NCBI RefSeq assembly: GCF_036226685.1
Contig: NZ_CP109009.1
Location: forward strand, 248,001 to 312,000
Reading direction: 5' to 3'
Length of the DNA stretch: 64,000 nt
Source: Streptomyces sp. NBC_00690
GTDB taxonomy: Bacteria; Actinomycetota; Actinomycetes; Streptomycetales; Streptomycetaceae
Shown: in pieces, positions 1 through 64,000 of the stretch
Position numbering within the stretch: position 1 is the first letter of the stretch
Layout of the letters: the number at the start of each line of letters is the position of its first letter
Made by a program: the position numbers and the translations under genes
The notes under the pieces: generated by a model
What the model was told of the DNA's origin: nothing
Databases searched by the model: none
What the model saw: the letters and a program-made list of their open reading frames with translations, nothing else

Positions 1-808
1 GGTGGAGGGAACGGTCAAAGCCCATGTGAGCTCCATCCTCGCGCGCCTGGCCGTGGACAACCGGGCCGCTGCCGCGGTGGTGGCCCACGAGGCCGGGATC
101 GTCCCTGCGGTGCCTTTTCCACCGTGACATGGTGCGTTCGGCGAGTGGCATCCAGGCGATCAGCACGGCGACCACGACTGCCCCGCCGAGCGTCGCACCA
201 GCCAGCACATCGTGAGGGTAGTGCACCCCCACGAGGACGCGTAGCAGGGTGGCAGCGCCGGCGATCGGCAGTGTGAGTGCGGTGAGTCGGGGCCACACCA
301 CGGCCAGGCCGATCGCGAGCCCGGTTGCCAGGGTGGCGTGGTTGCTGGGGAACGACCAGTCCCCCACCTCGGGGCATTCCGCAATGGCATCGCTGCCGAT
401 GGTGAGTGCACGGCATGGCCGCTCCTGATCCACCACGAGCTTGACCGCCTCACTGATCCCATAGGCGGCCACCGTGCCGACCCCGGTCAGTACGGCTCCG
501 GCTGCCCCCCGGGCATCGTTGCGGCGCACCGCGCTCCACCACATCCACAGCAACAGCGCCCCGAGGACGACCAGAGTGCCCTCCGTCGCAATCTCGAAGA
601 ACAGGCCCGCCCACGACGGCGCGTCCGCCACCCCTTCGATCACCGAACGGTACGCGGAGACCGAGATCCCGTCCGTGACCTCGACCGCACCAGCCTCGCC
701 GAGCCCGCCCGGGGCAAGCCAGACGACCACCCCCGCTCCGGCGACCAACGCACTCAACGCAGCCAACCAACGACCCGCCCCGACCTTCGTCCGCAACCTT
801 CGTTCCAT
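1..808 (-). CDS. PAP2-superfamily membrane phosphatase (3' end outside window)
   Basis: An ATG at 808 opens a frame of 269 codons that has not stopped at the window edge. All three PAP2 phosphatase signatures are present: K123-x6-R130-P131, P154-S-N-H157, and R190-x5-H196-x3-D200. Several hydrophobic segments (about 15-32, 77-92, 104-122, 158-173, 176-192 and 203-220) fit an integral membrane enzyme with its active site at the outer face. The family removes phosphate from lipid phosphates such as undecaprenyl pyrophosphate or phosphatidate; the substrate cannot be read here. The last 42 visible codons run antisense across the regulator fragment at 2-127, so either the two genes overlap tail to tail by more than 120 bp or the frame is broken just outside the window. 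Confidence 0.8.
   Translation of the reverse strand, partial: MERRLRTKVGAGRWLAALSALVAGAGVVVWLAPGGLGEAGAVEVTDGISVSAYRSVIEGVADAPSWAGLFFEIATEGTLVVLGALLLWMWWSAVRRNDARGAAGAVLTGVGTVAAYGISEAVKLVVDQERPCRALTIGSDAIAECPEVGDWSFPSNHATLATGLAIGLAVVWPRLTALTLPIAGAATLLRVLVGVHYPHDVLAGATLGGAVVVAVLIAWMPLAERTMSRWKRHRRDDPGLVGHHRGSGPVVHGQAREDGAHMGFDRSLH
2..127 (+). CDS. LuxR/NarL-type response regulator, C-terminal fragment (5' end outside window)
   Basis: The first 41 codons are open from the window edge and end at a TGA. They read VEGTVKAHVSSIL followed by ARLAVDNRAAAAVVAHEAGIV, which is the second half of a LuxR-type helix-turn-helix (the recognition helix T-V-K-x-H-V-x-x-I-L and the closing helix). This is the usual C-terminus of NarL/FixJ-family response regulators, which bind promoter DNA when phosphorylated by a sensor kinase. 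Only the tail is visible, so the receiver domain and partner kinase are inferred. The opposite strand is open in exactly antiparallel codon register. Confidence 0.75.
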   Translation: MEGTVKAHVSSILARLAVDNRAAAAVVAHEAGIVPAVPFPP

Positions 809-1309
809 GCAGTCGAACCTAGAAGCGGGGGCGACTCAGCACCCGGGCCGAACGACAGCACCGAACCCCCACGATCGTCAGGGTTGACACCACACCCCAT
901 TCATTGCGCTTCGGCATGTGCACTTCTCCTACGATCACGGCCATGCAACCTCGTGGCGCGAGCGGCACCACGCGCAGTAGCCGCGCAAGCGCACTCGATG
1001 AGCGCTGTCACGGTCGCGGGGCTCCACAGGCGCAGATCGGCTGCCCATCGTCACAGAACCCGGCCGGCCACCGTAGGCCCAGGCCGTCACGATTGCGCCG
1101 TCGGGGTGATACCGGCTTCCCCGAGCAGTCAGCCAGGAGCGAGGTGCGGCGCCGGGCCCGGTGCGGGCTCCCAAGATGACATGTCACCCGTCGAAAACCC
1201 ACCCAGAAGGAATACCCCCGGGGGGTATGCTGCTATGGTGGGTGTCACCGGATGGCGACACAGCCAGAAGATAGATCCACAGCACTCATCAGCAAGGTGG
1301 AGACACGCG
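809..1309. other. Intergenic region with copper-type operator near its right end
   Basis: About 500 bases between the divergent PAP2 and His-rich-protein genes. I see no convincing coding frame. Long open frames across it lack ribosome binding sites and resemble nothing known. The only recognisable element is the inverted repeat at 1212-1228. Confidence 0.6.
1212..1228 (+). promoter_or_regulatory. CsoR-type copper operator
   Basis: ATACCCCCGGGGGGTAT is a perfect inverted repeat with 8-bp arms around one central G. This G/C-rich core flanked by TAC/GTA half-sites is the known form of operators bound by copper-sensing CsoR repressors in actinobacteria. It ends 81 bp before the ATG of the His-rich gene at 1310. 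No csoR gene is visible in the window, so regulation would be in trans. Confidence 0.65.
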
Positions 1310-2152
1310 ATGAAGAACGACTCCGGCCACGACATGACCGGCCACAGCGGCCACGGCGCAGCCCGTCCCGGCGGACTCTCGGTCTCCGAGAGCGGGTACA
1401 CCCTTGAATTCGACGCGACGATCCTTCCCACCGGGGTGCAGACGGTCACCTTCCGGGTGACCGGTCCCGACGGACAGCCGGTGACCGACTTCGTACCCGA
1501 GCACGGCAAGGAACTGCACCTCATCGCGGTCCGGCGCGATACGACCGGGTTCCAGCACGTGCACCCGGTGATGGACCAGAAGGGCACCTGGAGCGTGGAA
1601 GTGGCCTTGGGGCCGGGTGCCTGGCGATTCTTCGCCGACATCCACCCGGCCGGCCACGAAGGGACCATGACCCTGGGGATCGACGCCTCGGTCGCCGGGC
1701 AGTACGATCCGCAGCCGCTCTCCGATGACACCCGCACCGCCCACGTCGGCGAGTACACCGTCGCTCTCGACGGCGAACTCGTGCCGGGCAAGGCGAGCGA
1801 CCTGACACTCACCGTCAGCCGGAACGGGCGCCCCGTCACGGACCTCCAGCCCTACTTGGAGGCGTACGGGCACCTGGTGGCGCTGCGGGTGGGCGACCTG
1901 GGCTATCTCCACGTCCACCCGGACGGCGAGCCCGGTGACGGCGTCACCGAGCCGGGGCCCGAGATCACCTTCATGGCCGCCGCACCTTCGGGCGGCACCT
2001 ACCGGCTCTACCTGGACTTCCAGCACGACGACGTCGTCCGGACGGCCGAGTTCACCCTGCGGGCGACCGACACCCACACCACCCACTCGAACCCGGCGTC
2101 CCCGGCAGCGTCCGAGCACACGAGCCACCACCAAAACCACGAGCACCACTGA
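1310..2152 (+). CDS. His-rich two-domain protein, probable copper/heavy-metal-associated protein
   Basis: A 280-residue protein. The ATG at 1310 is chosen because GGTGGAG precedes it and upstream codons look non-coding. The N-terminus is His/Met-rich (MKNDSGHDMTGHSGHG) and the C-terminus ends in a His-rich tail (HTSHHQNHEHH). Between them are two related beta-rich units, about residues 22-125 and 140-255. Each carries a G-x-P-V-T-D-x-x-P segment, a histidine cluster (FQHVHP, YLHVHP) and an aromatic closing strand (WRFFADIH, YRLYLDFQH), so the protein looks like an internal duplication. No signal peptide is apparent, which is odd for this type of domain, often found in secreted copper-handling proteins. 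The upstream CsoR-type operator supports copper induction. Metal binding is inferred from sequence and context. Confidence 0.7.
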   Translation: MKNDSGHDMTGHSGHGAARPGGLSVSESGYTLEFDATILPTGVQTVTFRVTGPDGQPVTDFVPEHGKELHLIAVRRDTTGFQHVHPVMDQKGTWSVEVALGPGAWRFFADIHPAGHEGTMTLGIDASVAGQYDPQPLSDDTRTAHVGEYTVALDGELVPGKASDLTLTVSRNGRPVTDLQPYLEAYGHLVALRVGDLGYLHVHPDGEPGDGVTEPGPEITFMAAAPSGGTYRLYLDFQHDDVVRTAEFTLRATDTHTTHSNPASPAASEHTSHHQNHEHH

Positions 2153-2262
2153 CCGTAGAGACATCGCTGACGGGCTGCCGCGGCAGATGGCGCGGCCATG
2201 AGTCGCTCGACTCGGCCAGCGCCCTGCCGCCCCCGTACATTCTCCGCTTCGGAAGGACCGTC

Positions 2263-2793
2263 ATGCCCCGCCTGCCCCGACTCACGCCCGATACAGCGGT
2301 CGGCGCCTCGCGCGACCTCCTCGCCGAACTGGTCTCCCGCCACGGTCAGATCGGCGACATGGTCTCCACGATGGCGCACTCGCCCGCCGTTCTGGGCGGC
2401 TATCTCCAGCTCAGTCGGGCCATGGGGCGGGCCAAACTGAACCGTACGATCAGCGAACGGATCTCGATCGCCGTCCAGGTCCTCCAGGGTTGCGGGTTGT
2501 GTCTCGACGCGCATGTCAGCGCGGCCCGTTCGATGGGTGTGGGCGAGGAAGAGATCGAGCGGGCCCGCTCAGGCACCTCGGCTGATCCCGCGATCGCGGC
2601 GATCATCGCCCTCGCCCTCCAGATCTACCGCGAACCGACGTCGATCACCGACGAGCAGGTCATCGCGTTGCGTGAGTACGGCTACAGCGACCGGGCGATA
2701 GCCGACGTCGTAGGAGTCGTCGCACTCAACATCCTCACCGGCGCCTTCAACCTGCTCGCCGGCCTCACACCGGGGAGCGGCACCGATGCGTAG
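2263..2793 (+). CDS. AhpD-like / carboxymuconolactone decarboxylase family protein
   Basis: 176 residues starting at an ATG preceded by GGAAGGA. The family signature is clear: C77-G-L-C80 followed by H84 within QVLQGCGLCLDAHVSAA, the redox CxxC and proton-relay histidine of AhpD-like alkylhydroperoxidases. These small helical proteins reduce peroxides with the help of a thiol donor, usually as trimers. Its position 110 bp downstream of the His-rich gene and 81 bp before the MFS gene suggests a loosely linked stress group, perhaps copper or peroxide stress. No operator of its own was seen. Fine substrate specificity cannot be read. Confidence 0.8.
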   Translation: MPRLPRLTPDTAVGASRDLLAELVSRHGQIGDMVSTMAHSPAVLGGYLQLSRAMGRAKLNRTISERISIAVQVLQGCGLCLDAHVSAARSMGVGEEEIERARSGTSADPAIAAIIALALQIYREPTSITDEQVIALREYGYSDRAIADVVGVVALNILTGAFNLLAGLTPGSGTDA

Positions 2794-2874
2794 AGACATC
2801 CCAACTCCCCCCTGTACGGCATGGTCTCCGATCCGAGGCCGTGCCCCGCCGCATGGACATGGAAGGAACACGCC

Positions 2875-4149
2875 ATGCGTCTGTTCGCCATCCGCGACTA
2901 CCGCTATCTCTTCAGCGCCCAGATCATCGCCCTGTTCGGTACCGGGCTGACAACAGTGGCCCTCGGGCTGCTCGCCTATGACCTCGCAGGTCCTCGTGCC
3001 GGCATGGTCCTCGGCACCGCCCTGACCATCAAGATGGTTATGTACGTGGTCATAGCCCCCCTCGCCGCCGCGTATGTCGACCGCTTCCCCAGAAGAACCC
3101 TCCTCGTCGTCCTCGACATGGTGCGCGCCGCGGTGGTCCTGGCCCTGCCGCTCATCACCGAGGTCTGGCACATCTACGCCCTGATCGGTCTGCTCCAAGC
3201 CGCGTCGGCAGCGTTCACCCCGACATTCCAGGCCGTCATCCCCGACATCGTCACCGATGAGTCCGACTACACGCGCGCCCTGTCCGCCTCACAGGTCGCC
3301 TACACCATGGAGAGCCTGCTCAGCCCCGTACTGGCGGCGGTCGCGCTTGCGTTCATGAGCTTCAACTGGCTGTTCCTGGGCACCTCGGCCGGATTCCTCG
3401 TCTCCGGCCTGCTCGTTCTGTCGACGCGCATCCCCAACGCCCGTCCCAGTGCCCACACCAAGGCATGGGACAAGGCCGCAGGAGGCATCACAACATTCCT
3501 CAGGACACCACGGCTGCGGGGCATCATGGCCCTCAATCTGGTGGTCGCGGCAGCAGGGTCGATCGTCGTCGTCAACACCGTCAACTATGTCCGTGACGAG
3601 CTCAACGGCTCACAGTCGGACGTCGCCTGGATGCTCGCCGCATCCGGCAGCGGAACACTCTTGGCCGCCCTCGTGCTGCCCCGCGTGCTCGACCGGATCA
3701 CCGCCCGCACCATCATGATCAGCGGCGCCGGAGTACTCGTCGGCGGCACGATCGCCGCGGTGGCCCTCATCACGACTGGCCTGAGCACCTGGACGGGTAC
3801 GGCGATCGTCTGGACCGTGATCGGCATCGGCATGGCACTGGTCATCACACCGACCGGCAAGGTCCTGCGCGCCTCCGTCGAACCCCGCGCGATCCCCGAG
3901 GTCTTCGCAGCCCAGTTCTCCCTGTCCCACCTGGCCTGGCTGATCACCTATCCCATCGCGGGCTGGCTCGGCACGAACGCCGGCTTCGCCCTCACCTGGT
4001 CACTCCTTTCGGCCCTCGCCGGGATGGGTGCCGTCGGCACCCTCCTCCTGTGGCCACGCCACGACGGACGACGAGCCATGACCGAATCCGCAACACCCGT
4101 ACGGCCCACGGCCCGGGCTGACAGGTCCACCCTGTCCAAGGCCGCGTAG
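2875..4149 (+). CDS. MFS transporter
   Basis: A 424-residue polytopic membrane protein with about twelve hydrophobic segments and the MFS cytoplasmic loop A-Y-V-D-R-F-P-R-R after the second segment. The ATG at 2875 is chosen because GGAAGGA lies 8 bp upstream and MRLFAIRDYRYLF is a typical start for the small DHA3-like exporters of actinomycetes; an earlier ATG at 2821 would add non-membrane sequence without a ribosome site. The family exports drugs or other small molecules by proton antiport. The cargo is unknown. It closes the group that begins with the copper operator, so metal-complex or toxic-metabolite export is possible but unproven. Confidence 0.8.
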   Translation: MRLFAIRDYRYLFSAQIIALFGTGLTTVALGLLAYDLAGPRAGMVLGTALTIKMVMYVVIAPLAAAYVDRFPRRTLLVVLDMVRAAVVLALPLITEVWHIYALIGLLQAASAAFTPTFQAVIPDIVTDESDYTRALSASQVAYTMESLLSPVLAAVALAFMSFNWLFLGTSAGFLVSGLLVLSTRIPNARPSAHTKAWDKAAGGITTFLRTPRLRGIMALNLVVAAAGSIVVVNTVNYVRDELNGSQSDVAWMLAASGSGTLLAALVLPRVLDRITARTIMISGAGVLVGGTIAAVALITTGLSTWTGTAIVWTVIGIGMALVITPTGKVLRASVEPRAIPEVFAAQFSLSHLAWLITYPIAGWLGTNAGFALTWSLLSALAGMGAVGTLLLWPRHDGRRAMTESATPVRPTARADRSTLSKAA

Positions 4150-4415
4150 AACACTCTGACGGTTCGCGCCACGCGCGCTCCCCACCAGGCGCATCAGGAG
4201 GCCGTGGTCGCCACCCCACTCCACACGGGCGGCGTCCACGGCCTCCGTGCCGCCGACAACACAACCCGGTTCTGGCCCGATGCCATCGGCTGAACGCATC
4301 AAGAATCACACCGACACAACTTCAGTTCGGTTCATACAGGCGTACCGCACCACGTCCCCACACGACGGCACCCGCCTGGCGCGGGGCCAAATCCCGCTCG
4401 GCCTGGAAGGGACGT

Positions 4416-4955
4416 TCACGGTTGCCCAAGTACCGAGCTGACTGCGCTGACACGGCGCGCAAGGCAGTCAGCAGGAATGTCGATGAGTTCATACCCGAAC
4501 GCGCGATAGCTCTCCTCGTGGAAGCCCTCGAAGACCAATGATTCCTCAAAACTGATCCGCCGGGCACTGGTCGGCTCGCAGAAGCCCAGGTTTCGCACGA
4601 AGAGCACCTGGCGCTCGTAGATCTCTTCGGTGGTGATCCGCTCGATCTCCGCAGCCAAGGCGCGAGGCACCGACAGCCTCAGATAGCGGGCGAGCGCCAA
4701 GGTGCAGAGAGGGGACCTGTCGAACACCTGCACAGGGCTCGTGGTGAAGGTCTCCAACTGCCGTTGTCTTTGCAGTTCAACCACATCATCGACAAAGGTC
4801 GGTCGCGTCCACGGCTCGGGCTCACCCTGAGCCTGAGCGCGTGCGATGACCGCGGTAGCGGCCTCCTCGACGACCCCGTAGCCACGCTCTGCCAGGCATC
4901 GAAGGATCGATGTCTTGCCCGAGCCCGGCGTGCCGGTGAGAACGTACCGTCGCAT
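4416..4955 (-). CDS. AAA-family P-loop ATPase/kinase-like protein
   Basis: 179 residues with an N-terminal Walker A motif GTPGSGKT at residues 8-15 (MRRYVLTGTPGSGKTSIL), directly followed by a helix and the acidic segment VVEEAATAVIARA typical of AAA_28-type small P-loop proteins. A later FDRSPL segment (about residue 80) resembles the catalytic DRS of nucleoside/nicotinamide-riboside kinase-like enzymes. The protein is single-domain and cytosolic. AGGAAGG sits upstream of the ATG. It is monocistronic, facing away from the lipoprotein gene. Function is likely phosphoryl transfer to an unknown small molecule; this is inference. Confidence 0.7.
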   Translation of the reverse strand: MRRYVLTGTPGSGKTSILRCLAERGYGVVEEAATAVIARAQAQGEPEPWTRPTFVDDVVELQRQRQLETFTTSPVQVFDRSPLCTLALARYLRLSVPRALAAEIERITTEEIYERQVLFVRNLGFCEPTSARRISFEESLVFEGFHEESYRAFGYELIDIPADCLARRVSAVSSVLGQP

Positions 4956-5782
4956 GGTGGGAAACCTTCCTGGCGTTGCTGGATCAGCTCACCGGCCCCC
5001 GACGGGCCTCAGCCTCTACGGAGACATCGAGCAGTGAGATCTGGGACTGACAAGGGGGGGCGAGGGACCCTCGACGGCTCACGAGCCGGAGACATCCCTG
5101 ATATCGAGGCGTACGACCGAGGGGCCCATGACGGATCGATCAATGTCACGCCAGCCTTCAGTACAGCTCATCGACCGGGCCCTCGGCAACCGCACCGGCG
5201 ATCGGGGCGCTACCCATGGAGATCTGGGTCCGCAGTGCGGTGTGGGAACGGTTCAACCATGGCTGGGCGATGACGGGTTCGAACGGCCAAGGCGTCATGC
5301 AGGGGCCGGTCTGGGGGACCAGTGCCTTTCCGATGACCCGGCCGAGGGGTGACCCGGCCGAGTGGGGAGACACGTCCACCCATGGATGGATCTGCCCCGG
5401 AGGCACTTTCCAGGGACATGCATCGGAGTGTCGCCCTGCCGGCCGGGTAGCCAGTTGTTGTCGGCAGGTACTGCTGGCTGCGGAAACGACATCGCAGACG
5501 GAGGCCCCGGACAGATCCCATGAACCGTACGGTGGCGAGGGCCAGGAACAGCCGTGGTCACCGCAGTCGATGCGGCGACTCGAGAGCGATAGGCCCCAGG
5601 GAACCCGTGCCGCACCCGCTCCCCACCCATGTCACGGAGAAGGCGCAAGAAAGTTGACCAGGCCCGAGGTCCGGACACTTCGACGGCCGCAGATCACCAA
5701 CCAAGCATCGCACTGACACTCCTTCAAGCCCGGAACGACCACTACCACCATCCCTCTCGGTGCCTGGATTCCAGGAGGAGTC
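4956..5782. other. Long intergenic stretch without a recognisable gene
   Basis: About 830 bases between the divergent NTPase and lipoprotein genes. Both strands have open frames up to about 165 codons, but these lack ribosome sites and have compositions (Gly/Trp/Cys-rich or Arg/Pro-rich) expected of noncoding high-GC DNA. No transposase remnant, RNA gene or strong repeat was recognised. Confidence 0.5.
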
Positions 5783-6655
5783 ATGAGATTGACCAGCCTT
5801 CTGCCTCGAACGTCCCGAAACGTAGCCGTAGTGATCTGCGCAGTCCTGACGGCTCTTGCGCTGACCGCATGCGCAGTCGCGCGGGTGGCGGTCGTCGCCA
5901 AGACAGCCGTGAGCGTGGCACGCATCGTCTCCAAGCAGGGCAGCGTCCCGGTGATCCACCAGTCAGCCAAGTTCAAGGTGACAACGGTTGCCAGACCCCG
6001 CACCGCAGCCGAACTCGCCCGGTTACTCGGCGGGAAGAGCAAGAAGGTGGAAGCCCAGATACCCGTCTCACCGACAGCCGCGAGCGGCAAGCCGATCCCC
6101 GCACCCGACGACTCCACTTGGAAACTCGTCATCAAACGAGAGGTCCAGGACAGGACGGAAGCAGAGGTCTACCAGGTCGACGGTGGGAAGAAGTTGTTCA
6201 TGCACACGAATGGCCGCACTTCTCAGTCGCTGGAGCCCGGCAGGAACCTCGTGGTCATCGAAGCGCTCACGGAGAGCACGGTCGTGGCCCTGATGGACAC
6301 CGACGGGGAACCCGAACGGAGTGCGGGCACGTTCTTCATCAGCCTGGCGCTGAAGAACGGACGTGAGTACGACTTCGACCATGGCAAGAGGTCGGGCAAG
6401 AGCAAGAAGGGAGACCTTCGCATCGGCCTCGCGATGAGCGCGGTCAACGGCGCCAGAATCGCAGAGATGGGCAAGCGGCCGTCGCTGGCCGACTGCCTCA
6501 CGGTGAAACCCGGCGACTGGGCGGACGGTATCCCTGCCTACACCGTGCCATGGGGCCACTACTGCCTCTTGACCAGCGAGGGAAGGTTCGCCACGGTCAA
6601 TCTCAAGCTCGGCAGCCACAGCTACACCGTGTGGCAGACAGCCCCGGAGAAGTAG
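5783..6655 (+). CDS. Putative lipoprotein of unknown function
   Basis: 290 residues with a strong ribosome site (CAGGAGG). Residues 1-30 form a lipoprotein signal peptide: positive start, hydrophobic stretch and lipobox L-T-A-C with the lipidated cysteine at position 30. After a basic, Val-rich segment (VARVAVVAKTAVSVARIV) the mature part is mixed alpha/beta and Lys-rich, with two further cysteines (about residues 239 and 258: LADCLTV and HYCLLTS) that could form a disulfide. No family was recognised. It is exported and membrane-anchored by prediction. It lies 135 bp before the CHAT operon on the same strand, but nothing ties the two functionally. Confidence 0.7.
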   Translation: MRLTSLLPRTSRNVAVVICAVLTALALTACAVARVAVVAKTAVSVARIVSKQGSVPVIHQSAKFKVTTVARPRTAAELARLLGGKSKKVEAQIPVSPTAASGKPIPAPDDSTWKLVIKREVQDRTEAEVYQVDGGKKLFMHTNGRTSQSLEPGRNLVVIEALTESTVVALMDTDGEPERSAGTFFISLALKNGREYDFDHGKRSGKSKKGDLRIGLAMSAVNGARIAEMGKRPSLADCLTVKPGDWADGIPAYTVPWGHYCLLTSEGRFATVNLKLGSHSYTVWQTAPEK

Positions 6656-6790
6656 CCGCATCCCCTTCACCCGCCGTGAGTCGGATCCCTCAAAGGGGGT
6701 GATTCCGGTCCGACTCCCTGCGGTTGGTACTTGCGACCAAGCAGGGCCAGGGGAGAACGAGGCGCGCTCGCCCAGGAGGCGAATCGGTAC

Positions 6791-9700
6791 ATGTTCCACG
6801 AGGGGCGGAGGGGCATCGCGGTGGGCAACAAGGCGAAGGCGGCAGTGGCGCGCAGAATCGTGCGATATCTCGATGGGGGCGATGTCACCGGGCTGGGGCC
6901 GGACGCGGAAGCGGACGTCACTCGGATGGTCCGGGATGCAGTGGAGCATGACGACTTCGGGGTGACCGGGGAACCGGAGGCCCTGTGGCTCGCCCTGTGG
7001 CTGGCGCTGTGCGGCTGTACCGCACCCGGCCTTCCGGGTTCGCGTGACTCTCATCGAGCCGCCGCCGAAAGCAGGTTGGCGATGATGGACGAGATAGGCC
7101 CGTCGCTCGTCCCACCAGGTGCCTACGAAGCGATCATCGGGCGGGGCCCGTTGCCCGAGGACCATCGGGTCTGGGCGGCCCTGGCCGGCACGCTGCTGCT
7201 GGACGGTGAGCCGGGTGATCTGGCCAGGGCGACTGCGGCCGTGAACCGCTACCGGCTCGGCGCGGCGGGCCAGGGCGGTGTGTCGGTTCCGGTCGCGCTC
7301 GCGCTGGGCGAACTCCTGGTGGAGGAAATGGCCGAGGCCACGTACGAACCGGTTGCTCAGGCTGCTCGGGCCAGCTTCATGGCGGCAGACGTCGACAGCA
7401 CGAAGGGCGATGCGCCCGGCGACCTCACAGCCGGTTGGGAAGTCGTGGCTGCCGTTTTGGAGGCGGGCATAGCCCCGCTCGCGCCCGGTTCCGCGCCGCG
7501 GCTCGCGACACTCTCCACTCTCGGGGCCGCACTGTGCGTCCTGGCCGGGCTGGACCCCCTGGAGCAGTTCGCGTACCGCCCGTTGGACGAGCGTGCCACC
7601 GCACATCTGGACCGCGGTCTTGAAGTCCTGTGGGAGGCGATCGCGTTCCTGCCCGAGAACAAGGAGGCCGTGGGCGCCCGTGCTCAGATCGCGAACCTGC
7701 TGCTCCACCGCCATCTGAACGGATCGCCGCACGGCGAGCAGGAGTCCCTCGACAAGGCCATCACCCAGCAGGGGCACGCGGTACAGCTGGCGGAAGAGTA
7801 CAACGCGCACCACAAGGGAGTGCTGTACACAAGCCTCGCCGCCCTGTTGGGCCACCGGGCTCAGCTGCTCGACAGACCGGAAGACCACACCGAGTCACTG
7901 CGGGTCGCCCAGCGGGCCGAGGTGTTGACCCGGGACGGAGACCCTGAGCAGCACTCGAACGCACTGGCCTGCCTGGGCCTGGCCGAACTGGGATGGTTCG
8001 ACCGCTACGGTGACGCACCGCTGCTGGACGATTCGGTCATCCATCTGAGGGCTGCCTGCACCGTCGCCGGGCACCCGTCCGACAGCTGTGCGAGCGCGCT
8101 CCAGGCCCTCGCCGAAGCTCTGCTCATCCGTCACGAGCGAAGGTCCGGCTCTCCCGAGGCAGCGGTGCCGGACGGCCTCAGACTGTTCGGGGCCGCCACC
8201 GACCTCGATGAGGCCCGGGCTTGCGCGGAGACGGTGGTGGCCTCGTCCCCGTCCTCCCCCGACGACTTCGGCCGACTCTGCGTGCTGTCAACCATCTATC
8301 TGACCGCGTACCGGGAGTGCAGCGATCCCGTGCTGCTCAACGCGGCTGTGCGCGCGGCCGAGTTGACGGGGACCGTGCCCGCGGACCATCCGTCGGCCGC
8401 CGAGTGCCACGCCCGGTGGGCGGGCGCGCTCGCCGAACGGCACCGCCTGCGCCCGGTGTCCGAGGGTGATGGTGACCTTGCCGAGGCCATTCGGCAGGCG
8501 CGTCTGGCCGTAGCCGTAGCCCCGGAATCCATCCGGACGTTGTACCTGCACAATCTTGCCGTCCTCGTCGCGCTCAGGCTCCAGACCGTGCGCTCGGAGC
8601 GGGATGTCCGCGGCCTCCTCACACTCCACGAGGACATCGTGACCGCGACACCCGCCGACTCCCGGCACCTGCCCGGCCGACTGCACGCCCAACAGGCCGC
8701 CCTGCTCCAGGCGGCCCGACTGCTGGACGACCCCGGCCTGCTGTCCGATGCTGTCGCCGTCGCCGCCCGAGCCTGTGCACTCGCCGGACGCAATGGACCG
8801 TCCCGCCCCCTGTTGCTTATCGGGCATGCCCTGGCCCTGTGCGAGCGGGCGCAGTCTGTCCTGAAAGCAGCCGGTCCGTCCGGACCAACCCTCCATGCGC
8901 CCGGCACGGCCACGACCGACGACGACGGCGGCACTCGTCACCTGCCCGGGTCGGCTGCCTCGGCTGTCGAGGACCCGGGGCCCGCTCTGACGGACGCCGA
9001 GGCCATCGGCCGGGCCCAGGCCGATCTGAGCGAGGCCATCAGGGTCGTCTCGCTGGCCCGGGACGATGCACCGGCCGGCAGCGCGACGGGGGCCTGGGCA
9101 CTGACCGTCCTTGTCCGCGCCCTGTTGGCCCAGGCCCGGGCCGCCACGGATGACACCCACCGGAGCCTCTCCGAGACCAGCGACAGCCGAACGGAGGGGA
9201 CCGGCACAGCCCCGAGACGGGCGGTGGAACTGATCGACCAGGCTCTCGGCAGCCCAGACAGCCGGACACACCTCCGACGGCACGAACTCCTGCTGCTGCG
9301 GGCCGAAGCTCTCCTGATGCCGGCCGAAGGGCCGTCCGGTGAAGTGTTGGACACCCATGGCCTGCGCGCCCCGGACGCCCGCGCCCCCGGTGACACGACA
9401 CCCACCCCGACCAGCCGCGCACTGGCCGACCTGGACGAGGTCGCCCAAGCCGACCACGCCCGGCTACCCGACCGCCTGGTGGCCGCCGAGCGATCCGCCC
9501 GTCTCGCCATGGACCTCGGCGACGCCGCAGGAGCCCACCTCCGCTATCGGCTCGCCCTCGACCTGCTCCGACGTTGGATCACGGTCGGACTCTCCGCCAA
9601 CGATGTGCGCACACTGCTCGGAGACTGGCGGATGCTCGGCGCCGACGCCGCTGCCGCGGCCATCGCCGACGACGATCCGACGAGCGCTCTCGCCCTGCTG

Positions 9701-11131
9701 GAGGACGGCCGCGCGGTCCTGTGGCAGCGCGTCCTGGAGTTGCGCACCGACATCGATCGGGTGCACGACCTCGACCCCGCACTCGCTACCCGACTGCGGA
9801 CGAGCGCCGCCGTACTGCGGACCGCCTCGCTCGAAGCCGTCCCCGCAGTCGGGCCGGCCCTCGAAGAACGACGCGGCCACCGCGCGATACGGCTGCTCAA
9901 CCCTGGCACACAACAGCTCCAGAATGCCGAAGTCGCCTGGTCGGCCGCTGTCACCGAGGCCCGGAGGCTGATCCCGGGATTCCTCGAACGTCCGGACCCC
10001 GAGGTGTTGTGCGCAGGACTGCCCGGTCCGGTCGCCGTGGTCAACGCCAGTCGACACCGCTGTGACGTGCTGCTGGTGGATTCCGGCGGCGTACGTCTCC
10101 TGCCTCTGCGCCTGGGCCTGGAGGACGTGCGGCGGCACACCGCCGTGTACCTTGCGGCGGCCCGGACCTTCGAGGAGCGGGCGTCAACCAGTGCCGCCCC
10201 ACTGGGAGTCGGGGTCACGGGACCGTTCAACCGCGTGCTCGGCACTGTCACCGGCTGGCTCTGGGAGACGGTCGCCTCCCCCGTCCTGGAGGCGTTGGCC
10301 GTCCCCGAGACCGATGGCGGGGGCCTCAGACCGCGGCTGTGGTGGTGCCCGACCGGGCCGCTCGCGCTCCTGCCGCTGCACGCCGCGGGCCGACACACCG
10401 CTCCCGGCGAAAGTGTCATCGACCGGGTCGTCCCCTCCTACACGCCCACCGTCGCAGCGCTCGCCGCTTCGGCCGCTGCCGGGGCGAACACCGCCCAGCC
10501 GCGGATGCTGGCGGTGCTCGCCGACCGCGTGGACGGCGCCGCGCACCTGCCCGGCGCCGACATCCACCGCGCGCTCATCACAGCGTGCTTCCCGGACGCA
10601 ACGGTGCTCGGCAGCGGGCAGGCGCGCTCCGAGCAGGTGTTGTCACAGCTGCCCACCCACACCCTGCTCCATGTGATGTGCCACGGCAGCCATGACCCGT
10701 ACCGTCCCGAACGCAGCGGACTGCTGCTGGAGGACGGCGTGGTGCCGGTGTCCGCACTGGCCGCCGAGCGCACCGATGCCGCCTTCGTCTCCTTGACCGC
10801 CTGCCAGACCGCGACCCTCGATCCCCTGACCTCCGACGAAGTGATCAGCGTGGCCGGTGCGATGGTGTTCGCCGGCTGGCGCCAGACCATCGCCACCCTC
10901 TGGCCGGTGGACGCCGCCGAGACCACCGCCGTGACCTCACTGCTGTACGGGATCGGGCTATCGCCCAGCGACTCCCCCGGGGGCGATTCCGGGGCATCGG
11001 CGGTCGAACCGTTCACGCCCGACCGCGCGGCCCGTCAACTGCATGACGCCGTGCTGTCCCGGCGATCGCTCACCAGGGCGCCCCAGGCCAGGCTCTGGGC
11101 CTGGGCCCCCTACCTCCACATCGGCGCCTGA
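6791..11131 (+). CDS. Giant TPR-repeat protein with C-terminal CHAT protease domain
   Basis: About 1446 residues. The bulk (roughly 200-1000) is alpha-helical with repeated A-x-x-L-x-x-A-L patterns, as expected of tetratricopeptide repeats. The C-terminal about 350 residues are a CHAT domain (caspase-like, HetF-associated with TPRs), with the catalytic histidine in HVMCHGSH (H1298) and the catalytic cysteine in SLTACQTA (C1338). CHAT proteins are clan-CD cysteine peptidases, several of which act in antiphage or cell-death pathways after TPR-mediated sensing. Start is uncertain: TTG 6731, ATG 6791 (AGGAGG 11 bp upstream, chosen) or GTG 6821 (GGAGGGG 7 bp upstream). It is followed after 14 bp by a small putative zinc-ribbon gene and then a coupled membrane-protein gene. 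Confidence 0.85.
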   Translation: MFHEGRRGIAVGNKAKAAVARRIVRYLDGGDVTGLGPDAEADVTRMVRDAVEHDDFGVTGEPEALWLALWLALCGCTAPGLPGSRDSHRAAAESRLAMMDEIGPSLVPPGAYEAIIGRGPLPEDHRVWAALAGTLLLDGEPGDLARATAAVNRYRLGAAGQGGVSVPVALALGELLVEEMAEATYEPVAQAARASFMAADVDSTKGDAPGDLTAGWEVVAAVLEAGIAPLAPGSAPRLATLSTLGAALCVLAGLDPLEQFAYRPLDERATAHLDRGLEVLWEAIAFLPENKEAVGARAQIANLLLHRHLNGSPHGEQESLDKAITQQGHAVQLAEEYNAHHKGVLYTSLAALLGHRAQLLDRPEDHTESLRVAQRAEVLTRDGDPEQHSNALACLGLAELGWFDRYGDAPLLDDSVIHLRAACTVAGHPSDSCASALQALAEALLIRHERRSGSPEAAVPDGLRLFGAATDLDEARACAETVVASSPSSPDDFGRLCVLSTIYLTAYRECSDPVLLNAAVRAAELTGTVPADHPSAAECHARWAGALAERHRLRPVSEGDGDLAEAIRQARLAVAVAPESIRTLYLHNLAVLVALRLQTVRSERDVRGLLTLHEDIVTATPADSRHLPGRLHAQQAALLQAARLLDDPGLLSDAVAVAARACALAGRNGPSRPLLLIGHALALCERAQSVLKAAGPSGPTLHAPGTATTDDDGGTRHLPGSAASAVEDPGPALTDAEAIGRAQADLSEAIRVVSLARDDAPAGSATGAWALTVLVRALLAQARAATDDTHRSLSETSDSRTEGTGTAPRRAVELIDQALGSPDSRTHLRRHELLLLRAEALLMPAEGPSGEVLDTHGLRAPDARAPGDTTPTPTSRALADLDEVAQADHARLPDRLVAAERSARLAMDLGDAAGAHLRYRLALDLLRRWITVGLSANDVRTLLGDWRMLGADAAAAAIADDDPTSALALLEDGRAVLWQRVLELRTDIDRVHDLDPALATRLRTSAAVLRTASLEAVPAVGPALEERRGHRAIRLLNPGTQQLQNAEVAWSAAVTEARRLIPGFLERPDPEVLCAGLPGPVAVVNASRHRCDVLLVDSGGVRLLPLRLGLEDVRRHTAVYLAAARTFEERASTSAAPLGVGVTGPFNRVLGTVTGWLWETVASPVLEALAVPETDGGGLRPRLWWCPTGPLALLPLHAAGRHTAPGESVIDRVVPSYTPTVAALAASAAAGANTAQPRMLAVLADRVDGAAHLPGADIHRALITACFPDATVLGSGQARSEQVLSQLPTHTLLHVMCHGSHDPYRPERSGLLLEDGVVPVSALAAERTDAAFVSLTACQTATLDPLTSDEVISVAGAMVFAGWRQTIATLWPVDAAETTAVTSLLYGIGLSPSDSPGGDSGASAVEPFTPDRAARQLHDAVLSRRSLTRAPQARLWAWAPYLHIGA

Positions 11132-11145
11132 CCCCAGGAGACCCC

Positions 11146-11604
11146 TTGAACACTCCCACCCCGTCCGACCGTGGACTCGCCGAGTTCGCCGAGTTCGCCG
11201 ACCATTCGGCCCCTACCGCACCGCCCCCGGCGGACACACTCCACTTCGAGCTACCGGCTGGCACCTCCTTCGACGAGGGCTGTGTCCTGTTGGAGGAAGC
11301 GGTGAAGCAGGACGAGCTCCAGCACCGGTGGATACGCCTCACCATGAGTGGCACCACCGGAGCCGTGCTGACCAGTCGGGACTTCCTGCGCGACAACTAC
11401 GGCATGAGCGTGCCGATGGCGGGCGGTCTGGCACAGCACCTGGACACGCCGGGTGAGGACGGGGAAAACCCGGAGCACGTGTCCGCAATCGTGTACCGCT
11501 GTCCCGTGACCGGTTGTGGGCAGGAGCGGGTCACGGTCTACGGTGACGCGCCACTGTGCCCGGTCCACCAGGGGGAGATGGCCGAGGCCGGGAGGATTCG
11601 ATGA
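11146..11604 (+). CDS. Small CHAT-operon protein with putative C-terminal zinc ribbon
   Basis: 152 residues. TTG at 11146 is the likely start because CCAGGAG lies just upstream. The N-terminal part is Pro/Glu-rich; the middle (about 28-85) looks like a compact alpha/beta fold (FELPAGTSFDEGCVLLEEA). The C-terminal segment carries C119-x4-C124-x13-C138-x2-H141, which could hold one zinc ion in a ribbon. I do not recognise the family. The gene follows the CHAT gene by 14 bp, and its TGA overlaps the ATG of the membrane-protein gene, so the three are almost certainly one transcript. A role as adaptor or CHAT substrate is possible, by analogy only. Confidence 0.7.
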   Translation: MNTPTPSDRGLAEFAEFADHSAPTAPPPADTLHFELPAGTSFDEGCVLLEEAVKQDELQHRWIRLTMSGTTGAVLTSRDFLRDNYGMSVPMAGGLAQHLDTPGEDGENPEHVSAIVYRCPVTGCGQERVTVYGDAPLCPVHQGEMAEAGRIR

Positions 11605-12533
11605 ACCCGGCCGACCTGGCGTCCTCCGCGTTGTCCGTGTTCTCCACGCGCTTCCTGCTGGTGATCCTGTTCCCGGTCACCGCAGGCTCGCTCTATCTGC
11701 TGTGCCTGGTATGGGCCGGGGCTCCGGAGGGGAGGTTCGCGGTGTCCGCCATCGGTGACACCGCGGGGAAGCTCGGTGGCGGGAAGATCGCCCTCCTGCT
11801 CCTCGCTCTGCTGGTGGCGGGGTTCCTGTTCCAGGCGGTGCTGCCGGTCATCCACCGATTCTGGCAGGTCCTGCCGATACTCCCCGGCCGGTCAGGCCGC
11901 CGCCGCGCGCACCTGCGGACCAAACACCGACTGGAGGCAACCAGGGATGCCGTCGGTCAGGTGCTCACCCTGCCGGTGCACGAGCGGGGCGCCGTCCTCC
12001 TGGCCGCCCGGCAGGCGGCCCGACGGCTCGACCACGAGTACCCGCCCATGGACACGAACGTGTTGCCGACCGTGCTCGGCAACAGTCTGCGGGCGCTGTG
12101 GGCGGGCGTCGGTCGCAGTCACGGTTGGAGTGCCGACGCAGCGTGGCCCCGGCTGTACGCCGTCCTACCGGACTCCACCCGACTGCTGGTCGACGACGCC
12201 CGCAACACCCTGGACCAGGCACTCGCCCTGACCACGGTGTGGGTCCTCACGGCCGTGGCGGGCCTGCCCCTCCTGATTCCGGCCGGCTGGTGGATCCTGC
12301 TGACCGCGATACCTGTGGCACTGGCGGTGCTGTCCCACCGCGGGGCGCTCGCCGCAGTCCCCCTGTACCGCGCGACCGTCCAGAACGCATTCGACCTTCA
12401 CCGACTCGACCTGCTCCGCGCCCTTCACCTGCCGATGCCGGCCGACACGACCGCCGAACGAGTCCTGGCCGCCGGCCTCTGCGACGCCTGGCACCGCGGC
12501 ACCGCTCTACCCAGCCCGTACGACCACGCCTGA
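11601..12533 (+). CDS. CHAT-operon integral membrane protein
   Basis: 310 residues. ATG at 11601 overlaps the preceding stop (ATGA), with GGAGG 6 bp upstream, so it is translationally coupled. Hydrophobic segments at about 18-38, 60-82, 213-232 and 236-256 predict a four-pass membrane protein, with a basic, Arg-rich cytoplasmic stretch after the second (SGRRRAHLRTKHRL) and a soluble central region of about 130 residues. No family was recognised. In an operon with a protease-like sensor, a membrane protein is a plausible effector or anchor. The same arrangement elsewhere would need database comparison. Confidence 0.7.
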   Translation: MNPADLASSALSVFSTRFLLVILFPVTAGSLYLLCLVWAGAPEGRFAVSAIGDTAGKLGGGKIALLLLALLVAGFLFQAVLPVIHRFWQVLPILPGRSGRRRAHLRTKHRLEATRDAVGQVLTLPVHERGAVLLAARQAARRLDHEYPPMDTNVLPTVLGNSLRALWAGVGRSHGWSADAAWPRLYAVLPDSTRLLVDDARNTLDQALALTTVWVLTAVAGLPLLIPAGWWILLTAIPVALAVLSHRGALAAVPLYRATVQNAFDLHRLDLLRALHLPMPADTTAERVLAAGLCDAWHRGTALPSPYDHA

Positions 12534-12541
12534 GGAGGCTG

Positions 12542-12581
12542 GCCGAAACCGGCGTGCCGCGACACAGGTTTCGGCACGCCG
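12542..12581 (+). terminator. Overlapping hairpins after the CHAT operon
   Basis: Nine bp after the operon's last stop codon two alternative stems share bases. GCCGAAACC (12542-12550) pairs with GGTTTCGGC (12567-12575), and CGGCGTGCCG (12550-12559) pairs with CGGCACGCCG (12572-12581). Both are perfect, and they exclude one another. No T-run follows, which is common in streptomycetes. A terminator is the simplest reading. Confidence 0.55.
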
Positions 12582-12745
12582 GGTCACTCACCCGAGTACG
12601 GGCCGACGGTGGCCTCCGGTTCCGGAACGGAGGGGTGGGTTCGGCCTGATACACCAAACAATGGGCCTCGTGTGGTGGGAGCGGACGAAGAGTGTGGTTT
12701 CCGCCGGTTCTATGCTCATCCGGAAGTCGAGCGGGGAGGGGTGCC

Positions 12746-14176
12746 GTGGCGAAGCCGGATGGGCTGGACGGATTGGACAGATGGGACGGGCTGCCTGGGG
12801 TCGGTGCATGGCTGCGCCAGCGGTTGCCGGGACTGCTCAGGGAGAGCGGTGTACCGGGGGCTGCGGTGGCCGTCCGCATCGGTGACGAGGTGGTCGAAGC
12901 CGTGGCCGGGGTGTTGAGCACGACAACGGACGTCGAGGTCACGGCGGACTCCCTCTTCCAGATCGGTTCGATCACCAAGGTGGTGACCGCGACGCTGGTC
13001 CTACAGTTGGTCGACGAGGGAAGGCTGGACCTCGACGCTCCGGTACGGGTCGTCCTCCCCGAGTTCCGGATCGCCGATGAGCGGGCCGCGCAGGAGATCA
13101 CCCCGCGGCAACTGCTGTGTCATGTCGCAGGTTTCGAGGGGGATGTCTTCACCGACACCGGCAAGGGTGACGACTGCCTGGAGAGGTACCTGGGGGTCCT
13201 GCACGACGTGCCCCAACTCTTCCCGCCGGGCGAGATGTTCTCGTACAACAACGCCGGCTACTGCGTGCTGGGACGGATCCTCGAGGTGCTGCGCGGGGAG
13301 CCGTTCGACGTCTGCGCTCGGAGGCATCTGTTCGCGCGGTTGGGCATGACCCACACCGCGAACGACCCGTACGAGGCGATCGTCCACCGTACGGCGGTGG
13401 GCCATACGGAGCGGGCATCGGGGGGCGGGCTGGAGCCGACCCCGGTCTGGGCGTTGGCCCGCTCGAACGCGCCGGCCGGGTCGATGCTGGCGATGCGTCC
13501 CCGGGATCTGCTGGCCTTCGCCCGGATGCACCTCGCCGGGGGCCGGGGCCCGGATGGCGGTCGGGTGCTGAGCCCGGCGAGTGTCCGGGCCATGCGGGAG
13601 CCTCAGATCACACTGCCCGACATCGACCAGGGGATCGCCTGGGGGTTGGGCTGGGAACTGTTCGGCCCGCCGGGCGGCACGGTCTTCGGGCACGACGGGA
13701 ACACCATCGGCCAGTCGGCATTTCTGCGCGTGGTGCCCGAGCGCGACATGGCGGTGGCGATCTTCACCAACGGCGGCCCGTCGCGGCGGGTGTACGCCGA
13801 GGTCATGGGACGAGTGCTCGGTGAACTCGCTGGGGTCGGGCTGCCCCAGCCGCCGACGCCGGGGGTGGCTGCTCCCCCGCCCGACGCAGCCCGCTGTACC
13901 CGGTACGTCGGCACCTATACGTCGGTCACCTCCGAGACCACGGTGAGTCGGGACTCGGCAGGGCGGTTGTGGTTGGAGCGCACTCCCGTGGGGGTCCTCG
14001 CCGACCTGGACGAGGCACCGTACCGAACGGAGTTGGTCGCGTGGCGCGGTGACACCTTGCTCCCGGTCGAGCCGGAGCTCGGTGTGCACGCGCCGCTTGC
14101 GTTCCTCGGTGACGACGGGCAGGGGCACGCTCAGTACCTTCACAACGGCCGGGCCGATCGACGGGTGTCGCCGTGA
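12746..14176 (+). CDS. Class-C beta-lactamase-fold serine hydrolase (D-aminopeptidase/esterase-like)
   Basis: 476 residues. GTG at 12746 is chosen for GGGGAGGGG 5 bp upstream. Catalytic motifs of penicillin-binding-protein-like hydrolases are present: S75-I-T-K78 (SxxK), Y168-N-N170 (YxN), and H317-D-G319 in place of the KTG of true beta-lactamases. HxG is the form found in D-aminopeptidases and esterases of this fold. A C-terminal beta-rich domain (about 385-470) also matches D-aminopeptidase-like architecture. There is no signal peptide, so it acts in the cytosol. Its stop overlaps the GTG of the M19 dipeptidase gene (GTGA), and both precede the peptide transporter, which suggests hydrolysis of imported D-residue peptides. 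The exact substrate is inferred. Confidence 0.8.
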   Translation: MAKPDGLDGLDRWDGLPGVGAWLRQRLPGLLRESGVPGAAVAVRIGDEVVEAVAGVLSTTTDVEVTADSLFQIGSITKVVTATLVLQLVDEGRLDLDAPVRVVLPEFRIADERAAQEITPRQLLCHVAGFEGDVFTDTGKGDDCLERYLGVLHDVPQLFPPGEMFSYNNAGYCVLGRILEVLRGEPFDVCARRHLFARLGMTHTANDPYEAIVHRTAVGHTERASGGGLEPTPVWALARSNAPAGSMLAMRPRDLLAFARMHLAGGRGPDGGRVLSPASVRAMREPQITLPDIDQGIAWGLGWELFGPPGGTVFGHDGNTIGQSAFLRVVPERDMAVAIFTNGGPSRRVYAEVMGRVLGELAGVGLPQPPTPGVAAPPPDAARCTRYVGTYTSVTSETTVSRDSAGRLWLERTPVGVLADLDEAPYRTELVAWRGDTLLPVEPELGVHAPLAFLGDDGQGHAQYLHNGRADRRVSP

Positions 14177-15210
14177 ACGAGTTGCATCGACGGGCCGTGG
14201 TCGCCGATCTGCACAACGATCTGCTGTGCGCGGTCGTCGCCCGGCCGGTGGACCGCTGGGCCGAGTTCTTCCGGGAACGCTGGCTACCGCAGTTGCGGGC
14301 CGGCGGGGTGAACCTTCAGGCGCTGCCGGTCTTCGTCGAGGATCCGTACCGGCCGGAGGGTGCGTTGCGCCGGACGCTGCGGATGATCGAGGCGGCGCAC
14401 CGACTCGCGGCCGGTAACGCCGATGCCGTCGCGTTGTGCGAGGACGGCGTCCAGATCGACAGGGCGCTGTCTCAGGGCCGGATCGCCCTGGTCCTGGCGT
14501 TGGAGAGCGCGCCCGGTGTGGGTGAGGACGTGGAGTTGCTGGAGACCGTGTTCCGTTTGGGGGTCAGGATCGCGTCCCTGGCCCACTTCGGGCGCACCGC
14601 GCTGGCGGACGGCAGCGGGGAGGACGGGACGGGTGGTCGGCTCACGCGTGCCGGGGTCATGGCGCTGGCCGAGATGGAGCGCCTGGGCATGCTCTTCGAC
14701 GTCAGCCACCTCGGCGCCGCCGGGGTGGGGCACGTCCTGGAGTTGGCGTCCCGACCGGTGCTCGCGACGCACTCCGGCGCCCGGCAGCTCTTCGACCACC
14801 ACCGCAACCTCGACGACGAGCAGATCCGGGGCATCGCCGCGGGGGGTGGGGTGGTGTGTGTGAACTTCTTCGCCCCGTACCTGGATGAAAGCGACTATTC
14901 GATCGATCGGCTGGTCGACCATTTCGAGCATGTCGCGGGTGTGGCCGGGGTCGAGCATGTCGGTCTGGGGCCCGACTTCATCAAGGAGGTGCTCGACGAC
15001 ACCACTCCCCCGTGTTGTGAGCGAGCCTTCGTCGAAGGGGTTCCGGCGGACGCCTATCTGCCCGGCCTTGAGGGTCCGGCCGGGCTGCCGCTGGTCACCG
15101 AGGCGCTGCAACGGCGTGGTTGGCCGGAAGGCGACATCGTCGCGGTCCTGGGGGAGAACGTGCGGCGCCTGCTGCGGAACGAACTCGGCCGGCCCGCGTC
15201 CGCTGGCTGA
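14173..15210 (+). CDS. Membrane-dipeptidase-family (M19) zinc dipeptidase
   Basis: 345 residues, GTG start overlapping the preceding TGA. The M19 metal ligands are visible: H14-x-D16 near the N-terminus (VVADLHNDL), the bridging glutamate in ALES, and histidines in FDVSHLG and ATHSGAR; the late GLGPDF segment supplies the conserved aspartate. These amidohydrolase-fold enzymes hydrolyse dipeptides, often with D-residues at the second position. There is no signal peptide. Translational coupling to the serine hydrolase and proximity to the Opp-type transporter argue for processing of internalised L,D- or D-containing dipeptides. Confidence 0.88.
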   Translation: MNELHRRAVVADLHNDLLCAVVARPVDRWAEFFRERWLPQLRAGGVNLQALPVFVEDPYRPEGALRRTLRMIEAAHRLAAGNADAVALCEDGVQIDRALSQGRIALVLALESAPGVGEDVELLETVFRLGVRIASLAHFGRTALADGSGEDGTGGRLTRAGVMALAEMERLGMLFDVSHLGAAGVGHVLELASRPVLATHSGARQLFDHHRNLDDEQIRGIAAGGGVVCVNFFAPYLDESDYSIDRLVDHFEHVAGVAGVEHVGLGPDFIKEVLDDTTPPCCERAFVEGVPADAYLPGLEGPAGLPLVTEALQRRGWPEGDIVAVLGENVRRLLRNELGRPASAG

Positions 15211-15420
15211 GCTCCGGACGAAGCCGGGTGCGGGGCGAGCAGGGCAAGGGTGGCCTTTCCCGGACTCGGGCATTCCACTTGCTTCCCTGTCCGTGTCCCG
15301 CAGGACCCTCTTCGTAGGAGCGGACCAACATCAACCCGAATGTTCGATGAACCCGACGAACGACATCTGGGGATTGTGTCCCAATATCGTCGGGTGGCCA
15401 AGGATATGGAGAGCGGTACC

Positions 15421-17526
15421 GTGCGCACCAGCGATGGCATTGAGAACGCGCTTGGGCCCGCGGACGGCAGCCGTGTGCTGACGATCCGCGATCTGTCGGT
15501 CGAGATCCGCCGCGGCGACCGGGTCGTGCGCCCCGTCTCGGGCGTCCATCTGGCGCTCGACCGCGGGGAGACCCTGGGAATCGTCGGAGAGACCGGATCC
15601 GGCAAATCCATGACCGGGCTGGCCATCATGGGCATGCTGCCGGCCGGTGGCCGGGTGGCCGGCGGGTCGATCGACTTCGGCGGCACGGAACTCGTCGGAC
15701 TTCCCGCAGCGAGGTACCGGGCCATCCGCGGCAATGAGATCGCGATGGTGTTCCAGGACTCGATGACCGCACTGAACCCCACCCGGCGCATCGGCGAACA
15801 GGTCGCCGAGCCGGTGCGGCTGCACCACGGCGCATCAAAAGCCGCCGCACGTGCTCGCGCCGCCGAGTTGCTCGCCCTGGTCGGGATACCGAAACCCGCC
15901 GAGCGGATGGACGACTTTCCGCACCAGCTCTCGGGAGGCATGCGGCAACGCGTGATGATCGCCATGGCGCTGGTGTGCGAACCGCGGGTCGTCATCGCCG
16001 ACGAGCCGACCACCGCGCTCGACGTCTCCATCCAGGCGGAGATCCTCGATCTCCTCGACGACCTCAGGTCCCGGCTGGGCATGTCGATGATCCTCGTCAC
16101 CCATGACATGGGGGTGATCGCCAGGCATGCCGACCGGGTGGGCGTGATGTACGCCGGGCGGGTGGCCGAGACCGGGCCGACACCCGCACTCTTCGGCCAC
16201 ACCCGACACCGCTACACCCATGCACTGCTCTCCTCGATCCCCTCGCTCACCCAAGACCGGCGCGAGAAGCTCTTCAGCGTTCCCGGCACGCCACCGGACC
16301 TGTCCATACTTCACGCTGGCTGTCCTTTCGCGCCGCGCTGCGCCGCGGCGACCAACCAGTGTCGGGAGGAACTGCCGGCGCTGTCGGTGGCGGGGGACGG
16401 TCACACTCACGCGTGTTGGCATCCGGTCTCCAGTCCGACGGTTCGGGCCCATCCGACGGTTCGGGCCCACCAGCCACCGGCTACCGCCGAACCGGTCGTC
16501 GTACCCGAGCGGGAGACGCCGCCACGGCTGCGGGTGGTCGATCTCGTACGCGAGTATCCGGTCGGCGGGCGAGGGCTCCTCGGGGGGCGCCGCACGGTCA
16601 AGGCGGTCTCCGGGGTGAGCTTCGACGTGGCGGCAGGCGAAACGTTTGGGCTGGTCGGAGAGTCGGGGTGCGGCAAGTCCTCGTTGGGCCGGATGCTCGT
16701 GGCCCTGGACCGGCCCGACGCGGGTGAGGTGATCTTCGACGGTGCTCCGGTGACCCGGATGAGCTCCCGGGAGCTCGGGCCGCGCCGAGCCCAGCTCCAG
16801 ATGATGTTCCAGGACTCGAACGCCTCCCTCGACCCACGCATGCGCATCGGGGCGATCCTGCGCGAGCCCCTGGCGATCCAGGGCATCGGCAGCCGGTCCG
16901 ACCGGACGGCGAGGGCCCGCGAGCTGCTGGCGGACGTGGGCCTTCCGCTGAGCGTGCTGGAGCGCTACCCCCATGAACTGTCCGGAGGGCAGCGCCAACG
17001 GGTGGGGCTGGCCCGCGCGCTCGCCCTGGATCCCCAGGTGCTGGTCGCCGACGAACCGGTCAGCGCATTGGACGTGTCCGTACGCTCCCAGGTCCTCAAT
17101 CTGATGCAACGCATCCAGCTCGAACGCAATCTGAGCAGTGTGGTGATCTCCCACGACCTCGCCGTCGTGCGATACCTGGCCGACCGGGTCGGTGTGATGT
17201 ACCTGGGCAAGTTGGTGGAGACCGGCACCACCGAGGAGGTGTACGACGCCACCGCGCACCCCTACACCGCGGGGCTACTCGCGGCGGTGCCCGAGGCCGA
17301 CCCGGGGGCGCCGTCTGCCCGGGCGGGGGCGCGGGTGCGCGGCGAACTGCCGAGTCCCATCGATCCTCCCAGCGGGTGTCGGTTCCGCACCCGGTGCGTG
17401 CTGGCGACCGAGTTGTGCGCATCGACGGAGCCTCCCCTCACCGAGGTCGCCGGTACGCATCGGGTCGCCTGTCACCATCCGCTGAGGTCGGGGTCGGGGC
17501 AGCCCAGGGAGCTGAGTGCGCGATGA
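15421..17526 (+). CDS. Peptide ABC transporter ATP-binding protein, fused OppD-OppF
   Basis: 701 residues with two complete ABC ATPase domains in one chain. Domain 1 has Walker A GETGSGKS (56-63), signature LSGGMRQRV and Walker B VIADEPTTALD. Domain 2 (from about residue 365) has GESGCGKS, LSGGQRQRV and LVADEPVSALD. Each is followed by the oligopeptide-transporter C-terminal motif with clustered cysteines (CPFAPRC...C, CRFRTRC...C) that may hold an iron-sulfur centre. GTG 15421 is chosen because GGAGAG lies 7 bp upstream. The fusion replaces separate OppD and OppF subunits. ATP hydrolysis at the inner membrane drives uptake through the two permeases encoded next, each coupled by a stop/start overlap. 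Confidence 0.92.
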   Translation: MRTSDGIENALGPADGSRVLTIRDLSVEIRRGDRVVRPVSGVHLALDRGETLGIVGETGSGKSMTGLAIMGMLPAGGRVAGGSIDFGGTELVGLPAARYRAIRGNEIAMVFQDSMTALNPTRRIGEQVAEPVRLHHGASKAAARARAAELLALVGIPKPAERMDDFPHQLSGGMRQRVMIAMALVCEPRVVIADEPTTALDVSIQAEILDLLDDLRSRLGMSMILVTHDMGVIARHADRVGVMYAGRVAETGPTPALFGHTRHRYTHALLSSIPSLTQDRREKLFSVPGTPPDLSILHAGCPFAPRCAAATNQCREELPALSVAGDGHTHACWHPVSSPTVRAHPTVRAHQPPATAEPVVVPERETPPRLRVVDLVREYPVGGRGLLGGRRTVKAVSGVSFDVAAGETFGLVGESGCGKSSLGRMLVALDRPDAGEVIFDGAPVTRMSSRELGPRRAQLQMMFQDSNASLDPRMRIGAILREPLAIQGIGSRSDRTARARELLADVGLPLSVLERYPHELSGGQRQRVGLARALALDPQVLVADEPVSALDVSVRSQVLNLMQRIQLERNLSSVVISHDLAVVRYLADRVGVMYLGKLVETGTTEEVYDATAHPYTAGLLAAVPEADPGAPSARAGARVRGELPSPIDPPSGCRFRTRCVLATELCASTEPPLTEVAGTHRVACHHPLRSGSGQPRELSAR

Positions 17527-17600
17527 CACTTCTCGTACGTTCCGCAAGCCTCACGGGGCTCATGGGTCTCACAGCTTTCTTGGAGAGGGGACGGTCTCGC

Positions 17601-18551
17601 ATGACCTGGTACGTAGTCCGACGGCTGGCGATCTGTTTCCTCGTCCTGCTGGGGATCTCCGCGGCGGTGTTCTTCCTCCTGCACCTGGTGTCGGAGAACC
17701 CCGGCCGCGTGGTCCTGGGGCAGCGCGCCTCACCCGAGGCGGTGGCCGACTTCAACCAGGAGCACGGGTTCGACCGCCCGGTCATCGTGCAGTACCTCAG
17801 CTACCTGGGCCAGCTCCTCCAAGGAGACCTGGGGAGGTCCTACAAACTGAACGAGAACGTGGGGGAACTGCTGCGGCAGAACGCCGGCCGCAGCGCGATG
17901 CTGTCGCTGGCCGGTCTGGTCCTCGCGCTGCTGATCGCCATCCCGCTCGGCATCCTCCAGGCGGTCAGGCGCAACAGCCTGATCGACCGGGGCGCCACGG
18001 CGGTCTCCTACGTGCTCTACGCGACACCGTCGTTCCTGCTGGGCCTGGTCCTGATCGCCGTCTTCAGCCAGTCCCTGGAGCTCTTCCCGGCCGAGGCGTC
18101 GCAGTCCCGCTCCCTCTGGGTGGTCTTCACCGATCCACGCGCCATGGCCCTGCCCGTCATCACGCTCGCCATCACCAGCGTGGCGGTCTTCTCCCAGTAC
18201 CAACGCTCGGCCGCGCTGGACCAACTCGGCCAGGACTACATCCGGGTCGCACGGGCCAAGGGGCTGCCGGAACGGCTCATCCTCACCCGCCATCTGCTGC
18301 GCAACGCCTGTCTGCCACTGATCACACTGGTCGGCACGCTCATCCCCACCATCCTGGCGGGCAATCTGATCGTCGAGTCGCTCTTCAACTATCCCGGTCT
18401 GGGCCTGCTGTTCCTCAACAGCCTGCAACGCGAGGACTATCCGGTGCTCCTCGCCTACACCCTCATGGGTGGCGTCCTGACCGTGGCCGGCAACTTCATC
18501 GCCGACATCGCCGTCGCCGCCGCCGACCGCCGAATCGAGTTGCAGAAATGA
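17601..18551 (+). CDS. Peptide ABC transporter permease (OppB/DppB type)
   Basis: 316 residues with six hydrophobic segments and the binding-protein-dependent transport signature around Y-I-R-V-A-R-A-K-G (about residues 213-221), which contacts the ATPase. MTWYVVRRLAICFLVLLGISAAVFFLLH is the canonical OppB start, and GGAGAGGGG lies 10 bp upstream of ATG 17601. An in-frame ATG at 17523 overlaps the ATPase stop (ATGA) and would add 26 residues (MTLLVRSASLTGLMG...), so the longer form cannot be excluded. It forms one half of the transmembrane channel with the next gene product. Confidence 0.9.
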   Translation: MTWYVVRRLAICFLVLLGISAAVFFLLHLVSENPGRVVLGQRASPEAVADFNQEHGFDRPVIVQYLSYLGQLLQGDLGRSYKLNENVGELLRQNAGRSAMLSLAGLVLALLIAIPLGILQAVRRNSLIDRGATAVSYVLYATPSFLLGLVLIAVFSQSLELFPAEASQSRSLWVVFTDPRAMALPVITLAITSVAVFSQYQRSAALDQLGQDYIRVARAKGLPERLILTRHLLRNACLPLITLVGTLIPTILAGNLIVESLFNYPGLGLLFLNSLQREDYPVLLAYTLMGGVLTVAGNFIADIAVAAADRRIELQK

Positions 18552-19492
18552 CCTCACCCCATATGGACACGGCGGAGGCCACCGAGACGGACGGCACGGC
18601 ACGTTCCGAGATCGAACTCGCCGAGCCCGCCGAAGCCACACCATCGCCGAAACGATTCTCGCCGCGGTCGGCGCTGCGCACTCTGCGGCACCACCCGCTC
18701 GGTCTCGCCGGTGGACTGCTCCTGGTGCTCGTCGTCGGGTTCTGCTTCCTCGGGCCGCTGCTCTACCGCACCAACCAGACCGATGTGGACCTGCTCAACG
18801 CGACCCTGCCCCCCGGCCCCGGCCACCCGCTCGGGACCGATCCCAACGGGTTCGACGTGCTCGGCCGCCTAATGGAGGGCGGCAAGGTGTCCTTGCAGAT
18901 CGGGCTGCTCGCCGCGCTCTTCGCCACCGCGATCGGTACCGTCTACGGCGCCGTCGCAGGACTCGCCGGAGGCGTGCTCGACGGGTTCCTGATGCGAGTG
19001 GTCGACATCCTGCTGTCGGTGCCCTTCCTCTTCTTCGTACTGATCCTCTCAGCCAAGTTCCACGCGAACGCCGTGTCATTGAGCCTGGTCATCGGCGGAT
19101 TCTCCTGGCTGATCTCCGCCCGGCTAGTCCGCGGCGAGGTCCTGACCCTGCGGGTACGGGAGTTCGTCCTGGCCGCAAAGGTGATGGGGGCGTCCCGCCG
19201 GCGGCTCATCCTCACCCATCTGATCCCAAACGCGCTCGGCGTGATCATCGTCAACATCACCTTCCAGGTCGCCGACGCCGTCCTCGTCGTCGCTGCCCTC
19301 GGATTCCTGGGCTTCGGCCTGACGTACCCGACCGCCGACTGGGGCAGCCAACTCGCCAGCGGCGCCACCTTTATCTCCGCCGACAACTGGTGGCTGATCT
19401 ATCCCGTCGGCGGCTGCATCATTCTCACCGTACTGGCGCTCAACCTGCTCGCGGACGCGCTCCGGGATGCGGTCGGGCGACGGGCCGACTGA
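18548..19492 (+). CDS. Peptide ABC transporter permease (OppC/DppC type)
   Basis: 314 residues; ATG overlaps the OppB stop (ATGA). The N-terminal about 45 residues are acidic and soluble, followed by the OppC N-terminal membrane anchor (HHPLGLAGGLLLVLVVGFCFLGPL) and the motif HPLGTDPNGFDVLGRLMEGGKVSL characteristic of this subunit. Five further hydrophobic segments and the EFVLAAKVMGASRRRLILTHLIPN coupling loop complete the family pattern. It pairs with OppB to form the channel. An apparent much longer frame upstream is a high-GC artefact inside oppB. Confidence 0.92.
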   Translation: MTSPHMDTAEATETDGTARSEIELAEPAEATPSPKRFSPRSALRTLRHHPLGLAGGLLLVLVVGFCFLGPLLYRTNQTDVDLLNATLPPGPGHPLGTDPNGFDVLGRLMEGGKVSLQIGLLAALFATAIGTVYGAVAGLAGGVLDGFLMRVVDILLSVPFLFFVLILSAKFHANAVSLSLVIGGFSWLISARLVRGEVLTLRVREFVLAAKVMGASRRRLILTHLIPNALGVIIVNITFQVADAVLVVAALGFLGFGLTYPTADWGSQLASGATFISADNWWLIYPVGGCIILTVLALNLLADALRDAVGRRAD

Positions 19493-19687
19493 GCGGCCGG
19501 CCGGGCCTGTCGGCCCCGACGGACGCCGGGGCCGGGAATTGGCCGGCTCGCCCAACACCGATCAACACCGGTGCGACATCTTCGACCCACGCTGAAGCGG
19601 CCCCGGCCCGGTCACCCGTCCGCCGTTGGTTCCGCCGCCACCCCCACTTCTTCGCACCTGACCACCACAGCTCGCAGGGAGCCATCC

Positions 19688-21550
19688 ATGACGCATGTGT
19701 CCGGTAAGCCGCGAGGACGCCGCCTGGCGGCGCTCGCCGCCGTGGTCGCCGTGCTCGCCACGGCGTGCACTGGCGGCGGCAGTTCGACCAAGGACGTCCA
19801 GGGCAGCTACAAGACCCTGCCGAAGGAGTCGGGCAAGCCCAAGGACGGCGGGACGGCCACGGTCGCACTGACCCCCGGGCTCAGCCCCAACTACATCTAC
19901 CCCTACCCGCCGGCGTCCGCCAACGGAACCGTGATCGCCCGGGGGCAGCTGTGGCGCTCCCTCTACCGCCCCAGCGGGGAGGGCAACCAGATCGCGGACA
20001 CCAAGCTGAGCCTGGCCGAGACCCCCACGTACAGCCCCGACCGCAAGACCGTGACCATCAAGATGAAGGACTTCACGTGGTCCAACGGCAGGCAGGTCAC
20101 CGCGCATGACGTCGCCTTCTCCCTCGCCCTGCTCCAAGCCTCGCTCAAGGAGAGCCCGGCCAACTGGAGCTTCTACACCCCGGGCCAGTTCCCCGACGGT
20201 GTGACCGCGAAGCCCACCTCCGCGGACACGCTCACCCTCCGACTGGAGACCGCGTACAACCCGTCCTACCTGCTGTCGATGCTGACCCTGCTGTACGTGA
20301 TGCCCTCCGAGGAATGGAACATCGCCAGCACCGGGGGGCCGAAACTGGACTACACCAAGCCGACGAACGCCAAGGCGATCTACACCTACCTCACCAAGCA
20401 GTCGGAGGCCCAGTCCACCTTCGCCAGCAACCCGCTCTGGCAGGTGGTCAACGGCCCGTACCGCCTCAAGAGCTTCGACTCGACGACCGGGTCGTTCTCC
20501 CTGGTCCCCAACAAGTCCTACAAGGGTCCGGGGGACTCGCGGCTCGGCCAGGTCGACTTCAAGTCCTTCACCTCCGCCGCGGCGGTGCTCAACCAGTTCA
20601 AGGCCGGCAATCTGACCGTCGGAACACTGGACTCCAGCTTCATCACGCAGATCGACGCCCTGAAGAAGAAGGGCTACCACGTCTACGGCGCCCCGGCGCC
20701 CGCCCGGTTCGACCCGCTGGTCCTCAACTTCGAGAACAAGACCGGCAACTTCGACAAGATCATCGCGCGGCCGTATGTCCGGCAGGCCCTGCAACACCTG
20801 ATCGACCAGCAGGGGTACATCAAGAGCCGGGGCGTCTACAACGGTGCCGCCTCCCCGAACTACAGCACCGCGGGCAGCGGCTCACCCTACCCGCCCGAGT
20901 TCGGTGACAAGGCGCCCTACCCGTACGACCCAGCCGCCGCCGAGAAGCTGCTCACCGACAACGGCTGGAAGGTCGTGCCGGACGGCTCCACCAGCTGCGA
21001 ACGCCCCGGCACCGCGGCGGGCGAGTGCGGGGCCGGCATCCCGCAGGGGCAGAAGATCGAGTTCCCCCTCGCCTCCGCGAACACCCCGGCGTACGTCGGT
21101 GCCCGGGACATTGCGTTCGCGTCGGCGGCCAAGAAGCTCGGCATCAAGGTCACGATCCAGACCAAGTCGCTCAACTACCTGTACACCAACTACGGGAACA
21201 GCTTCGCGCCCCACAACAAGAGCAAGTGGGCGACACAGGACTACGGACCGCTGTACCTGGCGGCCGGATACCCGAGCAGCAACACGGTGTTCAATACGGG
21301 GGGCAGCTTCAATCTGGGCGGCTACCGGAACGCCGAGGTGGACAAGTTGATCAATGCCTCGACCTTCGGGGCGGATTCGAAGGTCCTGTCGGCCGAGGTG
21401 ACCCGCCTCCCCAAAGACCTGCCGGTGCTCTTCTTCCCGACTCCACACACCCTGGTCGTCTGGAAGAACACCCTCACCGGTCCGCCGTCCTCGTTCAACT
21501 CGCTGCTCAGCTTCCTGTACACGCCGGAGCAGTGGTACTTCCGCGACTAG
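19688..21550 (+). CDS. Peptide ABC transporter substrate-binding lipoprotein (SBP_bac_5)
   Basis: 620 residues starting at ATG 19688 (AGGGAG upstream). Signal peptide with lipobox L-A-T-A-C, then a Gly/Ser linker and an extracytoplasmic solute-binding protein family 5 domain: LSPNYIYPYPPAS, SLAETPTYSPDRKTVTIKMK, FTWSNGRQVTAHDV and VNGPYRLKSF are family landmarks. It captures peptides outside the membrane and delivers them to the OppBC channel. It lies 195 bp after oppC and ends at a strong hairpin, so it closes the transporter operon. Specificity for D-residue peptides is an inference from the neighbouring hydrolases. Confidence 0.9.
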   Translation: MTHVSGKPRGRRLAALAAVVAVLATACTGGGSSTKDVQGSYKTLPKESGKPKDGGTATVALTPGLSPNYIYPYPPASANGTVIARGQLWRSLYRPSGEGNQIADTKLSLAETPTYSPDRKTVTIKMKDFTWSNGRQVTAHDVAFSLALLQASLKESPANWSFYTPGQFPDGVTAKPTSADTLTLRLETAYNPSYLLSMLTLLYVMPSEEWNIASTGGPKLDYTKPTNAKAIYTYLTKQSEAQSTFASNPLWQVVNGPYRLKSFDSTTGSFSLVPNKSYKGPGDSRLGQVDFKSFTSAAAVLNQFKAGNLTVGTLDSSFITQIDALKKKGYHVYGAPAPARFDPLVLNFENKTGNFDKIIARPYVRQALQHLIDQQGYIKSRGVYNGAASPNYSTAGSGSPYPPEFGDKAPYPYDPAAAEKLLTDNGWKVVPDGSTSCERPGTAAGECGAGIPQGQKIEFPLASANTPAYVGARDIAFASAAKKLGIKVTIQTKSLNYLYTNYGNSFAPHNKSKWATQDYGPLYLAAGYPSSNTVFNTGGSFNLGGYRNAEVDKLINASTFGADSKVLSAEVTRLPKDLPVLFFPTPHTLVVWKNTLTGPPSSFNSLLSFLYTPEQWYFRD

Positions 21551-21563
21551 AACCTCGCGATGG

Positions 21564-21593
21564 GGTCGGGTCGGGCCCTGGCCCGACCCGACC
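21564..21593 (+). terminator. Strong hairpin terminator after the binding-protein gene
   Basis: GGTCGGGTCGGGCC (21564-21577) pairs perfectly with GGCCCGACCCGACC (21580-21593), a 14-bp stem closed by two bases, 13 bp after the stop. There is no T-tract. It separates the transporter operon from the esterase-like gene. Confidence 0.75.
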
Positions 21594-21634
21594 AAAAGCC
21601 CTTGGGTACTGCGCCGCGGGAGGTGGTAGCCGTC

Positions 21635-23011
21635 ATGGACACACGTATGAACAGGTCTTCGGAGGCGTTCGCCTGGCCGCTCGGCCGGACCAGCGGATCG
21701 GCCGATGTCGAGTTGGTGCGTGAGCTGATCGGTGACGCACGGGTGGTGGCACTCGGCGAGGGCGCGCACAACATCACCGAGTTCAACGGCCTCAGGGACC
21801 GGCTGTTTCGGCTGCTCGTACGGGAGTTCGGCTTCACGGGCCTGGTACTGGAGTCCGGTTTCGCCGACGGCCTGGCTGTCAACGAGTGGGTCCACGGCGC
21901 ACCTGGACGGGTCGAGACGATCGCCCGTGACGGGATCACCTATGGGTTCGGCGAGTCCGCACCGATGCGGCGGCAACTGCGCTGGATGCGCCAGCGGAAC
22001 ACCGGGGGCTCGGCGAAGGTCTCCTTCTACGGGATGGACCTGCCTGGTTCGTCCACCTCACCCGGGCCGGCGGTTCGTGCGTGCCTCGACCGGCTGCCGG
22101 CCCGCCCTGGTGACGCGGAGTTGCTACGGCTGAGCGACCTGGGAGGCCGTTCGGAGGCGGCGGTTCGGTACGCGGCGATGTCCGCCCGTGACCGCGCCCG
22201 GTTGTTCGACGGGCTGCGGGAGTTGGCGGACCGCGCGCTCCGGTTCAGCCATGAGAACGGCGAGCACAACTCGGGGGCTGCGGTCGCGCTCTGGTGCGCC
22301 GCCTCCCTCAGCGCCTTCGTTGCGGAGGTCGAGGGGGGTGGAACGTCGTTCGCGGCGGGGCGACCGTACCCGCGGGAGGTGTTCATGGCGCGGAGTGTGG
22401 AGTGGATCCTCCAGCGGGAGCAGCGCGTCGTGGTGAGCGCACACAACGCGCACGTCCGCCGTTCGCCGTTCCATGGCCGTCCGACGCTGGGCGGTCTCCT
22501 CGATTCGACACTGGGGGCCGACCTGGTCGTCATCGGGATGACCTACGGGTCCGGTCCTGAGGTCCGGTTCACTCAGCGCTCCCCGCGTCCGTTCGACTGC
22601 GAGGTCACCCTCGGCGCGCGGACCCTGACACCGGAGTGCGTCGAATCGCGGCTGGATCGCCTCGGCCCGCCGATGTTCGTCGTCGATCCGCGCCGCGCAC
22701 CGGACGGATTCTTCGACGGGGTCGAAGGCACGCTCGCCAGCGGGGGGCTGGACCCCGTGGACGACTTCGCCACGGATTACGACGCGCTGCTCCACGTCCG
22801 GCGGGTGACCCGGATTCCCGGTGCGTTCGAACGGCTCACCGCGGAGTTCGCGGCAGCTGCGAGGTCGGTCGAGAACACGGGTGCGGATGTGGTTGTGATT
22901 GTGATTGTGGACACGGATGCAGATGTGAAGTCAGTCGCAGAGGCAGAGCAGTCTGTGCGTCCTGCGGGCCTCGACGGTCCCGGGAGCGCCGAGGAGTTGG
23001 AGTCACCGTGA
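21635..23011 (+). CDS. Erythromycin-esterase-like hydrolase family protein
   Basis: 458 residues. ATG 21635 is chosen for GGGAGGTGG about 8 bp upstream. Family hallmarks are ALGEGAHNITEF (conserved Glu and catalytic-type His), LVLESGFADGLAVNEW (second Glu), FYGMDLPGS and VVVSAHNAHV (later His). These match the Ere-like superfamily, which includes macrolide esterases but also many proteins of unknown substrate. The C-terminus is low-complexity (alternating Val/Ile/Asp). The stop overlaps the GTG of the prolyl oligopeptidase gene, so it is coupled to a peptidase, not to antibiotic genes. Macrolide resistance should not be assumed; ester or cyclic-depsipeptide hydrolysis would fit the locus better, as speculation. 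Confidence 0.8.
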   Translation: MDTRMNRSSEAFAWPLGRTSGSADVELVRELIGDARVVALGEGAHNITEFNGLRDRLFRLLVREFGFTGLVLESGFADGLAVNEWVHGAPGRVETIARDGITYGFGESAPMRRQLRWMRQRNTGGSAKVSFYGMDLPGSSTSPGPAVRACLDRLPARPGDAELLRLSDLGGRSEAAVRYAAMSARDRARLFDGLRELADRALRFSHENGEHNSGAAVALWCAASLSAFVAEVEGGGTSFAAGRPYPREVFMARSVEWILQREQRVVVSAHNAHVRRSPFHGRPTLGGLLDSTLGADLVVIGMTYGSGPEVRFTQRSPRPFDCEVTLGARTLTPECVESRLDRLGPPMFVVDPRRAPDGFFDGVEGTLASGGLDPVDDFATDYDALLHVRRVTRIPGAFERLTAEFAAAARSVENTGADVVVIVIVDTDADVKSVAEAEQSVRPAGLDGPGSAEELESP

Positions 23012-25110
23012 ACGTTGCCCCGCCGGCCTATCCTCCCGCGCGTACGGTCGAGGTCTTCGCGGACATCGCAGGCGTCCGGGTGTCGGACCCCTACCGGTGG
23101 CTGGAGTCAGAGACAGACGAGGTACGGCGGTGGCAGCGCGAGCAGGCCGCGATCGCCACCGCCATCAGCTACGACGGTCAGGACCCGCAGGCCGTTCGGA
23201 GGCTGATCGAGACGTACGACCGCGGGTCCCGTCCGGCCCTGCCGAAGTACGCGGCCGGCCGTTGGTTTCGCGCCGTGCCACCGGCGAGTGGGACGGCGCC
23301 CGCGGTGGTCGTCGCCGATCAGCCGTACGGCGTGGGACGGCCGGTGGTCGACCTGGCCGTGTTCGAGGGTGAACAGGAACCGGCGTTCCTGTCCTGGCTG
23401 GCGCCGTCGCCGAACGGCCGCATTCTGGCCCTGGGCGTCTGCACCGACGGCAGTGAGCACAACACCATCCGGCTCATCGACGTAGATTCGGGGCGGGTGC
23501 TCGACGACGCGCCGCGGCAGGTTCTGCACAGCGCGTGGGCCGGTGGGGTCTCATGGCTGTCCGACAGCAGTGGTTTCTATTTCCTCGCGCTCACCGGCTC
23601 TCCGCGGGAGTTCCGGCAGGCGGTGTTCCACCACCGGCTCGCCGCCGCGCCACCATCCGGAGACGGGGGTGCGGACGACACGGGCAGCACAGCGGTGGAA
23701 CCGATTCCGGGCGTCGAGGGCTCTCGGGAGTACACGCTCGTCCAGCTCTCAACGGACGGTCGATGGGCCGTGGCGAGCCACCGGGTGGGCAGTCCCGTGC
23801 CGGTCGCGGTGCGCGACCTGTCCCGGCCCGATACGACCTGGCGCCCCTTCGTCACCGAGTGCGCGGGGACCATCGCCGGTCATATCGTCGGGGACCACTA
23901 CATCGCGGTGACCGATGTCGAGGCCCCCCGAGGGAGGGTGGTCGCCATCGCACTCGATGCATCCGACCCCAACGACGCCATGGAATGGACGGAGTTGGTT
24001 CCGGAGGGCGAGACGGTGCTCAGGTCCCTCTCCCCCATCGGTGAGCACCTGTACCTCAGCGAGTTCGACGAGACGTTCGCCAGGGTCCGGATCCTCGACC
24101 GTTCGGGCACCACCATCGGCGGGGTTCCGCTGCCCGGCCGAGGGGCGCTCGCCGCTCCGTTCTTCGCTCTGACCGGTCTGGCGGTCGGCACTCCCCCGGA
24201 CGACTTCGTCTTCGCCTACTCCAGCCTGACCACTTCCTGGGGCGTCTACCGGCACCGACCCGGTGCAGCGGGGATCGAGACGCTGTCCGCCCCGGAGGTC
24301 ACACTGCACGCCGAGGTGACGGTGGGGCGGGCCGTGGCGCCCGACGGTGTGGAGATCCCCTACCACGTGGTACGGCCGGCGGGCAGCGACGCGGCACGTC
24401 CCGCACCCACACTGATCTCCGCATACGGCGCGGCGAACGTGCCCCTGTTGCCGCAGTACCAGCCCGACCTGGCTGCCTTCGTCGCGGCGGGAGGCGTTCT
24501 CGTCCAGGCGTATCTGCGCGGTGGCGGTGAGTTCGGCCGGGACTGGTACCTGGCCGCGCATCGGGAACGGAAGCACGTGCGCGACACGGACCTCGTCGCA
24601 GTCGCAGAACACCTCGTCGCCAGCGGGCTCACCCGCACCGACCAGCTCGCCCTGACCGGTGGATCCGATGGCGGCCTCATGTGCGGGATAGCCGTCACCA
24701 CACGGCCCGGGCTATGGCGTGCCGTGCTGCCACGGGCGCCGCTCCTGGACCTCATCGGCGGTATCCGCGATCCCTATCTGAACTTCGTCATCCGCAAGGC
24801 GTGGGCGGACCCGGACGATCCGGAAGAGGTACGGCGGCTCCTGGGGCGCTCGCCCTACCAGTTGATCGAGCCCGGTGCCTTCCCGGCCGTCTACCTCCAG
24901 GGTGGGGCCACCGATCCACGGTGCCCGCCATGGCAGGCGCGCAAGTTCGCCGCCCGATTGCAGGCGGCGCAGCGCGGAGCGGCACCGATCCTGTTGCATG
25001 TCTTCGACAACGCCGGTCATGGCGCGGCGACATCGCACGAGGTCGCGGTCGCACAGGACGCCGAGTGGTTGGCCTTTCTGATCAAGACGCTGGGTCTGAA
25101 AGGTAGATGA
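23008..25110 (+). CDS. Prolyl oligopeptidase family serine peptidase (S9A)
   Basis: 700 residues, GTG start overlapping the previous TGA. The N-terminal cap is a seven-bladed propeller-like region (about 70-420) after the S9A opening motif VSDPYRWLE. The C-terminal alpha/beta-hydrolase domain has the triad S553 (GGSDGG), D636 and H671 (DNAGHG), plus the signature RGGGEFGRDWY. These enzymes cut short peptides, classically after proline, and exclude large proteins through the propeller. No signal peptide, so it acts on imported peptides. It converges on the PucR gene with 40 bp between stops, where a small hairpin (25122-25136) lies. Confidence 0.92.
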   Translation: MNVAPPAYPPARTVEVFADIAGVRVSDPYRWLESETDEVRRWQREQAAIATAISYDGQDPQAVRRLIETYDRGSRPALPKYAAGRWFRAVPPASGTAPAVVVADQPYGVGRPVVDLAVFEGEQEPAFLSWLAPSPNGRILALGVCTDGSEHNTIRLIDVDSGRVLDDAPRQVLHSAWAGGVSWLSDSSGFYFLALTGSPREFRQAVFHHRLAAAPPSGDGGADDTGSTAVEPIPGVEGSREYTLVQLSTDGRWAVASHRVGSPVPVAVRDLSRPDTTWRPFVTECAGTIAGHIVGDHYIAVTDVEAPRGRVVAIALDASDPNDAMEWTELVPEGETVLRSLSPIGEHLYLSEFDETFARVRILDRSGTTIGGVPLPGRGALAAPFFALTGLAVGTPPDDFVFAYSSLTTSWGVYRHRPGAAGIETLSAPEVTLHAEVTVGRAVAPDGVEIPYHVVRPAGSDAARPAPTLISAYGAANVPLLPQYQPDLAAFVAAGGVLVQAYLRGGGEFGRDWYLAAHRERKHVRDTDLVAVAEHLVASGLTRTDQLALTGGSDGGLMCGIAVTTRPGLWRAVLPRAPLLDLIGGIRDPYLNFVIRKAWADPDDPEEVRRLLGRSPYQLIEPGAFPAVYLQGGATDPRCPPWQARKFAARLQAAQRGAAPILLHVFDNAGHGAATSHEVAVAQDAEWLAFLIKTLGLKGR

Positions 25111-25150
25111 GCCTTCCTGGACGGGTGTGAGACCCGAACGTCCGGCGAGC

Positions 25151-26839
25151 TCAGTCGTCCGGGCCTGATCTGATGGCCATCAGGCGTAGTTGGAGCATGG
25201 CTGACAGGCGCGCGTTGGGGTCACTGAGGTCGATGCAGCCGACCTCGGCCGCACGCCGCAGCCGGTAGCGGAACGTATTGGGGTGTACGAACATGGCAGC
25301 GGACGCCACGGCAACGTCGCCGAAGGCATCGAGCCAACTGCCCAGTGTCTCGACCAGGCTGGCCTGATGCGTCTCGTCGTAGGCGACGATGCGTGCGACG
25401 GCGCCGCTGGGGATGTCCCCGCGTGGGACGAGGTCGGCGAGTTCGAGCAGCAGGGCCTCGACGTGGACGTCGTCCAGCCGGGCCACCTGCTGCCCGGCGG
25501 TGCCCGACCGCAGGACGCGCAACACCCGATCGGCACCGGAACGCGACCGGGCGAGTGACGAGGAGTCCGCGGACAACGGCCCCACCCCGATCAGGGGGCG
25601 CAGGCGGGAGCCGACACGGGCCAGGAACTCGGTGGCTATCCAGGACGCGCGTTCCTCTGCGTCCTGGCCGCCCTGACCACCCTGGCCGTGGTGCCGGTTC
25701 TGCGGGAGGAGCGGCAGAATGCCGTAGGCCACGTCACCGATCAGCGCCGCGGTGGCACGCGGGTGCACCGCGGACAGGTGCATGGCGAATGCGTCGGTGA
25801 GTCGCTTGCGTTCGTTGGCGAGCCGAGCGGGTGGCCGGCGGCCGACCGTCGCATCGACCACGGTGAGCGCGAGGACGACCGCGGGTTCGTCCTTGAGACC
25901 GAGGCGGCGGACCGCTTCGGGCGATCCCGGGCCGCTTTCGAGCGCGGTGGCCAGCAACTCCGCCCGTAGTCGCCGTTCCATGTCGGCGTCGGCGCGTTGC
26001 CACACCATGTGCGTGGCGACGAGCTTGGCCGCCTCGTAGAGCGCTTCACTGCGTTCCTCGTTCAAGGGCTCGGGGACGACCACCCAGATGGTGCCGAGGA
26101 TCTCGTCCCCCGCGCGCACCGCGATCACCGCGCGGGGCAGTTCGGGCGGCTGCAAGGCGTCGTCCGATGTGGGCAGGGGGGCCAGGAAGACGGGTCGGTC
26201 GCTGCGGTAGATCTCCTGGAACACCCCGCGTTGCTCCAGGATGCGGGTGTAGTGCTCGGGGACCTGTCGGCCCAGGATCGTCTGGACCCGCGACGGGTCC
26301 ACGTCCTCCTGCCGGCTGGAGAAGGCCAGCAGACGCGAGTTGCGGTCCTCGATGGTGACGGGGGCGTCGAGCAGCGCGGCGATGGCATTGGCGACGGCGA
26401 ACAGATCGCCAGACCCATTGCGGCCGGTGACATCCGTTTCATAGGGGTTGCTCCCGGCCGTCAGTGTCCGGAGCATCCCTGCCAGGTGCGTCCAGGACAC
26501 ACCACGGGCGAAGGAGAGGAGCGCCACGCCCGACGTGTGGGAGGCGGCGACGAGCCCTTCGTCGGTGGCGACGGGCTCGCGCACTACCAGTGCGGCGGCG
26601 CCGCACCGGCCGAGGTGGGTGACGACCCGCGCGAGGTCAGCGGGGTCGTGCAGTCCCACGCCGAGCACCAGGGCGTTCTCCGGGAGCTCCGGTTCGTCGA
26701 GCGGGTCGTGGATGACGATGCCGCCGATGTCGTCGGCGCGTTCGACGTCACCGCAGACCACGTCGAGCAAGGTGGTACCGAGTTCCTCCAGGACACGCCC
26801 GAGGCTTGCTCGCGGGAGGGTGGTCACGGGGATGAGCAT
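25151..26839 (-). CDS. PucR-family transcriptional regulator
   Basis: About 562 residues. The C-terminus has the PucR helix-turn-helix (MFVHPNTFRYRLRRAAEVGCIDLSDPNARLSAMLQLRL). The N-terminal part (about 1-120) fits the purine catabolism regulator-like sensing domain, followed by a GAF-like middle region and the GGDEF-related central segment common in CdaR/PucR proteins. ATG 26839 (MLIPVTTL) is chosen because it aligns with the domain start; GTG 26902 is an alternative, and neither has a strong ribosome site. The gene lies downstream of, and on the same strand as, the racemase operon, making it the likely activator of the peptide/D-amino-acid island. Confidence 0.85.
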   Translation of the reverse strand: MLIPVTTLPRASLGRVLEELGTTLLDVVCGDVERADDIGGIVIHDPLDEPELPENALVLGVGLHDPADLARVVTHLGRCGAAALVVREPVATDEGLVAASHTSGVALLSFARGVSWTHLAGMLRTLTAGSNPYETDVTGRNGSGDLFAVANAIAALLDAPVTIEDRNSRLLAFSSRQEDVDPSRVQTILGRQVPEHYTRILEQRGVFQEIYRSDRPVFLAPLPTSDDALQPPELPRAVIAVRAGDEILGTIWVVVPEPLNEERSEALYEAAKLVATHMVWQRADADMERRLRAELLATALESGPGSPEAVRRLGLKDEPAVVLALTVVDATVGRRPPARLANERKRLTDAFAMHLSAVHPRATAALIGDVAYGILPLLPQNRHHGQGGQGGQDAEERASWIATEFLARVGSRLRPLIGVGPLSADSSSLARSRSGADRVLRVLRSGTAGQQVARLDDVHVEALLLELADLVPRGDIPSGAVARIVAYDETHQASLVETLGSWLDAFGDVAVASAAMFVHPNTFRYRLRRAAEVGCIDLSDPNARLSAMLQLRLMAIRSGPDD

Positions 26840-26969
26840 GGGGCCGAAACTAGCCCGGTGCTCCCATGTCGTCGTTGGTTGTGCATGACGAAATGATGCC
26901 ACCTCGTTCGTCCGGCAGGACAGCCGCGGGGTGCTCGGGGCAGCGAGTGGGAATCGCTGCCCCGAATGC

Positions 26970-26996
26970 CACGGCTGTCACGGCTGTCACGGCTGC
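26970..26996 (+). repeat. Three tandem 9-bp units
   Basis: CACGGCTGT, CACGGCTGT and CACGGCTGC follow one another in the gap between the racemase and regulator genes. This is a short simple repeat; it could be replication slippage. Confidence 0.6.
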
Positions 26997-27019
26997 CACG
27001 GGATTGAGGGGCTCCGGGC

Positions 27020-28132
27020 TCAGGAGCCGGGAACGGGCATCCAGGTCGTCGCGGTCGTGACCGCTTCCAGGACCTCCGGAATGGGGGTGACGCCGAGCCC
27101 CGGCGCGGTCGGAACCGCGAGGTGCCCGTCCACAAGGTGGAAGGGCGGCGTGATGTCGGTCCGGTAGTAGCGGTCGGAGGCCGAGGTGTCACCGGGGAGG
27201 AGGAAGCCGGGGAGTGCGGCGAGGGCGATGTTGGCGGCGCGGCCCAACCCCGTCTCCAGCATGCCGCCGCACCAGACGGGGACGCCGTGCGCCGCGCAGA
27301 CGTCGTGAATCCGTCGGGCTTCGAGGTAGCCCCCGACACGGCCCGGCTTGATGTTCACCACCTGGCAGGCGCCGAGCGCGAGCGCGTCGGCGGCGGCGCG
27401 GGCCGAGACGATCGACTCATCCAGACAGATCGGTGTGGTGATGCGCCGGGCGAGTTCGGCGTGCCCCAGAAGGTCGTCCTCCGCGAGGGGCTGCTCCAGC
27501 ATGAGCAGGTCGAACGGGTCGAGCCGGGCGAGATGGCGGGCGTCACCACGGCGGTAGGCGGTGTTGGCGTCCACCTGGAGCAGGATGTCACCGAACCGTT
27601 CACGGACGGCGCGGACGGGCTCGATGTCCCAGCCGGGTTCGATCTTCAGCTTGATCCGCAGATAGCCCGCCTCCAGGTATCCGCCGACCACGTCGAGCAG
27701 TGCGGGTATCGACTCCGTGATCCCTACGGAGACCCCGCACGGCACGGTGTCCCGCACCGCGCCGAGGGCATGCCCGAGAGCGACACCGCGGGCTCGTAGG
27801 TCTACGTCCAGTACCGCCATCTCCAATGCGGCCTTGGCCATGCGGTGGCCCTTGAACGGGGTCAGGGCGGGCGCGACCTGGTGGGCGTCGAGCTCCGGTA
27901 CCCGGGCGAGTGCAGGGATCAGATGGCGGCGCAGGACATCGGCGGCGGCATGCGTGTACTCCGAGGAGTACAGGGGGGCGGTGCCCGCTCCGCATTCGCC
28001 CCACCCCTCGGCCTCGTCGGTGACGACGCGCAGCAGCAGGGCCTCCCGTACGGTCTCGGTGCCGAACGATGTCCGGAACGGGGACACCAGGGGCAACTCG
28101 ACGGTGCGGAATTCGACTCCGGTGATCTTCAC
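27020..28132 (-). CDS. N-acylamino acid racemase / o-succinylbenzoate synthase family (enolase superfamily)
   Basis: 370 residues. All catalytic elements of the NAAAR/OSBS family align: K161-L-K163, metal ligands D188, E213 and D238, and K262 in VNIKPGRVGG. With start GTG 28132 (GGGAGA just upstream) these sit within one residue of the positions remembered for the Amycolatopsis racemase (K163, D189, E214, D239, K263). An ATG at 28192 overlapping the upstream stop (ATGA) is an alternative. The enzyme uses a divalent metal and two lysines to racemise N-acyl or N-succinyl amino acids. Menaquinone synthesis is unlikely, because no men genes are nearby. Flanking acyltransferase and M20 hydrolase genes point to D- to L-amino acid conversion. 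Confidence 0.92.
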   Translation of the reverse strand: MKITGVEFRTVELPLVSPFRTSFGTETVREALLLRVVTDEAEGWGECGAGTAPLYSSEYTHAAADVLRRHLIPALARVPELDAHQVAPALTPFKGHRMAKAALEMAVLDVDLRARGVALGHALGAVRDTVPCGVSVGITESIPALLDVVGGYLEAGYLRIKLKIEPGWDIEPVRAVRERFGDILLQVDANTAYRRGDARHLARLDPFDLLMLEQPLAEDDLLGHAELARRITTPICLDESIVSARAAADALALGACQVVNIKPGRVGGYLEARRIHDVCAAHGVPVWCGGMLETGLGRAANIALAALPGFLLPGDTSASDRYYRTDITPPFHLVDGHLAVPTAPGLGVTPIPEVLEAVTTATTWMPVPGS

Positions 28133-28188
28133 GCTGTCTCCCGCGGCGCTTGGCTGTGGTGTGTTCCGTGCCGGCGTGTGTCGTTGGG

Positions 28189-29124
28189 TCATGCCGTCCC
28201 CGGTTCCGTCGGCTGCGGTGGTGCCGTGGGGCCACCGCGGTCCACGACGTACCAGCCCTTGCGGTCGAAGCCGCGTATGTGCGCGCCGTCGGCGAGCAGC
28301 CCGTCGAGCGCCTCTCGTACCGCCGAGCGCCATTGCGCAGCGCACGCCGGGTCGCTCTCCCGCAGGGCCTCGATGTCCTCGGGTACGGCCACCAGTACGG
28401 TTCGGGCGTGTTCGTCGGCACGTTCGGCGACCGGCGCGCCGGTGGCCGAGACCTTGAGCGCGATGGTTGCGCCCGCCGTGCGGGCGGCCTCCGCGTCGGT
28501 CAGGGCGGGCCGTCCGGCGCAGGCCGACTCGACGTCGGGTGAGTCCAGGCGCCACCGCACGAGGATGCGGTCGCTGTCGTCGCTGCGGTTGATGTCGTCG
28601 TCGATCGGCCCGTAGAAGTCCGGTAGGTACTCGGCCGGTTCGGCGGCCAGTTTGGCGATGTTGAAGTAGGCGTTGCGGCGTACCAGGGGGTCGTACGTCC
28701 AGCAGATCTCATCGACGCCCCGCGCCATCGCCCAGGCGCGTTGGTGCAGTTTCAGGGCGAACCCGACGTTGCGCCGTCGCAGGTGTGGCAGCACTCCCGC
28801 GATATGACTGTGGAGTGCCCCGCGGGCAGGCGGGGAGAAGAATCCGAAGCAGGATCCGACCAGTTCGTCCCCTTCGAAGGCTCCGCTGACATAGCTGCCC
28901 GCCTTGGCCATCGCCCGCAGCAGGTCGGCCGTCACCGGGGGGCTGTTCTCGCCGGTGCGCCAGATGCGCTCGTACAGCCGCCGAACGGCCTCCAGCTCGA
29001 TGACGCTGTCCAGGGAGGAGATTTCAACACCCGCGGCTTGTGCGGCGGCGTCGGCCGCGGCGTACGCGGCGGCGATGGGCGGGGACTCTACGCGGTCGCG
29101 GAGGAGATCAGTCACACCGGTCAT
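28189..29124 (-). CDS. GNAT-superfamily acyltransferase, COG3375-like (putative D-amino acid N-succinyl/acyltransferase)
   Basis: About 311 residues. The core LHSHIAGVLPHLRRRNVGFALKLHQ (acyl-CoA loop RRRNVGFA) followed by WTYDPLVRRNAYFNIAKL and LPDFYGPIDDDINRSDDSDR is the characteristic COG3375 pattern. In Geobacillus a GNAT encoded beside an N-succinylamino acid racemase succinylates D-amino acids in a pathway that turns them irreversibly into L-forms. Start is uncertain: ATG 29124 or ATG 29142, the latter inside the end of the M20 gene; no strong ribosome site precedes either, which suggests translational coupling. The cytosolic location and donor CoA ester are inferred. Confidence 0.8.
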   Translation of the reverse strand: MTGVTDLLRDRVESPPIAAAYAAADAAAQAAGVEISSLDSVIELEAVRRLYERIWRTGENSPPVTADLLRAMAKAGSYVSGAFEGDELVGSCFGFFSPPARGALHSHIAGVLPHLRRRNVGFALKLHQRAWAMARGVDEICWTYDPLVRRNAYFNIAKLAAEPAEYLPDFYGPIDDDINRSDDSDRILVRWRLDSPDVESACAGRPALTDAEAARTAGATIALKVSATGAPVAERADEHARTVLVAVPEDIEALRESDPACAAQWRSAVREALDGLLADGAHIRGFDRKGWYVVDRGGPTAPPQPTEPGTA

Positions 29125-29128
29125 GGTT

Positions 29129-30433
29129 TCAGCCGTTTCCATCGCATAGCTGGTCAGAAGGCACAGAATGCCGGTCCCTGTTTCGTCGGGGTGGACAGCC
29201 GTCCTGCGGTGCCAACAGTTCGGCGACCAACGCGGTGAGCAGGTGCGTCCGCCGCGACAGCTCGGCGATGAGCAGGTGTTCGTCGTCGGCGTGCGCACCG
29301 CCGCCGACCGCTCCCAGCCCATCGAGGGTGGGGGTGCCGACGCCGGCGGTGAGGTTGCCGTCGGATGCGCCGCCGACGGCAACCTCGGTGAGCGGGCCGA
29401 TCCCGAGGTCCGATGCGAGCCGAAGCGCCCGATCGAAGAGATCTCGTGACGCGGTGGCCGGCAGGGGTGGCCGGTTCGGGCCGCCCCTGACCTCCACGGT
29501 GGCTCCGGTCAGCCGGGCTCGTAGCTTCTGCATCGCAGTGTGGACGCGGTACTGCTCGGCCGTGTTCCACACCCGGACGTCCACGTCAAAGCGGGCGGAT
29601 GCGGGGACGGTGTTGGTCGTGGTGCCCGCCTCCATGACGGTGGGCGTGACGGTTGTACCCCGGGCCGGGTCGCCCAGCGATGCCACGGCCACCACTTGGT
29701 GGGCGGCTTCGATCGTTGCGTTCACGCCGCGTTCCGGTTCCAATCCGGAGTGGGCGGCGCGTCCCCGTACCAGCACCTCGTAGCGCGAGACGCCCTTGCG
29801 TTCGGTCTTCAGTGCTCCGGCGGGGCCCGCGGCCTCCAGCACCAGAGCGGCGGTGCACTGGCGAGCCTCCTGCTCGATGAGTTCCCGGGAGGAGGGGGAA
29901 CCCGGCTCCTCATCACCGGTGATGAGGAGGGTGACACCGTCCAGGGGGTGCGGGGCTTCGGGGGCGCGCGGAGCGGTCGAGGTGCCTGGGGCGGTCCGCG
30001 TTTGGGGTTTGATCAGGGCGGCCAGGGCGTGGAAGGCCATCACCAGACCCGCCTTCATATCGAAGCAGCCCGGCCCGCGCAGCACTCCGTCGCGGACCTC
30101 GTAGGGATGGCTCTCCAGCGACCCGAGGGGCCACACGGTGTCGTGGTGGCCGAGGACGAGCACGCGCGGGGTGGAACCGAAGCGCCAACGGAGATGGGTG
30201 CAACCGTCGATGACGACACGTTCCGCCTCGACCTCCAGGTGCTCGGCGCCGACCTGGGCGACCAGCTCCGCGCTGCGGGCGACAGCGGCCAGGTCGTGTG
30301 AGGGGGACTCACAGCGCACCAGCCGTTCGATGTCGGCGACCATCGCGGCCTCGCGCTCCTCTTCAGGGGGATCGGGCAGAGCACCGCCCCTCTGTGCCGG
30401 GGATCGGTTCGCCCCGGGGCGGCGTTCTGTCAC
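29129..30433 (-). CDS. M20-family metallopeptidase (carboxypeptidase G2-like; putative N-acyl-amino acid hydrolase)
   Basis: 434 residues. Start GTG 30433 has AGGAG 9 bp upstream; ATG 30457 is possible but overlaps that site. M20 metal and catalytic motifs are in order: VLGHHDTVWPLG (His and Asp ligands), GPGCFDMKAGL (bridging Asp), TGDEEPGS (catalytic Glu pair) and a lid/dimerisation domain beginning RGRAAHSGLEPERGVNA. The sequence is nearest to carboxypeptidase G2-like enzymes, which remove C-terminal residues or N-acyl groups. As first gene of the minus-strand operon with the GNAT and racemase, hydrolysis of N-acyl-L-amino acids is its likely role, completing the pathway. Confidence 0.88.
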   Translation of the reverse strand: MTERRPGANRSPAQRGGALPDPPEEEREAAMVADIERLVRCESPSHDLAAVARSAELVAQVGAEHLEVEAERVVIDGCTHLRWRFGSTPRVLVLGHHDTVWPLGSLESHPYEVRDGVLRGPGCFDMKAGLVMAFHALAALIKPQTRTAPGTSTAPRAPEAPHPLDGVTLLITGDEEPGSPSSRELIEQEARQCTAALVLEAAGPAGALKTERKGVSRYEVLVRGRAAHSGLEPERGVNATIEAAHQVVAVASLGDPARGTTVTPTVMEAGTTTNTVPASARFDVDVRVWNTAEQYRVHTAMQKLRARLTGATVEVRGGPNRPPLPATASRDLFDRALRLASDLGIGPLTEVAVGGASDGNLTAGVGTPTLDGLGAVGGGAHADDEHLLIAELSRRTHLLTALVAELLAPQDGCPPRRNRDRHSVPSDQLCDGNG

Positions 30434-30759
30434 GGCGGAGAACTCCTGTTGATGCATCCGCCAAGCATCGTGAGTCGCGCCCCGGCCGGGCCTGTTCGCT
30501 CAGCCAATATCGACGCGTGGGATTGGGCCGGGCCGATGAACGATGCTCCGGAGGGATGCGGTGCACCTGAGCGCTCTCGATCTCGTCGTTCACGCCCCGA
30601 GTCGCTGTGCCAGGAGTCACGAGGCTCGGGTGAGGGGGGCGCGGCAGTGTGGTCGGGGCGGCGGGGAGTCCGGTCGGTCTCCCGGTCAGCCCGCAGCGCC
30701 CCGGCGCACCTGGACCGCTACTCCCCGCCTCCCGACCACATGCAGATCGTGCTCGGCCG
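30434..30759. other. Intergenic region, probable promoter of the racemase operon
   Basis: About 326 bases between the M20 gene and the beta-lactamase gene end. No supported coding frame, repeat or operator was recognised. The minus-strand operon promoter must lie within or beyond it. Confidence 0.5.
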
Positions 30760-31686
30760 CTAGGACAACGTCCCTGCGACGACGGACGCCGCTTCCGCGA
30801 TCAGTTTGTTGTCGAAGTCAGCATCCGCGGCACCGCGATTGGACATGATCGCCATGACGATGGGTGCAGCATTGGGGGGCCACACCACGGCGATGTCGTT
30901 GCGGACTCCGTAGGCTCCGCCTCCTCCGGTCTTGTCGCCGACCACCCAACTCTTGGGGACTCCCGCCCTGATGAGTTCGTCGCCGGTCGTGTTGGTCCGC
31001 AGCCACTTCGTGAGCTGTGCGCGTTCGTCCTCGGCAAGGGCGTCTTGGAGTACGAATGCTCGTAGGTCAGCGGCCAGCGCACGTGGCGTGCTGGTGTCCC
31101 GGGTGGCGCCGGGAGCCCACTGGTTGAGCTCCGGCTCGCGGCGGTCCACGCTGGTGACGGTGTCGCCCACCTCTTCAAGAGCGGATGCCAGGCCCTTTGG
31201 CCCGCCGAGTGCATCGAACAGCAGATTGGCCGCGGCGTTGTCGCTGTACCGGACCGCGGCGTCACACAACTCATGCAGAGTCATGCCCGTTTCGACGTTC
31301 TTCTCGGTCACGGGAGAGTGTTCTATCAAGTCGTCCTTGGAATACTTGATCACCTTGTCCATGCCGTTGAGGGAGTGCTTGCGCAACACGGCAGCCGCGG
31401 CGAGCGCCTTGAACGTGGAGGCGTAGGCGAATCGCTCATCGTCCTGGTACGCCACCTCCCGCCCGGTACCGGTGTCGACCGCGTAGACACCCAGCCGTGC
31501 ACCGTACTTGTGCTCCAGCTTCTTGAAGTCGTCGACGAACGGCTGCACTGCCGGTGCGGACCGATTGGTTGCGGCTGGCGGAGCCGGTACAGCCCGGTTG
31601 TCGTCCTGGCCGCAGGCCGCAAGTGGGAGGACGGCGAGTGCGACGAGCCCGCCGGCAACGGCCCGCCGTCCACGTGTGTACTGCAT
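30760..31686 (-). CDS. bla: Class A beta-lactamase, lipoprotein
   Basis: 308 residues, ATG preceded by CGGAGG. A lipoprotein signal with lipobox L-A-A-C (Cys25) predicts anchoring to the outer face of the membrane. Class A motifs are complete: S90-T-F-K93, S148-D-N150, E184-P-E-L-N188 (general base and omega loop) and K252-T-G254. The enzyme opens beta-lactam rings through an acyl-serine intermediate. Lipidated class A enzymes are common in streptomycetes. No BlaI/BlaR-type regulator is adjacent. The gene appears monocistronic. Confidence 0.93.
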
Positions 31687-32010
31687 GGTTCGAACCTCCG
31701 GATAACCCCTGAGAAGGGTGCAGAGAGGGGTAGGTCACATGCCCGGACGGCGTCCTGGAAGTCGGGCCCGACCTCACCCTTGACCTCCATGATCGATGTA
31801 CGGGGCATCAAGCCATGCTGCCCTGAGACCGCACCGAAATGCACTTCGCCTCTCCGCGCCGGGCCGATGCGGCCTCCGCGGAACTCCCCGACCCGACTCA
31901 TATCGTGGCGGCGGCCCAGGCTCCCCGGGCGGTGGGCAATCCCGGGCGATGCGCACGCCCTTCAGGGCTGTCCCGCTCAAGCACCCGACGTCGATGCACG
32001 GAAGGAGTGG
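31687..32010. other. Intergenic region upstream of bla
   Basis: About 324 bases. A minus-strand open frame crosses it but has no ribosome site or recognisable domain. It presumably holds the bla promoter; no operator was identified. Confidence 0.45.
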
Positions 32011-32394
32011 TCAGTCGGTGCTCAGGCCGGGGACGCCAGTGGTGTCGGTTCCGGGTGCAAGGTATTCGCGCAGTGCCCGATGCACCCAGGCCCGTTCGGC
32101 TTCCGTGTAGTGCTGGCTGGTGGCGGCGAGATAGGTACGGGTAAGGGTGACGACCCAGTCGGGAATGTCGTGTCGAACCCCTAAGGCTTCGACTGCCTCG
32201 CGCATCCTGAGTCGTTCCTCACCCTCGGCTGCGCAGCGGGCGTCGTGCAGAGCTCGCAGTATGGAGGCGGCGCCTGCGTGGAGGAAGTTGCGGTACCTCT
32301 GACCGCCGACATGGAGCCGCTGAACAATCTGGGCTTCGGTGAGCGCTCCCCCGCTGCGTTCGGCGAGCGCGGCCACGAGCCGGTCCTCCTCCAC
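32011..32394 (-). CDS. Hypothetical helical protein, 5' end doubtful
   Basis: The frame ending at 32011 has coding-like composition from about 32460 (PYAEASARRDADRLVEED...) to its stop, with the middle QIVQRLHVGGQRYRNFLHAGA resembling a small DNA-binding helical bundle and the end predicted all-alpha. No ATG starts the credible part: GTG 32394 (128 residues) is the first usable codon and lacks a ribosome site. It may be a 5'-truncated gene joined to the GNAT remnant that lies immediately upstream on the other strand. Family not recognised. Confidence 0.4.
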   Translation of the reverse strand: MEEDRLVAALAERSGGALTEAQIVQRLHVGGQRYRNFLHAGAASILRALHDARCAAEGEERLRMREAVEALGVRHDIPDWVVTLTRTYLAATSQHYTEAERAWVHRALREYLAPGTDTTGVPGLSTD

Positions 32395-32569
32395 CAAGCG
32401 ATCGGCGTCGCGGCGGGCGGACGCCTCCGCGTAGGGCTCCTCGGGGTGGTAGTCGGTCAGGGCCCGGCCTTCTTGCGTGGCGGGGTGTCGACCGCGAGCC
32501 TGGGGACAACAGGGCGGTTGGGGCCGGCGTCGATCTGGTGAACCCGGCGGGGCGGCGTGTCCAGGGCAT

Positions 32570-32911
32570 GACTGATGTGCTTCCAGACTTCTGCGCGTAC
32601 GTATCCGCAGTCGCCCCCGGCCGGACGTCGCGGGGACGATGGCAGCATCGACGACCATATGGCTGGACAAGGCGAACAAGACAGCGGAGTTCGAGCCGGT
32701 CGGGACACATCGCGACTACCGACGTCTAGGGCTGGCAAGGGCGATGCTCCTGCACGGGATGCATCTGGCGCGGGCGGCCGGCGCCACTCATATGACGGTC
32801 GCGTGCCTGGGCGCACCGGGACATTCCCAGGCGCGCGGGCTGTACTACAGCGTCGGATTCCGCGAGCTCGTGCGGGATGCGCCACTCATCAAAACCACCG
32901 CCGGAAGCTGA
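32570..32911 (+). pseudogene. GNAT acetyltransferase remnant, frameshifted and 5'-truncated
   Basis: From 32639 the frame encodes the C-terminal half of a GNAT: TAEFEPVGTHRDYRRLGLARAMLLHGM (acetyl-CoA loop R-R-L-G-L-A) and ARGLYYSVGFRELV. The expected preceding strand appears in a different frame just upstream (YVSAVAPG near 32600), so a frameshift around 32615-32630 has probably broken the gene, and the N-terminal third is missing. The ATG at 32639 has no ribosome site. Likely a decaying gene. Confidence 0.6.
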
Positions 32912-33739
32912 GCGCCATCGGTTCGGGACGCCGTCGTCGATCAGTTCACATCGAGCGGGGCCGACCGGCGGGCAACGTCTCGGGGGCGGCTCGGGAACCA
33001 GATGGGGCACCGCGAAGGTTCGCAGTCCCTCGCCGGCGTGGCGACCCGCCGACATCGCACGGTGGCCTGCTTGCCCTGCGACTCGTCCGACGACGCGGGT
33101 CGCCAAGTCCTGCTGGTGATGCGCCCCCTGCCCGCTGACGTCTTCCGAGCCGAAGACTGCCGGAGGAGCACAGTGCACAACCCCATGCCCTATCTGCATG
33201 CTGAGATCGTTCGGCATCCATGGGGGCATCCGTGAAAGCAACCACAACTCGCAGTGTGAGACGCGCACGCAACATCCATGGTGTGCGCCTGGGCATCACG
33301 ACCGGGAGGAGCCGTGGGATGCTGCGGCGAGCCATCGAGAGGGCAGACTCGACCGCCACACGGGGCTCCCACTCCCCCGGGTGAGCCGCGCGGCGCGGGC
33401 TCATCTGGACCTTGCACCAAGACGTGGGCTCATCGTCCACACGGTGCTCGCCTTTCTCCTTCTGGCGGTTGGCCTGAGTCTGTACACGAGCGTCGTGATC
33501 CGACTCGGCGGATACTGAGCCGTACCCGTGGTGGACCCTCTGTCCAAGAGCCCGTCAGGGTCACTACCGCATTTCAGGAGCCTTCCTGGCGCCGCTCAGC
33601 CGCAACGATGGGCGAGTCGAGGTCGACCAATCCCCACCCGCGAACCGGCCTTCTCCGTCGTTTCAACTCCCTTTCCCTGCCCGCAAGCGTCTCCCATCAG
33701 GGGAAGAGCGTCGGTGCCTCTTGCGGCGCCCTGATCACC
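32912..33739. other. Long gene-poor stretch
   Basis: About 830 bases. Apart from a possible 45-residue membrane peptide at 33381-33518 (listed separately) there is no supported gene on either strand. It may be decayed DNA next to the GNAT remnant. Confidence 0.45.
33381..33518 (+). CDS. Possible 45-residue single-pass membrane peptide
   Basis: GTG at 33381 opens a short frame with a basic, helical N-terminus and one clear hydrophobic segment, HTVLAFLLLAVGLSLYTSVVI (split by no charged residue), ending GGY. Its GTG overlaps the TGA of a 21-codon frame starting at ATG 33319 that has GGGAGGAG upstream, which would permit translational coupling. Too short for family assignment; may be fortuitous. 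Confidence 0.3.
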   Translation: MSRAARAHLDLAPRRGLIVHTVLAFLLLAVGLSLYTSVVIRLGGY

Positions 33740-34147
33740 TTAGGAGTCCATATGGCGCGAACGGGCCTCGTTGATCTCCGCCTCGTGGCGCAGCGCCCAG
33801 TCGGCCAGCGCTGACAGCGGTTCCAGGAGGGTGCTCCCCAGAGGGGTCAGGCTGTACTCGACACTGGGCGGTACGGTCGGGTGCACCTCGCGCCGCACGA
33901 GTCCGTCGGTTTCCAAGCTGCGCAGCGTACGGGTCAGCATGCGCTGACTGATGCCTTCCACGGCGCGGTGCAACTCGTTGTACCGGTGGGGGCGTTCGCC
34001 GAGCAGAATCAACAGCAGCACGCTCCATTTGTCGCCCACGCGCCGGAAGACATCCCCGACCGGACATGCGGCGAACTCGTCGGTCGGCACCGGGCGGGGC
34101 AGCTCATGGGCGAGTACCGAGGGAACACTGCTGTTCGTAGCGCACAT
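33740..34147 (-). CDS. HxlR-family transcriptional regulator
   Basis: 135 residues, winged helix-turn-helix of the HxlR/DUF24 type: CPVGDVFRRVGDKWSVLLLILLGE with the conserved cysteine near residue 28, the recognition region GISQRMLTRTLRSLETDGLVRREV and the wing VPPSVEYSLTPLG. HxlR proteins sense aldehydes or oxidants through that cysteine and usually control a divergent oxidoreductase gene. Here the SDR gene starts 74 bp away in the opposite direction, with an inverted repeat between them. Confidence 0.9.
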   Translation of the reverse strand: MCATNSSVPSVLAHELPRPVPTDEFAACPVGDVFRRVGDKWSVLLLILLGERPHRYNELHRAVEGISQRMLTRTLRSLETDGLVRREVHPTVPPSVEYSLTPLGSTLLEPLSALADWALRHEAEINEARSRHMDS

Positions 34148-34154
34148 AAAACTG

Positions 34155-34169
34155 CCTTCTTTCAGAAGG
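34155..34169 (+). promoter_or_regulatory. Inverted repeat, candidate HxlR operator
   Basis: CCTTCT-TTC-AGAAGG lies in the 74-bp gap between the divergent HxlR and SDR genes. One arm also supplies the ribosome site of the HxlR gene (AGAAGG on the minus strand), so the match may partly be coincidental. Confidence 0.35.
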
Positions 34170-34221
34170 TGACGGAACGGTCAACGATGAACGGGTTGAT
34201 GCCGAGCCCCTGGAGGACACC

Positions 34222-35052
34222 GTGCCCGACCAATCGCCGAAGACCGTCATCATCAGTGGTGGGACCGACGGTATGGGCCGCGCGACCGCGCTGGAACGAC
34301 TTGCGAAGGGTGATCACGTCACGGTGATCGGCAGCAATGCGGCCAAAGGGCGTGCTCTGCTTGACCAGGTGGCGCATGCGAACCTTCGGTTCCTCCAGGC
34401 GGACCTGTCCTCGATCGCCGAGACCGAGCGGGTGGTCGCCCGCATCGGTGAACAGCACGACGCAATCGATGCGCTTGCGCTGTTCGCCAATCGGGTGAGC
34501 CCGAAGCGCAAGGAGACCGCGGACGGGCTGGAGTCCACCTTCGCCCTGTACTACCTGAGCCGCTATCTGCTGAGTTTCCGATTGCGCCCGCTGCTCGACG
34601 CCGGCTCCGATCCAGTGATCATCAACGTGGCCGGTGTAGGCAACACCGCAGGTCGGATTCATTGGGACGATCCTCAACTGAGGCGACGCTACGGACAGGT
34701 TCGTGCCCAACTCCAGGCGGGCCGGGCGAACGACCTGTTGGGGGTCATGTTCGCCCGGCAGGCCGGGAGCAGGGCGCGCTATGTCCTCTACCATCCTGGA
34801 TTCACCCGCAGTGGGGCCAACAGTCACCCGAATTCGCTGGTCCGCGGATCGATCGACCTGCTCGCGAAGGTCTTCGCACGTGAGGTGTCCGAAGCGGTGC
34901 GACCGATCGTTCAGTGGATCGATCATCCACCGGCGGATGCGCTCTCCGCGATCGACCGGGGCAGACGGGTCGAGGAGTCGTTGAAGACTCTGGACCCCGA
35001 CGCCGCCGGCCGCCTCGCCGCATATACCGAAACCCTGCTCCGCAACCGCTGA
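34222..35052 (+). CDS. SDR-fold NAD(P)-binding protein with degenerate catalytic site
   Basis: 276 residues, GTG start with CTGGAGGAC upstream. The N-terminal Rossmann motif SGGTDGMGRATALERL (TGxxxGxG form) and FLQADLSS identify a short-chain dehydrogenase/reductase. The catalytic region is unusual: after VIINVAG the Ser position is not evident, and the segment aligned with Y-x-x-x-K reads QLQAGRANDLLG, lacking both Tyr and Lys. A normal dehydrogenase mechanism is therefore doubtful; an NAD(P)-sensing or atypical reductase role is possible. It is divergent from, and probably regulated by, the HxlR protein. Confidence 0.8.
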   Translation: MPDQSPKTVIISGGTDGMGRATALERLAKGDHVTVIGSNAAKGRALLDQVAHANLRFLQADLSSIAETERVVARIGEQHDAIDALALFANRVSPKRKETADGLESTFALYYLSRYLLSFRLRPLLDAGSDPVIINVAGVGNTAGRIHWDDPQLRRRYGQVRAQLQAGRANDLLGVMFARQAGSRARYVLYHPGFTRSGANSHPNSLVRGSIDLLAKVFAREVSEAVRPIVQWIDHPPADALSAIDRGRRVEESLKTLDPDAAGRLAAYTETLLRNR

Positions 35053-35638
35053 ACCCTCATCAGGGATCGCTTCTTCCACCCACAGACCTGAGTCCGCCGG
35101 CTGAACCGCCGCCTTCATCCGCTGCCGGCGTGGGGCACGGTATCGATCGGTGAGAGGTTTGCGGCCGATGCGTCCTATCCGGATCACTCGGGCTTTGCGC
35201 TGCCCCTGGCCGAGCGAAGGGTCGCGCAGGCGACACGAGCACGGTCCTTCGCCTCGGGCTGCGGAGCGAGAGTGATCCCGGTACTGGTGCGGACCCCCAG
35301 GTCCAGACTCCAGGCAATCCGTGCACGCTTTCCCCCCGGTCGAAGGCGGATGTGATGTGTCGACGGGCCTGCAACTCGCTCGTCCTGGTGACCCTCACCA
35401 AGTGCGCGAGGACCTGCGCCTCGGACTGGCACCATCCTGTCCGGTGGGCTACGTTGTCCGGCGATGACTACCGGGACGGCATTGCGCCACACACGGATTG
35501 GTGACCCGGCGCCTCCCTGAGCGCCGTACGGGCCGGAGCTGGCCCGCTGTTGGGTCGAGGCTCCCCCGCTGCCGCGCGGGCTCCGCCTCCTGTCGTGTTG
35601 ACCACAGGTTTGATTCGTCAACCACGACAGGAGACCTC
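35053..35638. other. Intergenic region without supported gene
   Basis: About 586 bases between the SDR and dienelactone-hydrolase genes. A minus-strand frame (35184-35621) has a somewhat coding-like end but no ribosome site or recognised family. The only structured element is the inverted repeat at 35591-35629. Confidence 0.45.
35591..35629 (+). promoter_or_regulatory. Inverted repeat before the dienelactone-hydrolase gene
   Basis: TGTCGTGTTGAC (35591-35602) and GTCAACCACGACA (35617-35629) are inverted copies with one bulged base, separated by 14 bp, and the right arm abuts the AGGAG ribosome site. It could be an operator or a translation-controlling hairpin. Confidence 0.4.
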
Positions 35639-36421
35639 GTGCCCATCAAGACGCTGCACATCCCCACCGCGGACGGCCAGGCCGACGCCTTCGCCGCCTT
35701 CCCCGAACGTGGCGAGCGGCACCCAGGCGTGCTGATGTACCCGGACGGCTTCGGCATCCGGCCCGTGCTGCGAGAGCTTGCCCATGAACTGGCCGGGCAC
35801 GGGTACTACGTGCTCGTCCCCAACCTGTTCTACCGGCACGGCCCCACACCGGTGATCACCCTTCCCGAGTACATCGGAGAGGAGGTCCGGCCCGCCCTCT
35901 TCGCTCAGCTGATGCCCTTGATCGAGGCGCACACCGTCGAACGTGTCCTGCGCGACGCCGACGCCTACCTCAGGTTCCTCACCTCTCAGCCCGAGGTCGC
36001 CGCCGGACCGGTCGCGGTGACCGGCTACTGCATAGGCGGCCTCCTGGCGACGCGCACCGCCGCAGCCCACCCCGGCCAGGTGGCCGCGCTCGCCGCATTC
36101 CACAGCCCGGTGGGCGCGGACGGGCCAGACGCCCTCACCGAGATCACCGCACAGGTCCACTTCGGCCACGCCGAAAGTGACCTGACGCCCGAGTCCCTCG
36201 GCGAACTCAACCAGTCCCTGGACGCCGCCGGTGTCGGCTACACCTCCGAGATCTACTCCGGCACCATCCACGGCTTCACCATGTCCGACACCGACGCCTT
36301 CAACCCCGCCGCACTACGGCGCCACTGGGACCGCCTGCTCCCCCTGCTCCAGAGCACCCTGGTCAGCACCTCAGGCTCCGTCTCGGAAACCGACCGGAAG
36401 CACGTAGCCCCCGAGTCCTAA
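35639..36421 (+). CDS. Dienelactone hydrolase family protein
   Basis: 260 residues, GTG start with CAGGAG upstream. Alpha/beta-hydrolase with a cysteine nucleophile in GYCIGG, acid in HAESD and histidine in TIHGF, the dienelactone-hydrolase triad. Family members hydrolyse 4-carboxymethylene-butenolides or related small esters and lactones. It stands alone, with no aromatic-catabolism neighbours, so the substrate is unknown. Its C-terminal 20 residues after the fold are low-complexity. A hairpin follows at 36437. Confidence 0.88.
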   Translation: MPIKTLHIPTADGQADAFAAFPERGERHPGVLMYPDGFGIRPVLRELAHELAGHGYYVLVPNLFYRHGPTPVITLPEYIGEEVRPALFAQLMPLIEAHTVERVLRDADAYLRFLTSQPEVAAGPVAVTGYCIGGLLATRTAAAHPGQVAALAAFHSPVGADGPDALTEITAQVHFGHAESDLTPESLGELNQSLDAAGVGYTSEIYSGTIHGFTMSDTDAFNPAALRRHWDRLLPLLQSTLVSTSGSVSETDRKHVAPES

Positions 36422-36436
36422 CGATGTCTCGAAGTC

Positions 36437-36465
36437 GGTGAGGGTGGACGCAGCCCGCCCTCACC
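36437..36465 (+). terminator. Hairpin terminator
   Basis: GGTGAGGGTGG (36437-36447) pairs with CCGCCCTCACC (36455-36465), an 11-bp stem with one G-T pair and a 7-base loop, 15 bp after the hydrolase stop. Confidence 0.6.
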
Positions 36466-36547
36466 CGCCCTCCGACCTGCCCGCCACCCCCGCTACCCAT
36501 AGATAGGTTTACCTGCCCGAAACAGACATTAGACAGAATCCGCCTTC

Positions 36548-37003
36548 ATGAAGATCGAACAGGTTGACTGGGCCCACTCGGACGCCGCCGCACTGCGCTC
36601 ACGGCAGCGAGCCGAGATCGCAGAGAGATACGGCACCTCGGACAGCGAGCCCGGGGCGGCCCCGTCAGCAGTGGACATGGCGGCATTCTTTGTGGCGTAC
36701 GAGGAGGGCGGCAGCGCTGTGGGGTGTGGAGGGCTTCGCTACCTGGGGGAGGGCGTCGGCGAGGTCAAGCGGATGTACGTAGCCCCTTCGTGCCGCGGAT
36801 CCGGAGTGGCGTTGCGAATCCTTCATGAACTGGAGGGGTGGGCCAGCGGGCAGGGGTGGGCGGGGCTTCGACTGGAAACCGGAGACGCACAGCCGGATGC
36901 CATCCGCTTCTACACACGTTCCGGTTATGAGCGAATCCCGAACTTCGGTGCGTATGTCGGTGTGACGAGTTCCCAATGCTTCGAGAAGCTGCTGGCGACC
37001 TGA
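36548..37003 (+). CDS. GNAT-family N-acetyltransferase
   Basis: 151 residues, complete GNAT fold: beta4 VKRMYVAPSCRGSGVALRILHELE with the acetyl-CoA loop R-G-S-G-V-A, and the later FYTRSGYERIPNFGAYVG. It acetylates an unknown amine. No good ribosome site precedes ATG 36548, so the transcript may be leaderless. Single gene, cytosolic. Confidence 0.85.
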   Translation: MKIEQVDWAHSDAAALRSRQRAEIAERYGTSDSEPGAAPSAVDMAAFFVAYEEGGSAVGCGGLRYLGEGVGEVKRMYVAPSCRGSGVALRILHELEGWASGQGWAGLRLETGDAQPDAIRFYTRSGYERIPNFGAYVGVTSSQCFEKLLAT

Positions 37004-37416
37004 CCGGCCACTGTCAGATCGCATGCCGTGGCAGCCGCGTCGGGAACGGTGGGATCCCTTCGCGCCGAGGGTGAACGTCCCCACACACCTGATCTTCCCT
37101 GTCGGCAGCTTCCACGCCCCGAGGAACTCATTCCGGTACGCATAGCGCAGCGCACACATTCAGCGACGTACGGTTGGCCTGGTGCGCGCAACCCCGTATG
37201 TCGGGCTGCTGTCGCACCCTGCACGATGCACACTGAGTCAAGGGAGCCACTCGCTCTGGCGGAGCGCTGGGCGCCGTCCGGCACGCGATCTGTGGCAGCT
37301 TCGGAAGAAGTCGGAAATTCTCTCGGTGTCAGCGATGAGTTCCTTGCGGTTGCCTGGTCTATCCCCTTGAACAGCACAACGGCGAACAGCACGACAGCGA
37401 TGGGAGACACCCCGCC
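37004..37416. other. Intergenic region without supported gene
   Basis: About 413 bases between the GNAT and VOC genes. No coding frame with a ribosome site and no structured element were recognised. Confidence 0.45.
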
Positions 37417-37824
37417 ATGTACCAGCAGATGATCTTCGTCAACCTGGCCACCCGCGACCTCGACGCGGCAAGGAAGTTCTTCACCGAGTTGGGCTACACC
37501 ATCAACGCCCAGTTCAGCGACGATTCAACGGCCTCGATCCCGCTCAGCGACACCATCGTCGTGATGCTGCACACCCACCAGAAATACGCCGAGTTCACCA
37601 AGAAGCCGATCGCGGACTCCACCACCTCCAGTGAGGTCCTCCTCGCGCTCAGCGCCGAATCTCGCGAGAAGGTCGACGAACTCGTGGACAAGGCCATTGC
37701 CGCCGGCGGCACCCACACCGGCGAAACCCAGGACCACGGCTTCATGTACGGCCGCGCCTTCAACGACCCCGACGGCCACACCTGGGAGATCGTATGGATG
37801 GACCCGGCCGCGGTCCAAGGCTGA
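37417..37824 (+). CDS. VOC-family (glyoxalase/bleomycin-resistance-like) protein
   Basis: 135 residues, ATG with GGGAG upstream. Two beta-alpha-beta-beta-beta modules: MIFVNLATRDLDAARKFFTELG at the start and FNDPDGHTWEIVWMDP at the end, the family's usual closing strand with its metal-ligand Glu. Members bind divalent metals and act on small thiol conjugates or sequester antibiotics; many have unknown roles. Single gene ahead of a long hairpin (38146). Confidence 0.85.
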   Translation: MYQQMIFVNLATRDLDAARKFFTELGYTINAQFSDDSTASIPLSDTIVVMLHTHQKYAEFTKKPIADSTTSSEVLLALSAESREKVDELVDKAIAAGGTHTGETQDHGFMYGRAFNDPDGHTWEIVWMDPAAVQG

Positions 37825-38253
37825 ACGCGGCGACCGGCCAACACCTCATCGTGTGCGGCCCGGCACGGTCCTTCCACTGAACGTCGTTGAAGGATGTTGA
37901 CCTGCGCTCTCCCCGGGTGGTCAGACAGCCACCGAGAACAAACAATGCGGTGGCCAGCCCGCCCGGGGGATCACGCGCTCATCCGCCACACCTCCTACCC
38001 CAAGTCTGGCCGCCACAGGTCTGTTGGGGCATGTGCCAGAAGTGCTCTGGGTTGGCTGATGTGAGTGCGCGAGGGCCGAGTTACCGATATGTCGGACCGG
38101 TCGACCCCCGCACCAGCCAGTGGACGAGGAAACTCGTGCCCAATCAGGTGCATCGTCGCCGTGGCTGAAGGGCGTTGTACCAGCCATGGCGACGATGCAC
38201 CTCGCCCCTCCGTTTCGACTTCGAGAGTGGTCCGTTCAGCGCTTACCAGTCGC
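37825..38253. other. Convergent intergenic region containing a long hairpin
   Basis: About 429 bases between the ends of the VOC gene (plus) and the HAD gene (minus). No supported coding frame; the notable feature is the 22-bp stem at 38146-38202. Confidence 0.55.
38146..38202. terminator. 22-bp stem hairpin between convergent genes
   Basis: The arms 38146-38167 and 38181-38202 are inverted copies over 22 bp with one mismatch that becomes a G-U pair in RNA, closed by a 13-base loop. The left arm begins AGGTGCATCGTCGCC and the right ends GGCGACGATGCACCT. It lies between two gene ends pointing at each other, so a bidirectional terminator is likely, although it is 322 bp from the VOC stop and much longer than usual. 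Confidence 0.55.
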
Positions 38254-38793
38254 TTACCGCGCAGTGCGGCGGAGGCTTCGGGTCAACTGCAGTGGGAACA
38301 CCGGGCGCGGTGGTCTGGCCAGAAGCCGGTCGACGTGGTGACGTTCGAGCCCCTGCTGCCCGTCGATGGGCAGCAGCAGTCGGTCGGGCCGTACGAGAGA
38401 GTTGCGGACGAGTCGGGGCGGTATGACGTCGTCGAGCCAGGCGAACGGCCGCTTATTGGCGTAGCGCAGCAACGGGGGCCACTTGGCGCCGGAGAACAGT
38501 TCCATCAGCCGGATTCGAGGGTCTCCGGGTTGTGCCGTGTACCCCCTGAAGCGGACCACGGGCAGTGTGGGGAGTCCGAGTGCCGGGGCGATGTGGGTGT
38601 TGGCGTCGTCCTCCCAGGTGGTGGCCCAGCAGACTTCGTACACCTGCGCGAGCTCGAGAAGCCAGTCTCGGTGCCGGCGGGAGAGTAGGACACGGAACCC
38701 GAGCAGGTCGTGGGCATCGAAGTCGCCGGCGGGTTGCGGGCGGGCGGGGTTGAGGACTCCGTCGACGTCGAGGAAGAGCAACGGCTTCGACAC
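38254..38793 (-). CDS. HAD-domain protein
   Basis: 179 residues. GTG 38793 is chosen for AGGA 5 bp upstream and because the fold starts there. HAD motif I is LLFLDVDGVLNP (D-x-D), motif II region is VCWATTWEDDAN, and motif IV is FAWLDDVIP. It matches the small HAD-like proteins of actinomycetes annotated as secreted-free phosphatases or RNA-repair-type HADs. Phosphoryl hydrolysis is likely; the substrate is unknown. Single gene. Confidence 0.8.
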   Translation of the reverse strand: MSKPLLFLDVDGVLNPARPQPAGDFDAHDLLGFRVLLSRRHRDWLLELAQVYEVCWATTWEDDANTHIAPALGLPTLPVVRFRGYTAQPGDPRIRLMELFSGAKWPPLLRYANKRPFAWLDDVIPPRLVRNSLVRPDRLLLPIDGQQGLERHHVDRLLARPPRPVFPLQLTRSLRRTAR

Positions 38794-38817
38794 AGGAATC
38801 CTACCGGTCGGACGAGC

Positions 38818-38856
38818 GGATGCCGGGATGCCGGGATGCCGGGATGCCGGGATGCC
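38818..38856. repeat. Octanucleotide tandem repeat
   Basis: Four exact copies of GGGATGCC (38825-38856) preceded by a partial copy, 25 bp upstream of the HAD gene start. Simple-sequence repeat, possibly variable in copy number. Confidence 0.85.
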
Positions 38857-39062
38857 AATCGAACGTCCAGAAGACGCGAAGGGTTCCTCCAGTGGCGGCA
38901 AGGAGCGCGCCGCAGGGCTCGAACGCGGAGAGTCTGTGGACACCACACCACCGCCCGCCCCCGCTCCTGCGGGCTTCCACACGGCTTCCCCCGCGCAGGG
39001 GGAAGTGTCTTCGCAGCCGACTGGGCGCCCGCATCGCTCCGTCGACGGTCACTCAACAGGTC

Positions 39063-39626
39063 CTATCCAGTGGGCCACTGTCCGCGCCCCGCCACATCCA
39101 GTACCAGGGCAGCAATGTTCCAGGCGTCGTCGTCGCCACGATGATGGCGACCTTCCAGCGGGAGTCCGGCCAGTGTGAGCGCCTGGGCCATTCCGGGGCG
39201 TCTTCGCAGTCCGTAGGAGGCGGTGAAGGCCACCTTCGCATTGGTGTGACGCTGATTGAAGGGGTACTCGGTACCCGTCTGTTGGCACTGGCGGGTGAAC
39301 TGGTTCCGGTCGTAGTCGCCCCAACTGGCCCAGGGCAGCGACCGCGTACCGTGCTGTTTGGTCAGTTCCCGGCATGCCTCGGTGAAGGTCTGGCCGCCGG
39401 CAACCTCGGTCTGTGTTAGCCCGGTCAGCTCGGTGCAGAACGGGCTCACTTCGGATCTGGTCGGACGTACCAGCAGCCGATGCTTCGCAAGGCGCTCGCC
39501 CGCGCGCAGGTCAACCACGGTGAGCCCGATCTCGATGATCTCGCTCACCTGGCCGGGCGGAGGCTGCCCCTCCCAGCAGGTCGCTTCGACATCAACCACG
39601 TGCAGTAGGTACTCATCAACATCCAT
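39063..39626 (-). CDS. 3'-5' exonuclease, DEDDh (DnaQ/ERI-1-like) family
   Basis: 187 residues from ATG 39626, where the fold begins (LLHVVDVEATCWEG). The exonuclease acidic residues are visible: D-x-E in DVEAT, the second aspartate in WASWGDYDRNQF, and the H-x4-D of HHRGDDDAWN. Metal-dependent removal of nucleotides from 3' ends of RNA or DNA is expected. No ribosome site precedes the ATG. Sequence beyond 39626 in the same frame is not protein-like. Single gene. Confidence 0.82.
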   Translation of the reverse strand: MDVDEYLLHVVDVEATCWEGQPPPGQVSEIIEIGLTVVDLRAGERLAKHRLLVRPTRSEVSPFCTELTGLTQTEVAGGQTFTEACRELTKQHGTRSLPWASWGDYDRNQFTRQCQQTGTEYPFNQRHTNAKVAFTASYGLRRRPGMAQALTLAGLPLEGRHHRGDDDAWNIAALVLDVAGRGQWPTG

Positions 39627-39736
39627 GGGGAGCGAGGGTAGACGGGATGATCTCCGCGCCGCTGTTCTTTTGAGCTCGGGCACTGAGTGGAAGATCTCGA
39701 ACAGCCGGAAGGACGATTGCCCATCGGGAGTCCGGA

Positions 39737-39975
39737 TCACCCCGCTGTCCGTGTGCCGATCGGCTTCTCGAACCAGTGGTGCGCGTACGGCTCGGTGTTG
39801 AACGCAGGGAACGCTTGGAAGCCGGAGAAGTGGTAGAGCCGAATCGCGGCATCGAGTGCTCTGTTGGTGTCCAGTCTCAGTACGAGTCGACCGTCCCGCG
39901 CGGCACGCGCTTCGAGTTCGGCCAGGAATCGGCGGCCAAGGCCCACGAAATTCACGGATACCCGCTCCGGGAGGA
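39737..39975 (-). pseudogene. GNAT acetyltransferase fragment (C-terminal part)
   Basis: The frame ending at 39737 encodes GLGRRFLAELEARAARDG, VVLRLDTNRAL-like LRLDTNRALDAAIRLYHFSG and FNTEPYAHHWFEK, the standard end of a GNAT. The segment before it (RIVRVLPERVSVNFV) no longer matches the expected beta4 strand, and further upstream the DNA is taken by the opposite-strand gene at 40067. It is a 5'-truncated remnant. Confidence 0.6.
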
Positions 39976-40066
39976 CCCGCACTATCCGGAGCACCATGCA
40001 CTCGGACCCGTCCGGCGGTGGCGGAACTCGGTTGCGGCGATGGCACGGGCTCGCTGAGATGGCCGT

Positions 40067-40453
40067 ATGAACGGCGAAACGGACGATGTGCATCACGCGA
40101 TCGCGGGTGAGTTGCAGCTGATGGATCCGCACATCCGCGCCTCGGCGGAACTCGCGGGGCAGCTCCTCGACCCGGAGTTCGTGGAGGTCGGCGGGTCGGG
40201 ACGACGATGGAGCCGTGAGGCGCTGCTCGCCGAGCTTCCCGATCATCCGGGTAGTTCGGCGGAGGGTCCCCGCTATCGGCCCTCGGACATTTCAGGGGTG
40301 ACGCTCGCCCCGGGTCTGGTGCACCTCACGTTCGAAACCGTGCTCGGCACGCTCCGGACGAGACACAGTTCGATCTGGCGCGAGGGCGCCGGAACAGCGG
40401 GCTGGCGAATGTACTACCACCAAGCCACCCGGGTGCCGCCCGATGTGGAGTAA
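40067..40453 (+). CDS. NTF2-like / DUF4440-type protein
   Basis: 128 residues with the pattern of a small SnoaL/NTF2-like fold: an N-terminal helix (AIAGELQLMDPHIRA), LLDPEFVEVGGSGRRWSREALLAEL, central strands and the C-terminal HSSIWREGAGTAGWRMYYHQAT. This cup-shaped fold serves as an enzyme or binding pocket in many contexts; no function can be assigned. It starts at ATG without a clear ribosome site. Confidence 0.78.
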   Translation: MNGETDDVHHAIAGELQLMDPHIRASAELAGQLLDPEFVEVGGSGRRWSREALLAELPDHPGSSAEGPRYRPSDISGVTLAPGLVHLTFETVLGTLRTRHSSIWREGAGTAGWRMYYHQATRVPPDVE

Positions 40454-40629
40454 ATGCACTGCGTTCAGCCGTTGCGGCGGCCCGAGAGGTTGACCGGGCA
40501 GCAGTAGCGAACGCTCGGGCGGTCCCGGTCGCGGAGCTTCGATCTGCATGCTTCGGCCCAGTCGGAAGCTCTGCGATCGGGTGGCCTCGCCTTCGAGCGG
40601 GCGGTGCTGCTCCTTCGGAGGCAAGGAGA

Positions 40630-41256
40630 TCAGACCGGCATGGCGAGCAGGCCCGCGCCTGGCCCGGCGAGCTCGTCCGGCGCCACCCGTCGCCCGGAGA
40701 CGGCCAGCAGCAGTGAAAGCGCTGTTCCGCTCACTTCCGGACCGGCTCCGATCGACACATCGGCGTCCACTGCGGTGAGCCGCACACGGGCCACGAGTTC
40801 CTTGGCTCCGCCGAAGGAGGCTGGGGTGCGAGTCTGCAACTGTAGGGACCTGACGACTGCCTCCTGTGCGTAGGCATGGGTGAGGCCCAAGGGTCTACGG
40901 ATGTCCTCGCCGTGGATGACCTCCTCGACGAGCCGGCTGTCGAGGGGTGCCGGCGGGGACGACCGCCGTGCGGCGACCTGCCGCAGCCGCTCCAAGGTCT
41001 CCTGGGGTGAGGCACCGCGCTCGCGTTCCACACCGCTCGCGTTCTGGCGGTCGAAGTCGAACCGGGCTCGGACGAGACCGACGACGAAGCCCAGGCGCGT
41101 CGTGCGGGCCGAATCAACGAGATGGGCGACCACGTCATGGACGGTCCACCCGTCACACAGGGACGGCTCCCCCCACTGCTCGTCGTCGAGTCGGGTGAGG
41201 TCATCAATCAGCGCCGCCCGCTCCGCGTGCACCATCGACCAGACGTCGTTCTTCAC
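40630..41256 (-). CDS. Maleylpyruvate-isomerase-like, mycothiol-dependent enzyme family (DinB fold)
   Basis: 208 residues from GTG 41256, with GGAGG just upstream. The N-terminal DinB-like bundle shows LCDGWTVHDVVAHLVD (metal-ligand His) and VEEVIHGEDIRRPLG (second ligand pair), typical of the actinobacterial TIGR03083-type family whose characterised member uses mycothiol to isomerise maleylpyruvate. The C-terminal MDMPI-like domain carries GPGAGLLAMPV. Cytosolic; substrate unknown. Single gene. Confidence 0.85.
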   Translation of the reverse strand: MKNDVWSMVHAERAALIDDLTRLDDEQWGEPSLCDGWTVHDVVAHLVDSARTTRLGFVVGLVRARFDFDRQNASGVERERGASPQETLERLRQVAARRSSPPAPLDSRLVEEVIHGEDIRRPLGLTHAYAQEAVVRSLQLQTRTPASFGGAKELVARVRLTAVDADVSIGAGPEVSGTALSLLLAVSGRRVAPDELAGPGAGLLAMPV

Positions 41257-41652
41257 GGTTCCTCCTTCGTACACCACCACATTGCCCGCCAGCTGAGACT
41301 CTCGCCAGGACGGGAACTCATCGCTCGTGAGCGAAGCCGCCGCAACCAGGCGGGTACCCGCCCGACAGACGCAGCGGACGCGTCAACGCGCGATGAACCC
41401 ATTTCCTGCAAACGCCTCCCGTTCGACGGCTCCCTCGTCGTGCATGCCGCCCCGCGCGATACCCGCGGACCGGCTGCGCATCGACCTGCTGGCCTACCCC
41501 CGCGGTTCATTTTCGGCCCGAAGGCCCTACCGCGAGAACGCAATGGGAATGTGCGCCTCCCGTTGTCCCTCGGGGTGGGCAGCGGGAGGCTTCAGTGCAG
41601 CCGCCGGGGTCCAGCCCCGGTGTCCCGAGGTCGAGAAGGAGTGCGCATCGTC
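41257..41652. other. Intergenic region without supported gene
   Basis: About 396 bases between divergent genes at 41256 and 41653. Promoters for both must lie here, but no operator, repeat or coding frame was recognised. Confidence 0.45.
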
Positions 41653-41895
41653 ATGTCCTTACGCAGAATGCTCTCCACCGCAGGCGTGAGCGTGGTTCTG
41701 GTGAGCGCCGGACTACTGACGGCTCCGGCAGCCCAAGCCGCGCCCGCACCCGGGCCCGCCCACTGGGTTTCCTTCGGTCCGTATCCGACGTACGAGCGGT
41801 GCAAGGCTACGGGCGACCATCTGGTCAGCATTTGGCTGATCACCGAATTCACGTGCGCCCCGTACCCGCCGCACACGCTGTCCGTCTGGAAGTAG
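41653..41895 (+). CDS. Small secreted protein of unknown function
   Basis: 80 residues. ATG 41653 has AAGGAG 10 bp upstream (GTG 41641 is an in-frame alternative). A classic signal peptide (MSLRRMLSTAG... with the cleavage region APAAQAAPA near residue 30) leaves a mature peptide of about 50 residues that begins APGPAHWVSFG. It contains just two cysteines (YERCKATG and FTCAPYPP), well placed for one disulfide. Similar tiny secreted proteins are common in streptomycetes; the role is unknown. Confidence 0.75.
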   Translation: MSLRRMLSTAGVSVVLVSAGLLTAPAAQAAPAPGPAHWVSFGPYPTYERCKATGDHLVSIWLITEFTCAPYPPHTLSVWK

Positions 41896-42155
41896 TGGCT
41901 GAGGCCAAGGAACGAGCCGGCACACCTGATCGTCCAGGGTGTGCCGGTTCCCTGTGCCCCCGGCGTGAACACGGTGACCGGTGCGGCGGCGGATCCGCAT
42001 CGTACGTCGGGTCTGAGCCTGGCCGGCCCCGGCTCCGATGGCCGGGCTCCGGCAGCCGGCGTACCGTCGTTCGATGTGGGCCGGTGGCATATCGCACGGA
42101 CCGCGTGCGGTCGATCGGCCTCGGATTTGCCCCCTACCAGCAGGGGAGAACCGTC

Positions 42156-43196
42156 GTGAAGGCAGTTCAGTACCGTGCGATCGGCGCGGATCCCGAGGTC
42201 GTCGACATCCCGGCCCCGGAGCCGGGACCCGGTCAGATTCTATTGAAGGTCACCGCGGCCGGCGTATGCCACTCCGATATCGCGGTGATGTCGCTCCCCG
42301 CCGAGCGGATCGCCTTCCCGCTGCCCCTTACCCTCGGGCACGAGGGAGCCGGTGTGGTGGCCGGGCTCGGCAGCGGAGTGTTCGGCGTGACGGTCGGGGA
42401 TGCGGTCGTCGTGTACGGGCCGTGGGGGTGTGGCGTCTGTCCGATCTGCGCATCCGGCCGGGAGAACTACTGTCCACATGCGCGCACCCTGGGCATCCAC
42501 CCTCCGGGCCTCGGCTCACCTGGCGCGATGGCGGAATACATGCTCGTCGATGATGTACGGCATCTGGTGCCGATCGGCGGGCTAGACCCGGTGGCCACGG
42601 TGCCACTGACCGACGCCGGTCTGACGCCCTATCACGCGATCCGTCGTGCGCTACCGAAGCTGGTACCCGGATCCACCGCCGTCGTCATCGGCACCGGCGG
42701 TCTGGGGCACCTCGCCATCCAACTGCTGAGAGTGCTCACGCCTGCGCGGGTCATCGCCCTCGACGTGTCCGAGGACAAGCTCCGATTGGCCCGGAGCGTC
42801 GGCGCACACGAAGCGCTTCCTTCGGATGAGAATGCCGCCCCGCGCGTGCGCGAACTCACCGACGGCCACGGCGCCCAGGCCGTCTTCGACTTCGTGGGCA
42901 TCGACCTCACCGGCCGTATGGCAGCCGACATGGCCGGTATGGACTCCGACATCCAGCTCGTCGGCATCGGGGGCGGCACCGTCCCGGTGGGGTTCGCCCA
43001 GGTCCCCTACGGGGCGTCGGTCACCGCACCCTACTGGGGCGGTCGTACTGAACTGGCCGAAGTCGTCGCGCTCGCCCAGGACGACGTGCTCTCCGTACAC
43101 ACCGAGACGTTCGGCATCGACGAGGCGCCACTCGCCTACGAGCGACTGCACGCCGGCAACATCACGGGCCGCGCCGTCATCCTCCCCCACGGCTGA
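42156..43196 (+). CDS. Zinc-dependent alcohol dehydrogenase, NAD(P)-dependent
   Basis: 346 residues, GTG 42156 with AGGGGAGA upstream. Medium-chain dehydrogenase with catalytic zinc ligands in GVCHSD and GHEGAG, and structural zinc cysteines in the C-x2-C-x2-C-x7-C loop CGVCPICASGRENYC. The Rossmann motif VIGTGGLGHLAIQL is followed by an acidic residue in VIALDVS, which favours NAD over NADP. It oxidises alcohols or reduces aldehydes. Single gene; a heptamer repeat follows. Confidence 0.92.
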   Translation: MKAVQYRAIGADPEVVDIPAPEPGPGQILLKVTAAGVCHSDIAVMSLPAERIAFPLPLTLGHEGAGVVAGLGSGVFGVTVGDAVVVYGPWGCGVCPICASGRENYCPHARTLGIHPPGLGSPGAMAEYMLVDDVRHLVPIGGLDPVATVPLTDAGLTPYHAIRRALPKLVPGSTAVVIGTGGLGHLAIQLLRVLTPARVIALDVSEDKLRLARSVGAHEALPSDENAAPRVRELTDGHGAQAVFDFVGIDLTGRMAADMAGMDSDIQLVGIGGGTVPVGFAQVPYGASVTAPYWGGRTELAEVVALAQDDVLSVHTETFGIDEAPLAYERLHAGNITGRAVILPHG

Positions 43197-43209
43197 GCCC
43201 CCGGCGCCT

Positions 43210-43237
43210 CGGCAGTCGGCAGTCGGCAGTCGGCAGT
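43210..43237. repeat. Heptanucleotide tandem repeat
   Basis: Four exact copies of CGGCAGT just after the alcohol-dehydrogenase stop codon. Confidence 0.85.
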
Positions 43238-43493
43238 CGGCGCGAGCGTTGTCCGGGCACCCGGCCCGCCCGCACGAGGGGCGGTTCTCCCCCTGAGGCA
43301 CATCAAGGAGCAGGCAAGGCATTCCTGGCGGTCTCATCCGACAGAGTGCCCGGTCCCCCCATGTGCGTGCTCTCGGAGCGTCAACCCGTGGACGCGACCA
43401 GATGCTCTCCGTCTTTTGCACCTACGGCCTTGCCGCACTGCGGCCGGCTGCCCCGATCCGGCGAACAAGAGCAATTGCGAATCAACTTCACTA

Positions 43494-43512
43494 TTAAGTA
43501 AGGTGTACCTAA
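43494..43512 (+). promoter_or_regulatory. Iron box (DmdR/IdeR-type operator)
   Basis: TTAAGTAAGGTGTACCTAA agrees with the actinobacterial iron-box consensus (TTAGGTTAGGCTAACCTAA) at 14 of 19 positions by eye, including both TTA/TAA ends. It lies upstream of the siderophore-binding lipoprotein gene in an unusually AT-rich patch, so iron-dependent repression is likely. The distance to the start codon, 305 bp, is long. Confidence 0.6.
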
Positions 43513-43817
43513 GTTTCTTTGGCCGGATCATCTCTATGCCCGGCTTCATGAGCAGGAGTACGAGAACGGAATCCGCGGCGACCGCGAGCGCACCGCGCGT
43601 ACCCGCGAACAGGAAGGTGCACGGCCATGACCCACGCCGAGCAGCGCGACCATGCCCGCCGCCCGGCCCACCCCGACAACACAACGATCTCCTCTGCGTC
43701 CCACCGGCGCTCGTAGCCTTCGGCCGATGCCCCCGATCACCGAGCCGGCGCTGAGCCGCGCCTGAAACTCCACCGGTACCGCCGGAATCCACACTTCGCA
43801 CGAAACGAGGCACACCC

Positions 43818-44825
43818 ATGTCCCCACTCCCCCGCTTGATGCGCGCTGTCACGGCCCTCGCCGTCGCAGGGCTCGTCCTCACCGGCTGCTCCGACAGTGA
43901 TTCCGACACCCCCCGGGAGAAGGGAGCCTCGGACACCCAGGGGCAACAGGGCGCATTCCCGTTGGCCCTGACCCATGGCCAGGGCAAAGTCACCATCCCC
44001 CGCAAGCCGGAGCGGGTCGTCGTGCTCGGGTTCGCCGATGCTCAGATAGCAGCGGCGCTCGGCGCTCCCGTGGTCGGTGGAACCCGTAACACCTCTTCGA
44101 CCGACGGCAACTGGTTGGGCGTCTCACCAGCCTTCTCATCCGAGGTGCTGACACTCGACGCCATCAACCCGAACCTGGAGAAGATCCTCGCACTCAAGCC
44201 GGATCTCATCCTGATGACGACCGCACAGCCCGGGTACGGCAGCGCCTACAAGAAGTTGTCGGCGATCGCGCCCGTCATCTCGTACAAGAACAAGCTGCTC
44301 CAGGATTCGGGCGATGAGCTGACCACGCTCATCGGTCAGGCGCTCGGGGAGGAGAAGAAGGCCGAGCAACTCATTGCCAAGTCGCACAAGTCACTCGCCG
44401 ACTTCGCCGCTGCGCACCCGGGGCTGAAGGGCAAGGGATACGCGTTCGGACAGGAGGCCAGCGGTACGGTCCACGCCGTCGTCGCGGCCGACGGGCCCAC
44501 CGCCCGCTTCTTCGGGGCGCTCGGGATGAAGCTGCCGGAACCACTGGTGAAGCTGGGTATCGAGTCCGGCGGCAAGACGCAACTCTCGCAGGAGAACCTG
44601 GATCTGTTGGACAACGCCCAGATCGCGTTCTTCGGGGTGCCGGACAAGAAGGCAGGGGAAGCCTTCGCCAAGCGGCCGGTGGTGTCGTCCCTCAAGCTGA
44701 CGACCAGTGGAAGCCTCCACTTCCTCGACTACAACGAGTCGGGCATGCTGCTGGGGCCCAACCCCGCCGTGACGGACCTGCTGCTGGCGAAGTTGGGACC
44801 CGCATTGAAGAAGGCTTCGGCGTAG
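43818..44825 (+). CDS. Iron-siderophore ABC transporter substrate-binding lipoprotein
   Basis: 335 residues with a lipoprotein signal and lipobox L-T-G-C at residue 24. The FecB/FepB-type (periplasmic binding protein 2, TroA-like) fold shows RVVVLGFADAQIAAALGAPVVG, LEKILALKPDLILMT and LLDNAQIAFFG. It captures ferric siderophores at the outer face of the membrane. No permease or ATPase gene is adjacent, so it must work with a transporter encoded elsewhere. An iron box upstream and a terminator 7 bp after its stop support a stand-alone iron-regulated unit. Confidence 0.9.
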   Translation: MSPLPRLMRAVTALAVAGLVLTGCSDSDSDTPREKGASDTQGQQGAFPLALTHGQGKVTIPRKPERVVVLGFADAQIAAALGAPVVGGTRNTSSTDGNWLGVSPAFSSEVLTLDAINPNLEKILALKPDLILMTTAQPGYGSAYKKLSAIAPVISYKNKLLQDSGDELTTLIGQALGEEKKAEQLIAKSHKSLADFAAAHPGLKGKGYAFGQEASGTVHAVVAADGPTARFFGALGMKLPEPLVKLGIESGGKTQLSQENLDLLDNAQIAFFGVPDKKAGEAFAKRPVVSSLKLTTSGSLHFLDYNESGMLLGPNPAVTDLLLAKLGPALKKASA

Positions 44826-44832
44826 CCGGACC

Positions 44833-44862
44833 GGACCCCGCGTTCCATCCGGCGTGGGGTCC
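44833..44862 (+). terminator. Hairpin terminator
   Basis: GGACCCCGCG (44833-44842) pairs with CGTGGGGTCC (44853-44862) with one G-T pair, and a 10-base loop, 7 bp after the lipoprotein stop. Confidence 0.65.
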
Positions 44863-44976
44863 GCAACCCAGGTGGGCAACGCTGCTGCGATGTCAGTGGT
44901 ACGGGGTTGACTGCCCTTCATGACCCCTGTCGAAATCCTCGCCGCTCCGTGGGCCGGTCGGTCCGGTCGCTCTGCG

Positions 44977-45744
44977 ATGCTCAACCCCATGCCGAGCACC
45001 GAACACCGCCCAGAGCCTGTCAGTCCGGACGCCCCCGCGACGATAGAAAGTCCACTGCTCACCCAGTCGTGGTTGGACCTCGCCTTCGTCCACTGGGCCG
45101 TGGACCCGGCGCTCGTTGCCGGGCTGTTGCCGACCGGAACCGTGCCCGACACCCTCGACGGCACCACGTATGTCGGCCTGGTGGCCTTCCGTATGCACCG
45201 GGTGGGCTGGTTCCGGTTGCCTGGCATCCCCTACTTCGGTGCCTTCCCGGAGACGAACGTACGCCTGTACTCGGTCGACGCAGATGGAAGGCGCGGTGTG
45301 GTGTTCCGCTCGATGGACGCCTCCAGGCTGATACCGGTGATCATGGGCAGGGCCGGCTTCCGGTTGCCGTACTTGTGGTCGCGCATGTCCGTCCGCTCGG
45401 AGGGTGACACCTTCGCCTACAGCAGCGTCCGGCGCTGGCCGGGACCTCGTGGGACGAGCAGCCGGATGACCATACGGAAGGGCGAACGCATCGAGGAGCC
45501 GACGGAGCTGGAGCACTTTCTGACCGCCCGGTGGGGGATGCACAACGCCCTTGCCGACGGCGTCGCCTTTCTGCCCAACGACCATCCGCGCTGGCCCCTG
45601 TATCGGGCACGGCTCATCGACTGCCATGACGAACTGGTGGCGGCGGCCGGGTTGCCCGCACCGCAGGGGGAACCGGTCAGTGTGTTGTATTCGCCTGGAG
45701 TCCCCGTCCGGCTCGGTCGGCCGGCCCGTACGCTCCGTACCTGA
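44977..45744 (+). CDS. DUF2071 (YqjF-like) family protein
   Basis: About 255 residues. The YqjF/DUF2071 pattern is strong: LTQSWLDLAFVHWAVDPALVAGLLP, YVGLVAFRMHRVGWFRLPGIPYFGAFPETNVRLY, VVFRSMDAS and FLTARWGMH. The family is widespread and uncharacterised, resembling acetoacetate-decarboxylase-like folds. ATG 44977 and ATG 44989 are both plausible starts with no clear ribosome site. It converges on the TIR-STAND gene, with 10 bp between stops. Confidence 0.8.
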   Translation: MLNPMPSTEHRPEPVSPDAPATIESPLLTQSWLDLAFVHWAVDPALVAGLLPTGTVPDTLDGTTYVGLVAFRMHRVGWFRLPGIPYFGAFPETNVRLYSVDADGRRGVVFRSMDASRLIPVIMGRAGFRLPYLWSRMSVRSEGDTFAYSSVRRWPGPRGTSSRMTIRKGERIEEPTELEHFLTARWGMHNALADGVAFLPNDHPRWPLYRARLIDCHDELVAAAGLPAPQGEPVSVLYSPGVPVRLGRPARTLRT

Positions 45745-45754
45745 GGGCACGTGG

Positions 45755-48700
45755 TCAAGGGCGAGGCAGCGGATACGGCTCGCCCGTGGTTGCTCGCCAG
45801 GCTTGTCGGACCGAGTCCGGACGGAGTTCGTCCAGTTCGGCAAGAGCGTCCCGTACGAGGGCTTGGAAGTCGTCGTCCTGCGCGGTCAGGGCAACGCTCC
45901 AGGCCCGGACCAGGTCTGCGACAGCGGAGGCATCGTCTTCGGTACGCAGTGAGGCCCGGGTGAGGAGCGTGTAGACGAGCGTTTCCCCCTCGTCCTCATC
46001 GCGCAGGGCGGCTGCCAACTCCACCGCCTCCTCGATCGAGTGCAGGGCCTCGGTGTTTCGTTGGTTGTCCTTGAGCGTGTCGGCGAGGTTGTTCAACGAC
46101 TGGCAGAGGGCTAGACGGTTCGCGGGCACCTTCTGGTCCAGGCCGCGCCGGACGCGTACCGCCTCCTCGATGCGTCCCAGAGCTTCCTCGTGGGATTCGA
46201 GTTCGCTGAGGCACTCGGCATGATTGTGCAGCACCATGCCCAGCGTTTCGGGGTCGGCGACCTCACCGTCCTCCGTCAACACCTCGGCCGCCTTCCTGAA
46301 CCGCTCGACGGCACGATCCGGGCTGCCGTCGCCGCTCAGGATGCGCCCGTGGCTGTACAACACGATCGCCCATTCTTGTCGCACATGGGGCAGGTCCACG
46401 GCTGCGGAGTCGGACAGTTCGGCCAGGAGTTCCGCGGCGCGCGCCACTGAGTCGAGGGCTTCCGACACCCGGCCCATGTCGTCGTGGATCAGCGCCAGCA
46501 GGTGCAGGGCCTTGGCCAGCTGATGCCGCAGGGCCGCCTGGCCACTCGCGGCCAGCCGGTGCAGGATGGCGGCGGCCTCAGCGGCGAGCGCGAACGCTTC
46601 CTCGTACTCCTCCAACTCCTGGAGGACATCTGCCTGGGCGAGGAGGGATTCGACGAGTTCGGGCTCATTGGCTTCGGGGCGGGGTTCGGCCAACTTGCGG
46701 TAGATGTCGATCGACTCGTCGTACACGTCGTACGCCCGGTACAGCTGCCTGGTGTCGAGGAGACAGTCCCCGAGGTTGTGGAGCGCGCCGGCGAGTGAGG
46801 TGAGGTGGGTTCCCGGTGAGACGGTCGCCAGGGTCCGGCAGATGTCGACGGTCGCGGTGAGCTGTTCGATGGCCTCCTCGTGGCGGCCGAGGCGACGGAG
46901 TGCTGCTCCGTTGTTGTTCAGCACATCGGCCAGCAGGGAGAGGTGTCCCTCTCCGTGGCGATCCACGAGCTCGCGCGCCGTACGAACCGCGTCCGCCGCG
47001 ACATCGGCTGCATCCTGTACTCGCCCCAGCTCGGACAGCGCACCACTGAGGTTGCCCATTCCTTCTACCCATGCAGGGCGGAATCTGTCGCTGCTGAAGG
47101 CGTCGAGTTCCCGGTACAGCCGTACTGACTCCTCGGCGGCGGCCAGTCCCTCGTGGTGCCGACCGGCGCCGGCTCGGGCGGCCGAGAGGTTCTGCAGTGC
47201 ACTCGCCAACCGGAACTGGTACTCCACCCGGTCCTCGTCGGCGGCCTCGTCATGGAGCACCGTGGTCAGCCGCACCGCGTGTTCCAGCACGGCGACCGCT
47301 TCCGAGTGTCGTGCGAGATCACTGAGGAGGTTGCCCCGGGTGGTGAGCGCGGTGGCGTAGATCTGCCAATGAGTGGGCGTGGTGTCGACGACCTCGCTCA
47401 GCAGGGTGCAACTCCACGTTGCCTTGTCCAGGCCGTCTTCGAAGAAGCCGGAGCGGGCGTAGGCGTTGGCGAGGGTGGTCAGCGCCAGACCCAACTCCGG
47501 GGTGAAGTCCGCATCCGATGCGACCAGTTCGGAGTACATCTCAACGGCTTGGGCCGCATGGGTGAGCGCTTGATCGCTCTGGTTCACGTCCGTCAGCCGG
47601 CAGGACAGGTTGTGCGTCAGTGTGGCGACGGTCTCCGCGTCGGGTGCCTCCTTGCGCAGTTCGGCGTCGAGAGCTGCCCGTGTGCTGACCACCATGAACG
47701 CGGCCAGGGCAAGGCTGCTGTCGGGTAGGTGGTCGACGACGGCGTCCTCCAGGTCGACGCCCGCGCCGGCCGCGGTGGCGCTCACCTCGCTGAGCACACG
47801 CACCAGAGCGGTGTCCTGGAGTTGTGTGGCAACGGCGATCGCCAGTGGCAGTCGCGCGGCTGGATCCCCGACCAGTAGCGCCTTCATCGTCTCCGCCACC
47901 TGGGGATGTCGTGGCGCTGCCCTGCCCAGCACCGTCAGGGCCCGGGTGATCTGGACGTCTCCGACGCCGTGCGCCGACCATTCGGCGAACTCCGGCTGGT
48001 CGAGGAGGGTCGCCGCCACCAGGTCCTCGCCCAGCCGGTCCGGCCGCAGGGGATTCAGAGCGGACGGGCCGCTGTACAGGGCGTCGAGCCAGCGCTGGTA
48101 GTGCGCCACGACGTTGCGGCCTTCACCGTCGAAGGTGGGGAGGGCTTGAAGGAGGCTTCGGGCGTCGGCAGGGCTCGGCGCCGTGAACAGTGTCGCTGCG
48201 GAGACCACTTGGTCGTGGCGCAGCCGGCTTGGCGAGGGCAACTCGTGGGGCAGTGCCGCCGAGGTCCAGTACCGCCGCTCGTGGTCGAGGACCCGCAGCA
48301 GTGGGTCACGGCGGGCGGGCAAAGTTCCGGGCGCTGTCTGGTCGAGGAGTGCGGCCAGTGCTGCGGCGTGCACGTCCAGGACTCGGTCGTAGTGTGCGGT
48401 GGTGAGATCTCCGGGCGGTGAGGTCACCGGTGTCGGCAGGTCCAGTCGGGCCGCGAAGGCATGCAGGGCGCGGGCGTACTCGGCGGGCCGGGTGTCGGGC
48501 GCAGCGACCACCGAAGGCAGCTCGCGCTCGGTGAGGTCCGTGAAGAAGAGCGAGACACGATCGTCGCGGTGGCGGCGGAGTAGATGTGGCCACACGCCCG
48601 ACGATCTGGCGAGCAGCAGAAGACGTGACGGGCCGTGCTCGGCCGGTCGGGCGATCAGTTGGGACGTGACGTCGGCGAGTTGTTCGGTGCGGCCCTCCGC

Positions 48701-49510
48701 ATAGTCCACGACGATGAGGAGGGGGCCACGGAGTGCGTGGATCCGGTCGAGGACGGTCCGCGGCGCACTGTCATCGAGCAGCCCGGCGGCCCAGCCGTCA
48801 GCCCTCATCAGCTCCACGAGTCGATGGCCGAGCCGGGTCTTGCCCTGGCCGCCGGGCCCGGTCAGAAGGTGGGCGGACAGTCGCTCGGGGGCCAGCAGCC
48901 AGTCCACCAGACGGGGGAGTTCGTCGTCCGCCCGCTCGAAGTCGACCACGCCGTAGTCGGCCTGGAGCAACATGCTGGGCAGTGGATCGGAGGGCAGCCG
49001 CCGCTGCGGTTCGAACAGGTCCGGGAGCATCAACTCCGGTACCAGTGTGCTGATCTTGTCGGCCAGCACCCGTACATCGTCGCCCAGGGCCCGGTGGCTG
49101 ATGTATGCGGCCTGACTGTGGGCCAATCTGGCTATATCCGCAGGGAGTTGGGCCGCATCCACGGGTTCCGCACCGTCGAGCAGCACCTGCACCACGGGGA
49201 TGCCACGTTCGAAGGCACGACGGATCTCGCGTCGTACCCAGTCGTCCTCACGGTCCACCAGGCGCCGACCGCTGTCCGGGGCTTCGGCGAACCAGTCCGG
49301 GCCGATGAGGACGAGCAGGATCCGTGTCTGCTCCATGGCCGCGCGAATCGCGTCCGGGTAGGGCTCTCCGGGCAGCATGGTGACGCAGTCCCGGAAGACA
49401 CGTGCCGCGCCGAAGGCGTCAGAAAGCAGCTCGTAGCAGGCTGCCGCCCCGTATCCGGTGTCGGCGGTGCGGTAGTTGACGAAGAGGTCCACACCGTGCT
49501 GGCTCGTCAT
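45755..49510 (-). CDS. TIR-STAND NTPase-TPR protein (NLR-like defence candidate)
   Basis: 1251 residues in three parts. Residues 1-150 are a TIR domain (VDLFVNYRTADTGYGAAAC, ILLVLIGPDWF, and the W91-x-x-x-E95 motif in DDWVRREI that holds the likely NAD-cleaving glutamate). Residues about 185-600 form a STAND-type NTPase with Walker A GPGGQGKT (218-225) and Walker B LLIVVDYAE (264-272). Residues about 600-1250 are helical TPR repeats (A-x-x-Y/L-x-x-L/A patterns such as EEYEEAFALAAEAAAIL). ATG 49510 has GAGG 7 bp upstream. In related proteins the repeats sense a trigger, the NTPase oligomerises and TIR destroys NAD+. That chain of events is inferred here. Confidence 0.87.
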   Translation of the reverse strand: MTSQHGVDLFVNYRTADTGYGAAACYELLSDAFGAARVFRDCVTMLPGEPYPDAIRAAMEQTRILLVLIGPDWFAEAPDSGRRLVDREDDWVRREIRRAFERGIPVVQVLLDGAEPVDAAQLPADIARLAHSQAAYISHRALGDDVRVLADKISTLVPELMLPDLFEPQRRLPSDPLPSMLLQADYGVVDFERADDELPRLVDWLLAPERLSAHLLTGPGGQGKTRLGHRLVELMRADGWAAGLLDDSAPRTVLDRIHALRGPLLIVVDYAEGRTEQLADVTSQLIARPAEHGPSRLLLLARSSGVWPHLLRRHRDDRVSLFFTDLTERELPSVVAAPDTRPAEYARALHAFAARLDLPTPVTSPPGDLTTAHYDRVLDVHAAALAALLDQTAPGTLPARRDPLLRVLDHERRYWTSAALPHELPSPSRLRHDQVVSAATLFTAPSPADARSLLQALPTFDGEGRNVVAHYQRWLDALYSGPSALNPLRPDRLGEDLVAATLLDQPEFAEWSAHGVGDVQITRALTVLGRAAPRHPQVAETMKALLVGDPAARLPLAIAVATQLQDTALVRVLSEVSATAAGAGVDLEDAVVDHLPDSSLALAAFMVVSTRAALDAELRKEAPDAETVATLTHNLSCRLTDVNQSDQALTHAAQAVEMYSELVASDADFTPELGLALTTLANAYARSGFFEDGLDKATWSCTLLSEVVDTTPTHWQIYATALTTRGNLLSDLARHSEAVAVLEHAVRLTTVLHDEAADEDRVEYQFRLASALQNLSAARAGAGRHHEGLAAAEESVRLYRELDAFSSDRFRPAWVEGMGNLSGALSELGRVQDAADVAADAVRTARELVDRHGEGHLSLLADVLNNNGAALRRLGRHEEAIEQLTATVDICRTLATVSPGTHLTSLAGALHNLGDCLLDTRQLYRAYDVYDESIDIYRKLAEPRPEANEPELVESLLAQADVLQELEEYEEAFALAAEAAAILHRLAASGQAALRHQLAKALHLLALIHDDMGRVSEALDSVARAAELLAELSDSAAVDLPHVRQEWAIVLYSHGRILSGDGSPDRAVERFRKAAEVLTEDGEVADPETLGMVLHNHAECLSELESHEEALGRIEEAVRVRRGLDQKVPANRLALCQSLNNLADTLKDNQRNTEALHSIEEAVELAAALRDEDEGETLVYTLLTRASLRTEDDASAVADLVRAWSVALTAQDDDFQALVRDALAELDELRPDSVRQAWRATTGEPYPLPRP

Positions 49511-49730
49511 GAGGCAACCTCGACAATGAGGCCGGTGTTCTCCACGGAGGAGCCAAAGACATCCGGTCCCCTCACCTCAGGCCCCCTCACCTCACCCATG
49601 GAATTCCTCGCGCGCAGGTTCAGTCTGCCTTGATCGGTCGGAAGCCCGCATGCTGATCCGCAAGGTCGTCCAACGCGTCGAGTTCGCCGACCCCGGGTGC
49701 TGGGGATGGTCGGGGGTGGTCTGCCCACGG

Positions 49731-50210
49731 TCAGTTCATGGAACGCAAACGGTCCAGTTCTTCGCCAATCGCCGTCCGCAACGGGTCGTGCTGTGGACCA
49801 AGTGCGTACTCCTCGTCGGCCCATCTGTCGCGGGGGTAGTGCCACACCGGTGAAACGACCAAGTCGGGTGGCTCCCATGCGAACCGAGGCCATATGTGTG
49901 CGTGCAGGAAGCCGTCGGTGTTGCCGAGGATCTCCAGGTTCACCCTTCGGAAGGTCGGATCCGTGCGACGGGCGGCCCGCTCGACTGCTTCTCCCAGGTG
50001 ATCCATGTCGGACAGGAAGGCGAGCCGCCTGTCCCGGGGCAGGTCGGACAATCTCTCCACCCGCGGATCGTCCGTCAGGAGCACCGAGTAGCCCGGGAGG
50101 AACTGCACATCGCCGATCACCGCGAAGCCGGCGTTCAAGCGCCGCAGCACCGTGGGGTTCTCACTGCGCAGAGCACTTCCGATCCGGTCCCGCCGCCAGT
50201 CATCGATCAT
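49731..50210 (-). CDS. HIT-like hydrolase/transferase family protein
   Basis: 159 residues. The histidine-triad-like region LEILGNTDGFLHAHIWPRF corresponds to the nucleotide-binding H-x-H-x of HIT proteins (HAHIWPR), and the N-terminal GFAVIGDVQFLPGYSVLLTDDP matches the strand that precedes it in this superfamily. HIT proteins hydrolyse dinucleoside polyphosphates or AMP/NMP esters. It lies 220 bp upstream of the TIR-STAND gene on the same strand, so co-transcription is possible but no operon-like spacing exists. No clear ribosome site. Confidence 0.7.
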   Translation of the reverse strand: MIDDWRRDRIGSALRSENPTVLRRLNAGFAVIGDVQFLPGYSVLLTDDPRVERLSDLPRDRRLAFLSDMDHLGEAVERAARRTDPTFRRVNLEILGNTDGFLHAHIWPRFAWEPPDLVVSPVWHYPRDRWADEEYALGPQHDPLRTAIGEELDRLRSMN

Positions 50211-50295
50211 CTGGGAAGGCTACTCGGTGGCCATCGGCCGGCGGGCGGGCGAGTTCGAAGGCGCATCGCGGCGGACGTCGTGGAGCCGTGTCGAC

Positions 50296-50399
50296 GGGAC
50301 GTGCCGTCGGGACGTGCCATCGGGACGTGCCGTCGGGACGTGCCGTCGGGACGTGCCGTCGGGGTGTGCCGACGGGGTGTGCCGACGGGGTGTGCCGAC
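50296..50399. repeat. 13-bp minisatellite, eight units in two sequence types
   Basis: Eight contiguous 13-bp units: GGGACGTGCCGTC (units 1, 3, 4, 5), GGGACGTGCCATC (unit 2) and GGGGTGTGCCGAC (units 6-8). The change from one type to the other is abrupt, as if two variants expanded separately. It lies between the HIT and OYE genes. There are no unique spacers, so it is not a CRISPR array. Confidence 0.9.
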
Positions 50400-50454
50400 G
50401 GGGTGCAAGGGGCATCCGTGACGCTCACCGCCCCCGGCTCCGCGGGCGGGCTCG

Positions 50455-50489
50455 GGGTCGGGTCGGGTCGGGTCGGGTCGGGTCGGGTC
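50455..50489. repeat. Pentanucleotide tandem repeat
   Basis: Seven copies of GGGTC in a row, 55 bp after the 13-bp array. G-rich on the plus strand, so non-B structure is conceivable. Confidence 0.85.
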
Positions 50490-50554
50490 GCAACAGTGCC
50501 CCGCCCGGGAGCGCCTTGGGCCGTCGGGCCCGCCGACCCCTCAGGCGCCCACCG

Positions 50555-51763
50555 TCATACGGGGGCCTGCGAGCAGGCCGTGTCGATCCGCCGCTGTGCG
50601 GCGGTGAGCGTCGGGTAATCGGTGTATCCGGTCGCCCCGCCCGTGTACATGAAGTACTCGTCGCGCGGCGCATTCAGCGGTGCTCCGGCCCGCACCCGCT
50701 CGACCAGGTCAGGGTTGGCGAGGAAGGCGCGGCCCAGCGCGATGAGGTCCGCACCGGCTTCCAGTAGACGTTCGCCCGCCGCTCGCCCGCCGTCCACGGG
50801 GAACGGCCCACCCCACCCGAGTGCCGGATTGGCGATCAGTGTGCTCGACCAAAACTCCCGGATACGCGCGAACAGTGGTTGGTCCGGATCGGCGAACACG
50901 ATGTGGAGGTAGGCGAGGTTGGACCCGGCTGTGGTGGTGCTGCCCGAGCGGTCTTCGATGCGGGCTGGTTCACCCCGCCCCGAATCAATTCCGTCGAGTG
51001 CCTTGACCAGAGCCGGGTAGAGCGCCTCGGTGTCGTCCTCCCGTACCCCGTTGAAAACACCTCCGGGGGAGATCCGCACACCCACCCGCTGCGGACCGAT
51101 GGCCTGCGCGACCGCCCGGACGACCTCGACGGCGAAGCGAATGCGGTGCTCGACGGAGCCACCGTACGCATCGTTGCGCCGGTTGCTGTTCGATGCCATG
51201 AACTGGTGCAGCAGGTGTCCGTTCGCCGCGTGGACCTCGACGCCTTCGAAGCCGGCGGCGATGGCGTTGCGTGCGGCAGCGGCGAAGTCCGCGATGGTCG
51301 ACTGGATGTCGTGCACGGACATTTCCCGAGGCACCACCGACGGCTGCTTACCACTCGGGGTGTGAATGGTCTCCGGGAGTGGGATGGGGGACGGAGCGAT
51401 CGGGACCAGTCCGCTGTTGTCCGGGTGTCCCACCCGGCCCCCGTGTTGCAGTTGGAGGAACATGCGCCCGCCGGCCTGCCGCACCGCCTCGGTGACCCGT
51501 CGCCAACCGGCCACTTGGGCTGCGTTGTGGATCGCGGGAATGTTGGGGTAGGTCTGACCGACGGGGTTGGGGGCGGCGGCCTCGGCAATGATCAGCCCGG
51601 CACCGGCGCGCTGCGCGTAGTAGGTGCTCATGAGCGTGCCGGGGACCCCGTCGGCGCCGGCCCGGTTGCGGGTCAGCGGCGCCATCACCAGGCGGTTCGG
51701 GAGGTTCAGCCGGCCCAGAGTGGCCGGTTCGAGGAGTCGGGAAGTCACCGGTGTGTTTGTCAT
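50555..51763 (-). CDS. Old Yellow Enzyme family alkene reductase (NADH:flavin oxidoreductase)
   Basis: 402 residues. OYE-fold landmarks are NRLVMAPLTRNRA (FMN contact), LQLQHGGRVGHP, GFEGVEVHAANGHLLHQFM (H-A-A-N-G, substrate-binding His/Asn pair) and ALGRAFLANPDLVERV. These FMN enzymes reduce activated C=C bonds of enones, nitro-alkenes or nitrate esters at the expense of NAD(P)H. The ATG at 51763 has no ribosome site and sits very close to the likely transcription start, suggesting a nearly leaderless message under the divergent MerR regulator. Confidence 0.92.
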   Translation of the reverse strand: MTNTPVTSRLLEPATLGRLNLPNRLVMAPLTRNRAGADGVPGTLMSTYYAQRAGAGLIIAEAAAPNPVGQTYPNIPAIHNAAQVAGWRRVTEAVRQAGGRMFLQLQHGGRVGHPDNSGLVPIAPSPIPLPETIHTPSGKQPSVVPREMSVHDIQSTIADFAAAARNAIAAGFEGVEVHAANGHLLHQFMASNSNRRNDAYGGSVEHRIRFAVEVVRAVAQAIGPQRVGVRISPGGVFNGVREDDTEALYPALVKALDGIDSGRGEPARIEDRSGSTTTAGSNLAYLHIVFADPDQPLFARIREFWSSTLIANPALGWGGPFPVDGGRAAGERLLEAGADLIALGRAFLANPDLVERVRAGAPLNAPRDEYFMYTGGATGYTDYPTLTAAQRRIDTACSQAPV

Positions 51764-51780
51764 GCCCGTACGGTAGAAAG

Positions 51781-51794
51781 TGACACAGGTGTCA
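51781..51794 (+). promoter_or_regulatory. MerR-type operator between divergent genes
   Basis: TGACAC-AG-GTGTCA is a perfect dyad. On the minus strand it sits in a 19-base spacer between TTGAAC (51801-51796) and CTACCG (51776-51771), the long-spacer promoter form that MerR proteins activate by DNA twisting. The reductase gene starts immediately downstream. Confidence 0.6.
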
Positions 51795-51825
51795 GGTTCA
51801 AGGCCGGCAAGCGATGGGGGCGGCG

Positions 51826-52203
51826 ATGCGGATCGGCGAGTTGGCGCGCCGGAGCGGCGTGAGCGAGCGCTCTCTGCGCTACTACGAGCAACAGGGTCTG
51901 CTCCGCGCGGAGCGGACTCCGGGTGGCCACCGGGATTACGGGGACTGGGCGGTCGACCGTGTTGTTCGCATACAGGCGCTCTACGCCGCGGGGCTGAACA
52001 GCAAGAAGATCGCCCAACTCCTGCCCTGTATGAGAGACGTCGACGGCGGTCCCAATGAGTACGCGACGAAGCGCCTGGTCAGCGAACTGATGGCCGAGCG
52101 CGACCGCATCGATCGTCTGATCGCCGAGTTGGCTCTGTCCCGCGGGGTCTTGAACGAGGTCATCGACGCCGCGGGAAGCCCGCTCGACACGGAAGGCAGC
52201 TAG
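51826..52203 (+). CDS. MerR-family transcriptional regulator
   Basis: 125 residues from ATG 51826 (MRIGELARRSGVSERSLRYYEQQGLL), the standard MerR winged helix; an ATG at 51814 would add four residues. The coil IDRLIAELALSRGVLNEVI forms the dimer helix. The C-terminal effector region is short with one cysteine (LLPCMRD), so it may sense electrophiles or a small organic ligand rather than a metal. It is divergent from, and probably regulates, the OYE reductase. Confidence 0.88.
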   Translation: MRIGELARRSGVSERSLRYYEQQGLLRAERTPGGHRDYGDWAVDRVVRIQALYAAGLNSKKIAQLLPCMRDVDGGPNEYATKRLVSELMAERDRIDRLIAELALSRGVLNEVIDAAGSPLDTEGS

Positions 52204-52394
52204 AAATTCGGGCGGTTCGCCGTCCATGGTCCTTCGCCGGCCTGCCCCGAACTCCTTTTTCTCTAGCGGCTGTTCGGCAGCCTGCAATGCACAACCATTT
52301 CCAAGCGCCACGAGTCAGACCGGTTGCACCGGCGGATCCTGTCAGGTGCCCGGCCGCTCCGCGCTCGCCGGCCCGCACCTCCGAGAGGTTGATC

Positions 52395-53891
52395 ATGACC
52401 CCCCACCAACTGAGCCGTGGCCCGGCACTCGCCGTCGCGGTCATGGCCGTCGCGGCGCTGACGGCGCCGCTGGTGATCGCCGCTCCCACCGACGCTCGTC
52501 CAGCCACACCGAAGAAGGCCGCCGCGAACGACTTCAACGGTGACGGCATCCGTGACCTTGCCGTCGCCGCACCGGGCGGGAATGCGGGCAAGCGGGTGAA
52601 GGCCGGCCATGTGTCGGTGTTGTACGGATCGAAGACCAAGCCGGTCACGGCGCGCACTCAGGTGTTCCACCAGGACTCGCCCGGCATCCCCGGGACTGCT
52701 GCGGCTGGCGATCAGTTCGGCGCGGCGCTGGCAAGCGGAGACCTCGACCGGGACGGCCACGCCGAGCTTGTCGTGGGAGCATCCAAGGACAGCCCTGGCT
52801 CGCGGAAGGAGGCCGGTTCGGTCTCCGTGCTCTGGGGAGGGCCGAAGGGGCTCTCCGGCGGTGCGACGCTGCTGAGCGGCTCCGGGCCCCACGCACTGCT
52901 CGGCAAGTCACTTGCCGTGGGCGATTTCGACGGTGACGGCGACCAGGACATAGCCACCACGAACGACCAGAGCCAGGTGCGGGTTCTGCTCGGTCCGTTC
53001 ACGAGGGACGGCTCCCCGGCCGCGACCACGCTCATCGTGAACGACGGCGAGCGGATCACCGATCTGGCCGCCGGGGACGTGAACCGTGACGGCCGTACGG
53101 ACCTCGTCGCCGCACGCTACAACCCCGATCTGTACGAGCATCCGGAGACCGCCGTGTGGATGGGGACCGCCAAGGGGCTCGCCCACACCGCGCGGGTCCT
53201 CAGGAAGCACATCAACGATCGAACCACTCCGGGCGGCGACAACGTCGACGTCGGGGACGTCAACCGGGACGGCTACGCCGACGTCGTCGTCGGACGGGAC
53301 GACTTCCGGGAGACCGACATGGACGGGGGGAAGGGCGGCAGGATCATCTTCTTCCCCGGCTCGGCGAGCGGCCCGGTTGTGTCGAGGCTCGTGGTCCTCA
53401 GCCAGAACACCAAGGGCGTGCCGGGTACGGCCGCATACCGTGACTACTTCGGTTCGGGAGTGTCGGTGTCCGACGTCAACGGCGACGGCTATGCGGACAT
53501 CGCGACGGGCCTGCCGGGCAAGAAGGTGGGTACCGTCCAGGCCGCTGGGGCCGTCGTGGTCCTTCGAGGTGGCGCAACGGGCCCCAGCACCACCGGGGCC
53601 AAGCTCTTCACCCAGAACACCGCAGGGGTGCCGGGGATCTCCGAGCCGAACGACGCCTTTGGCTTCTCCACCTCGCTGATCGATCTGACCGGAGATGGCC
53701 GCGCTGAGCTGGTCGTCGGTGGAACCGGCGAGGATCAGGGCGCTGGTTCGGTGTGGGTCCTCAAGGGGTCGAGGTCCGGCCCGGTCGCGACCGGAGCAAC
53801 GGCCTTCGGTCACAGCGCCCTCGGGACGGTCGCGGCCCCGCTCAGTGCACTCGGCTTCTCGTTCAGCAACGCCAACACTTACCGCTACTGA
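52395..53891 (+). CDS. Secreted FG-GAP (integrin-alpha-like) beta-propeller protein
   Basis: 498 residues. ATG 52395 with GAGAGG upstream starts a Sec signal peptide (hydrophobic VAVMAVAALTAPLVIAAPT, cleavage near residue 35). The mature part has about seven FG-GAP/VCBS units, each with a calcium loop of the form D-x-N/D-G/R-D-G-x-x-D-L: DFNGDGIRDLAV, DLDRDGHAELVV, DFDGDGDQDIAT, DVNRDGRTDLVA, DVNRDGYADVVV, DVNGDGYADIAT and DLTGDGRAELVV. They should fold as a calcium-bound seven-bladed propeller outside the cell. Binding partner unknown. A hairpin follows 14 bp after the stop. Confidence 0.9.
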   Translation: MTPHQLSRGPALAVAVMAVAALTAPLVIAAPTDARPATPKKAAANDFNGDGIRDLAVAAPGGNAGKRVKAGHVSVLYGSKTKPVTARTQVFHQDSPGIPGTAAAGDQFGAALASGDLDRDGHAELVVGASKDSPGSRKEAGSVSVLWGGPKGLSGGATLLSGSGPHALLGKSLAVGDFDGDGDQDIATTNDQSQVRVLLGPFTRDGSPAATTLIVNDGERITDLAAGDVNRDGRTDLVAARYNPDLYEHPETAVWMGTAKGLAHTARVLRKHINDRTTPGGDNVDVGDVNRDGYADVVVGRDDFRETDMDGGKGGRIIFFPGSASGPVVSRLVVLSQNTKGVPGTAAYRDYFGSGVSVSDVNGDGYADIATGLPGKKVGTVQAAGAVVVLRGGATGPSTTGAKLFTQNTAGVPGISEPNDAFGFSTSLIDLTGDGRAELVVGGTGEDQGAGSVWVLKGSRSGPVATGATAFGHSALGTVAAPLSALGFSFSNANTYRY

Positions 53892-53905
53892 TCGTCTCGA
53901 ATGCG

Positions 53906-53933
53906 GGCCCGGGCCGGCTCACCGGTCCGGGCC
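53906..53933 (+). terminator. Hairpin terminator
   Basis: GGCCCGGGCCGG (53906-53917) pairs with CCGGTCCGGGCC (53922-53933) with one G-T pair and a CTCA loop, 14 bp after the FG-GAP stop. Confidence 0.7.
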
Positions 53934-54187
53934 ATGGAGATTTCCCCCAGCGTGCCCGCGCAACGAGCGGCGCCTTCGACATGCAAGGGCAAGGCATACG
54001 GTTCGAATCGCCTTGGTATCGAAGACGCCAGCCCGCGAGCCCTCCTGCGATCCGCAGGCGCGGGGATAGCGACACGCTGTTCGCGCACCCGGCCAATCCC
54101 ACCAGCAACACAAGCCCCTAGGCCGCCGCCCCGGAAACATCGCACCGCGTCATGACCAGGCCATGATCGCGACGAAGAGTGCTGGTC

Positions 54188-54748
54188 TCACAGGGGAGCC
54201 ATCTCCAACTCGCCCATGACCTGGAGACCGACTTGCGCTGCCAGCCACGGAGCGCGGTGGGCTTCGGCCTGCTTCACATGGACGTACACCGTGTGGTCCA
54301 TCGCAGGATCCTCAAGGTAGAGGTCGCGGGCGTTCAGACAGACCGTCAGGTAGGCGCCTCGGGTGCCGCCATAGCCGAGGCCGATCTCAGGCGCTTCGGG
54401 CCAGCCGCTGAAGTCCCAGCGCACCATGGCCGGAACATCCCCCACCGCGGCCAAGAAGCCCTCCACCGCTTCCGGCGGCATCGTCCACCGACTCAGAACA
54501 ACCGGGAGACACTCGAAGGCAGAGTCACCGTCGCGCGAGGAGCCGGACCGCCCCGGCCCACGCGGCCACCAGTTGGCGTCCGGCATCACCTTGGCCAACC
54601 GCTCCAGCTCATCGGCTCGGTGAACCACTGCTTCGAAATCCACTTCGAGTTGCCGGGTATCGGCGAGGTCGATCAGCTGATCTGCGACTCGCAGTACCTC
54701 GGCAAGGTCCGCCGTCCTCAGCACCGCTTGTGCGTACGAGTTGCTCAT
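54188..54748 (-). CDS. Hypothetical protein
   Basis: 186 residues from ATG 54748 (MSNSYAQAVLRTADLAEV); ATG 54781 would add 11. An N-terminal helical stretch is followed by a Trp/Gly-rich mixed region (WDFSGWPEAPEIGLGYGGTRGAYLTVCLNARD) and a C-terminal VYVHVKQAEAHRAPWLAAQVG. Composition and the codon pattern are those of a real gene, but no family was recognised. No signal peptide or membrane segment. No ribosome site is visible. Confidence 0.6.
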   Translation of the reverse strand: MSNSYAQAVLRTADLAEVLRVADQLIDLADTRQLEVDFEAVVHRADELERLAKVMPDANWWPRGPGRSGSSRDGDSAFECLPVVLSRWTMPPEAVEGFLAAVGDVPAMVRWDFSGWPEAPEIGLGYGGTRGAYLTVCLNARDLYLEDPAMDHTVYVHVKQAEAHRAPWLAAQVGLQVMGELEMAPL

Positions 54749-54918
54749 GACGGCAGTCTGCCAAGCCATCCGTTGATCCACGAACGAATGGATCGGCCGT
54801 TAACCCGCGGACCAGGACTGCCATGACGCAACAGCCAGCAGGCTGAGGCCAAGACCGGGTTCAGGAGCACGACCGACGCCCAACTCCCCCGATCGAACGC
54901 CGCAAGCCTTGCCACACA

Positions 54919-54933
54919 TATCGTTAATCGATA
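54919..54933 (+). promoter_or_regulatory. Inverted repeat upstream of the DUF2975/XRE operon
   Basis: TATCG-TTAAT-CGATA, a perfect 5-bp dyad in an AT-rich patch 33 bp before the ATG of the DUF2975 gene. Its place and form suit an operator for the XRE regulator of the same operon (autoregulation). Confidence 0.5.
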
Positions 54934-54966
54934 GATTTCCATCGTTACTCAACCGAGGGAGGGGCC

Positions 54967-55464
54967 ATGGGGAAGGTGACCGTGCTTGCGCTACGCGTCG
55001 TGATCGTGACGCTGCTCGCCGGCTCAGTGTTCGTGGAAACGGTGATGGTGCCACTGCTGGCCGTCGATCTGGAGGAGCTCGACGCGGACCTCACCCATCT
55101 GCGCACCCCGTGCCTGGTGATCGCGGTCCTCGGTGTCACGACGGTTCAGGTGGTTCTCTTCTGCGTGTGGCGACTGGTGACGATGGTGCGTCGCGGCACC
55201 GTCTTCTCCCCCGCCGCCTTCCGCTATGTGCACGGGGTGATCGGTGCGTTCGTGACGGCCTCCATCCTGTTGTGTGTGCTCGCGGTTCTCCTGGCCCCGG
55301 GGGAGGCCGTTTCTCCGGGCATCGTCCTCCTGGTGTGCGGGGCGGCCCTGGCGCTCCAAGGGATCGCGCTCATCGTGCTCATCCTGCGGATGCTGCTCGC
55401 CCAGGCCGTCGCACGTGACGTCGAGGCGGCCCAGTTGCAGGCCGAACTGTCCGAGGTGATCTGA
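54967..55464 (+). CDS. DUF2975 membrane protein
   Basis: 165 residues with four hydrophobic segments (about 8-30, 47-69, 93-115, 118-140) and the order of charged loops typical of DUF2975 proteins (VWRLVTMVRRGTVFSPAAFRYVHGV between segments 2 and 3). GAGGGAGGGG precedes ATG 54967. DUF2975 genes are regularly paired with a small XRE regulator, as here, where the stop and the next ATG share a base (TGATG). Function is unknown; a membrane sensor or partner of the regulator is usually supposed. Confidence 0.85.
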   Translation: MGKVTVLALRVVIVTLLAGSVFVETVMVPLLAVDLEELDADLTHLRTPCLVIAVLGVTTVQVVLFCVWRLVTMVRRGTVFSPAAFRYVHGVIGAFVTASILLCVLAVLLAPGEAVSPGIVLLVCGAALALQGIALIVLILRMLLAQAVARDVEAAQLQAELSEVI

Positions 55465-55736
55465 TGCCGATCGCCGTTGACATCGATGTGATGTTGGCCA
55501 AACGGAAGATGTCCGTGGGCGAACTCGCAGAACGCGTGGGCATCACACCCGCCAATCTGGCGGTGCTCAAGAACGGCCGCGCCAAAGCGGTGCGGTTCAC
55601 GACTCTCGCCGCACTCTGCGAGGTGCTCGAATGCCAGCCGGGAGACCTCCTGCGCTGGGAAGCCGAAATCCCCGGTCCCGCCGATGCCGCCGATGCCGCC
55701 GACAGCACTGACGCGATTGCCACCGATGCAGATTGA
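55464..55736 (+). CDS. XRE-family (YozG-like) transcriptional regulator
   Basis: 90 residues. The Cro/C1-type helix-turn-helix spans MSVGELAERVGITPANLAVLKNGRAKAVRFTTLAALCEVLECQPGDLL. The C-terminus is an Ala/Asp-rich tail with repeated DAAD units. ATG overlaps the DUF2975 stop by one base, so the two are coupled. It probably binds the dyad at 54919-54933. Confidence 0.88.
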   Translation: MPIAVDIDVMLAKRKMSVGELAERVGITPANLAVLKNGRAKAVRFTTLAALCEVLECQPGDLLRWEAEIPGPADAADAADSTDAIATDAD

Positions 55737-55776
55737 GGCTGGACACCCTGCGTCGCGCCGCACGCCGGACCCCTGA

Positions 55777-56694
55777 TCAGCCGTCGGTGTCGGCACTCTG
55801 TGGATGGTGATCCGCGGCCCATCGGTGCGCCAACGAGGCGAAGGCGCGTGCAGCCGCGCTGATGTACGCGCTGTCGCGGTGCAGCAGGCTGACCGTGCGG
55901 GCGGGCAGAGGCGGAGTGAGGGCGATGGGGTGGAGAGCGGCATGGCCGTGGGTGAGCGCGTCGGGCAGAACCGTCGCCAGATCCGTGCGCTGAACGATCT
56001 CGATGAGTGCGCTGATGGAGTTGGCCTCCACCGCAACCACCGGGCGGGCACCCGCGGCAAGGAAGTAGGTGTCGATGTGGCCCCGGGTGGCGAAGTCGTC
56101 ACTCAGAAGGGCGAGCGGGTGCCCGGTCAGCACTTCGACGGGCAAGGGCTCGGTGCGACCGGTGTCGGAATGCCGTGGTCCGACCACCAGACTGAGCTTC
56201 TCGGTGAACAGCGGAGTGCTCTCGATGCCTGCGAGATGGTCGGTGCGAAACGCGATGCCGAGGTCGATGTCATCGGCCAGCAGTCCGGATTCCATGCGGT
56301 CCTGGGTCATCTCGCGCACCTCGATGGTGAGGGCCGGGTGATGGGTGTGGAACTCGGCGACGAGCGGACCGATGAGGTACGTCGTGAACGTGGGTGTCAT
56401 CGCCAGGCGTAGCCGGCCACGGGTGAGGTCCTGCACGTCGAGTACCGCCCTGCGGCCCGCGGCAAGGTCGCGCAGGGCCCGGCGCGCATAGCGGAGGTAG
56501 GTCTCCCCGGCGTCGGTCAGGCGCACGGTTCGACCGCTGCGGTCGAGGAGTTGAACGCCCAACACCTTCTCCAACTGCTTGATCTGTTGGGACAGCGTCG
56601 GCTGCGAGATATGGAGGTCCTCGGCGGCGCGGGTGAAACTGGCATGTTCGGCGACAGCCAGGAGATACCGAAGATGACGCAGTTCAGGGCCCAT
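55777..56694 (-). CDS. LysR-family regulator, CynR-like, of the cyanate locus
   Basis: 305 residues from ATG 56694 (MGPELRHLRYLLAVAEHASFTRAAEDLHISQPTLSQQI), the normal LysR start; ATG 56730 would place the candidate operator inside the gene. The C-terminal part is a LysR substrate-binding domain. The gene is divergent from cynT-cynS with a T-N11-A palindrome between, the usual arrangement of the cyanate activator CynR, which responds to cyanate. Identification as the CynR equivalent rests on position. Confidence 0.85.
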   Translation of the reverse strand: MGPELRHLRYLLAVAEHASFTRAAEDLHISQPTLSQQIKQLEKVLGVQLLDRSGRTVRLTDAGETYLRYARRALRDLAAGRRAVLDVQDLTRGRLRLAMTPTFTTYLIGPLVAEFHTHHPALTIEVREMTQDRMESGLLADDIDLGIAFRTDHLAGIESTPLFTEKLSLVVGPRHSDTGRTEPLPVEVLTGHPLALLSDDFATRGHIDTYFLAAGARPVVAVEANSISALIEIVQRTDLATVLPDALTHGHAALHPIALTPPLPARTVSLLHRDSAYISAAARAFASLAHRWAADHHPQSADTDG

Positions 56695-56706
56695 ACCCAC
56701 CACCAT

Positions 56707-56721
56707 ATAGATGGCATCTAT
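56707..56721 (+). promoter_or_regulatory. LysR-type palindrome in the cyn intergenic region
   Basis: ATAGATG-G-CATCTAT is a perfect palindrome with a T-N11-A core. Two copies of CTATAG follow at 56731-56736 and 56750-56755 towards cynT, giving the layout of a primary recognition site plus activation sites near the promoter. Confidence 0.6.
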
Positions 56722-56821
56722 GGAAGTCATCTATAGTACATATTGGACACTATAGACACAGGTCATGCATGGTTGACCACGTCGGCCCCCACCGACGAAC
56801 CAACCGAAGGAAGAACAGGCC

Positions 56822-57427
56822 ATGCATCACCTCACCGAAGGAATCCGCCGCTTCCACAACGATGTCTTCCCCGCCCGAGCGGAGTTGTTCCGGCACCTCG
56901 CGACCACCCATCGACCCAGCACGCTGTTCATCAGCTGCTCTGATGCCCGGGTCGTGCCCGAGCTGATCACCCAACAGGATCCGGGTGAGCTCTTCGTCAT
57001 CCGCACCGCCGGAAACCTGGTACCCGCCTACGCCTCCGGCGTGGACGGTGTCGCCGCCAGCATCGAGTACGCCGTGGCCGTGCTCGGGGTCAGCGACATC
57101 ATCGTCTGCGGCCACTCCGCCTGCGGGGCCATGACGGCGCTCGCCGAGCACCACGACCTCACCGCACTGCCTTCCATCGCCGACTGGCTGCGCCACGCCG
57201 ATGCGTCCAGGGCCCGCACGGAGCCCGCGGCCGAGAACGACGTCAGCGCCCTGGTCCGCGAGAACGTCCTCGCCCAGCTGGCGAACCTCGCCACCCATCC
57301 ATCGGTGGCACGCGCACTGGCCCGGGAAACCGTCCGTCTGCACGGTTGGATCTTCGACATCGCCACCGGCGCAATCGACGACGCCACCCCCGCCATGGAA
57401 CGGCCCGCCGCCCTCACGGTCGTCTGA
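56822..57427 (+). CDS. cynT: Beta-class carbonic anhydrase (CynT)
   Basis: 201 residues. Zinc and active-site residues are C39-S-D41-A-R43 and H98-S-A-C101, the same numbering I recall for E. coli CynT. The enzyme hydrates CO2 to bicarbonate, which cyanase consumes, and prevents bicarbonate loss during cyanate breakdown. GGAAG lies upstream. It is followed after 104 bp by cynS on the same strand and is divergent from the LysR gene. Confidence 0.93.
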
Positions 57428-57531
57428 TCACCCCGGTGCGCCACTCGCACCTCCGGCACGCGCCGACACGTTCACCCCGCTCCACGCCCTCCCGGCTTCC
57501 CGGGAAGGTCCACCTCCAAAGGAGTCCCTTT

Positions 57532-58002
57532 ATGATCCACGCACAGTTCGACCCCACCGCCCGTCAGCAGCTCACGATCGCCGCAGTCGAGGCGAAGACC
57601 CGCAAGGACCTCTCCTGGCAGCAGATCGCCGACACCACTGGCCTGTCGGTGGCCTTCGTCACCGCCGCGCTGCTCGGCCAGCACCCGCTGCCCAAGGACG
57701 CCGCACACGCCGTCGGCGAGGTGCTGGGACTGGACGAGGACGCCGTTCTCCTGCTCCAGACCGTGCCGATGCGCGGCTCCATCGACGGCGGAATTCCGAC
57801 GGACCCCACCATCTATCGCTTCTACGAGATGCTCCAGGTCTACGGCACCACGCTCAAGGCCCTGGTCCACGAGCAGTTCGGCGACGGCATCATCAGCGCC
57901 ATCAACTTCAAGCTCGATGTGCAGAAGGTGGCCGACCCCGACGGCGGCGAGCGCGCGGTGATCACTCTGGACGGCAAGTACCTCCCCACCAAGCCGTTCT
58001 GA
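57532..58002 (+). CDS. cynS: Cyanate hydratase (cyanase)
   Basis: 156 residues, the exact length of the E. coli enzyme, with catalytic R96, E99 ([10 protein letters not shown]) and S122 (DGIISAINF) at identical positions. An N-terminal helical domain precedes the decamer-forming catalytic domain. It converts cyanate and bicarbonate to carbamate and CO2, the carbamate decaying to ammonia and CO2, so cyanate serves as a nitrogen source and is detoxified. AAAGGAG lies 8 bp before ATG 57532. A strong hairpin follows at 58026. Confidence 0.96.
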
Positions 58003-58025
58003 CCACCCCGTACGAAGCACAACTT

Positions 58026-58058
58026 CATCGGGCCGGGCAGCGTCTGGCCGGCCCGATG
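58026..58058 (+). terminator. Hairpin after cynS
   Basis: CATCGGGCCGG (58026-58036) pairs perfectly with CCGGCCCGATG (58048-58058), 11-bp stem and 11-base loop, 24 bp after cynS and 54 bp before the deaminase gene. It may terminate or merely attenuate. Confidence 0.65.
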
Positions 58059-58112
58059 TCTCTTGCCCGACCCCGTTTCCCAACAGGGGGCCGACCGTAC
58101 CAAGGAGGAACC

Positions 58113-58610
58113 ATGGACTTCGCACAACACACCATCGATCTCGCCCGACGCAATGTGGAGGAGGGCGGCCGGCCCTTCGCGACGGTCATCGTCCGCGAGG
58201 GCGAGATCCTCGCCGAGAGCCCCAACCGGGTGGCCCAGACCGGCGACCCGACGGCACACGCCGAGGTCCTGGCCATTCGCGACGCGTGCACACGACTGGG
58301 CACCGAGCACCTCATCGGCACCACCATCTACGTACTGGCCCATCCCTGTCCGATGTGCCTGGGCGCCCTGTACTACTGCTCACCCGACGAGGTGGTCTTC
58401 CTCACCGATCGCGGCGCCTACTCCGCCTACTACGTCGACGACCGCAAGTACTTCGAGCTGGACTCCTTCTACGAGGAGTTCGCCCGGCCCTACGACCAGC
58501 GTCGACTCCCCATGCGTCACGAGCCCCGCCCCGATGCGCTCGACGTCTATCGGGCCTGGCGCGAGCACAACGGTGGCGAGCGTCGAGTGGCAGGCGTTCC
58601 CACTCGTTGA
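58113..58610 (+). CDS. Nucleoside/guanine deaminase-like protein
   Basis: 165 residues, ATG with AAGGAGGAA upstream. Zinc-deaminase motifs are H49-A-E51 (THAEVLAI) and P78-C79-P-M-C82, as in guanine deaminases and tRNA/nucleoside deaminases of the CDA fold. The long C-terminus (YYVDDRKYFELDSFYEEFARPY) fits the guanine-deaminase-like branch. It hydrolyses an amino group to ammonia. Following cynTS, it may be part of a nitrogen-scavenging transcript, although a hairpin intervenes. Confidence 0.87.
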   Translation: MDFAQHTIDLARRNVEEGGRPFATVIVREGEILAESPNRVAQTGDPTAHAEVLAIRDACTRLGTEHLIGTTIYVLAHPCPMCLGALYYCSPDEVVFLTDRGAYSAYYVDDRKYFELDSFYEEFARPYDQRRLPMRHEPRPDALDVYRAWREHNGGERRVAGVPTR

Positions 58611-58751
58611 ACGCATCGGTCCACCGCTGTACCGCCCGGACCCACGGGAAACACCGCCCGGGCCGGCGGGGAACACCAACGGGCAACGCCGAAGTGCACA
58701 ACCCTCCCACGGCGCACCGCCCAGCGCAGAGGCCCCATCGACGCCGCCCCG

Positions 58752-59228
58752 TCAGGGGTGCGCGCGCCCGGCGAGCTGCGGTCCATCGCCTTCCGTGTGC
58801 TGGGCCGCTTCACCGGCCACTCGTGCGTCGTAGGCGGCCCTGGCCCCCGCGATCTCGTTCTGATGCTCCTCGGTCCAGGTGACCAGCGAGCGAATCGTGG
58901 TGTGGAGGGTGCAGCCGAGCGGAGTGAGCGCGTACTCCACCCGGGGCGGAACGACCGGATGCACCGTACGACTGACCAGCCCGTCCCGCTCCAACTGGCG
59001 CAGGGTCACCGTCAGCATCCGTTGGCTGATGCCGTCGATCTCCCGGCGCAGCTCCGTGAAACGGAGGACACGGCTGTCGAGCAGTGCGATCACCAGGAGG
59101 GACCACTTGTCGGCGATCCGGTCCAGGATCTGGCGGACCTCGCAGTCCTCACGGGTGTCCCACTGGAAGGGGTCCGGGTCCCCGCTGTCGTCGAAGTCGG
59201 TAACCGGGCGGTGACTTGGTGACTTCAA
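58752..59228 (-). CDS. HxlR-family transcriptional regulator
   Basis: 158 residues. Start is TTG 59228, with GGAGG about 4 bp upstream; no ATG or GTG fits. The HxlR core reads CEVRQILDRIADKWSLLVIALLDS and GISQRMLTVTLRQLERDGLVSRTV, with wing VPPRVEYALTPLG. It is divergent from the MFS gene, the usual layout for a repressor of an exporter. GTTAC (59274-59278) and GTAAC (59303-59307) between the genes form an inverted pair that could be its operator. Confidence 0.88.
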   Translation of the reverse strand: MKSPSHRPVTDFDDSGDPDPFQWDTREDCEVRQILDRIADKWSLLVIALLDSRVLRFTELRREIDGISQRMLTVTLRQLERDGLVSRTVHPVVPPRVEYALTPLGCTLHTTIRSLVTWTEEHQNEIAGARAAYDARVAGEAAQHTEGDGPQLAGRAHP

Positions 59229-59347
59229 AGTGCCTCCTTCCCTACCGGTCCATCGTCGCGCAGGATCGATGGAGTTACAAGAAGGAACTGGCCACCCTTC
59301 AGGTAACCGATTCCCTGTTGTCCGCCACCCTTCCGCGGAGCCGTTCC

Positions 59348-60838
59348 ATGTCTACCGACCTGCCACCCTCCCCCGCCGAGCGCCCCGCGCCGGCTGATCA
59401 CCGGGGCGCGCCTTCCAGCAAGCCGTCCGAGACCGGGGGCGGTGCCTTAGCCCCTGTCGAAAAGATGTCCGCGCGCTCCCGGGCCCTATTGCTGGTCCTG
59501 TGCGGGGCAATCTTCCTGGAGGGGATCGACATCGCCATGCTCGCGGTGGCGATCCCCACGATCCGGGCGGAGTTGGGTCTCTCCACGGGTACCGCGGCCT
59601 GGGTGGTCAGCGGATACGTACTGGGCTACGCGGGGTTCACCCTGCTCGGCGGACGGGCCGCCGACCTGCTCGGCCGCAGACGGATGTTTCTGAGCTGGCT
59701 CGTCGTCTTCATCGGCTTCTCGGCGCTCGGCGGACTGGCGACCGAGGGGTGGATGCTGATCGTCTCCCGCTTTGTGACGGGGGTGGCCTCCGCCTTTATG
59801 ACACCCGCCTCGATGTCGATCATCACCACGTCTTACCCGGAGGGCCGACAGCGCAACCGCGCCCTCCTCATCTTCGCGGGCACCGCGGCCGGGGGCTTCT
59901 CGATCGGTCTGGTGATCGGTGGACTGCTCACCCAACTCGGTTGGCGCTGGGTCTTCTACGCGCCGGTACTGCTCGGCGGGATGATTCTCCTTTCGGCCGT
60001 ACGGCTGATCCCCGTCGGAACTACCCCGGTGCGGCAGGGCGGCTTCGACCTCCCCGGGGCGATGACCGCGGCCGGGGCCATGCTGCTGTTGACGTACGGG
60101 ATCGTCCGCCTGGAACACGGGCTGGCGCAGTGGCACATGACGATCGCCGTACTCGCCACCGGTCTACTACTGGCGGCACTTTTCATCCGGATCGAGCAAC
60201 GGTCCCCCTCACCACTCGTACGACTGGGAATACTCCGGCAGGCGTCCGTCGCCCGCGCGGACCTCGGGGCACTGTTGCTGCTCGGCGGCTTCATGGGCTT
60301 CCAGTTCATGGTGACGCTCTACCTCCAGGAGATGCGCGGCTGGTCCTCGCTGGAGACCTCCTTGACATTCCTGGTGACGGGCATCGATGTGCTGCTGGCA
60401 CCGACGGTGACCCCACCACTGGTCGAACGGTACGGAAATGCGCGGGTGATCCTCAGCGGCTTCCTGCTCGCCACCGTGGCGTACGCATTGTTCCTCTGGT
60501 TCGGACTGGGCTCGGGGTATCTGATGATGCTGCCGACCCTCCTGCTGACGGGCGTGGCCTTCGCCTTGGCCTATGGCCCGCTCACCATCGCGGCGACGGA
60601 CGGCGTCGTGGCCGGGGAGCAGGGGCTCGCGGGAGGGCTGCTACACACCGCCACCCAGTTCGGAGCTGCGGTGGGCATTGCGGCTGTGACTGCCGTCCAC
60701 GGCTGGGCGGGCGGTGGCCTCGACGCCTTCCGCGTGGCTCTGGTGGTACCGCTGATGATGGCGCTGACGGGTCTGGTGCTGTCGGCCACGGGGCTACGAC
60801 AGCGCACACGCGGCCCGAAGGTGGGGCGACCGGGCTGA
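59348..60838 (+). CDS. MFS transporter, DHA2-like multidrug exporter
   Basis: 496 residues with about fourteen hydrophobic segments, the DHA2 14-TM pattern. MFS loop GGRAADLLGRRRMFLSW follows the second segment, and antiporter motif C (GGFSIGLVIGGLLTQLGWRWVF) is clear. ATG 59348 is chosen; an earlier in-frame start at 59216 lies inside the divergent HxlR gene. It exports drugs or metabolites by proton antiport and is probably controlled by the HxlR protein. The cargo is unknown. Confidence 0.88.
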   Translation: MSTDLPPSPAERPAPADHRGAPSSKPSETGGGALAPVEKMSARSRALLLVLCGAIFLEGIDIAMLAVAIPTIRAELGLSTGTAAWVVSGYVLGYAGFTLLGGRAADLLGRRRMFLSWLVVFIGFSALGGLATEGWMLIVSRFVTGVASAFMTPASMSIITTSYPEGRQRNRALLIFAGTAAGGFSIGLVIGGLLTQLGWRWVFYAPVLLGGMILLSAVRLIPVGTTPVRQGGFDLPGAMTAAGAMLLLTYGIVRLEHGLAQWHMTIAVLATGLLLAALFIRIEQRSPSPLVRLGILRQASVARADLGALLLLGGFMGFQFMVTLYLQEMRGWSSLETSLTFLVTGIDVLLAPTVTPPLVERYGNARVILSGFLLATVAYALFLWFGLGSGYLMMLPTLLLTGVAFALAYGPLTIAATDGVVAGEQGLAGGLLHTATQFGAAVGIAAVTAVHGWAGGGLDAFRVALVVPLMMALTGLVLSATGLRQRTRGPKVGRPG

Positions 60839-60970
60839 GCCAGCGCCCTGAGCAGCGGGGTGACGGGGTGACAGCCAGAGTGGATGTGGTGTCCACCATC
60901 GGAGGGAGTTCGCCCGGGTGCACAGACGCGCCTGCGCGCATCCGGGCGACCGCACGGCCACATTGACGAC

Positions 60971-61354
60971 ATGACCGCGCACTCAATGAGGGACCTGCTG
61001 CTGCATGCGCAACGCGACGTGGCCTTCGCCGAACTGGCACGCACCGACCCCGACACCGCCGCTGCCGACTACGAGCTCAGCACCGAGGAACTGGAGAGCC
61101 TGCGGCGCCTCGACTGGGACCTGTACCGATATCTGGTCCCCGCGCTCGCAGGCGGAGGAGACCTATCCCTGACACTCCCGCCGACCACTCTCACCGAACC
61201 CCTGCATCTGACCTACCACTCGTTCTCGGAGCTGGTCCGCGGGCCGAAGGGCCCGGAAGCGGAAGCAAAGCGCCGGGACCTGGTGGCGGCCATCGCGACG
61301 CTGAGCGGTTCCGAGCGGCGCGCCAAGCTCGAAGAACTGATGGAGTACGTGTGA
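60971..61354 (+). CDS. Small protein coupled to borosin-type methyltransferase (candidate precursor or binding-domain partner)
   Basis: 127 residues from ATG 60971. The N-terminal helical half (MRDLLLHAQRDVAFAELARTD... then P-D-T-A, ELSTEELESLRRLD) has the A-x-x-D-x-x-F...DP...Y-x-L-(T/S)-x-E-E-x-x-x-L pattern of the borosin-binding domain of split borosin precursors such as SonA. The C-terminal half includes LTLPPTTLTEPLHLTYHSF, a stretch that could be methylated, and then a charged helical tail. Its TGA overlaps the GTG of the methyltransferase gene, so the products are made together. Whether it holds a modified core or acts only as partner cannot be read from sequence. Confidence 0.65.
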   Translation: MTAHSMRDLLLHAQRDVAFAELARTDPDTAAADYELSTEELESLRRLDWDLYRYLVPALAGGGDLSLTLPPTTLTEPLHLTYHSFSELVRGPKGPEAEAKRRDLVAAIATLSGSERRAKLEELMEYV

Positions 61355-62187
61355 ACGCCGCCCAGCACAGCGTGCGTCGTCCGGTCGACATCTACATCGT
61401 CGGCCTCGGTATCCGCAACGTCCAGCAGATCACGCGCGAGGCCGAGCAGGCGGTGCGCCTGAGCAAGAAGGTCTTCACCGTGGATGCCGGGTTCGGCATC
61501 GATGAGTTCCTGAGGACTCTGAGCCCCGATGTGCGCAGCATGCTGGACCACTACCAGGAGGGCGGCGACCGGCTGCGCACCTATCGGGCCATGGCGGCCG
61601 AGGTCGTGAACGCAGCCGTGGACGACTCCCCCGTGTGCTTCGCCACCTACGGGCATCCCAAGATCTATGTGTACCCCAGCCATCTGATCGAGCAGGCGGC
61701 ATCACTGCTCGGGCTGACGGTGCGGGTCCTGCCGGGCATCTCGGCGCTGGACACGATCATCACCGATCTGAGTCTCGACCCGGGTCCGCACGGCCTCCAG
61801 ATGTACGAGGCCACCGATCTTCTGGCCCGTGAACGGCCGTTGCAGTCCGAGGTGCCCTGTCTGTTGTGGCAGGTGTCGGCCGTGGAGACTGCCATGTACA
61901 CCACCAAGCGGGGCAACGCCGAGCGATACCGCCGGCTCCAGGACTTCCTGCTGCGGACGTATCCGGCGGACCACGAGGTCACCATGGTCCTCAGCTCCAC
62001 CTATGCGCTGTTGGAGCCGCTGAAGGAGACCTTCCCCCTGGGAGAGCTCGCCCAGTTGCTGGCCCGCGGCCTCCAGGTCGGGACGCTCTACATCCCGCCG
62101 CTGAAGGAGCGGCCGATCAGTAATCCCGACATCCTCTACGACGCGTTCAACGCCGAGCACCTGGAGCGCATCACCGCGGGGTCGTGA
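61351..62187 (+). CDS. Alpha-N-methyltransferase of the borosin/tetrapyrrole-methylase family
   Basis: 278 residues, GTG start overlapping the previous stop. The SAM_TP_methylase fold opens with VDIYIVGLGIRNVQQIT and shows YGHP (100-103), PGISA (127-131), D-P-G-P-x-G-L-Q and YEATDLL, then LLWQVSAVETAMY. These are the landmarks of OphMA/SonM-type enzymes, which methylate backbone amides of a peptide. Y68, R74, Y78 and Y100 keep the spacing I recall for OphMA Y66, R72, Y76 and Y98. The only clear partner is the upstream 127-residue protein; no protease or exporter gene adjoins except the M48 gene, which converges from 62335. Confidence 0.82.
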   Translation: MNAAQHSVRRPVDIYIVGLGIRNVQQITREAEQAVRLSKKVFTVDAGFGIDEFLRTLSPDVRSMLDHYQEGGDRLRTYRAMAAEVVNAAVDDSPVCFATYGHPKIYVYPSHLIEQAASLLGLTVRVLPGISALDTIITDLSLDPGPHGLQMYEATDLLARERPLQSEVPCLLWQVSAVETAMYTTKRGNAERYRRLQDFLLRTYPADHEVTMVLSSTYALLEPLKETFPLGELAQLLARGLQVGTLYIPPLKERPISNPDILYDAFNAEHLERITAGS

Positions 62188-62334
62188 GCGGGACACCTCG
62201 GTCTTGTGAGGGGTGCCTGCCGGACCGTTCCGCGCCTGTCCCCACCTGTCCGCGCGGTCAGGACAGTCAGGGCAGTCAGAGCCTGTCGTGCGGGAAGCGT
62301 GGTTCTCGTACGACAGGGCTCGGCGTGTTCCACG

Positions 62335-64000
62335 CTATGGGGTGAGATCGGCGAACGGTCTGGACGACGGAAGGACCGGCAGGGGGATGGAGTAGTCGCG
62401 CCGCGGAGCGAGCGGGTCGTGGAGAGGCTCGCGGAACCACGAAGGCATCGCGGTGGCCTGTCCCAGTGGTGGCGCCGGAGCGAACGGGGCGGTTGACGGA
62501 CGGGGCCAGACGACCTGTCCGGACGGGGCCTCGTAGGTGACGTCGTCCCGTCCCATCCAGATGAAACCGCCCACGGTGGAAGCGACGACAAGGACGGTCA
62601 GGGTGACATTGCGAACCCATGGGACGAGCTCTTGCACCGCCTCCGGCAGTTCGGGGGCGACCTTCAACGTCTTGAAGCCGGGGCCGGATTCCGTCGTCTC
62701 CTGCTGCCCCGGCCCGGTGGGGCCGTGGAAGCCTTCGACGGGCCTCATCGGATCGACGCCCACGTCTGCCAGATAGAGGGTGAGACGGGAGGACTGACTC
62801 GGTTGCACGACAGCTTCCATCACCATCTCCCGGAGGGAGGGGGATCGCGGTCGCTCCCCCAATTGGCGCCTCACCAGGGCGAGCAACGCTTCCCCGAGGA
62901 GGTCCAATGGCTCCGCGCCAACTTGCGGCTCCGGCAGGTACGCGGTCAGCGCGCGAGCAAGCGGCATACGGTCTCCCGCCGCCACGAGGTGGAGCACCTG
63001 GTGGAGCGTGATGGGCGTGGCAGTCCGTGAGACCTCCCGGACGGCTTCCAGGAGGGGGGTCACGAGATGGGCACTGCGCTGATCGATCCAGCGACGGAGC
63101 CACGGCTTCCAGGGAAGCGTGGTCGCTCCCTGGTAGGCGGGCAGGAGGCGGGCGATGTCACTGTGGGAAAGGTGCGGGGCGGCTGTCGCACCTGGTCGAA
63201 CGGGGAGGAGCGCGGCTGGTGCTCCGCCCAGGTCCCGTAACCGGTGCATCAGGTCCGGATGCCAGGATCCGAATTCGGTGCGCATGGCGGGTGCGGTGAT
63301 CGCATCGTCACGCAGGGAGGGGATACGGTGCTGGATCTCGGGGTCCGCCGCGGCGTGGGCGAATCCCCGGAAGGGATCTGCTGGGAGCACTCCGCCGGGA
63401 GGCGCCTCCAGAAACACCTGTTGGAACTGTGCCCAGAGCGTTTCGGCCAAGGCTCGTTGGCAAAGGGCCTCGGCGAGGAGGGGTGCGGTGCAGATCGAGG
63501 CAGCCGCCTGATCGGCTTCGAACTCCTGCCTTCTCCGGATGGGTTGGACGAGCCAGCGGAACAGTCGGATGTAGGCGCCGATCAGTAGCTGGGGCAAGCC
63601 CGTGTATCGGGCGACCAGGCCGTTCGCCCTCCCAAAGCGAACCAGGGATTCACGCGCGACCGTCAGACTGACCTCCAGACGGGCGGTGAAGGCTCGGACG
63701 CGATCGTGTCGCAGTGACAGGTGGGCGAGCTCATGTGCGACCACCGCGCGGACCTGGTCCGTTGAGAGAACGGCCAACAGCGGGGCGCCGATCGACAGGA
63801 CCCGGTTTCCCGCCACCAGTCCCAGGAACCGATTGTCCTCGTCCACCAGTTCCGCGGACATCGACGATGTGAGCCGAAGGTGCAGGGGCTCGCTGATGCG
63901 GAACTCGTTGGCCACCTCCTTCACGATGTGGTCGAGCTCCGGGGCCTCGCGGGGAGACAGCCATGTGCCCTCCCCTCCCACCAGGAAGAGCGAGCGGCAT
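62335..64000 (-). CDS. M48-family metallopeptidase with membrane segment (5' end outside window)
   Basis: At least 555 codons; the frame is still open at the window edge, reading SLFLVGGEGTWLSPREAPEL, so the start lies beyond 64000 (GTG 63981 is only an internal candidate). The zinc site is HELAH in VRAVVAHELAHLSLRHDRV, with the third ligand in EFEADQAA. A hydrophobic helix (VTLTVLVVASTVGGFIWMG, near the C-terminal third) precedes a Pro-rich tail. The middle is unusually long for M48 and not assigned. It converges on the methyltransferase gene, 147 bp between stops. Role may be membrane-protein quality control or peptide maturation; unproven. Confidence 0.85.
   Translation of the reverse strand, partial: CRSLFLVGGEGTWLSPREAPELDHIVKEVANEFRISEPLHLRLTSSMSAELVDEDNRFLGLVAGNRVLSIGAPLLAVLSTDQVRAVVAHELAHLSLRHDRVRAFTARLEVSLTVARESLVRFGRANGLVARYTGLPQLLIGAYIRLFRWLVQPIRRRQEFEADQAAASICTAPLLAEALCQRALAETLWAQFQQVFLEAPPGGVLPADPFRGFAHAAADPEIQHRIPSLRDDAITAPAMRTEFGSWHPDLMHRLRDLGGAPAALLPVRPGATAAPHLSHSDIARLLPAYQGATTLPWKPWLRRWIDQRSAHLVTPLLEAVREVSRTATPITLHQVLHLVAAGDRMPLARALTAYLPEPQVGAEPLDLLGEALLALVRRQLGERPRSPSLREMVMEAVVQPSQSSRLTLYLADVGVDPMRPVEGFHGPTGPGQQETTESGPGFKTLKVAPELPEAVQELVPWVRNVTLTVLVVASTVGGFIWMGRDDVTYEAPSGQVVWPRPSTAPFAPAPPLGQATAMPSWFREPLHDPLAPRRDYSIPLPVLPSSRPFADLTP

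Follow-up and report, generated by a model that had tools for sequence, protein, structure and literature searches.

A putative split borosin gene pair from Streptomyces with an internal core-like segment and a conserved C-terminal helical tail

In a 64000-nucleotide stretch of the genome of Streptomyces sp. NBC_00690 (positions 248001–312000 of contig NZ_CP109009.1; hereafter the window), we found two overlapping genes which probably form a two-gene split borosin, in which a backbone N-methyltransferase would act on a separate small protein that serves as precursor and carries an internal core and a follower tail. We put the probability of this reading at roughly 0.7. The computed support covers the family of the enzyme, the docking-like fold of the small protein, the coupling of the two genes, a conserved internal block and a conserved tail, and the features concerned are collected in Table 1.

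Table 1 Features of the gene pair, with positions in the window
Feature	Position	Strand	Basis
Precursor-like small protein, 127 aa	60971..61354	+	ORF; 7 homologues besides the near-identical P0003
Docking leader, borosin-binding-domain-like, residues 6–60	60986..61150	+	AF2 (5 helices); re-alignment with OphA 321–377 and SonA; profile matches to SonA
Likely core, residues 66–84	61166..61222	+	Top conservation among close relatives; variable linkers on either side
C-terminal helical hairpin (putative follower), residues 95–127	61253..61351	+	AF2 helices; profile–profile match to tails of distant partners
GTGA stop/start overlap of both genes	61351..61354	+	Sequence
Backbone N-methyltransferase, most likely borosin family, 278 aa	61351..62187	+	Pfam; phmmer against PDB; profile; active-site alignment; Foldseek
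Active-site stretch	61552..61650	+	Alignment with dbOphMA; invariant in 39/39 rows
Tyr68	61552–61554	+	dbOphMA alignment
Arg74	61570–61572	+	dbOphMA alignment
Tyr78	61582–61584	+	dbOphMA alignment
Tyr100	61648–61650	+	dbOphMA alignment

A preliminary description of this DNA had proposed a 127-residue ORF coupled through GTGA to a methyltransferase, and both ORFs and their overlap were seen as described. The small ORF starts at ATG 60971, with a like N-terminus in seven of its eight homologues (P0006 is five residues shorter), and the methyltransferase starts at GTG 61351, the first letter of which is the final base of small-ORF codon 127. A scan of positions 60700–62700 found neither a sigma-70-type promoter nor a terminator. 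Within its own genome (9.17 Mb, two contigs) each protein of the pair has a single match (thresholds E≤0.01 and E≤1), and the closest named homologues are from Streptomyces, at 94% for the enzyme and 91% for the small protein. Close copies proved to be rare: at E≤1e-50 they were present in one of 392 genomes of the genus, namely the source genome itself; at 1e-20, 10 of 394 genomes of the family gave a match, the close ones besides the source being G236 and G252, and a match was found in one of the 396 genomes of the phylum sample.

The proposed identity of the enzyme as an OphMA/SonM-type methyltransferase was borne out by sequence, profile, predicted structure and tree. Its best matches among solved structures, by phmmer against the PDB, were dbOphMA (3.4e-33), OphA (5.3e-31), SonM (1.4e-23) and MroMA (7e-23), followed after the borosin enzymes by a cobalamin-related protein at 2.1e-4, and borosin enzymes scored 84.7–118.6 bits compared with at most 24.2 for corrin proteins. 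A profile built from 39 relatives (A2) matched 25 PDB entries at E≤1e-3, every one of them a borosin enzyme, and the AF2 model of the enzyme (mean pLDDT 88.5) gave 219 Foldseek matches at E≤0.001, with borosin enzymes making up 50 of 50 among the matches listed. The enzyme also matched Pfam PF00590 (6.3e-15) and NCBIfam YabN (6.8e-16), the latter with 58 bits where the cut-off is 525. Ten PF00590 domains are encoded in the genome, that of the pair having the lowest score, and the other nine did not match profile A2 at E≤10. In a tree of 48 rows (the nine corrin-type domains, 20 locus enzymes, the enzyme of the pair, 17 of at least 120 homologues, and dbOphMA; left out were L014, L015 and L021, which are cut or disturbed, L024, where our script caught no enzyme ORF, and L026–L036), the enzyme grouped with copies from Streptomyces, Kitasatospora and Streptacidiphilus (100/99) and then in a set with Rugosimonospora and Conexibacter (98/97). 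The nine corrin-type domains lay beyond a 94/97 branch, the join on their side being not beyond doubt because their branches are long. Grouping inside the corrin/CbiE-type methylases, which the preliminary description had named as contrary to its proposal, was not what we found. These data indicate that the enzyme most likely belongs with the borosin backbone N-methyltransferases and not with the corrin enzymes. Public entries label many relatives YabN-like or precorrin methylase, and the family is therefore probably in part misnamed in public data.

Alignment with dbOphMA showed nine identical active-site positions (Y68, R74, Y78, Y100, H102, P103, S131, D134 and Q174), confirming the Tyr/Arg/Tyr/Tyr catalytic spacing suggested earlier; in OphMA numbering the active-site tyrosine is Tyr63. 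Tyr68, Arg74, Tyr78 and Tyr100 are invariant in 39 of 39 rows of A2, and the nine corrin-type domains are without this set. Among more distant relatives Tyr68 is missing in L005, L009 and L013, and Tyr100 in L006, L010, L011, L012, L016, L022 and L025. Going by the residue numbers published in PMC11395268, the tested KchMA residues Y73, R79, Y83, Y105, S136 and Q179 fall on six of the nine shared positions at a constant offset of 5. Likewise, R67, Y71 and Y93 of SonM, as numbered in PMC8429565, correspond to R74, Y78 and Y100 with the offset constant at 7, and the SonM exchanges R67K and Y71F are reported there to lower efficiency about 100-fold. The position of SonM Tyr58 (offset 7) is occupied by Leu65, with tyrosine in 0 of 39 rows of A2; Y58F lowered the kcat of SonM 15-fold (PMC8429565), and in KchMA, where Y70 (offset 5) takes the Leu65 position, Y70A cost moderate activity only (PMC11395268). 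We treat Leu65 as a difference rather than a defining feature.

The AF2 model of the small protein shows five helices in residues 6–60 (6–15, 17–25, 27–33, 38–46 and 49–60), then disorder, and at the end a tail of two helices (95–110 and 114–126). The N-terminal half had been likened to the borosin-binding domain, and this likeness is supported both by the five predicted helices and by a weak but selective alignment with the OphA clasp (321–377) and the SonA docking domain, together with profile matches to SonA; the same leader profile search also matched a LigA-like gallate dioxygenase stretch at 4.3e-4. Foldseek with the small-protein model returned nothing significant (best E 5.2, with OphA and SonA at ranks 9 and 11 of 16), and a phmmer search of the PDB with the small protein by itself returned chance-like matches only, the best being a Runt-related factor at E 0.06. 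NF038399 (NH_RiPP_Os17) matched with 31.9 bits (E 1.1e-7), which is below its curated cut-off of 40 bits. Mean pairwise identity among six close relatives was 0.88 in residues 66–84, 0.81 in the leader and 0.75 in the tail, and fell to 0.53 and 0.50 in the linkers before and after residues 66–84; this count used six of the nine rows of alignment A1 (omitting the near-identical P0003, the short P0006 and the divergent P0010), with region borders set after the alignment had been inspected. Compared with Streptacidiphilus, the codons of residues 66–84 show 10 synonymous and 4 non-synonymous differences and those of the following linker 3 and 10. The LPPTTL of this block is kept in Conexibacter and gone in the more distant P0010. 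Residues 66–84 are thus, as judged from conservation, the likely core, in keeping with the internal core-like stretch (about 66–85) noted in the preliminary description. About 40 residues follow the block, and the ORF translation contains no classical hydrophobic C-terminal core, as had been stated; in its place is the predicted and conserved two-helix hairpin.

We scanned one genome per species, which gave 20 loci. In four of these (L017–L020) the enzyme ORFs are 434–458 aa long and group with dbOphMA, and they are probably fused forms. Directly upstream of the enzyme, 13 of the 16 split-type loci (L002–L007, L009–L013, L015 and L016) have an ORF with leader, middle and tail; L008, at a contig edge, and L021 have the tail only, and at L014 neither leader nor tail was found upstream of the enzyme. 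These 13 loci come from Actinomycetota, Planctomycetota, Verrucomicrobiota, Myxococcota, Acidobacteriota and Pseudomonadota, as given by tree labels or, for L015, by the record title. Nine of the 13 (L003, L004, L005, L009–L013 and L016) share the 4-nt stop/start overlap; elsewhere there is an overlap of 1 nt (L002) or 20 nt (L006) or a 4-nt gap (L007), partner start codons having been assigned manually or from the longest ORF. A leader HMM built without the Streptomyces clade and Conexibacter matched the leader in the window at 9.7e-12. The corresponding single-HMM search with the tail was weak (E 0.8), so that a profile–profile comparison was needed; this scored 24.4 (26.2 with Conexibacter kept), whereas 100 column shuffles reached no more than 11.7 and the reversed control 11.8. 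L015, although absent from both models, still matched those of leader (4.8e-20) and tail (1.2e-10). The partner middles differ wholly between clades, being Pro-rich, Thr-rich or strand-like, and NF038399 recognises 18 of the 23 partners at E≤0.01. Sequence comparison points to a shared partner plan of docking leader, variable middle and follower tail.

The surroundings of the pair were compared over 38 kb with L002, L003 and L038, using gene calls made by our own GC3 rule. The enzyme was common to all; otherwise there was one oxidoreductase-like match (50%), separated from the pair by ~5.6 kb in L002 and by ~9 kb in the window, and no other genes tied to the pair were found in the window or against these three loci. 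At 58752–60838 of the window an HxlR regulator is divergent from an MFS transporter, a unit also present in other genomes of the genus Streptomyces: HxlR adjoins the MFS gene in six of nine other such loci, and none of the nine stretches carries borosin genes, so we rejected the MFS protein as a dedicated exporter. An M48 peptidase gene (62335–63981, minus strand) is convergent with the pair, occurs at E≤1e-60 in one of 61 genomes, the source genome, and has no match in the genes called for L002, L003 and L038, and a role as maturation protease found no support. Neither protein matched PADLOC at E≤0.1, and a part in anti-phage defence was set aside.

At more distant loci, the methyltransferase is followed by Stf0 sulfotransferases in L004 and L005 (Pfam) and by a 2OG oxygenase in L009; in L004, L005, L009 and L013 the partners are Pro-rich and an Stf0-type sulfotransferase lies downstream, seen by eye in L009 and L013. 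On plasmid unnamed4 of Haloarcula sp. CBA1115 (L052:3453–7891), a 71-aa docking-like ORF, a methyltransferase (40% identity) and a prolyl oligopeptidase, in this order, form an archaeal, borosin-like cluster, in which the 71-aa ORF ends in a hydrophobic stretch and there is a divergent ABC transporter gene. Such neighbours suggest that at least some members of the family make peptide products. Other arrangements were also seen. On Serratia liquefaciens plasmid p2-125 (L053:2705–5441) a 77-aa ORF with a motif repeated three times, in which we saw no docking domain, lies beside a borosin-like methyltransferase and a 2OG oxygenase. In one Streptomyces-genus genome (G090, L023:1468–2540) a borosin-like methyltransferase is preceded by a 79-aa ORF whose C-terminal stretch is hydrophobic, an arrangement like that of type IV pairs; another carries a divergent borosin-like methyltransferase between radical-SAM-like and QueC-like ORFs (G098, L025:748–3413, by eye). 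A DUF6065 protein (6.1e-90) follows the methyltransferase in Plantactinospora alkalitolerans (L008:1050–1829), and about 6–15 kb past the right end of the window (L040:9329–18063) there are two large ORFs with NRPS-condensation-like starts, by eye.

From these features we infer binding, methylation and its sites, cleavage and product as follows. By analogy with SonA and OphMA, the five-helix leader would dock the small protein onto the methyltransferase, allowing the flexible segment of about residues 65–88 to reach the active site, where SAM would methylate backbone amides. In SonA the methylated residues are Leu63 and Ile65, which lie 10–12 positions beyond the end of the docking domain at residue 53 (PMC8429565), and this spacing would put the first sites at 67–69 if counted from residue 57, or at 70–72 if counted from residue 60. 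Methylation, again by analogy, would start near residues 67–72 and run from N- to C-terminus, prolines 70, 71 and 77 being not methylatable. The conserved C-terminal hairpin may act as a follower, either touching the enzyme at a second site or serving as a stop that keeps the core in position. In the least certain step, a protease encoded elsewhere would release the methylated segment by cleavage at the variable linkers.

An alternative that we consider unlikely, but which weighs most among those left, is that the backbone is methylated and the small protein stays whole. The loop between the two folded ends of a stable protein would then be N-methylated for good, as a lasting or switch-like mark with a regulatory or scaffold role, and would shape a working protein or adaptor in several bacterial phyla. 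This would agree with a tail that is predicted to be folded and kept across phyla, with purifying and not diversifying selection on the internal block, and with the finding of no protease or exporter tied to the pair in the window, L002, L003 or L038. However, middles that are wholly different between clades are what natural-product cores look like, the sulfotransferases, oxygenase or prolyl oligopeptidase beside relatives point to peptide products, and the borosins so far studied are described as RiPP pathways. Much less probable is that the small protein, bound by leader and tail, is only an adaptor or inhibitor of an enzyme that modifies some other protein or peptide. Leader and tail are indeed the parts recognisable across phyla, there is no classical C-terminal core, and the isolated docking domain inhibits SonM with a Ki of 3.9 μM (PMC8429565), but the internal block is the most conserved region among close relatives, unlike an inert linker, and its start lies close to where the spacing in SonA would place methylation. 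That the enzyme is a common tetrapyrrole (corrin) methylase and the small ORF an unrelated neighbour, as the PF00590 and YabN matches and the public names of relatives might suggest, is very improbable given the PDB scores, the behaviour of the other nine PF00590 domains towards profile A2, in the tree and at the four catalytic positions, and the conservation of the upstream ORF together with the enzyme.

Returning to the reading as a split borosin with an internal core, the pair has the enzyme family, the key residues (R74, Y78, Y100, S131 and Q174), the separate adjacent genes and the predicted five-helix leader expected of split borosins, and the homology of that leader to the SonA docking domain and the OphMA clasp, though favoured, is weak. 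It is like SonM/SonA, the type IV system of Shewanella oneidensis, in its separate enzyme and adjacent small partner, five-helix leader and equivalents of R67, Y71 and Y93, and an actinobacterial split borosin is already known from Streptomyces sp. NRRL S-118 (both from PMC8429565). However, type IV, as described there, asks for a short precursor of about 75 residues with a C-terminal core, whereas in the present one, of 127 residues, a conserved helical tail follows the core-like segment, and for this reason the pair is not type IV. The fungal OphMA and dbOphMA (PDB entries of the 5n0 and 6mj series) are the closest solved structures, but hold enzyme, clasp and core in one chain, and the bacterial type III KchMA is also a fused protein; in type VIII split borosins, compared by description, the stretch after the potential cores is ~160 residues rather than ~40 (both from PMC11395268). 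The leaders of the NHLP clan or Os1348 type (NF038399) are matched by most partners, with the protein of the window below the cut-off. We recognised no description of the leader–core–tail plan among the open papers listed, in a search that ran outside the papers defining types V–X, and the odds are even that the plan has already been binned among those types. The suggestion of a new borosin subtype gains from the tripartite plan in six phyla; the pair is most likely a split borosin with internal core and C-terminal follower, set apart from type IV only.

Backbone N-methylation makes peptides more stable and more membrane-permeable, and there is demand for enzymes as tools to introduce it into ribosomal peptides. 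If our reading is true, this compact two-gene module would offer a route to methylating an internal loop of a protein between folded ends, with the conserved tail as a testable second recognition element. Relatives of the enzyme span six bacterial phyla and, more distantly, one archaeal plasmid.
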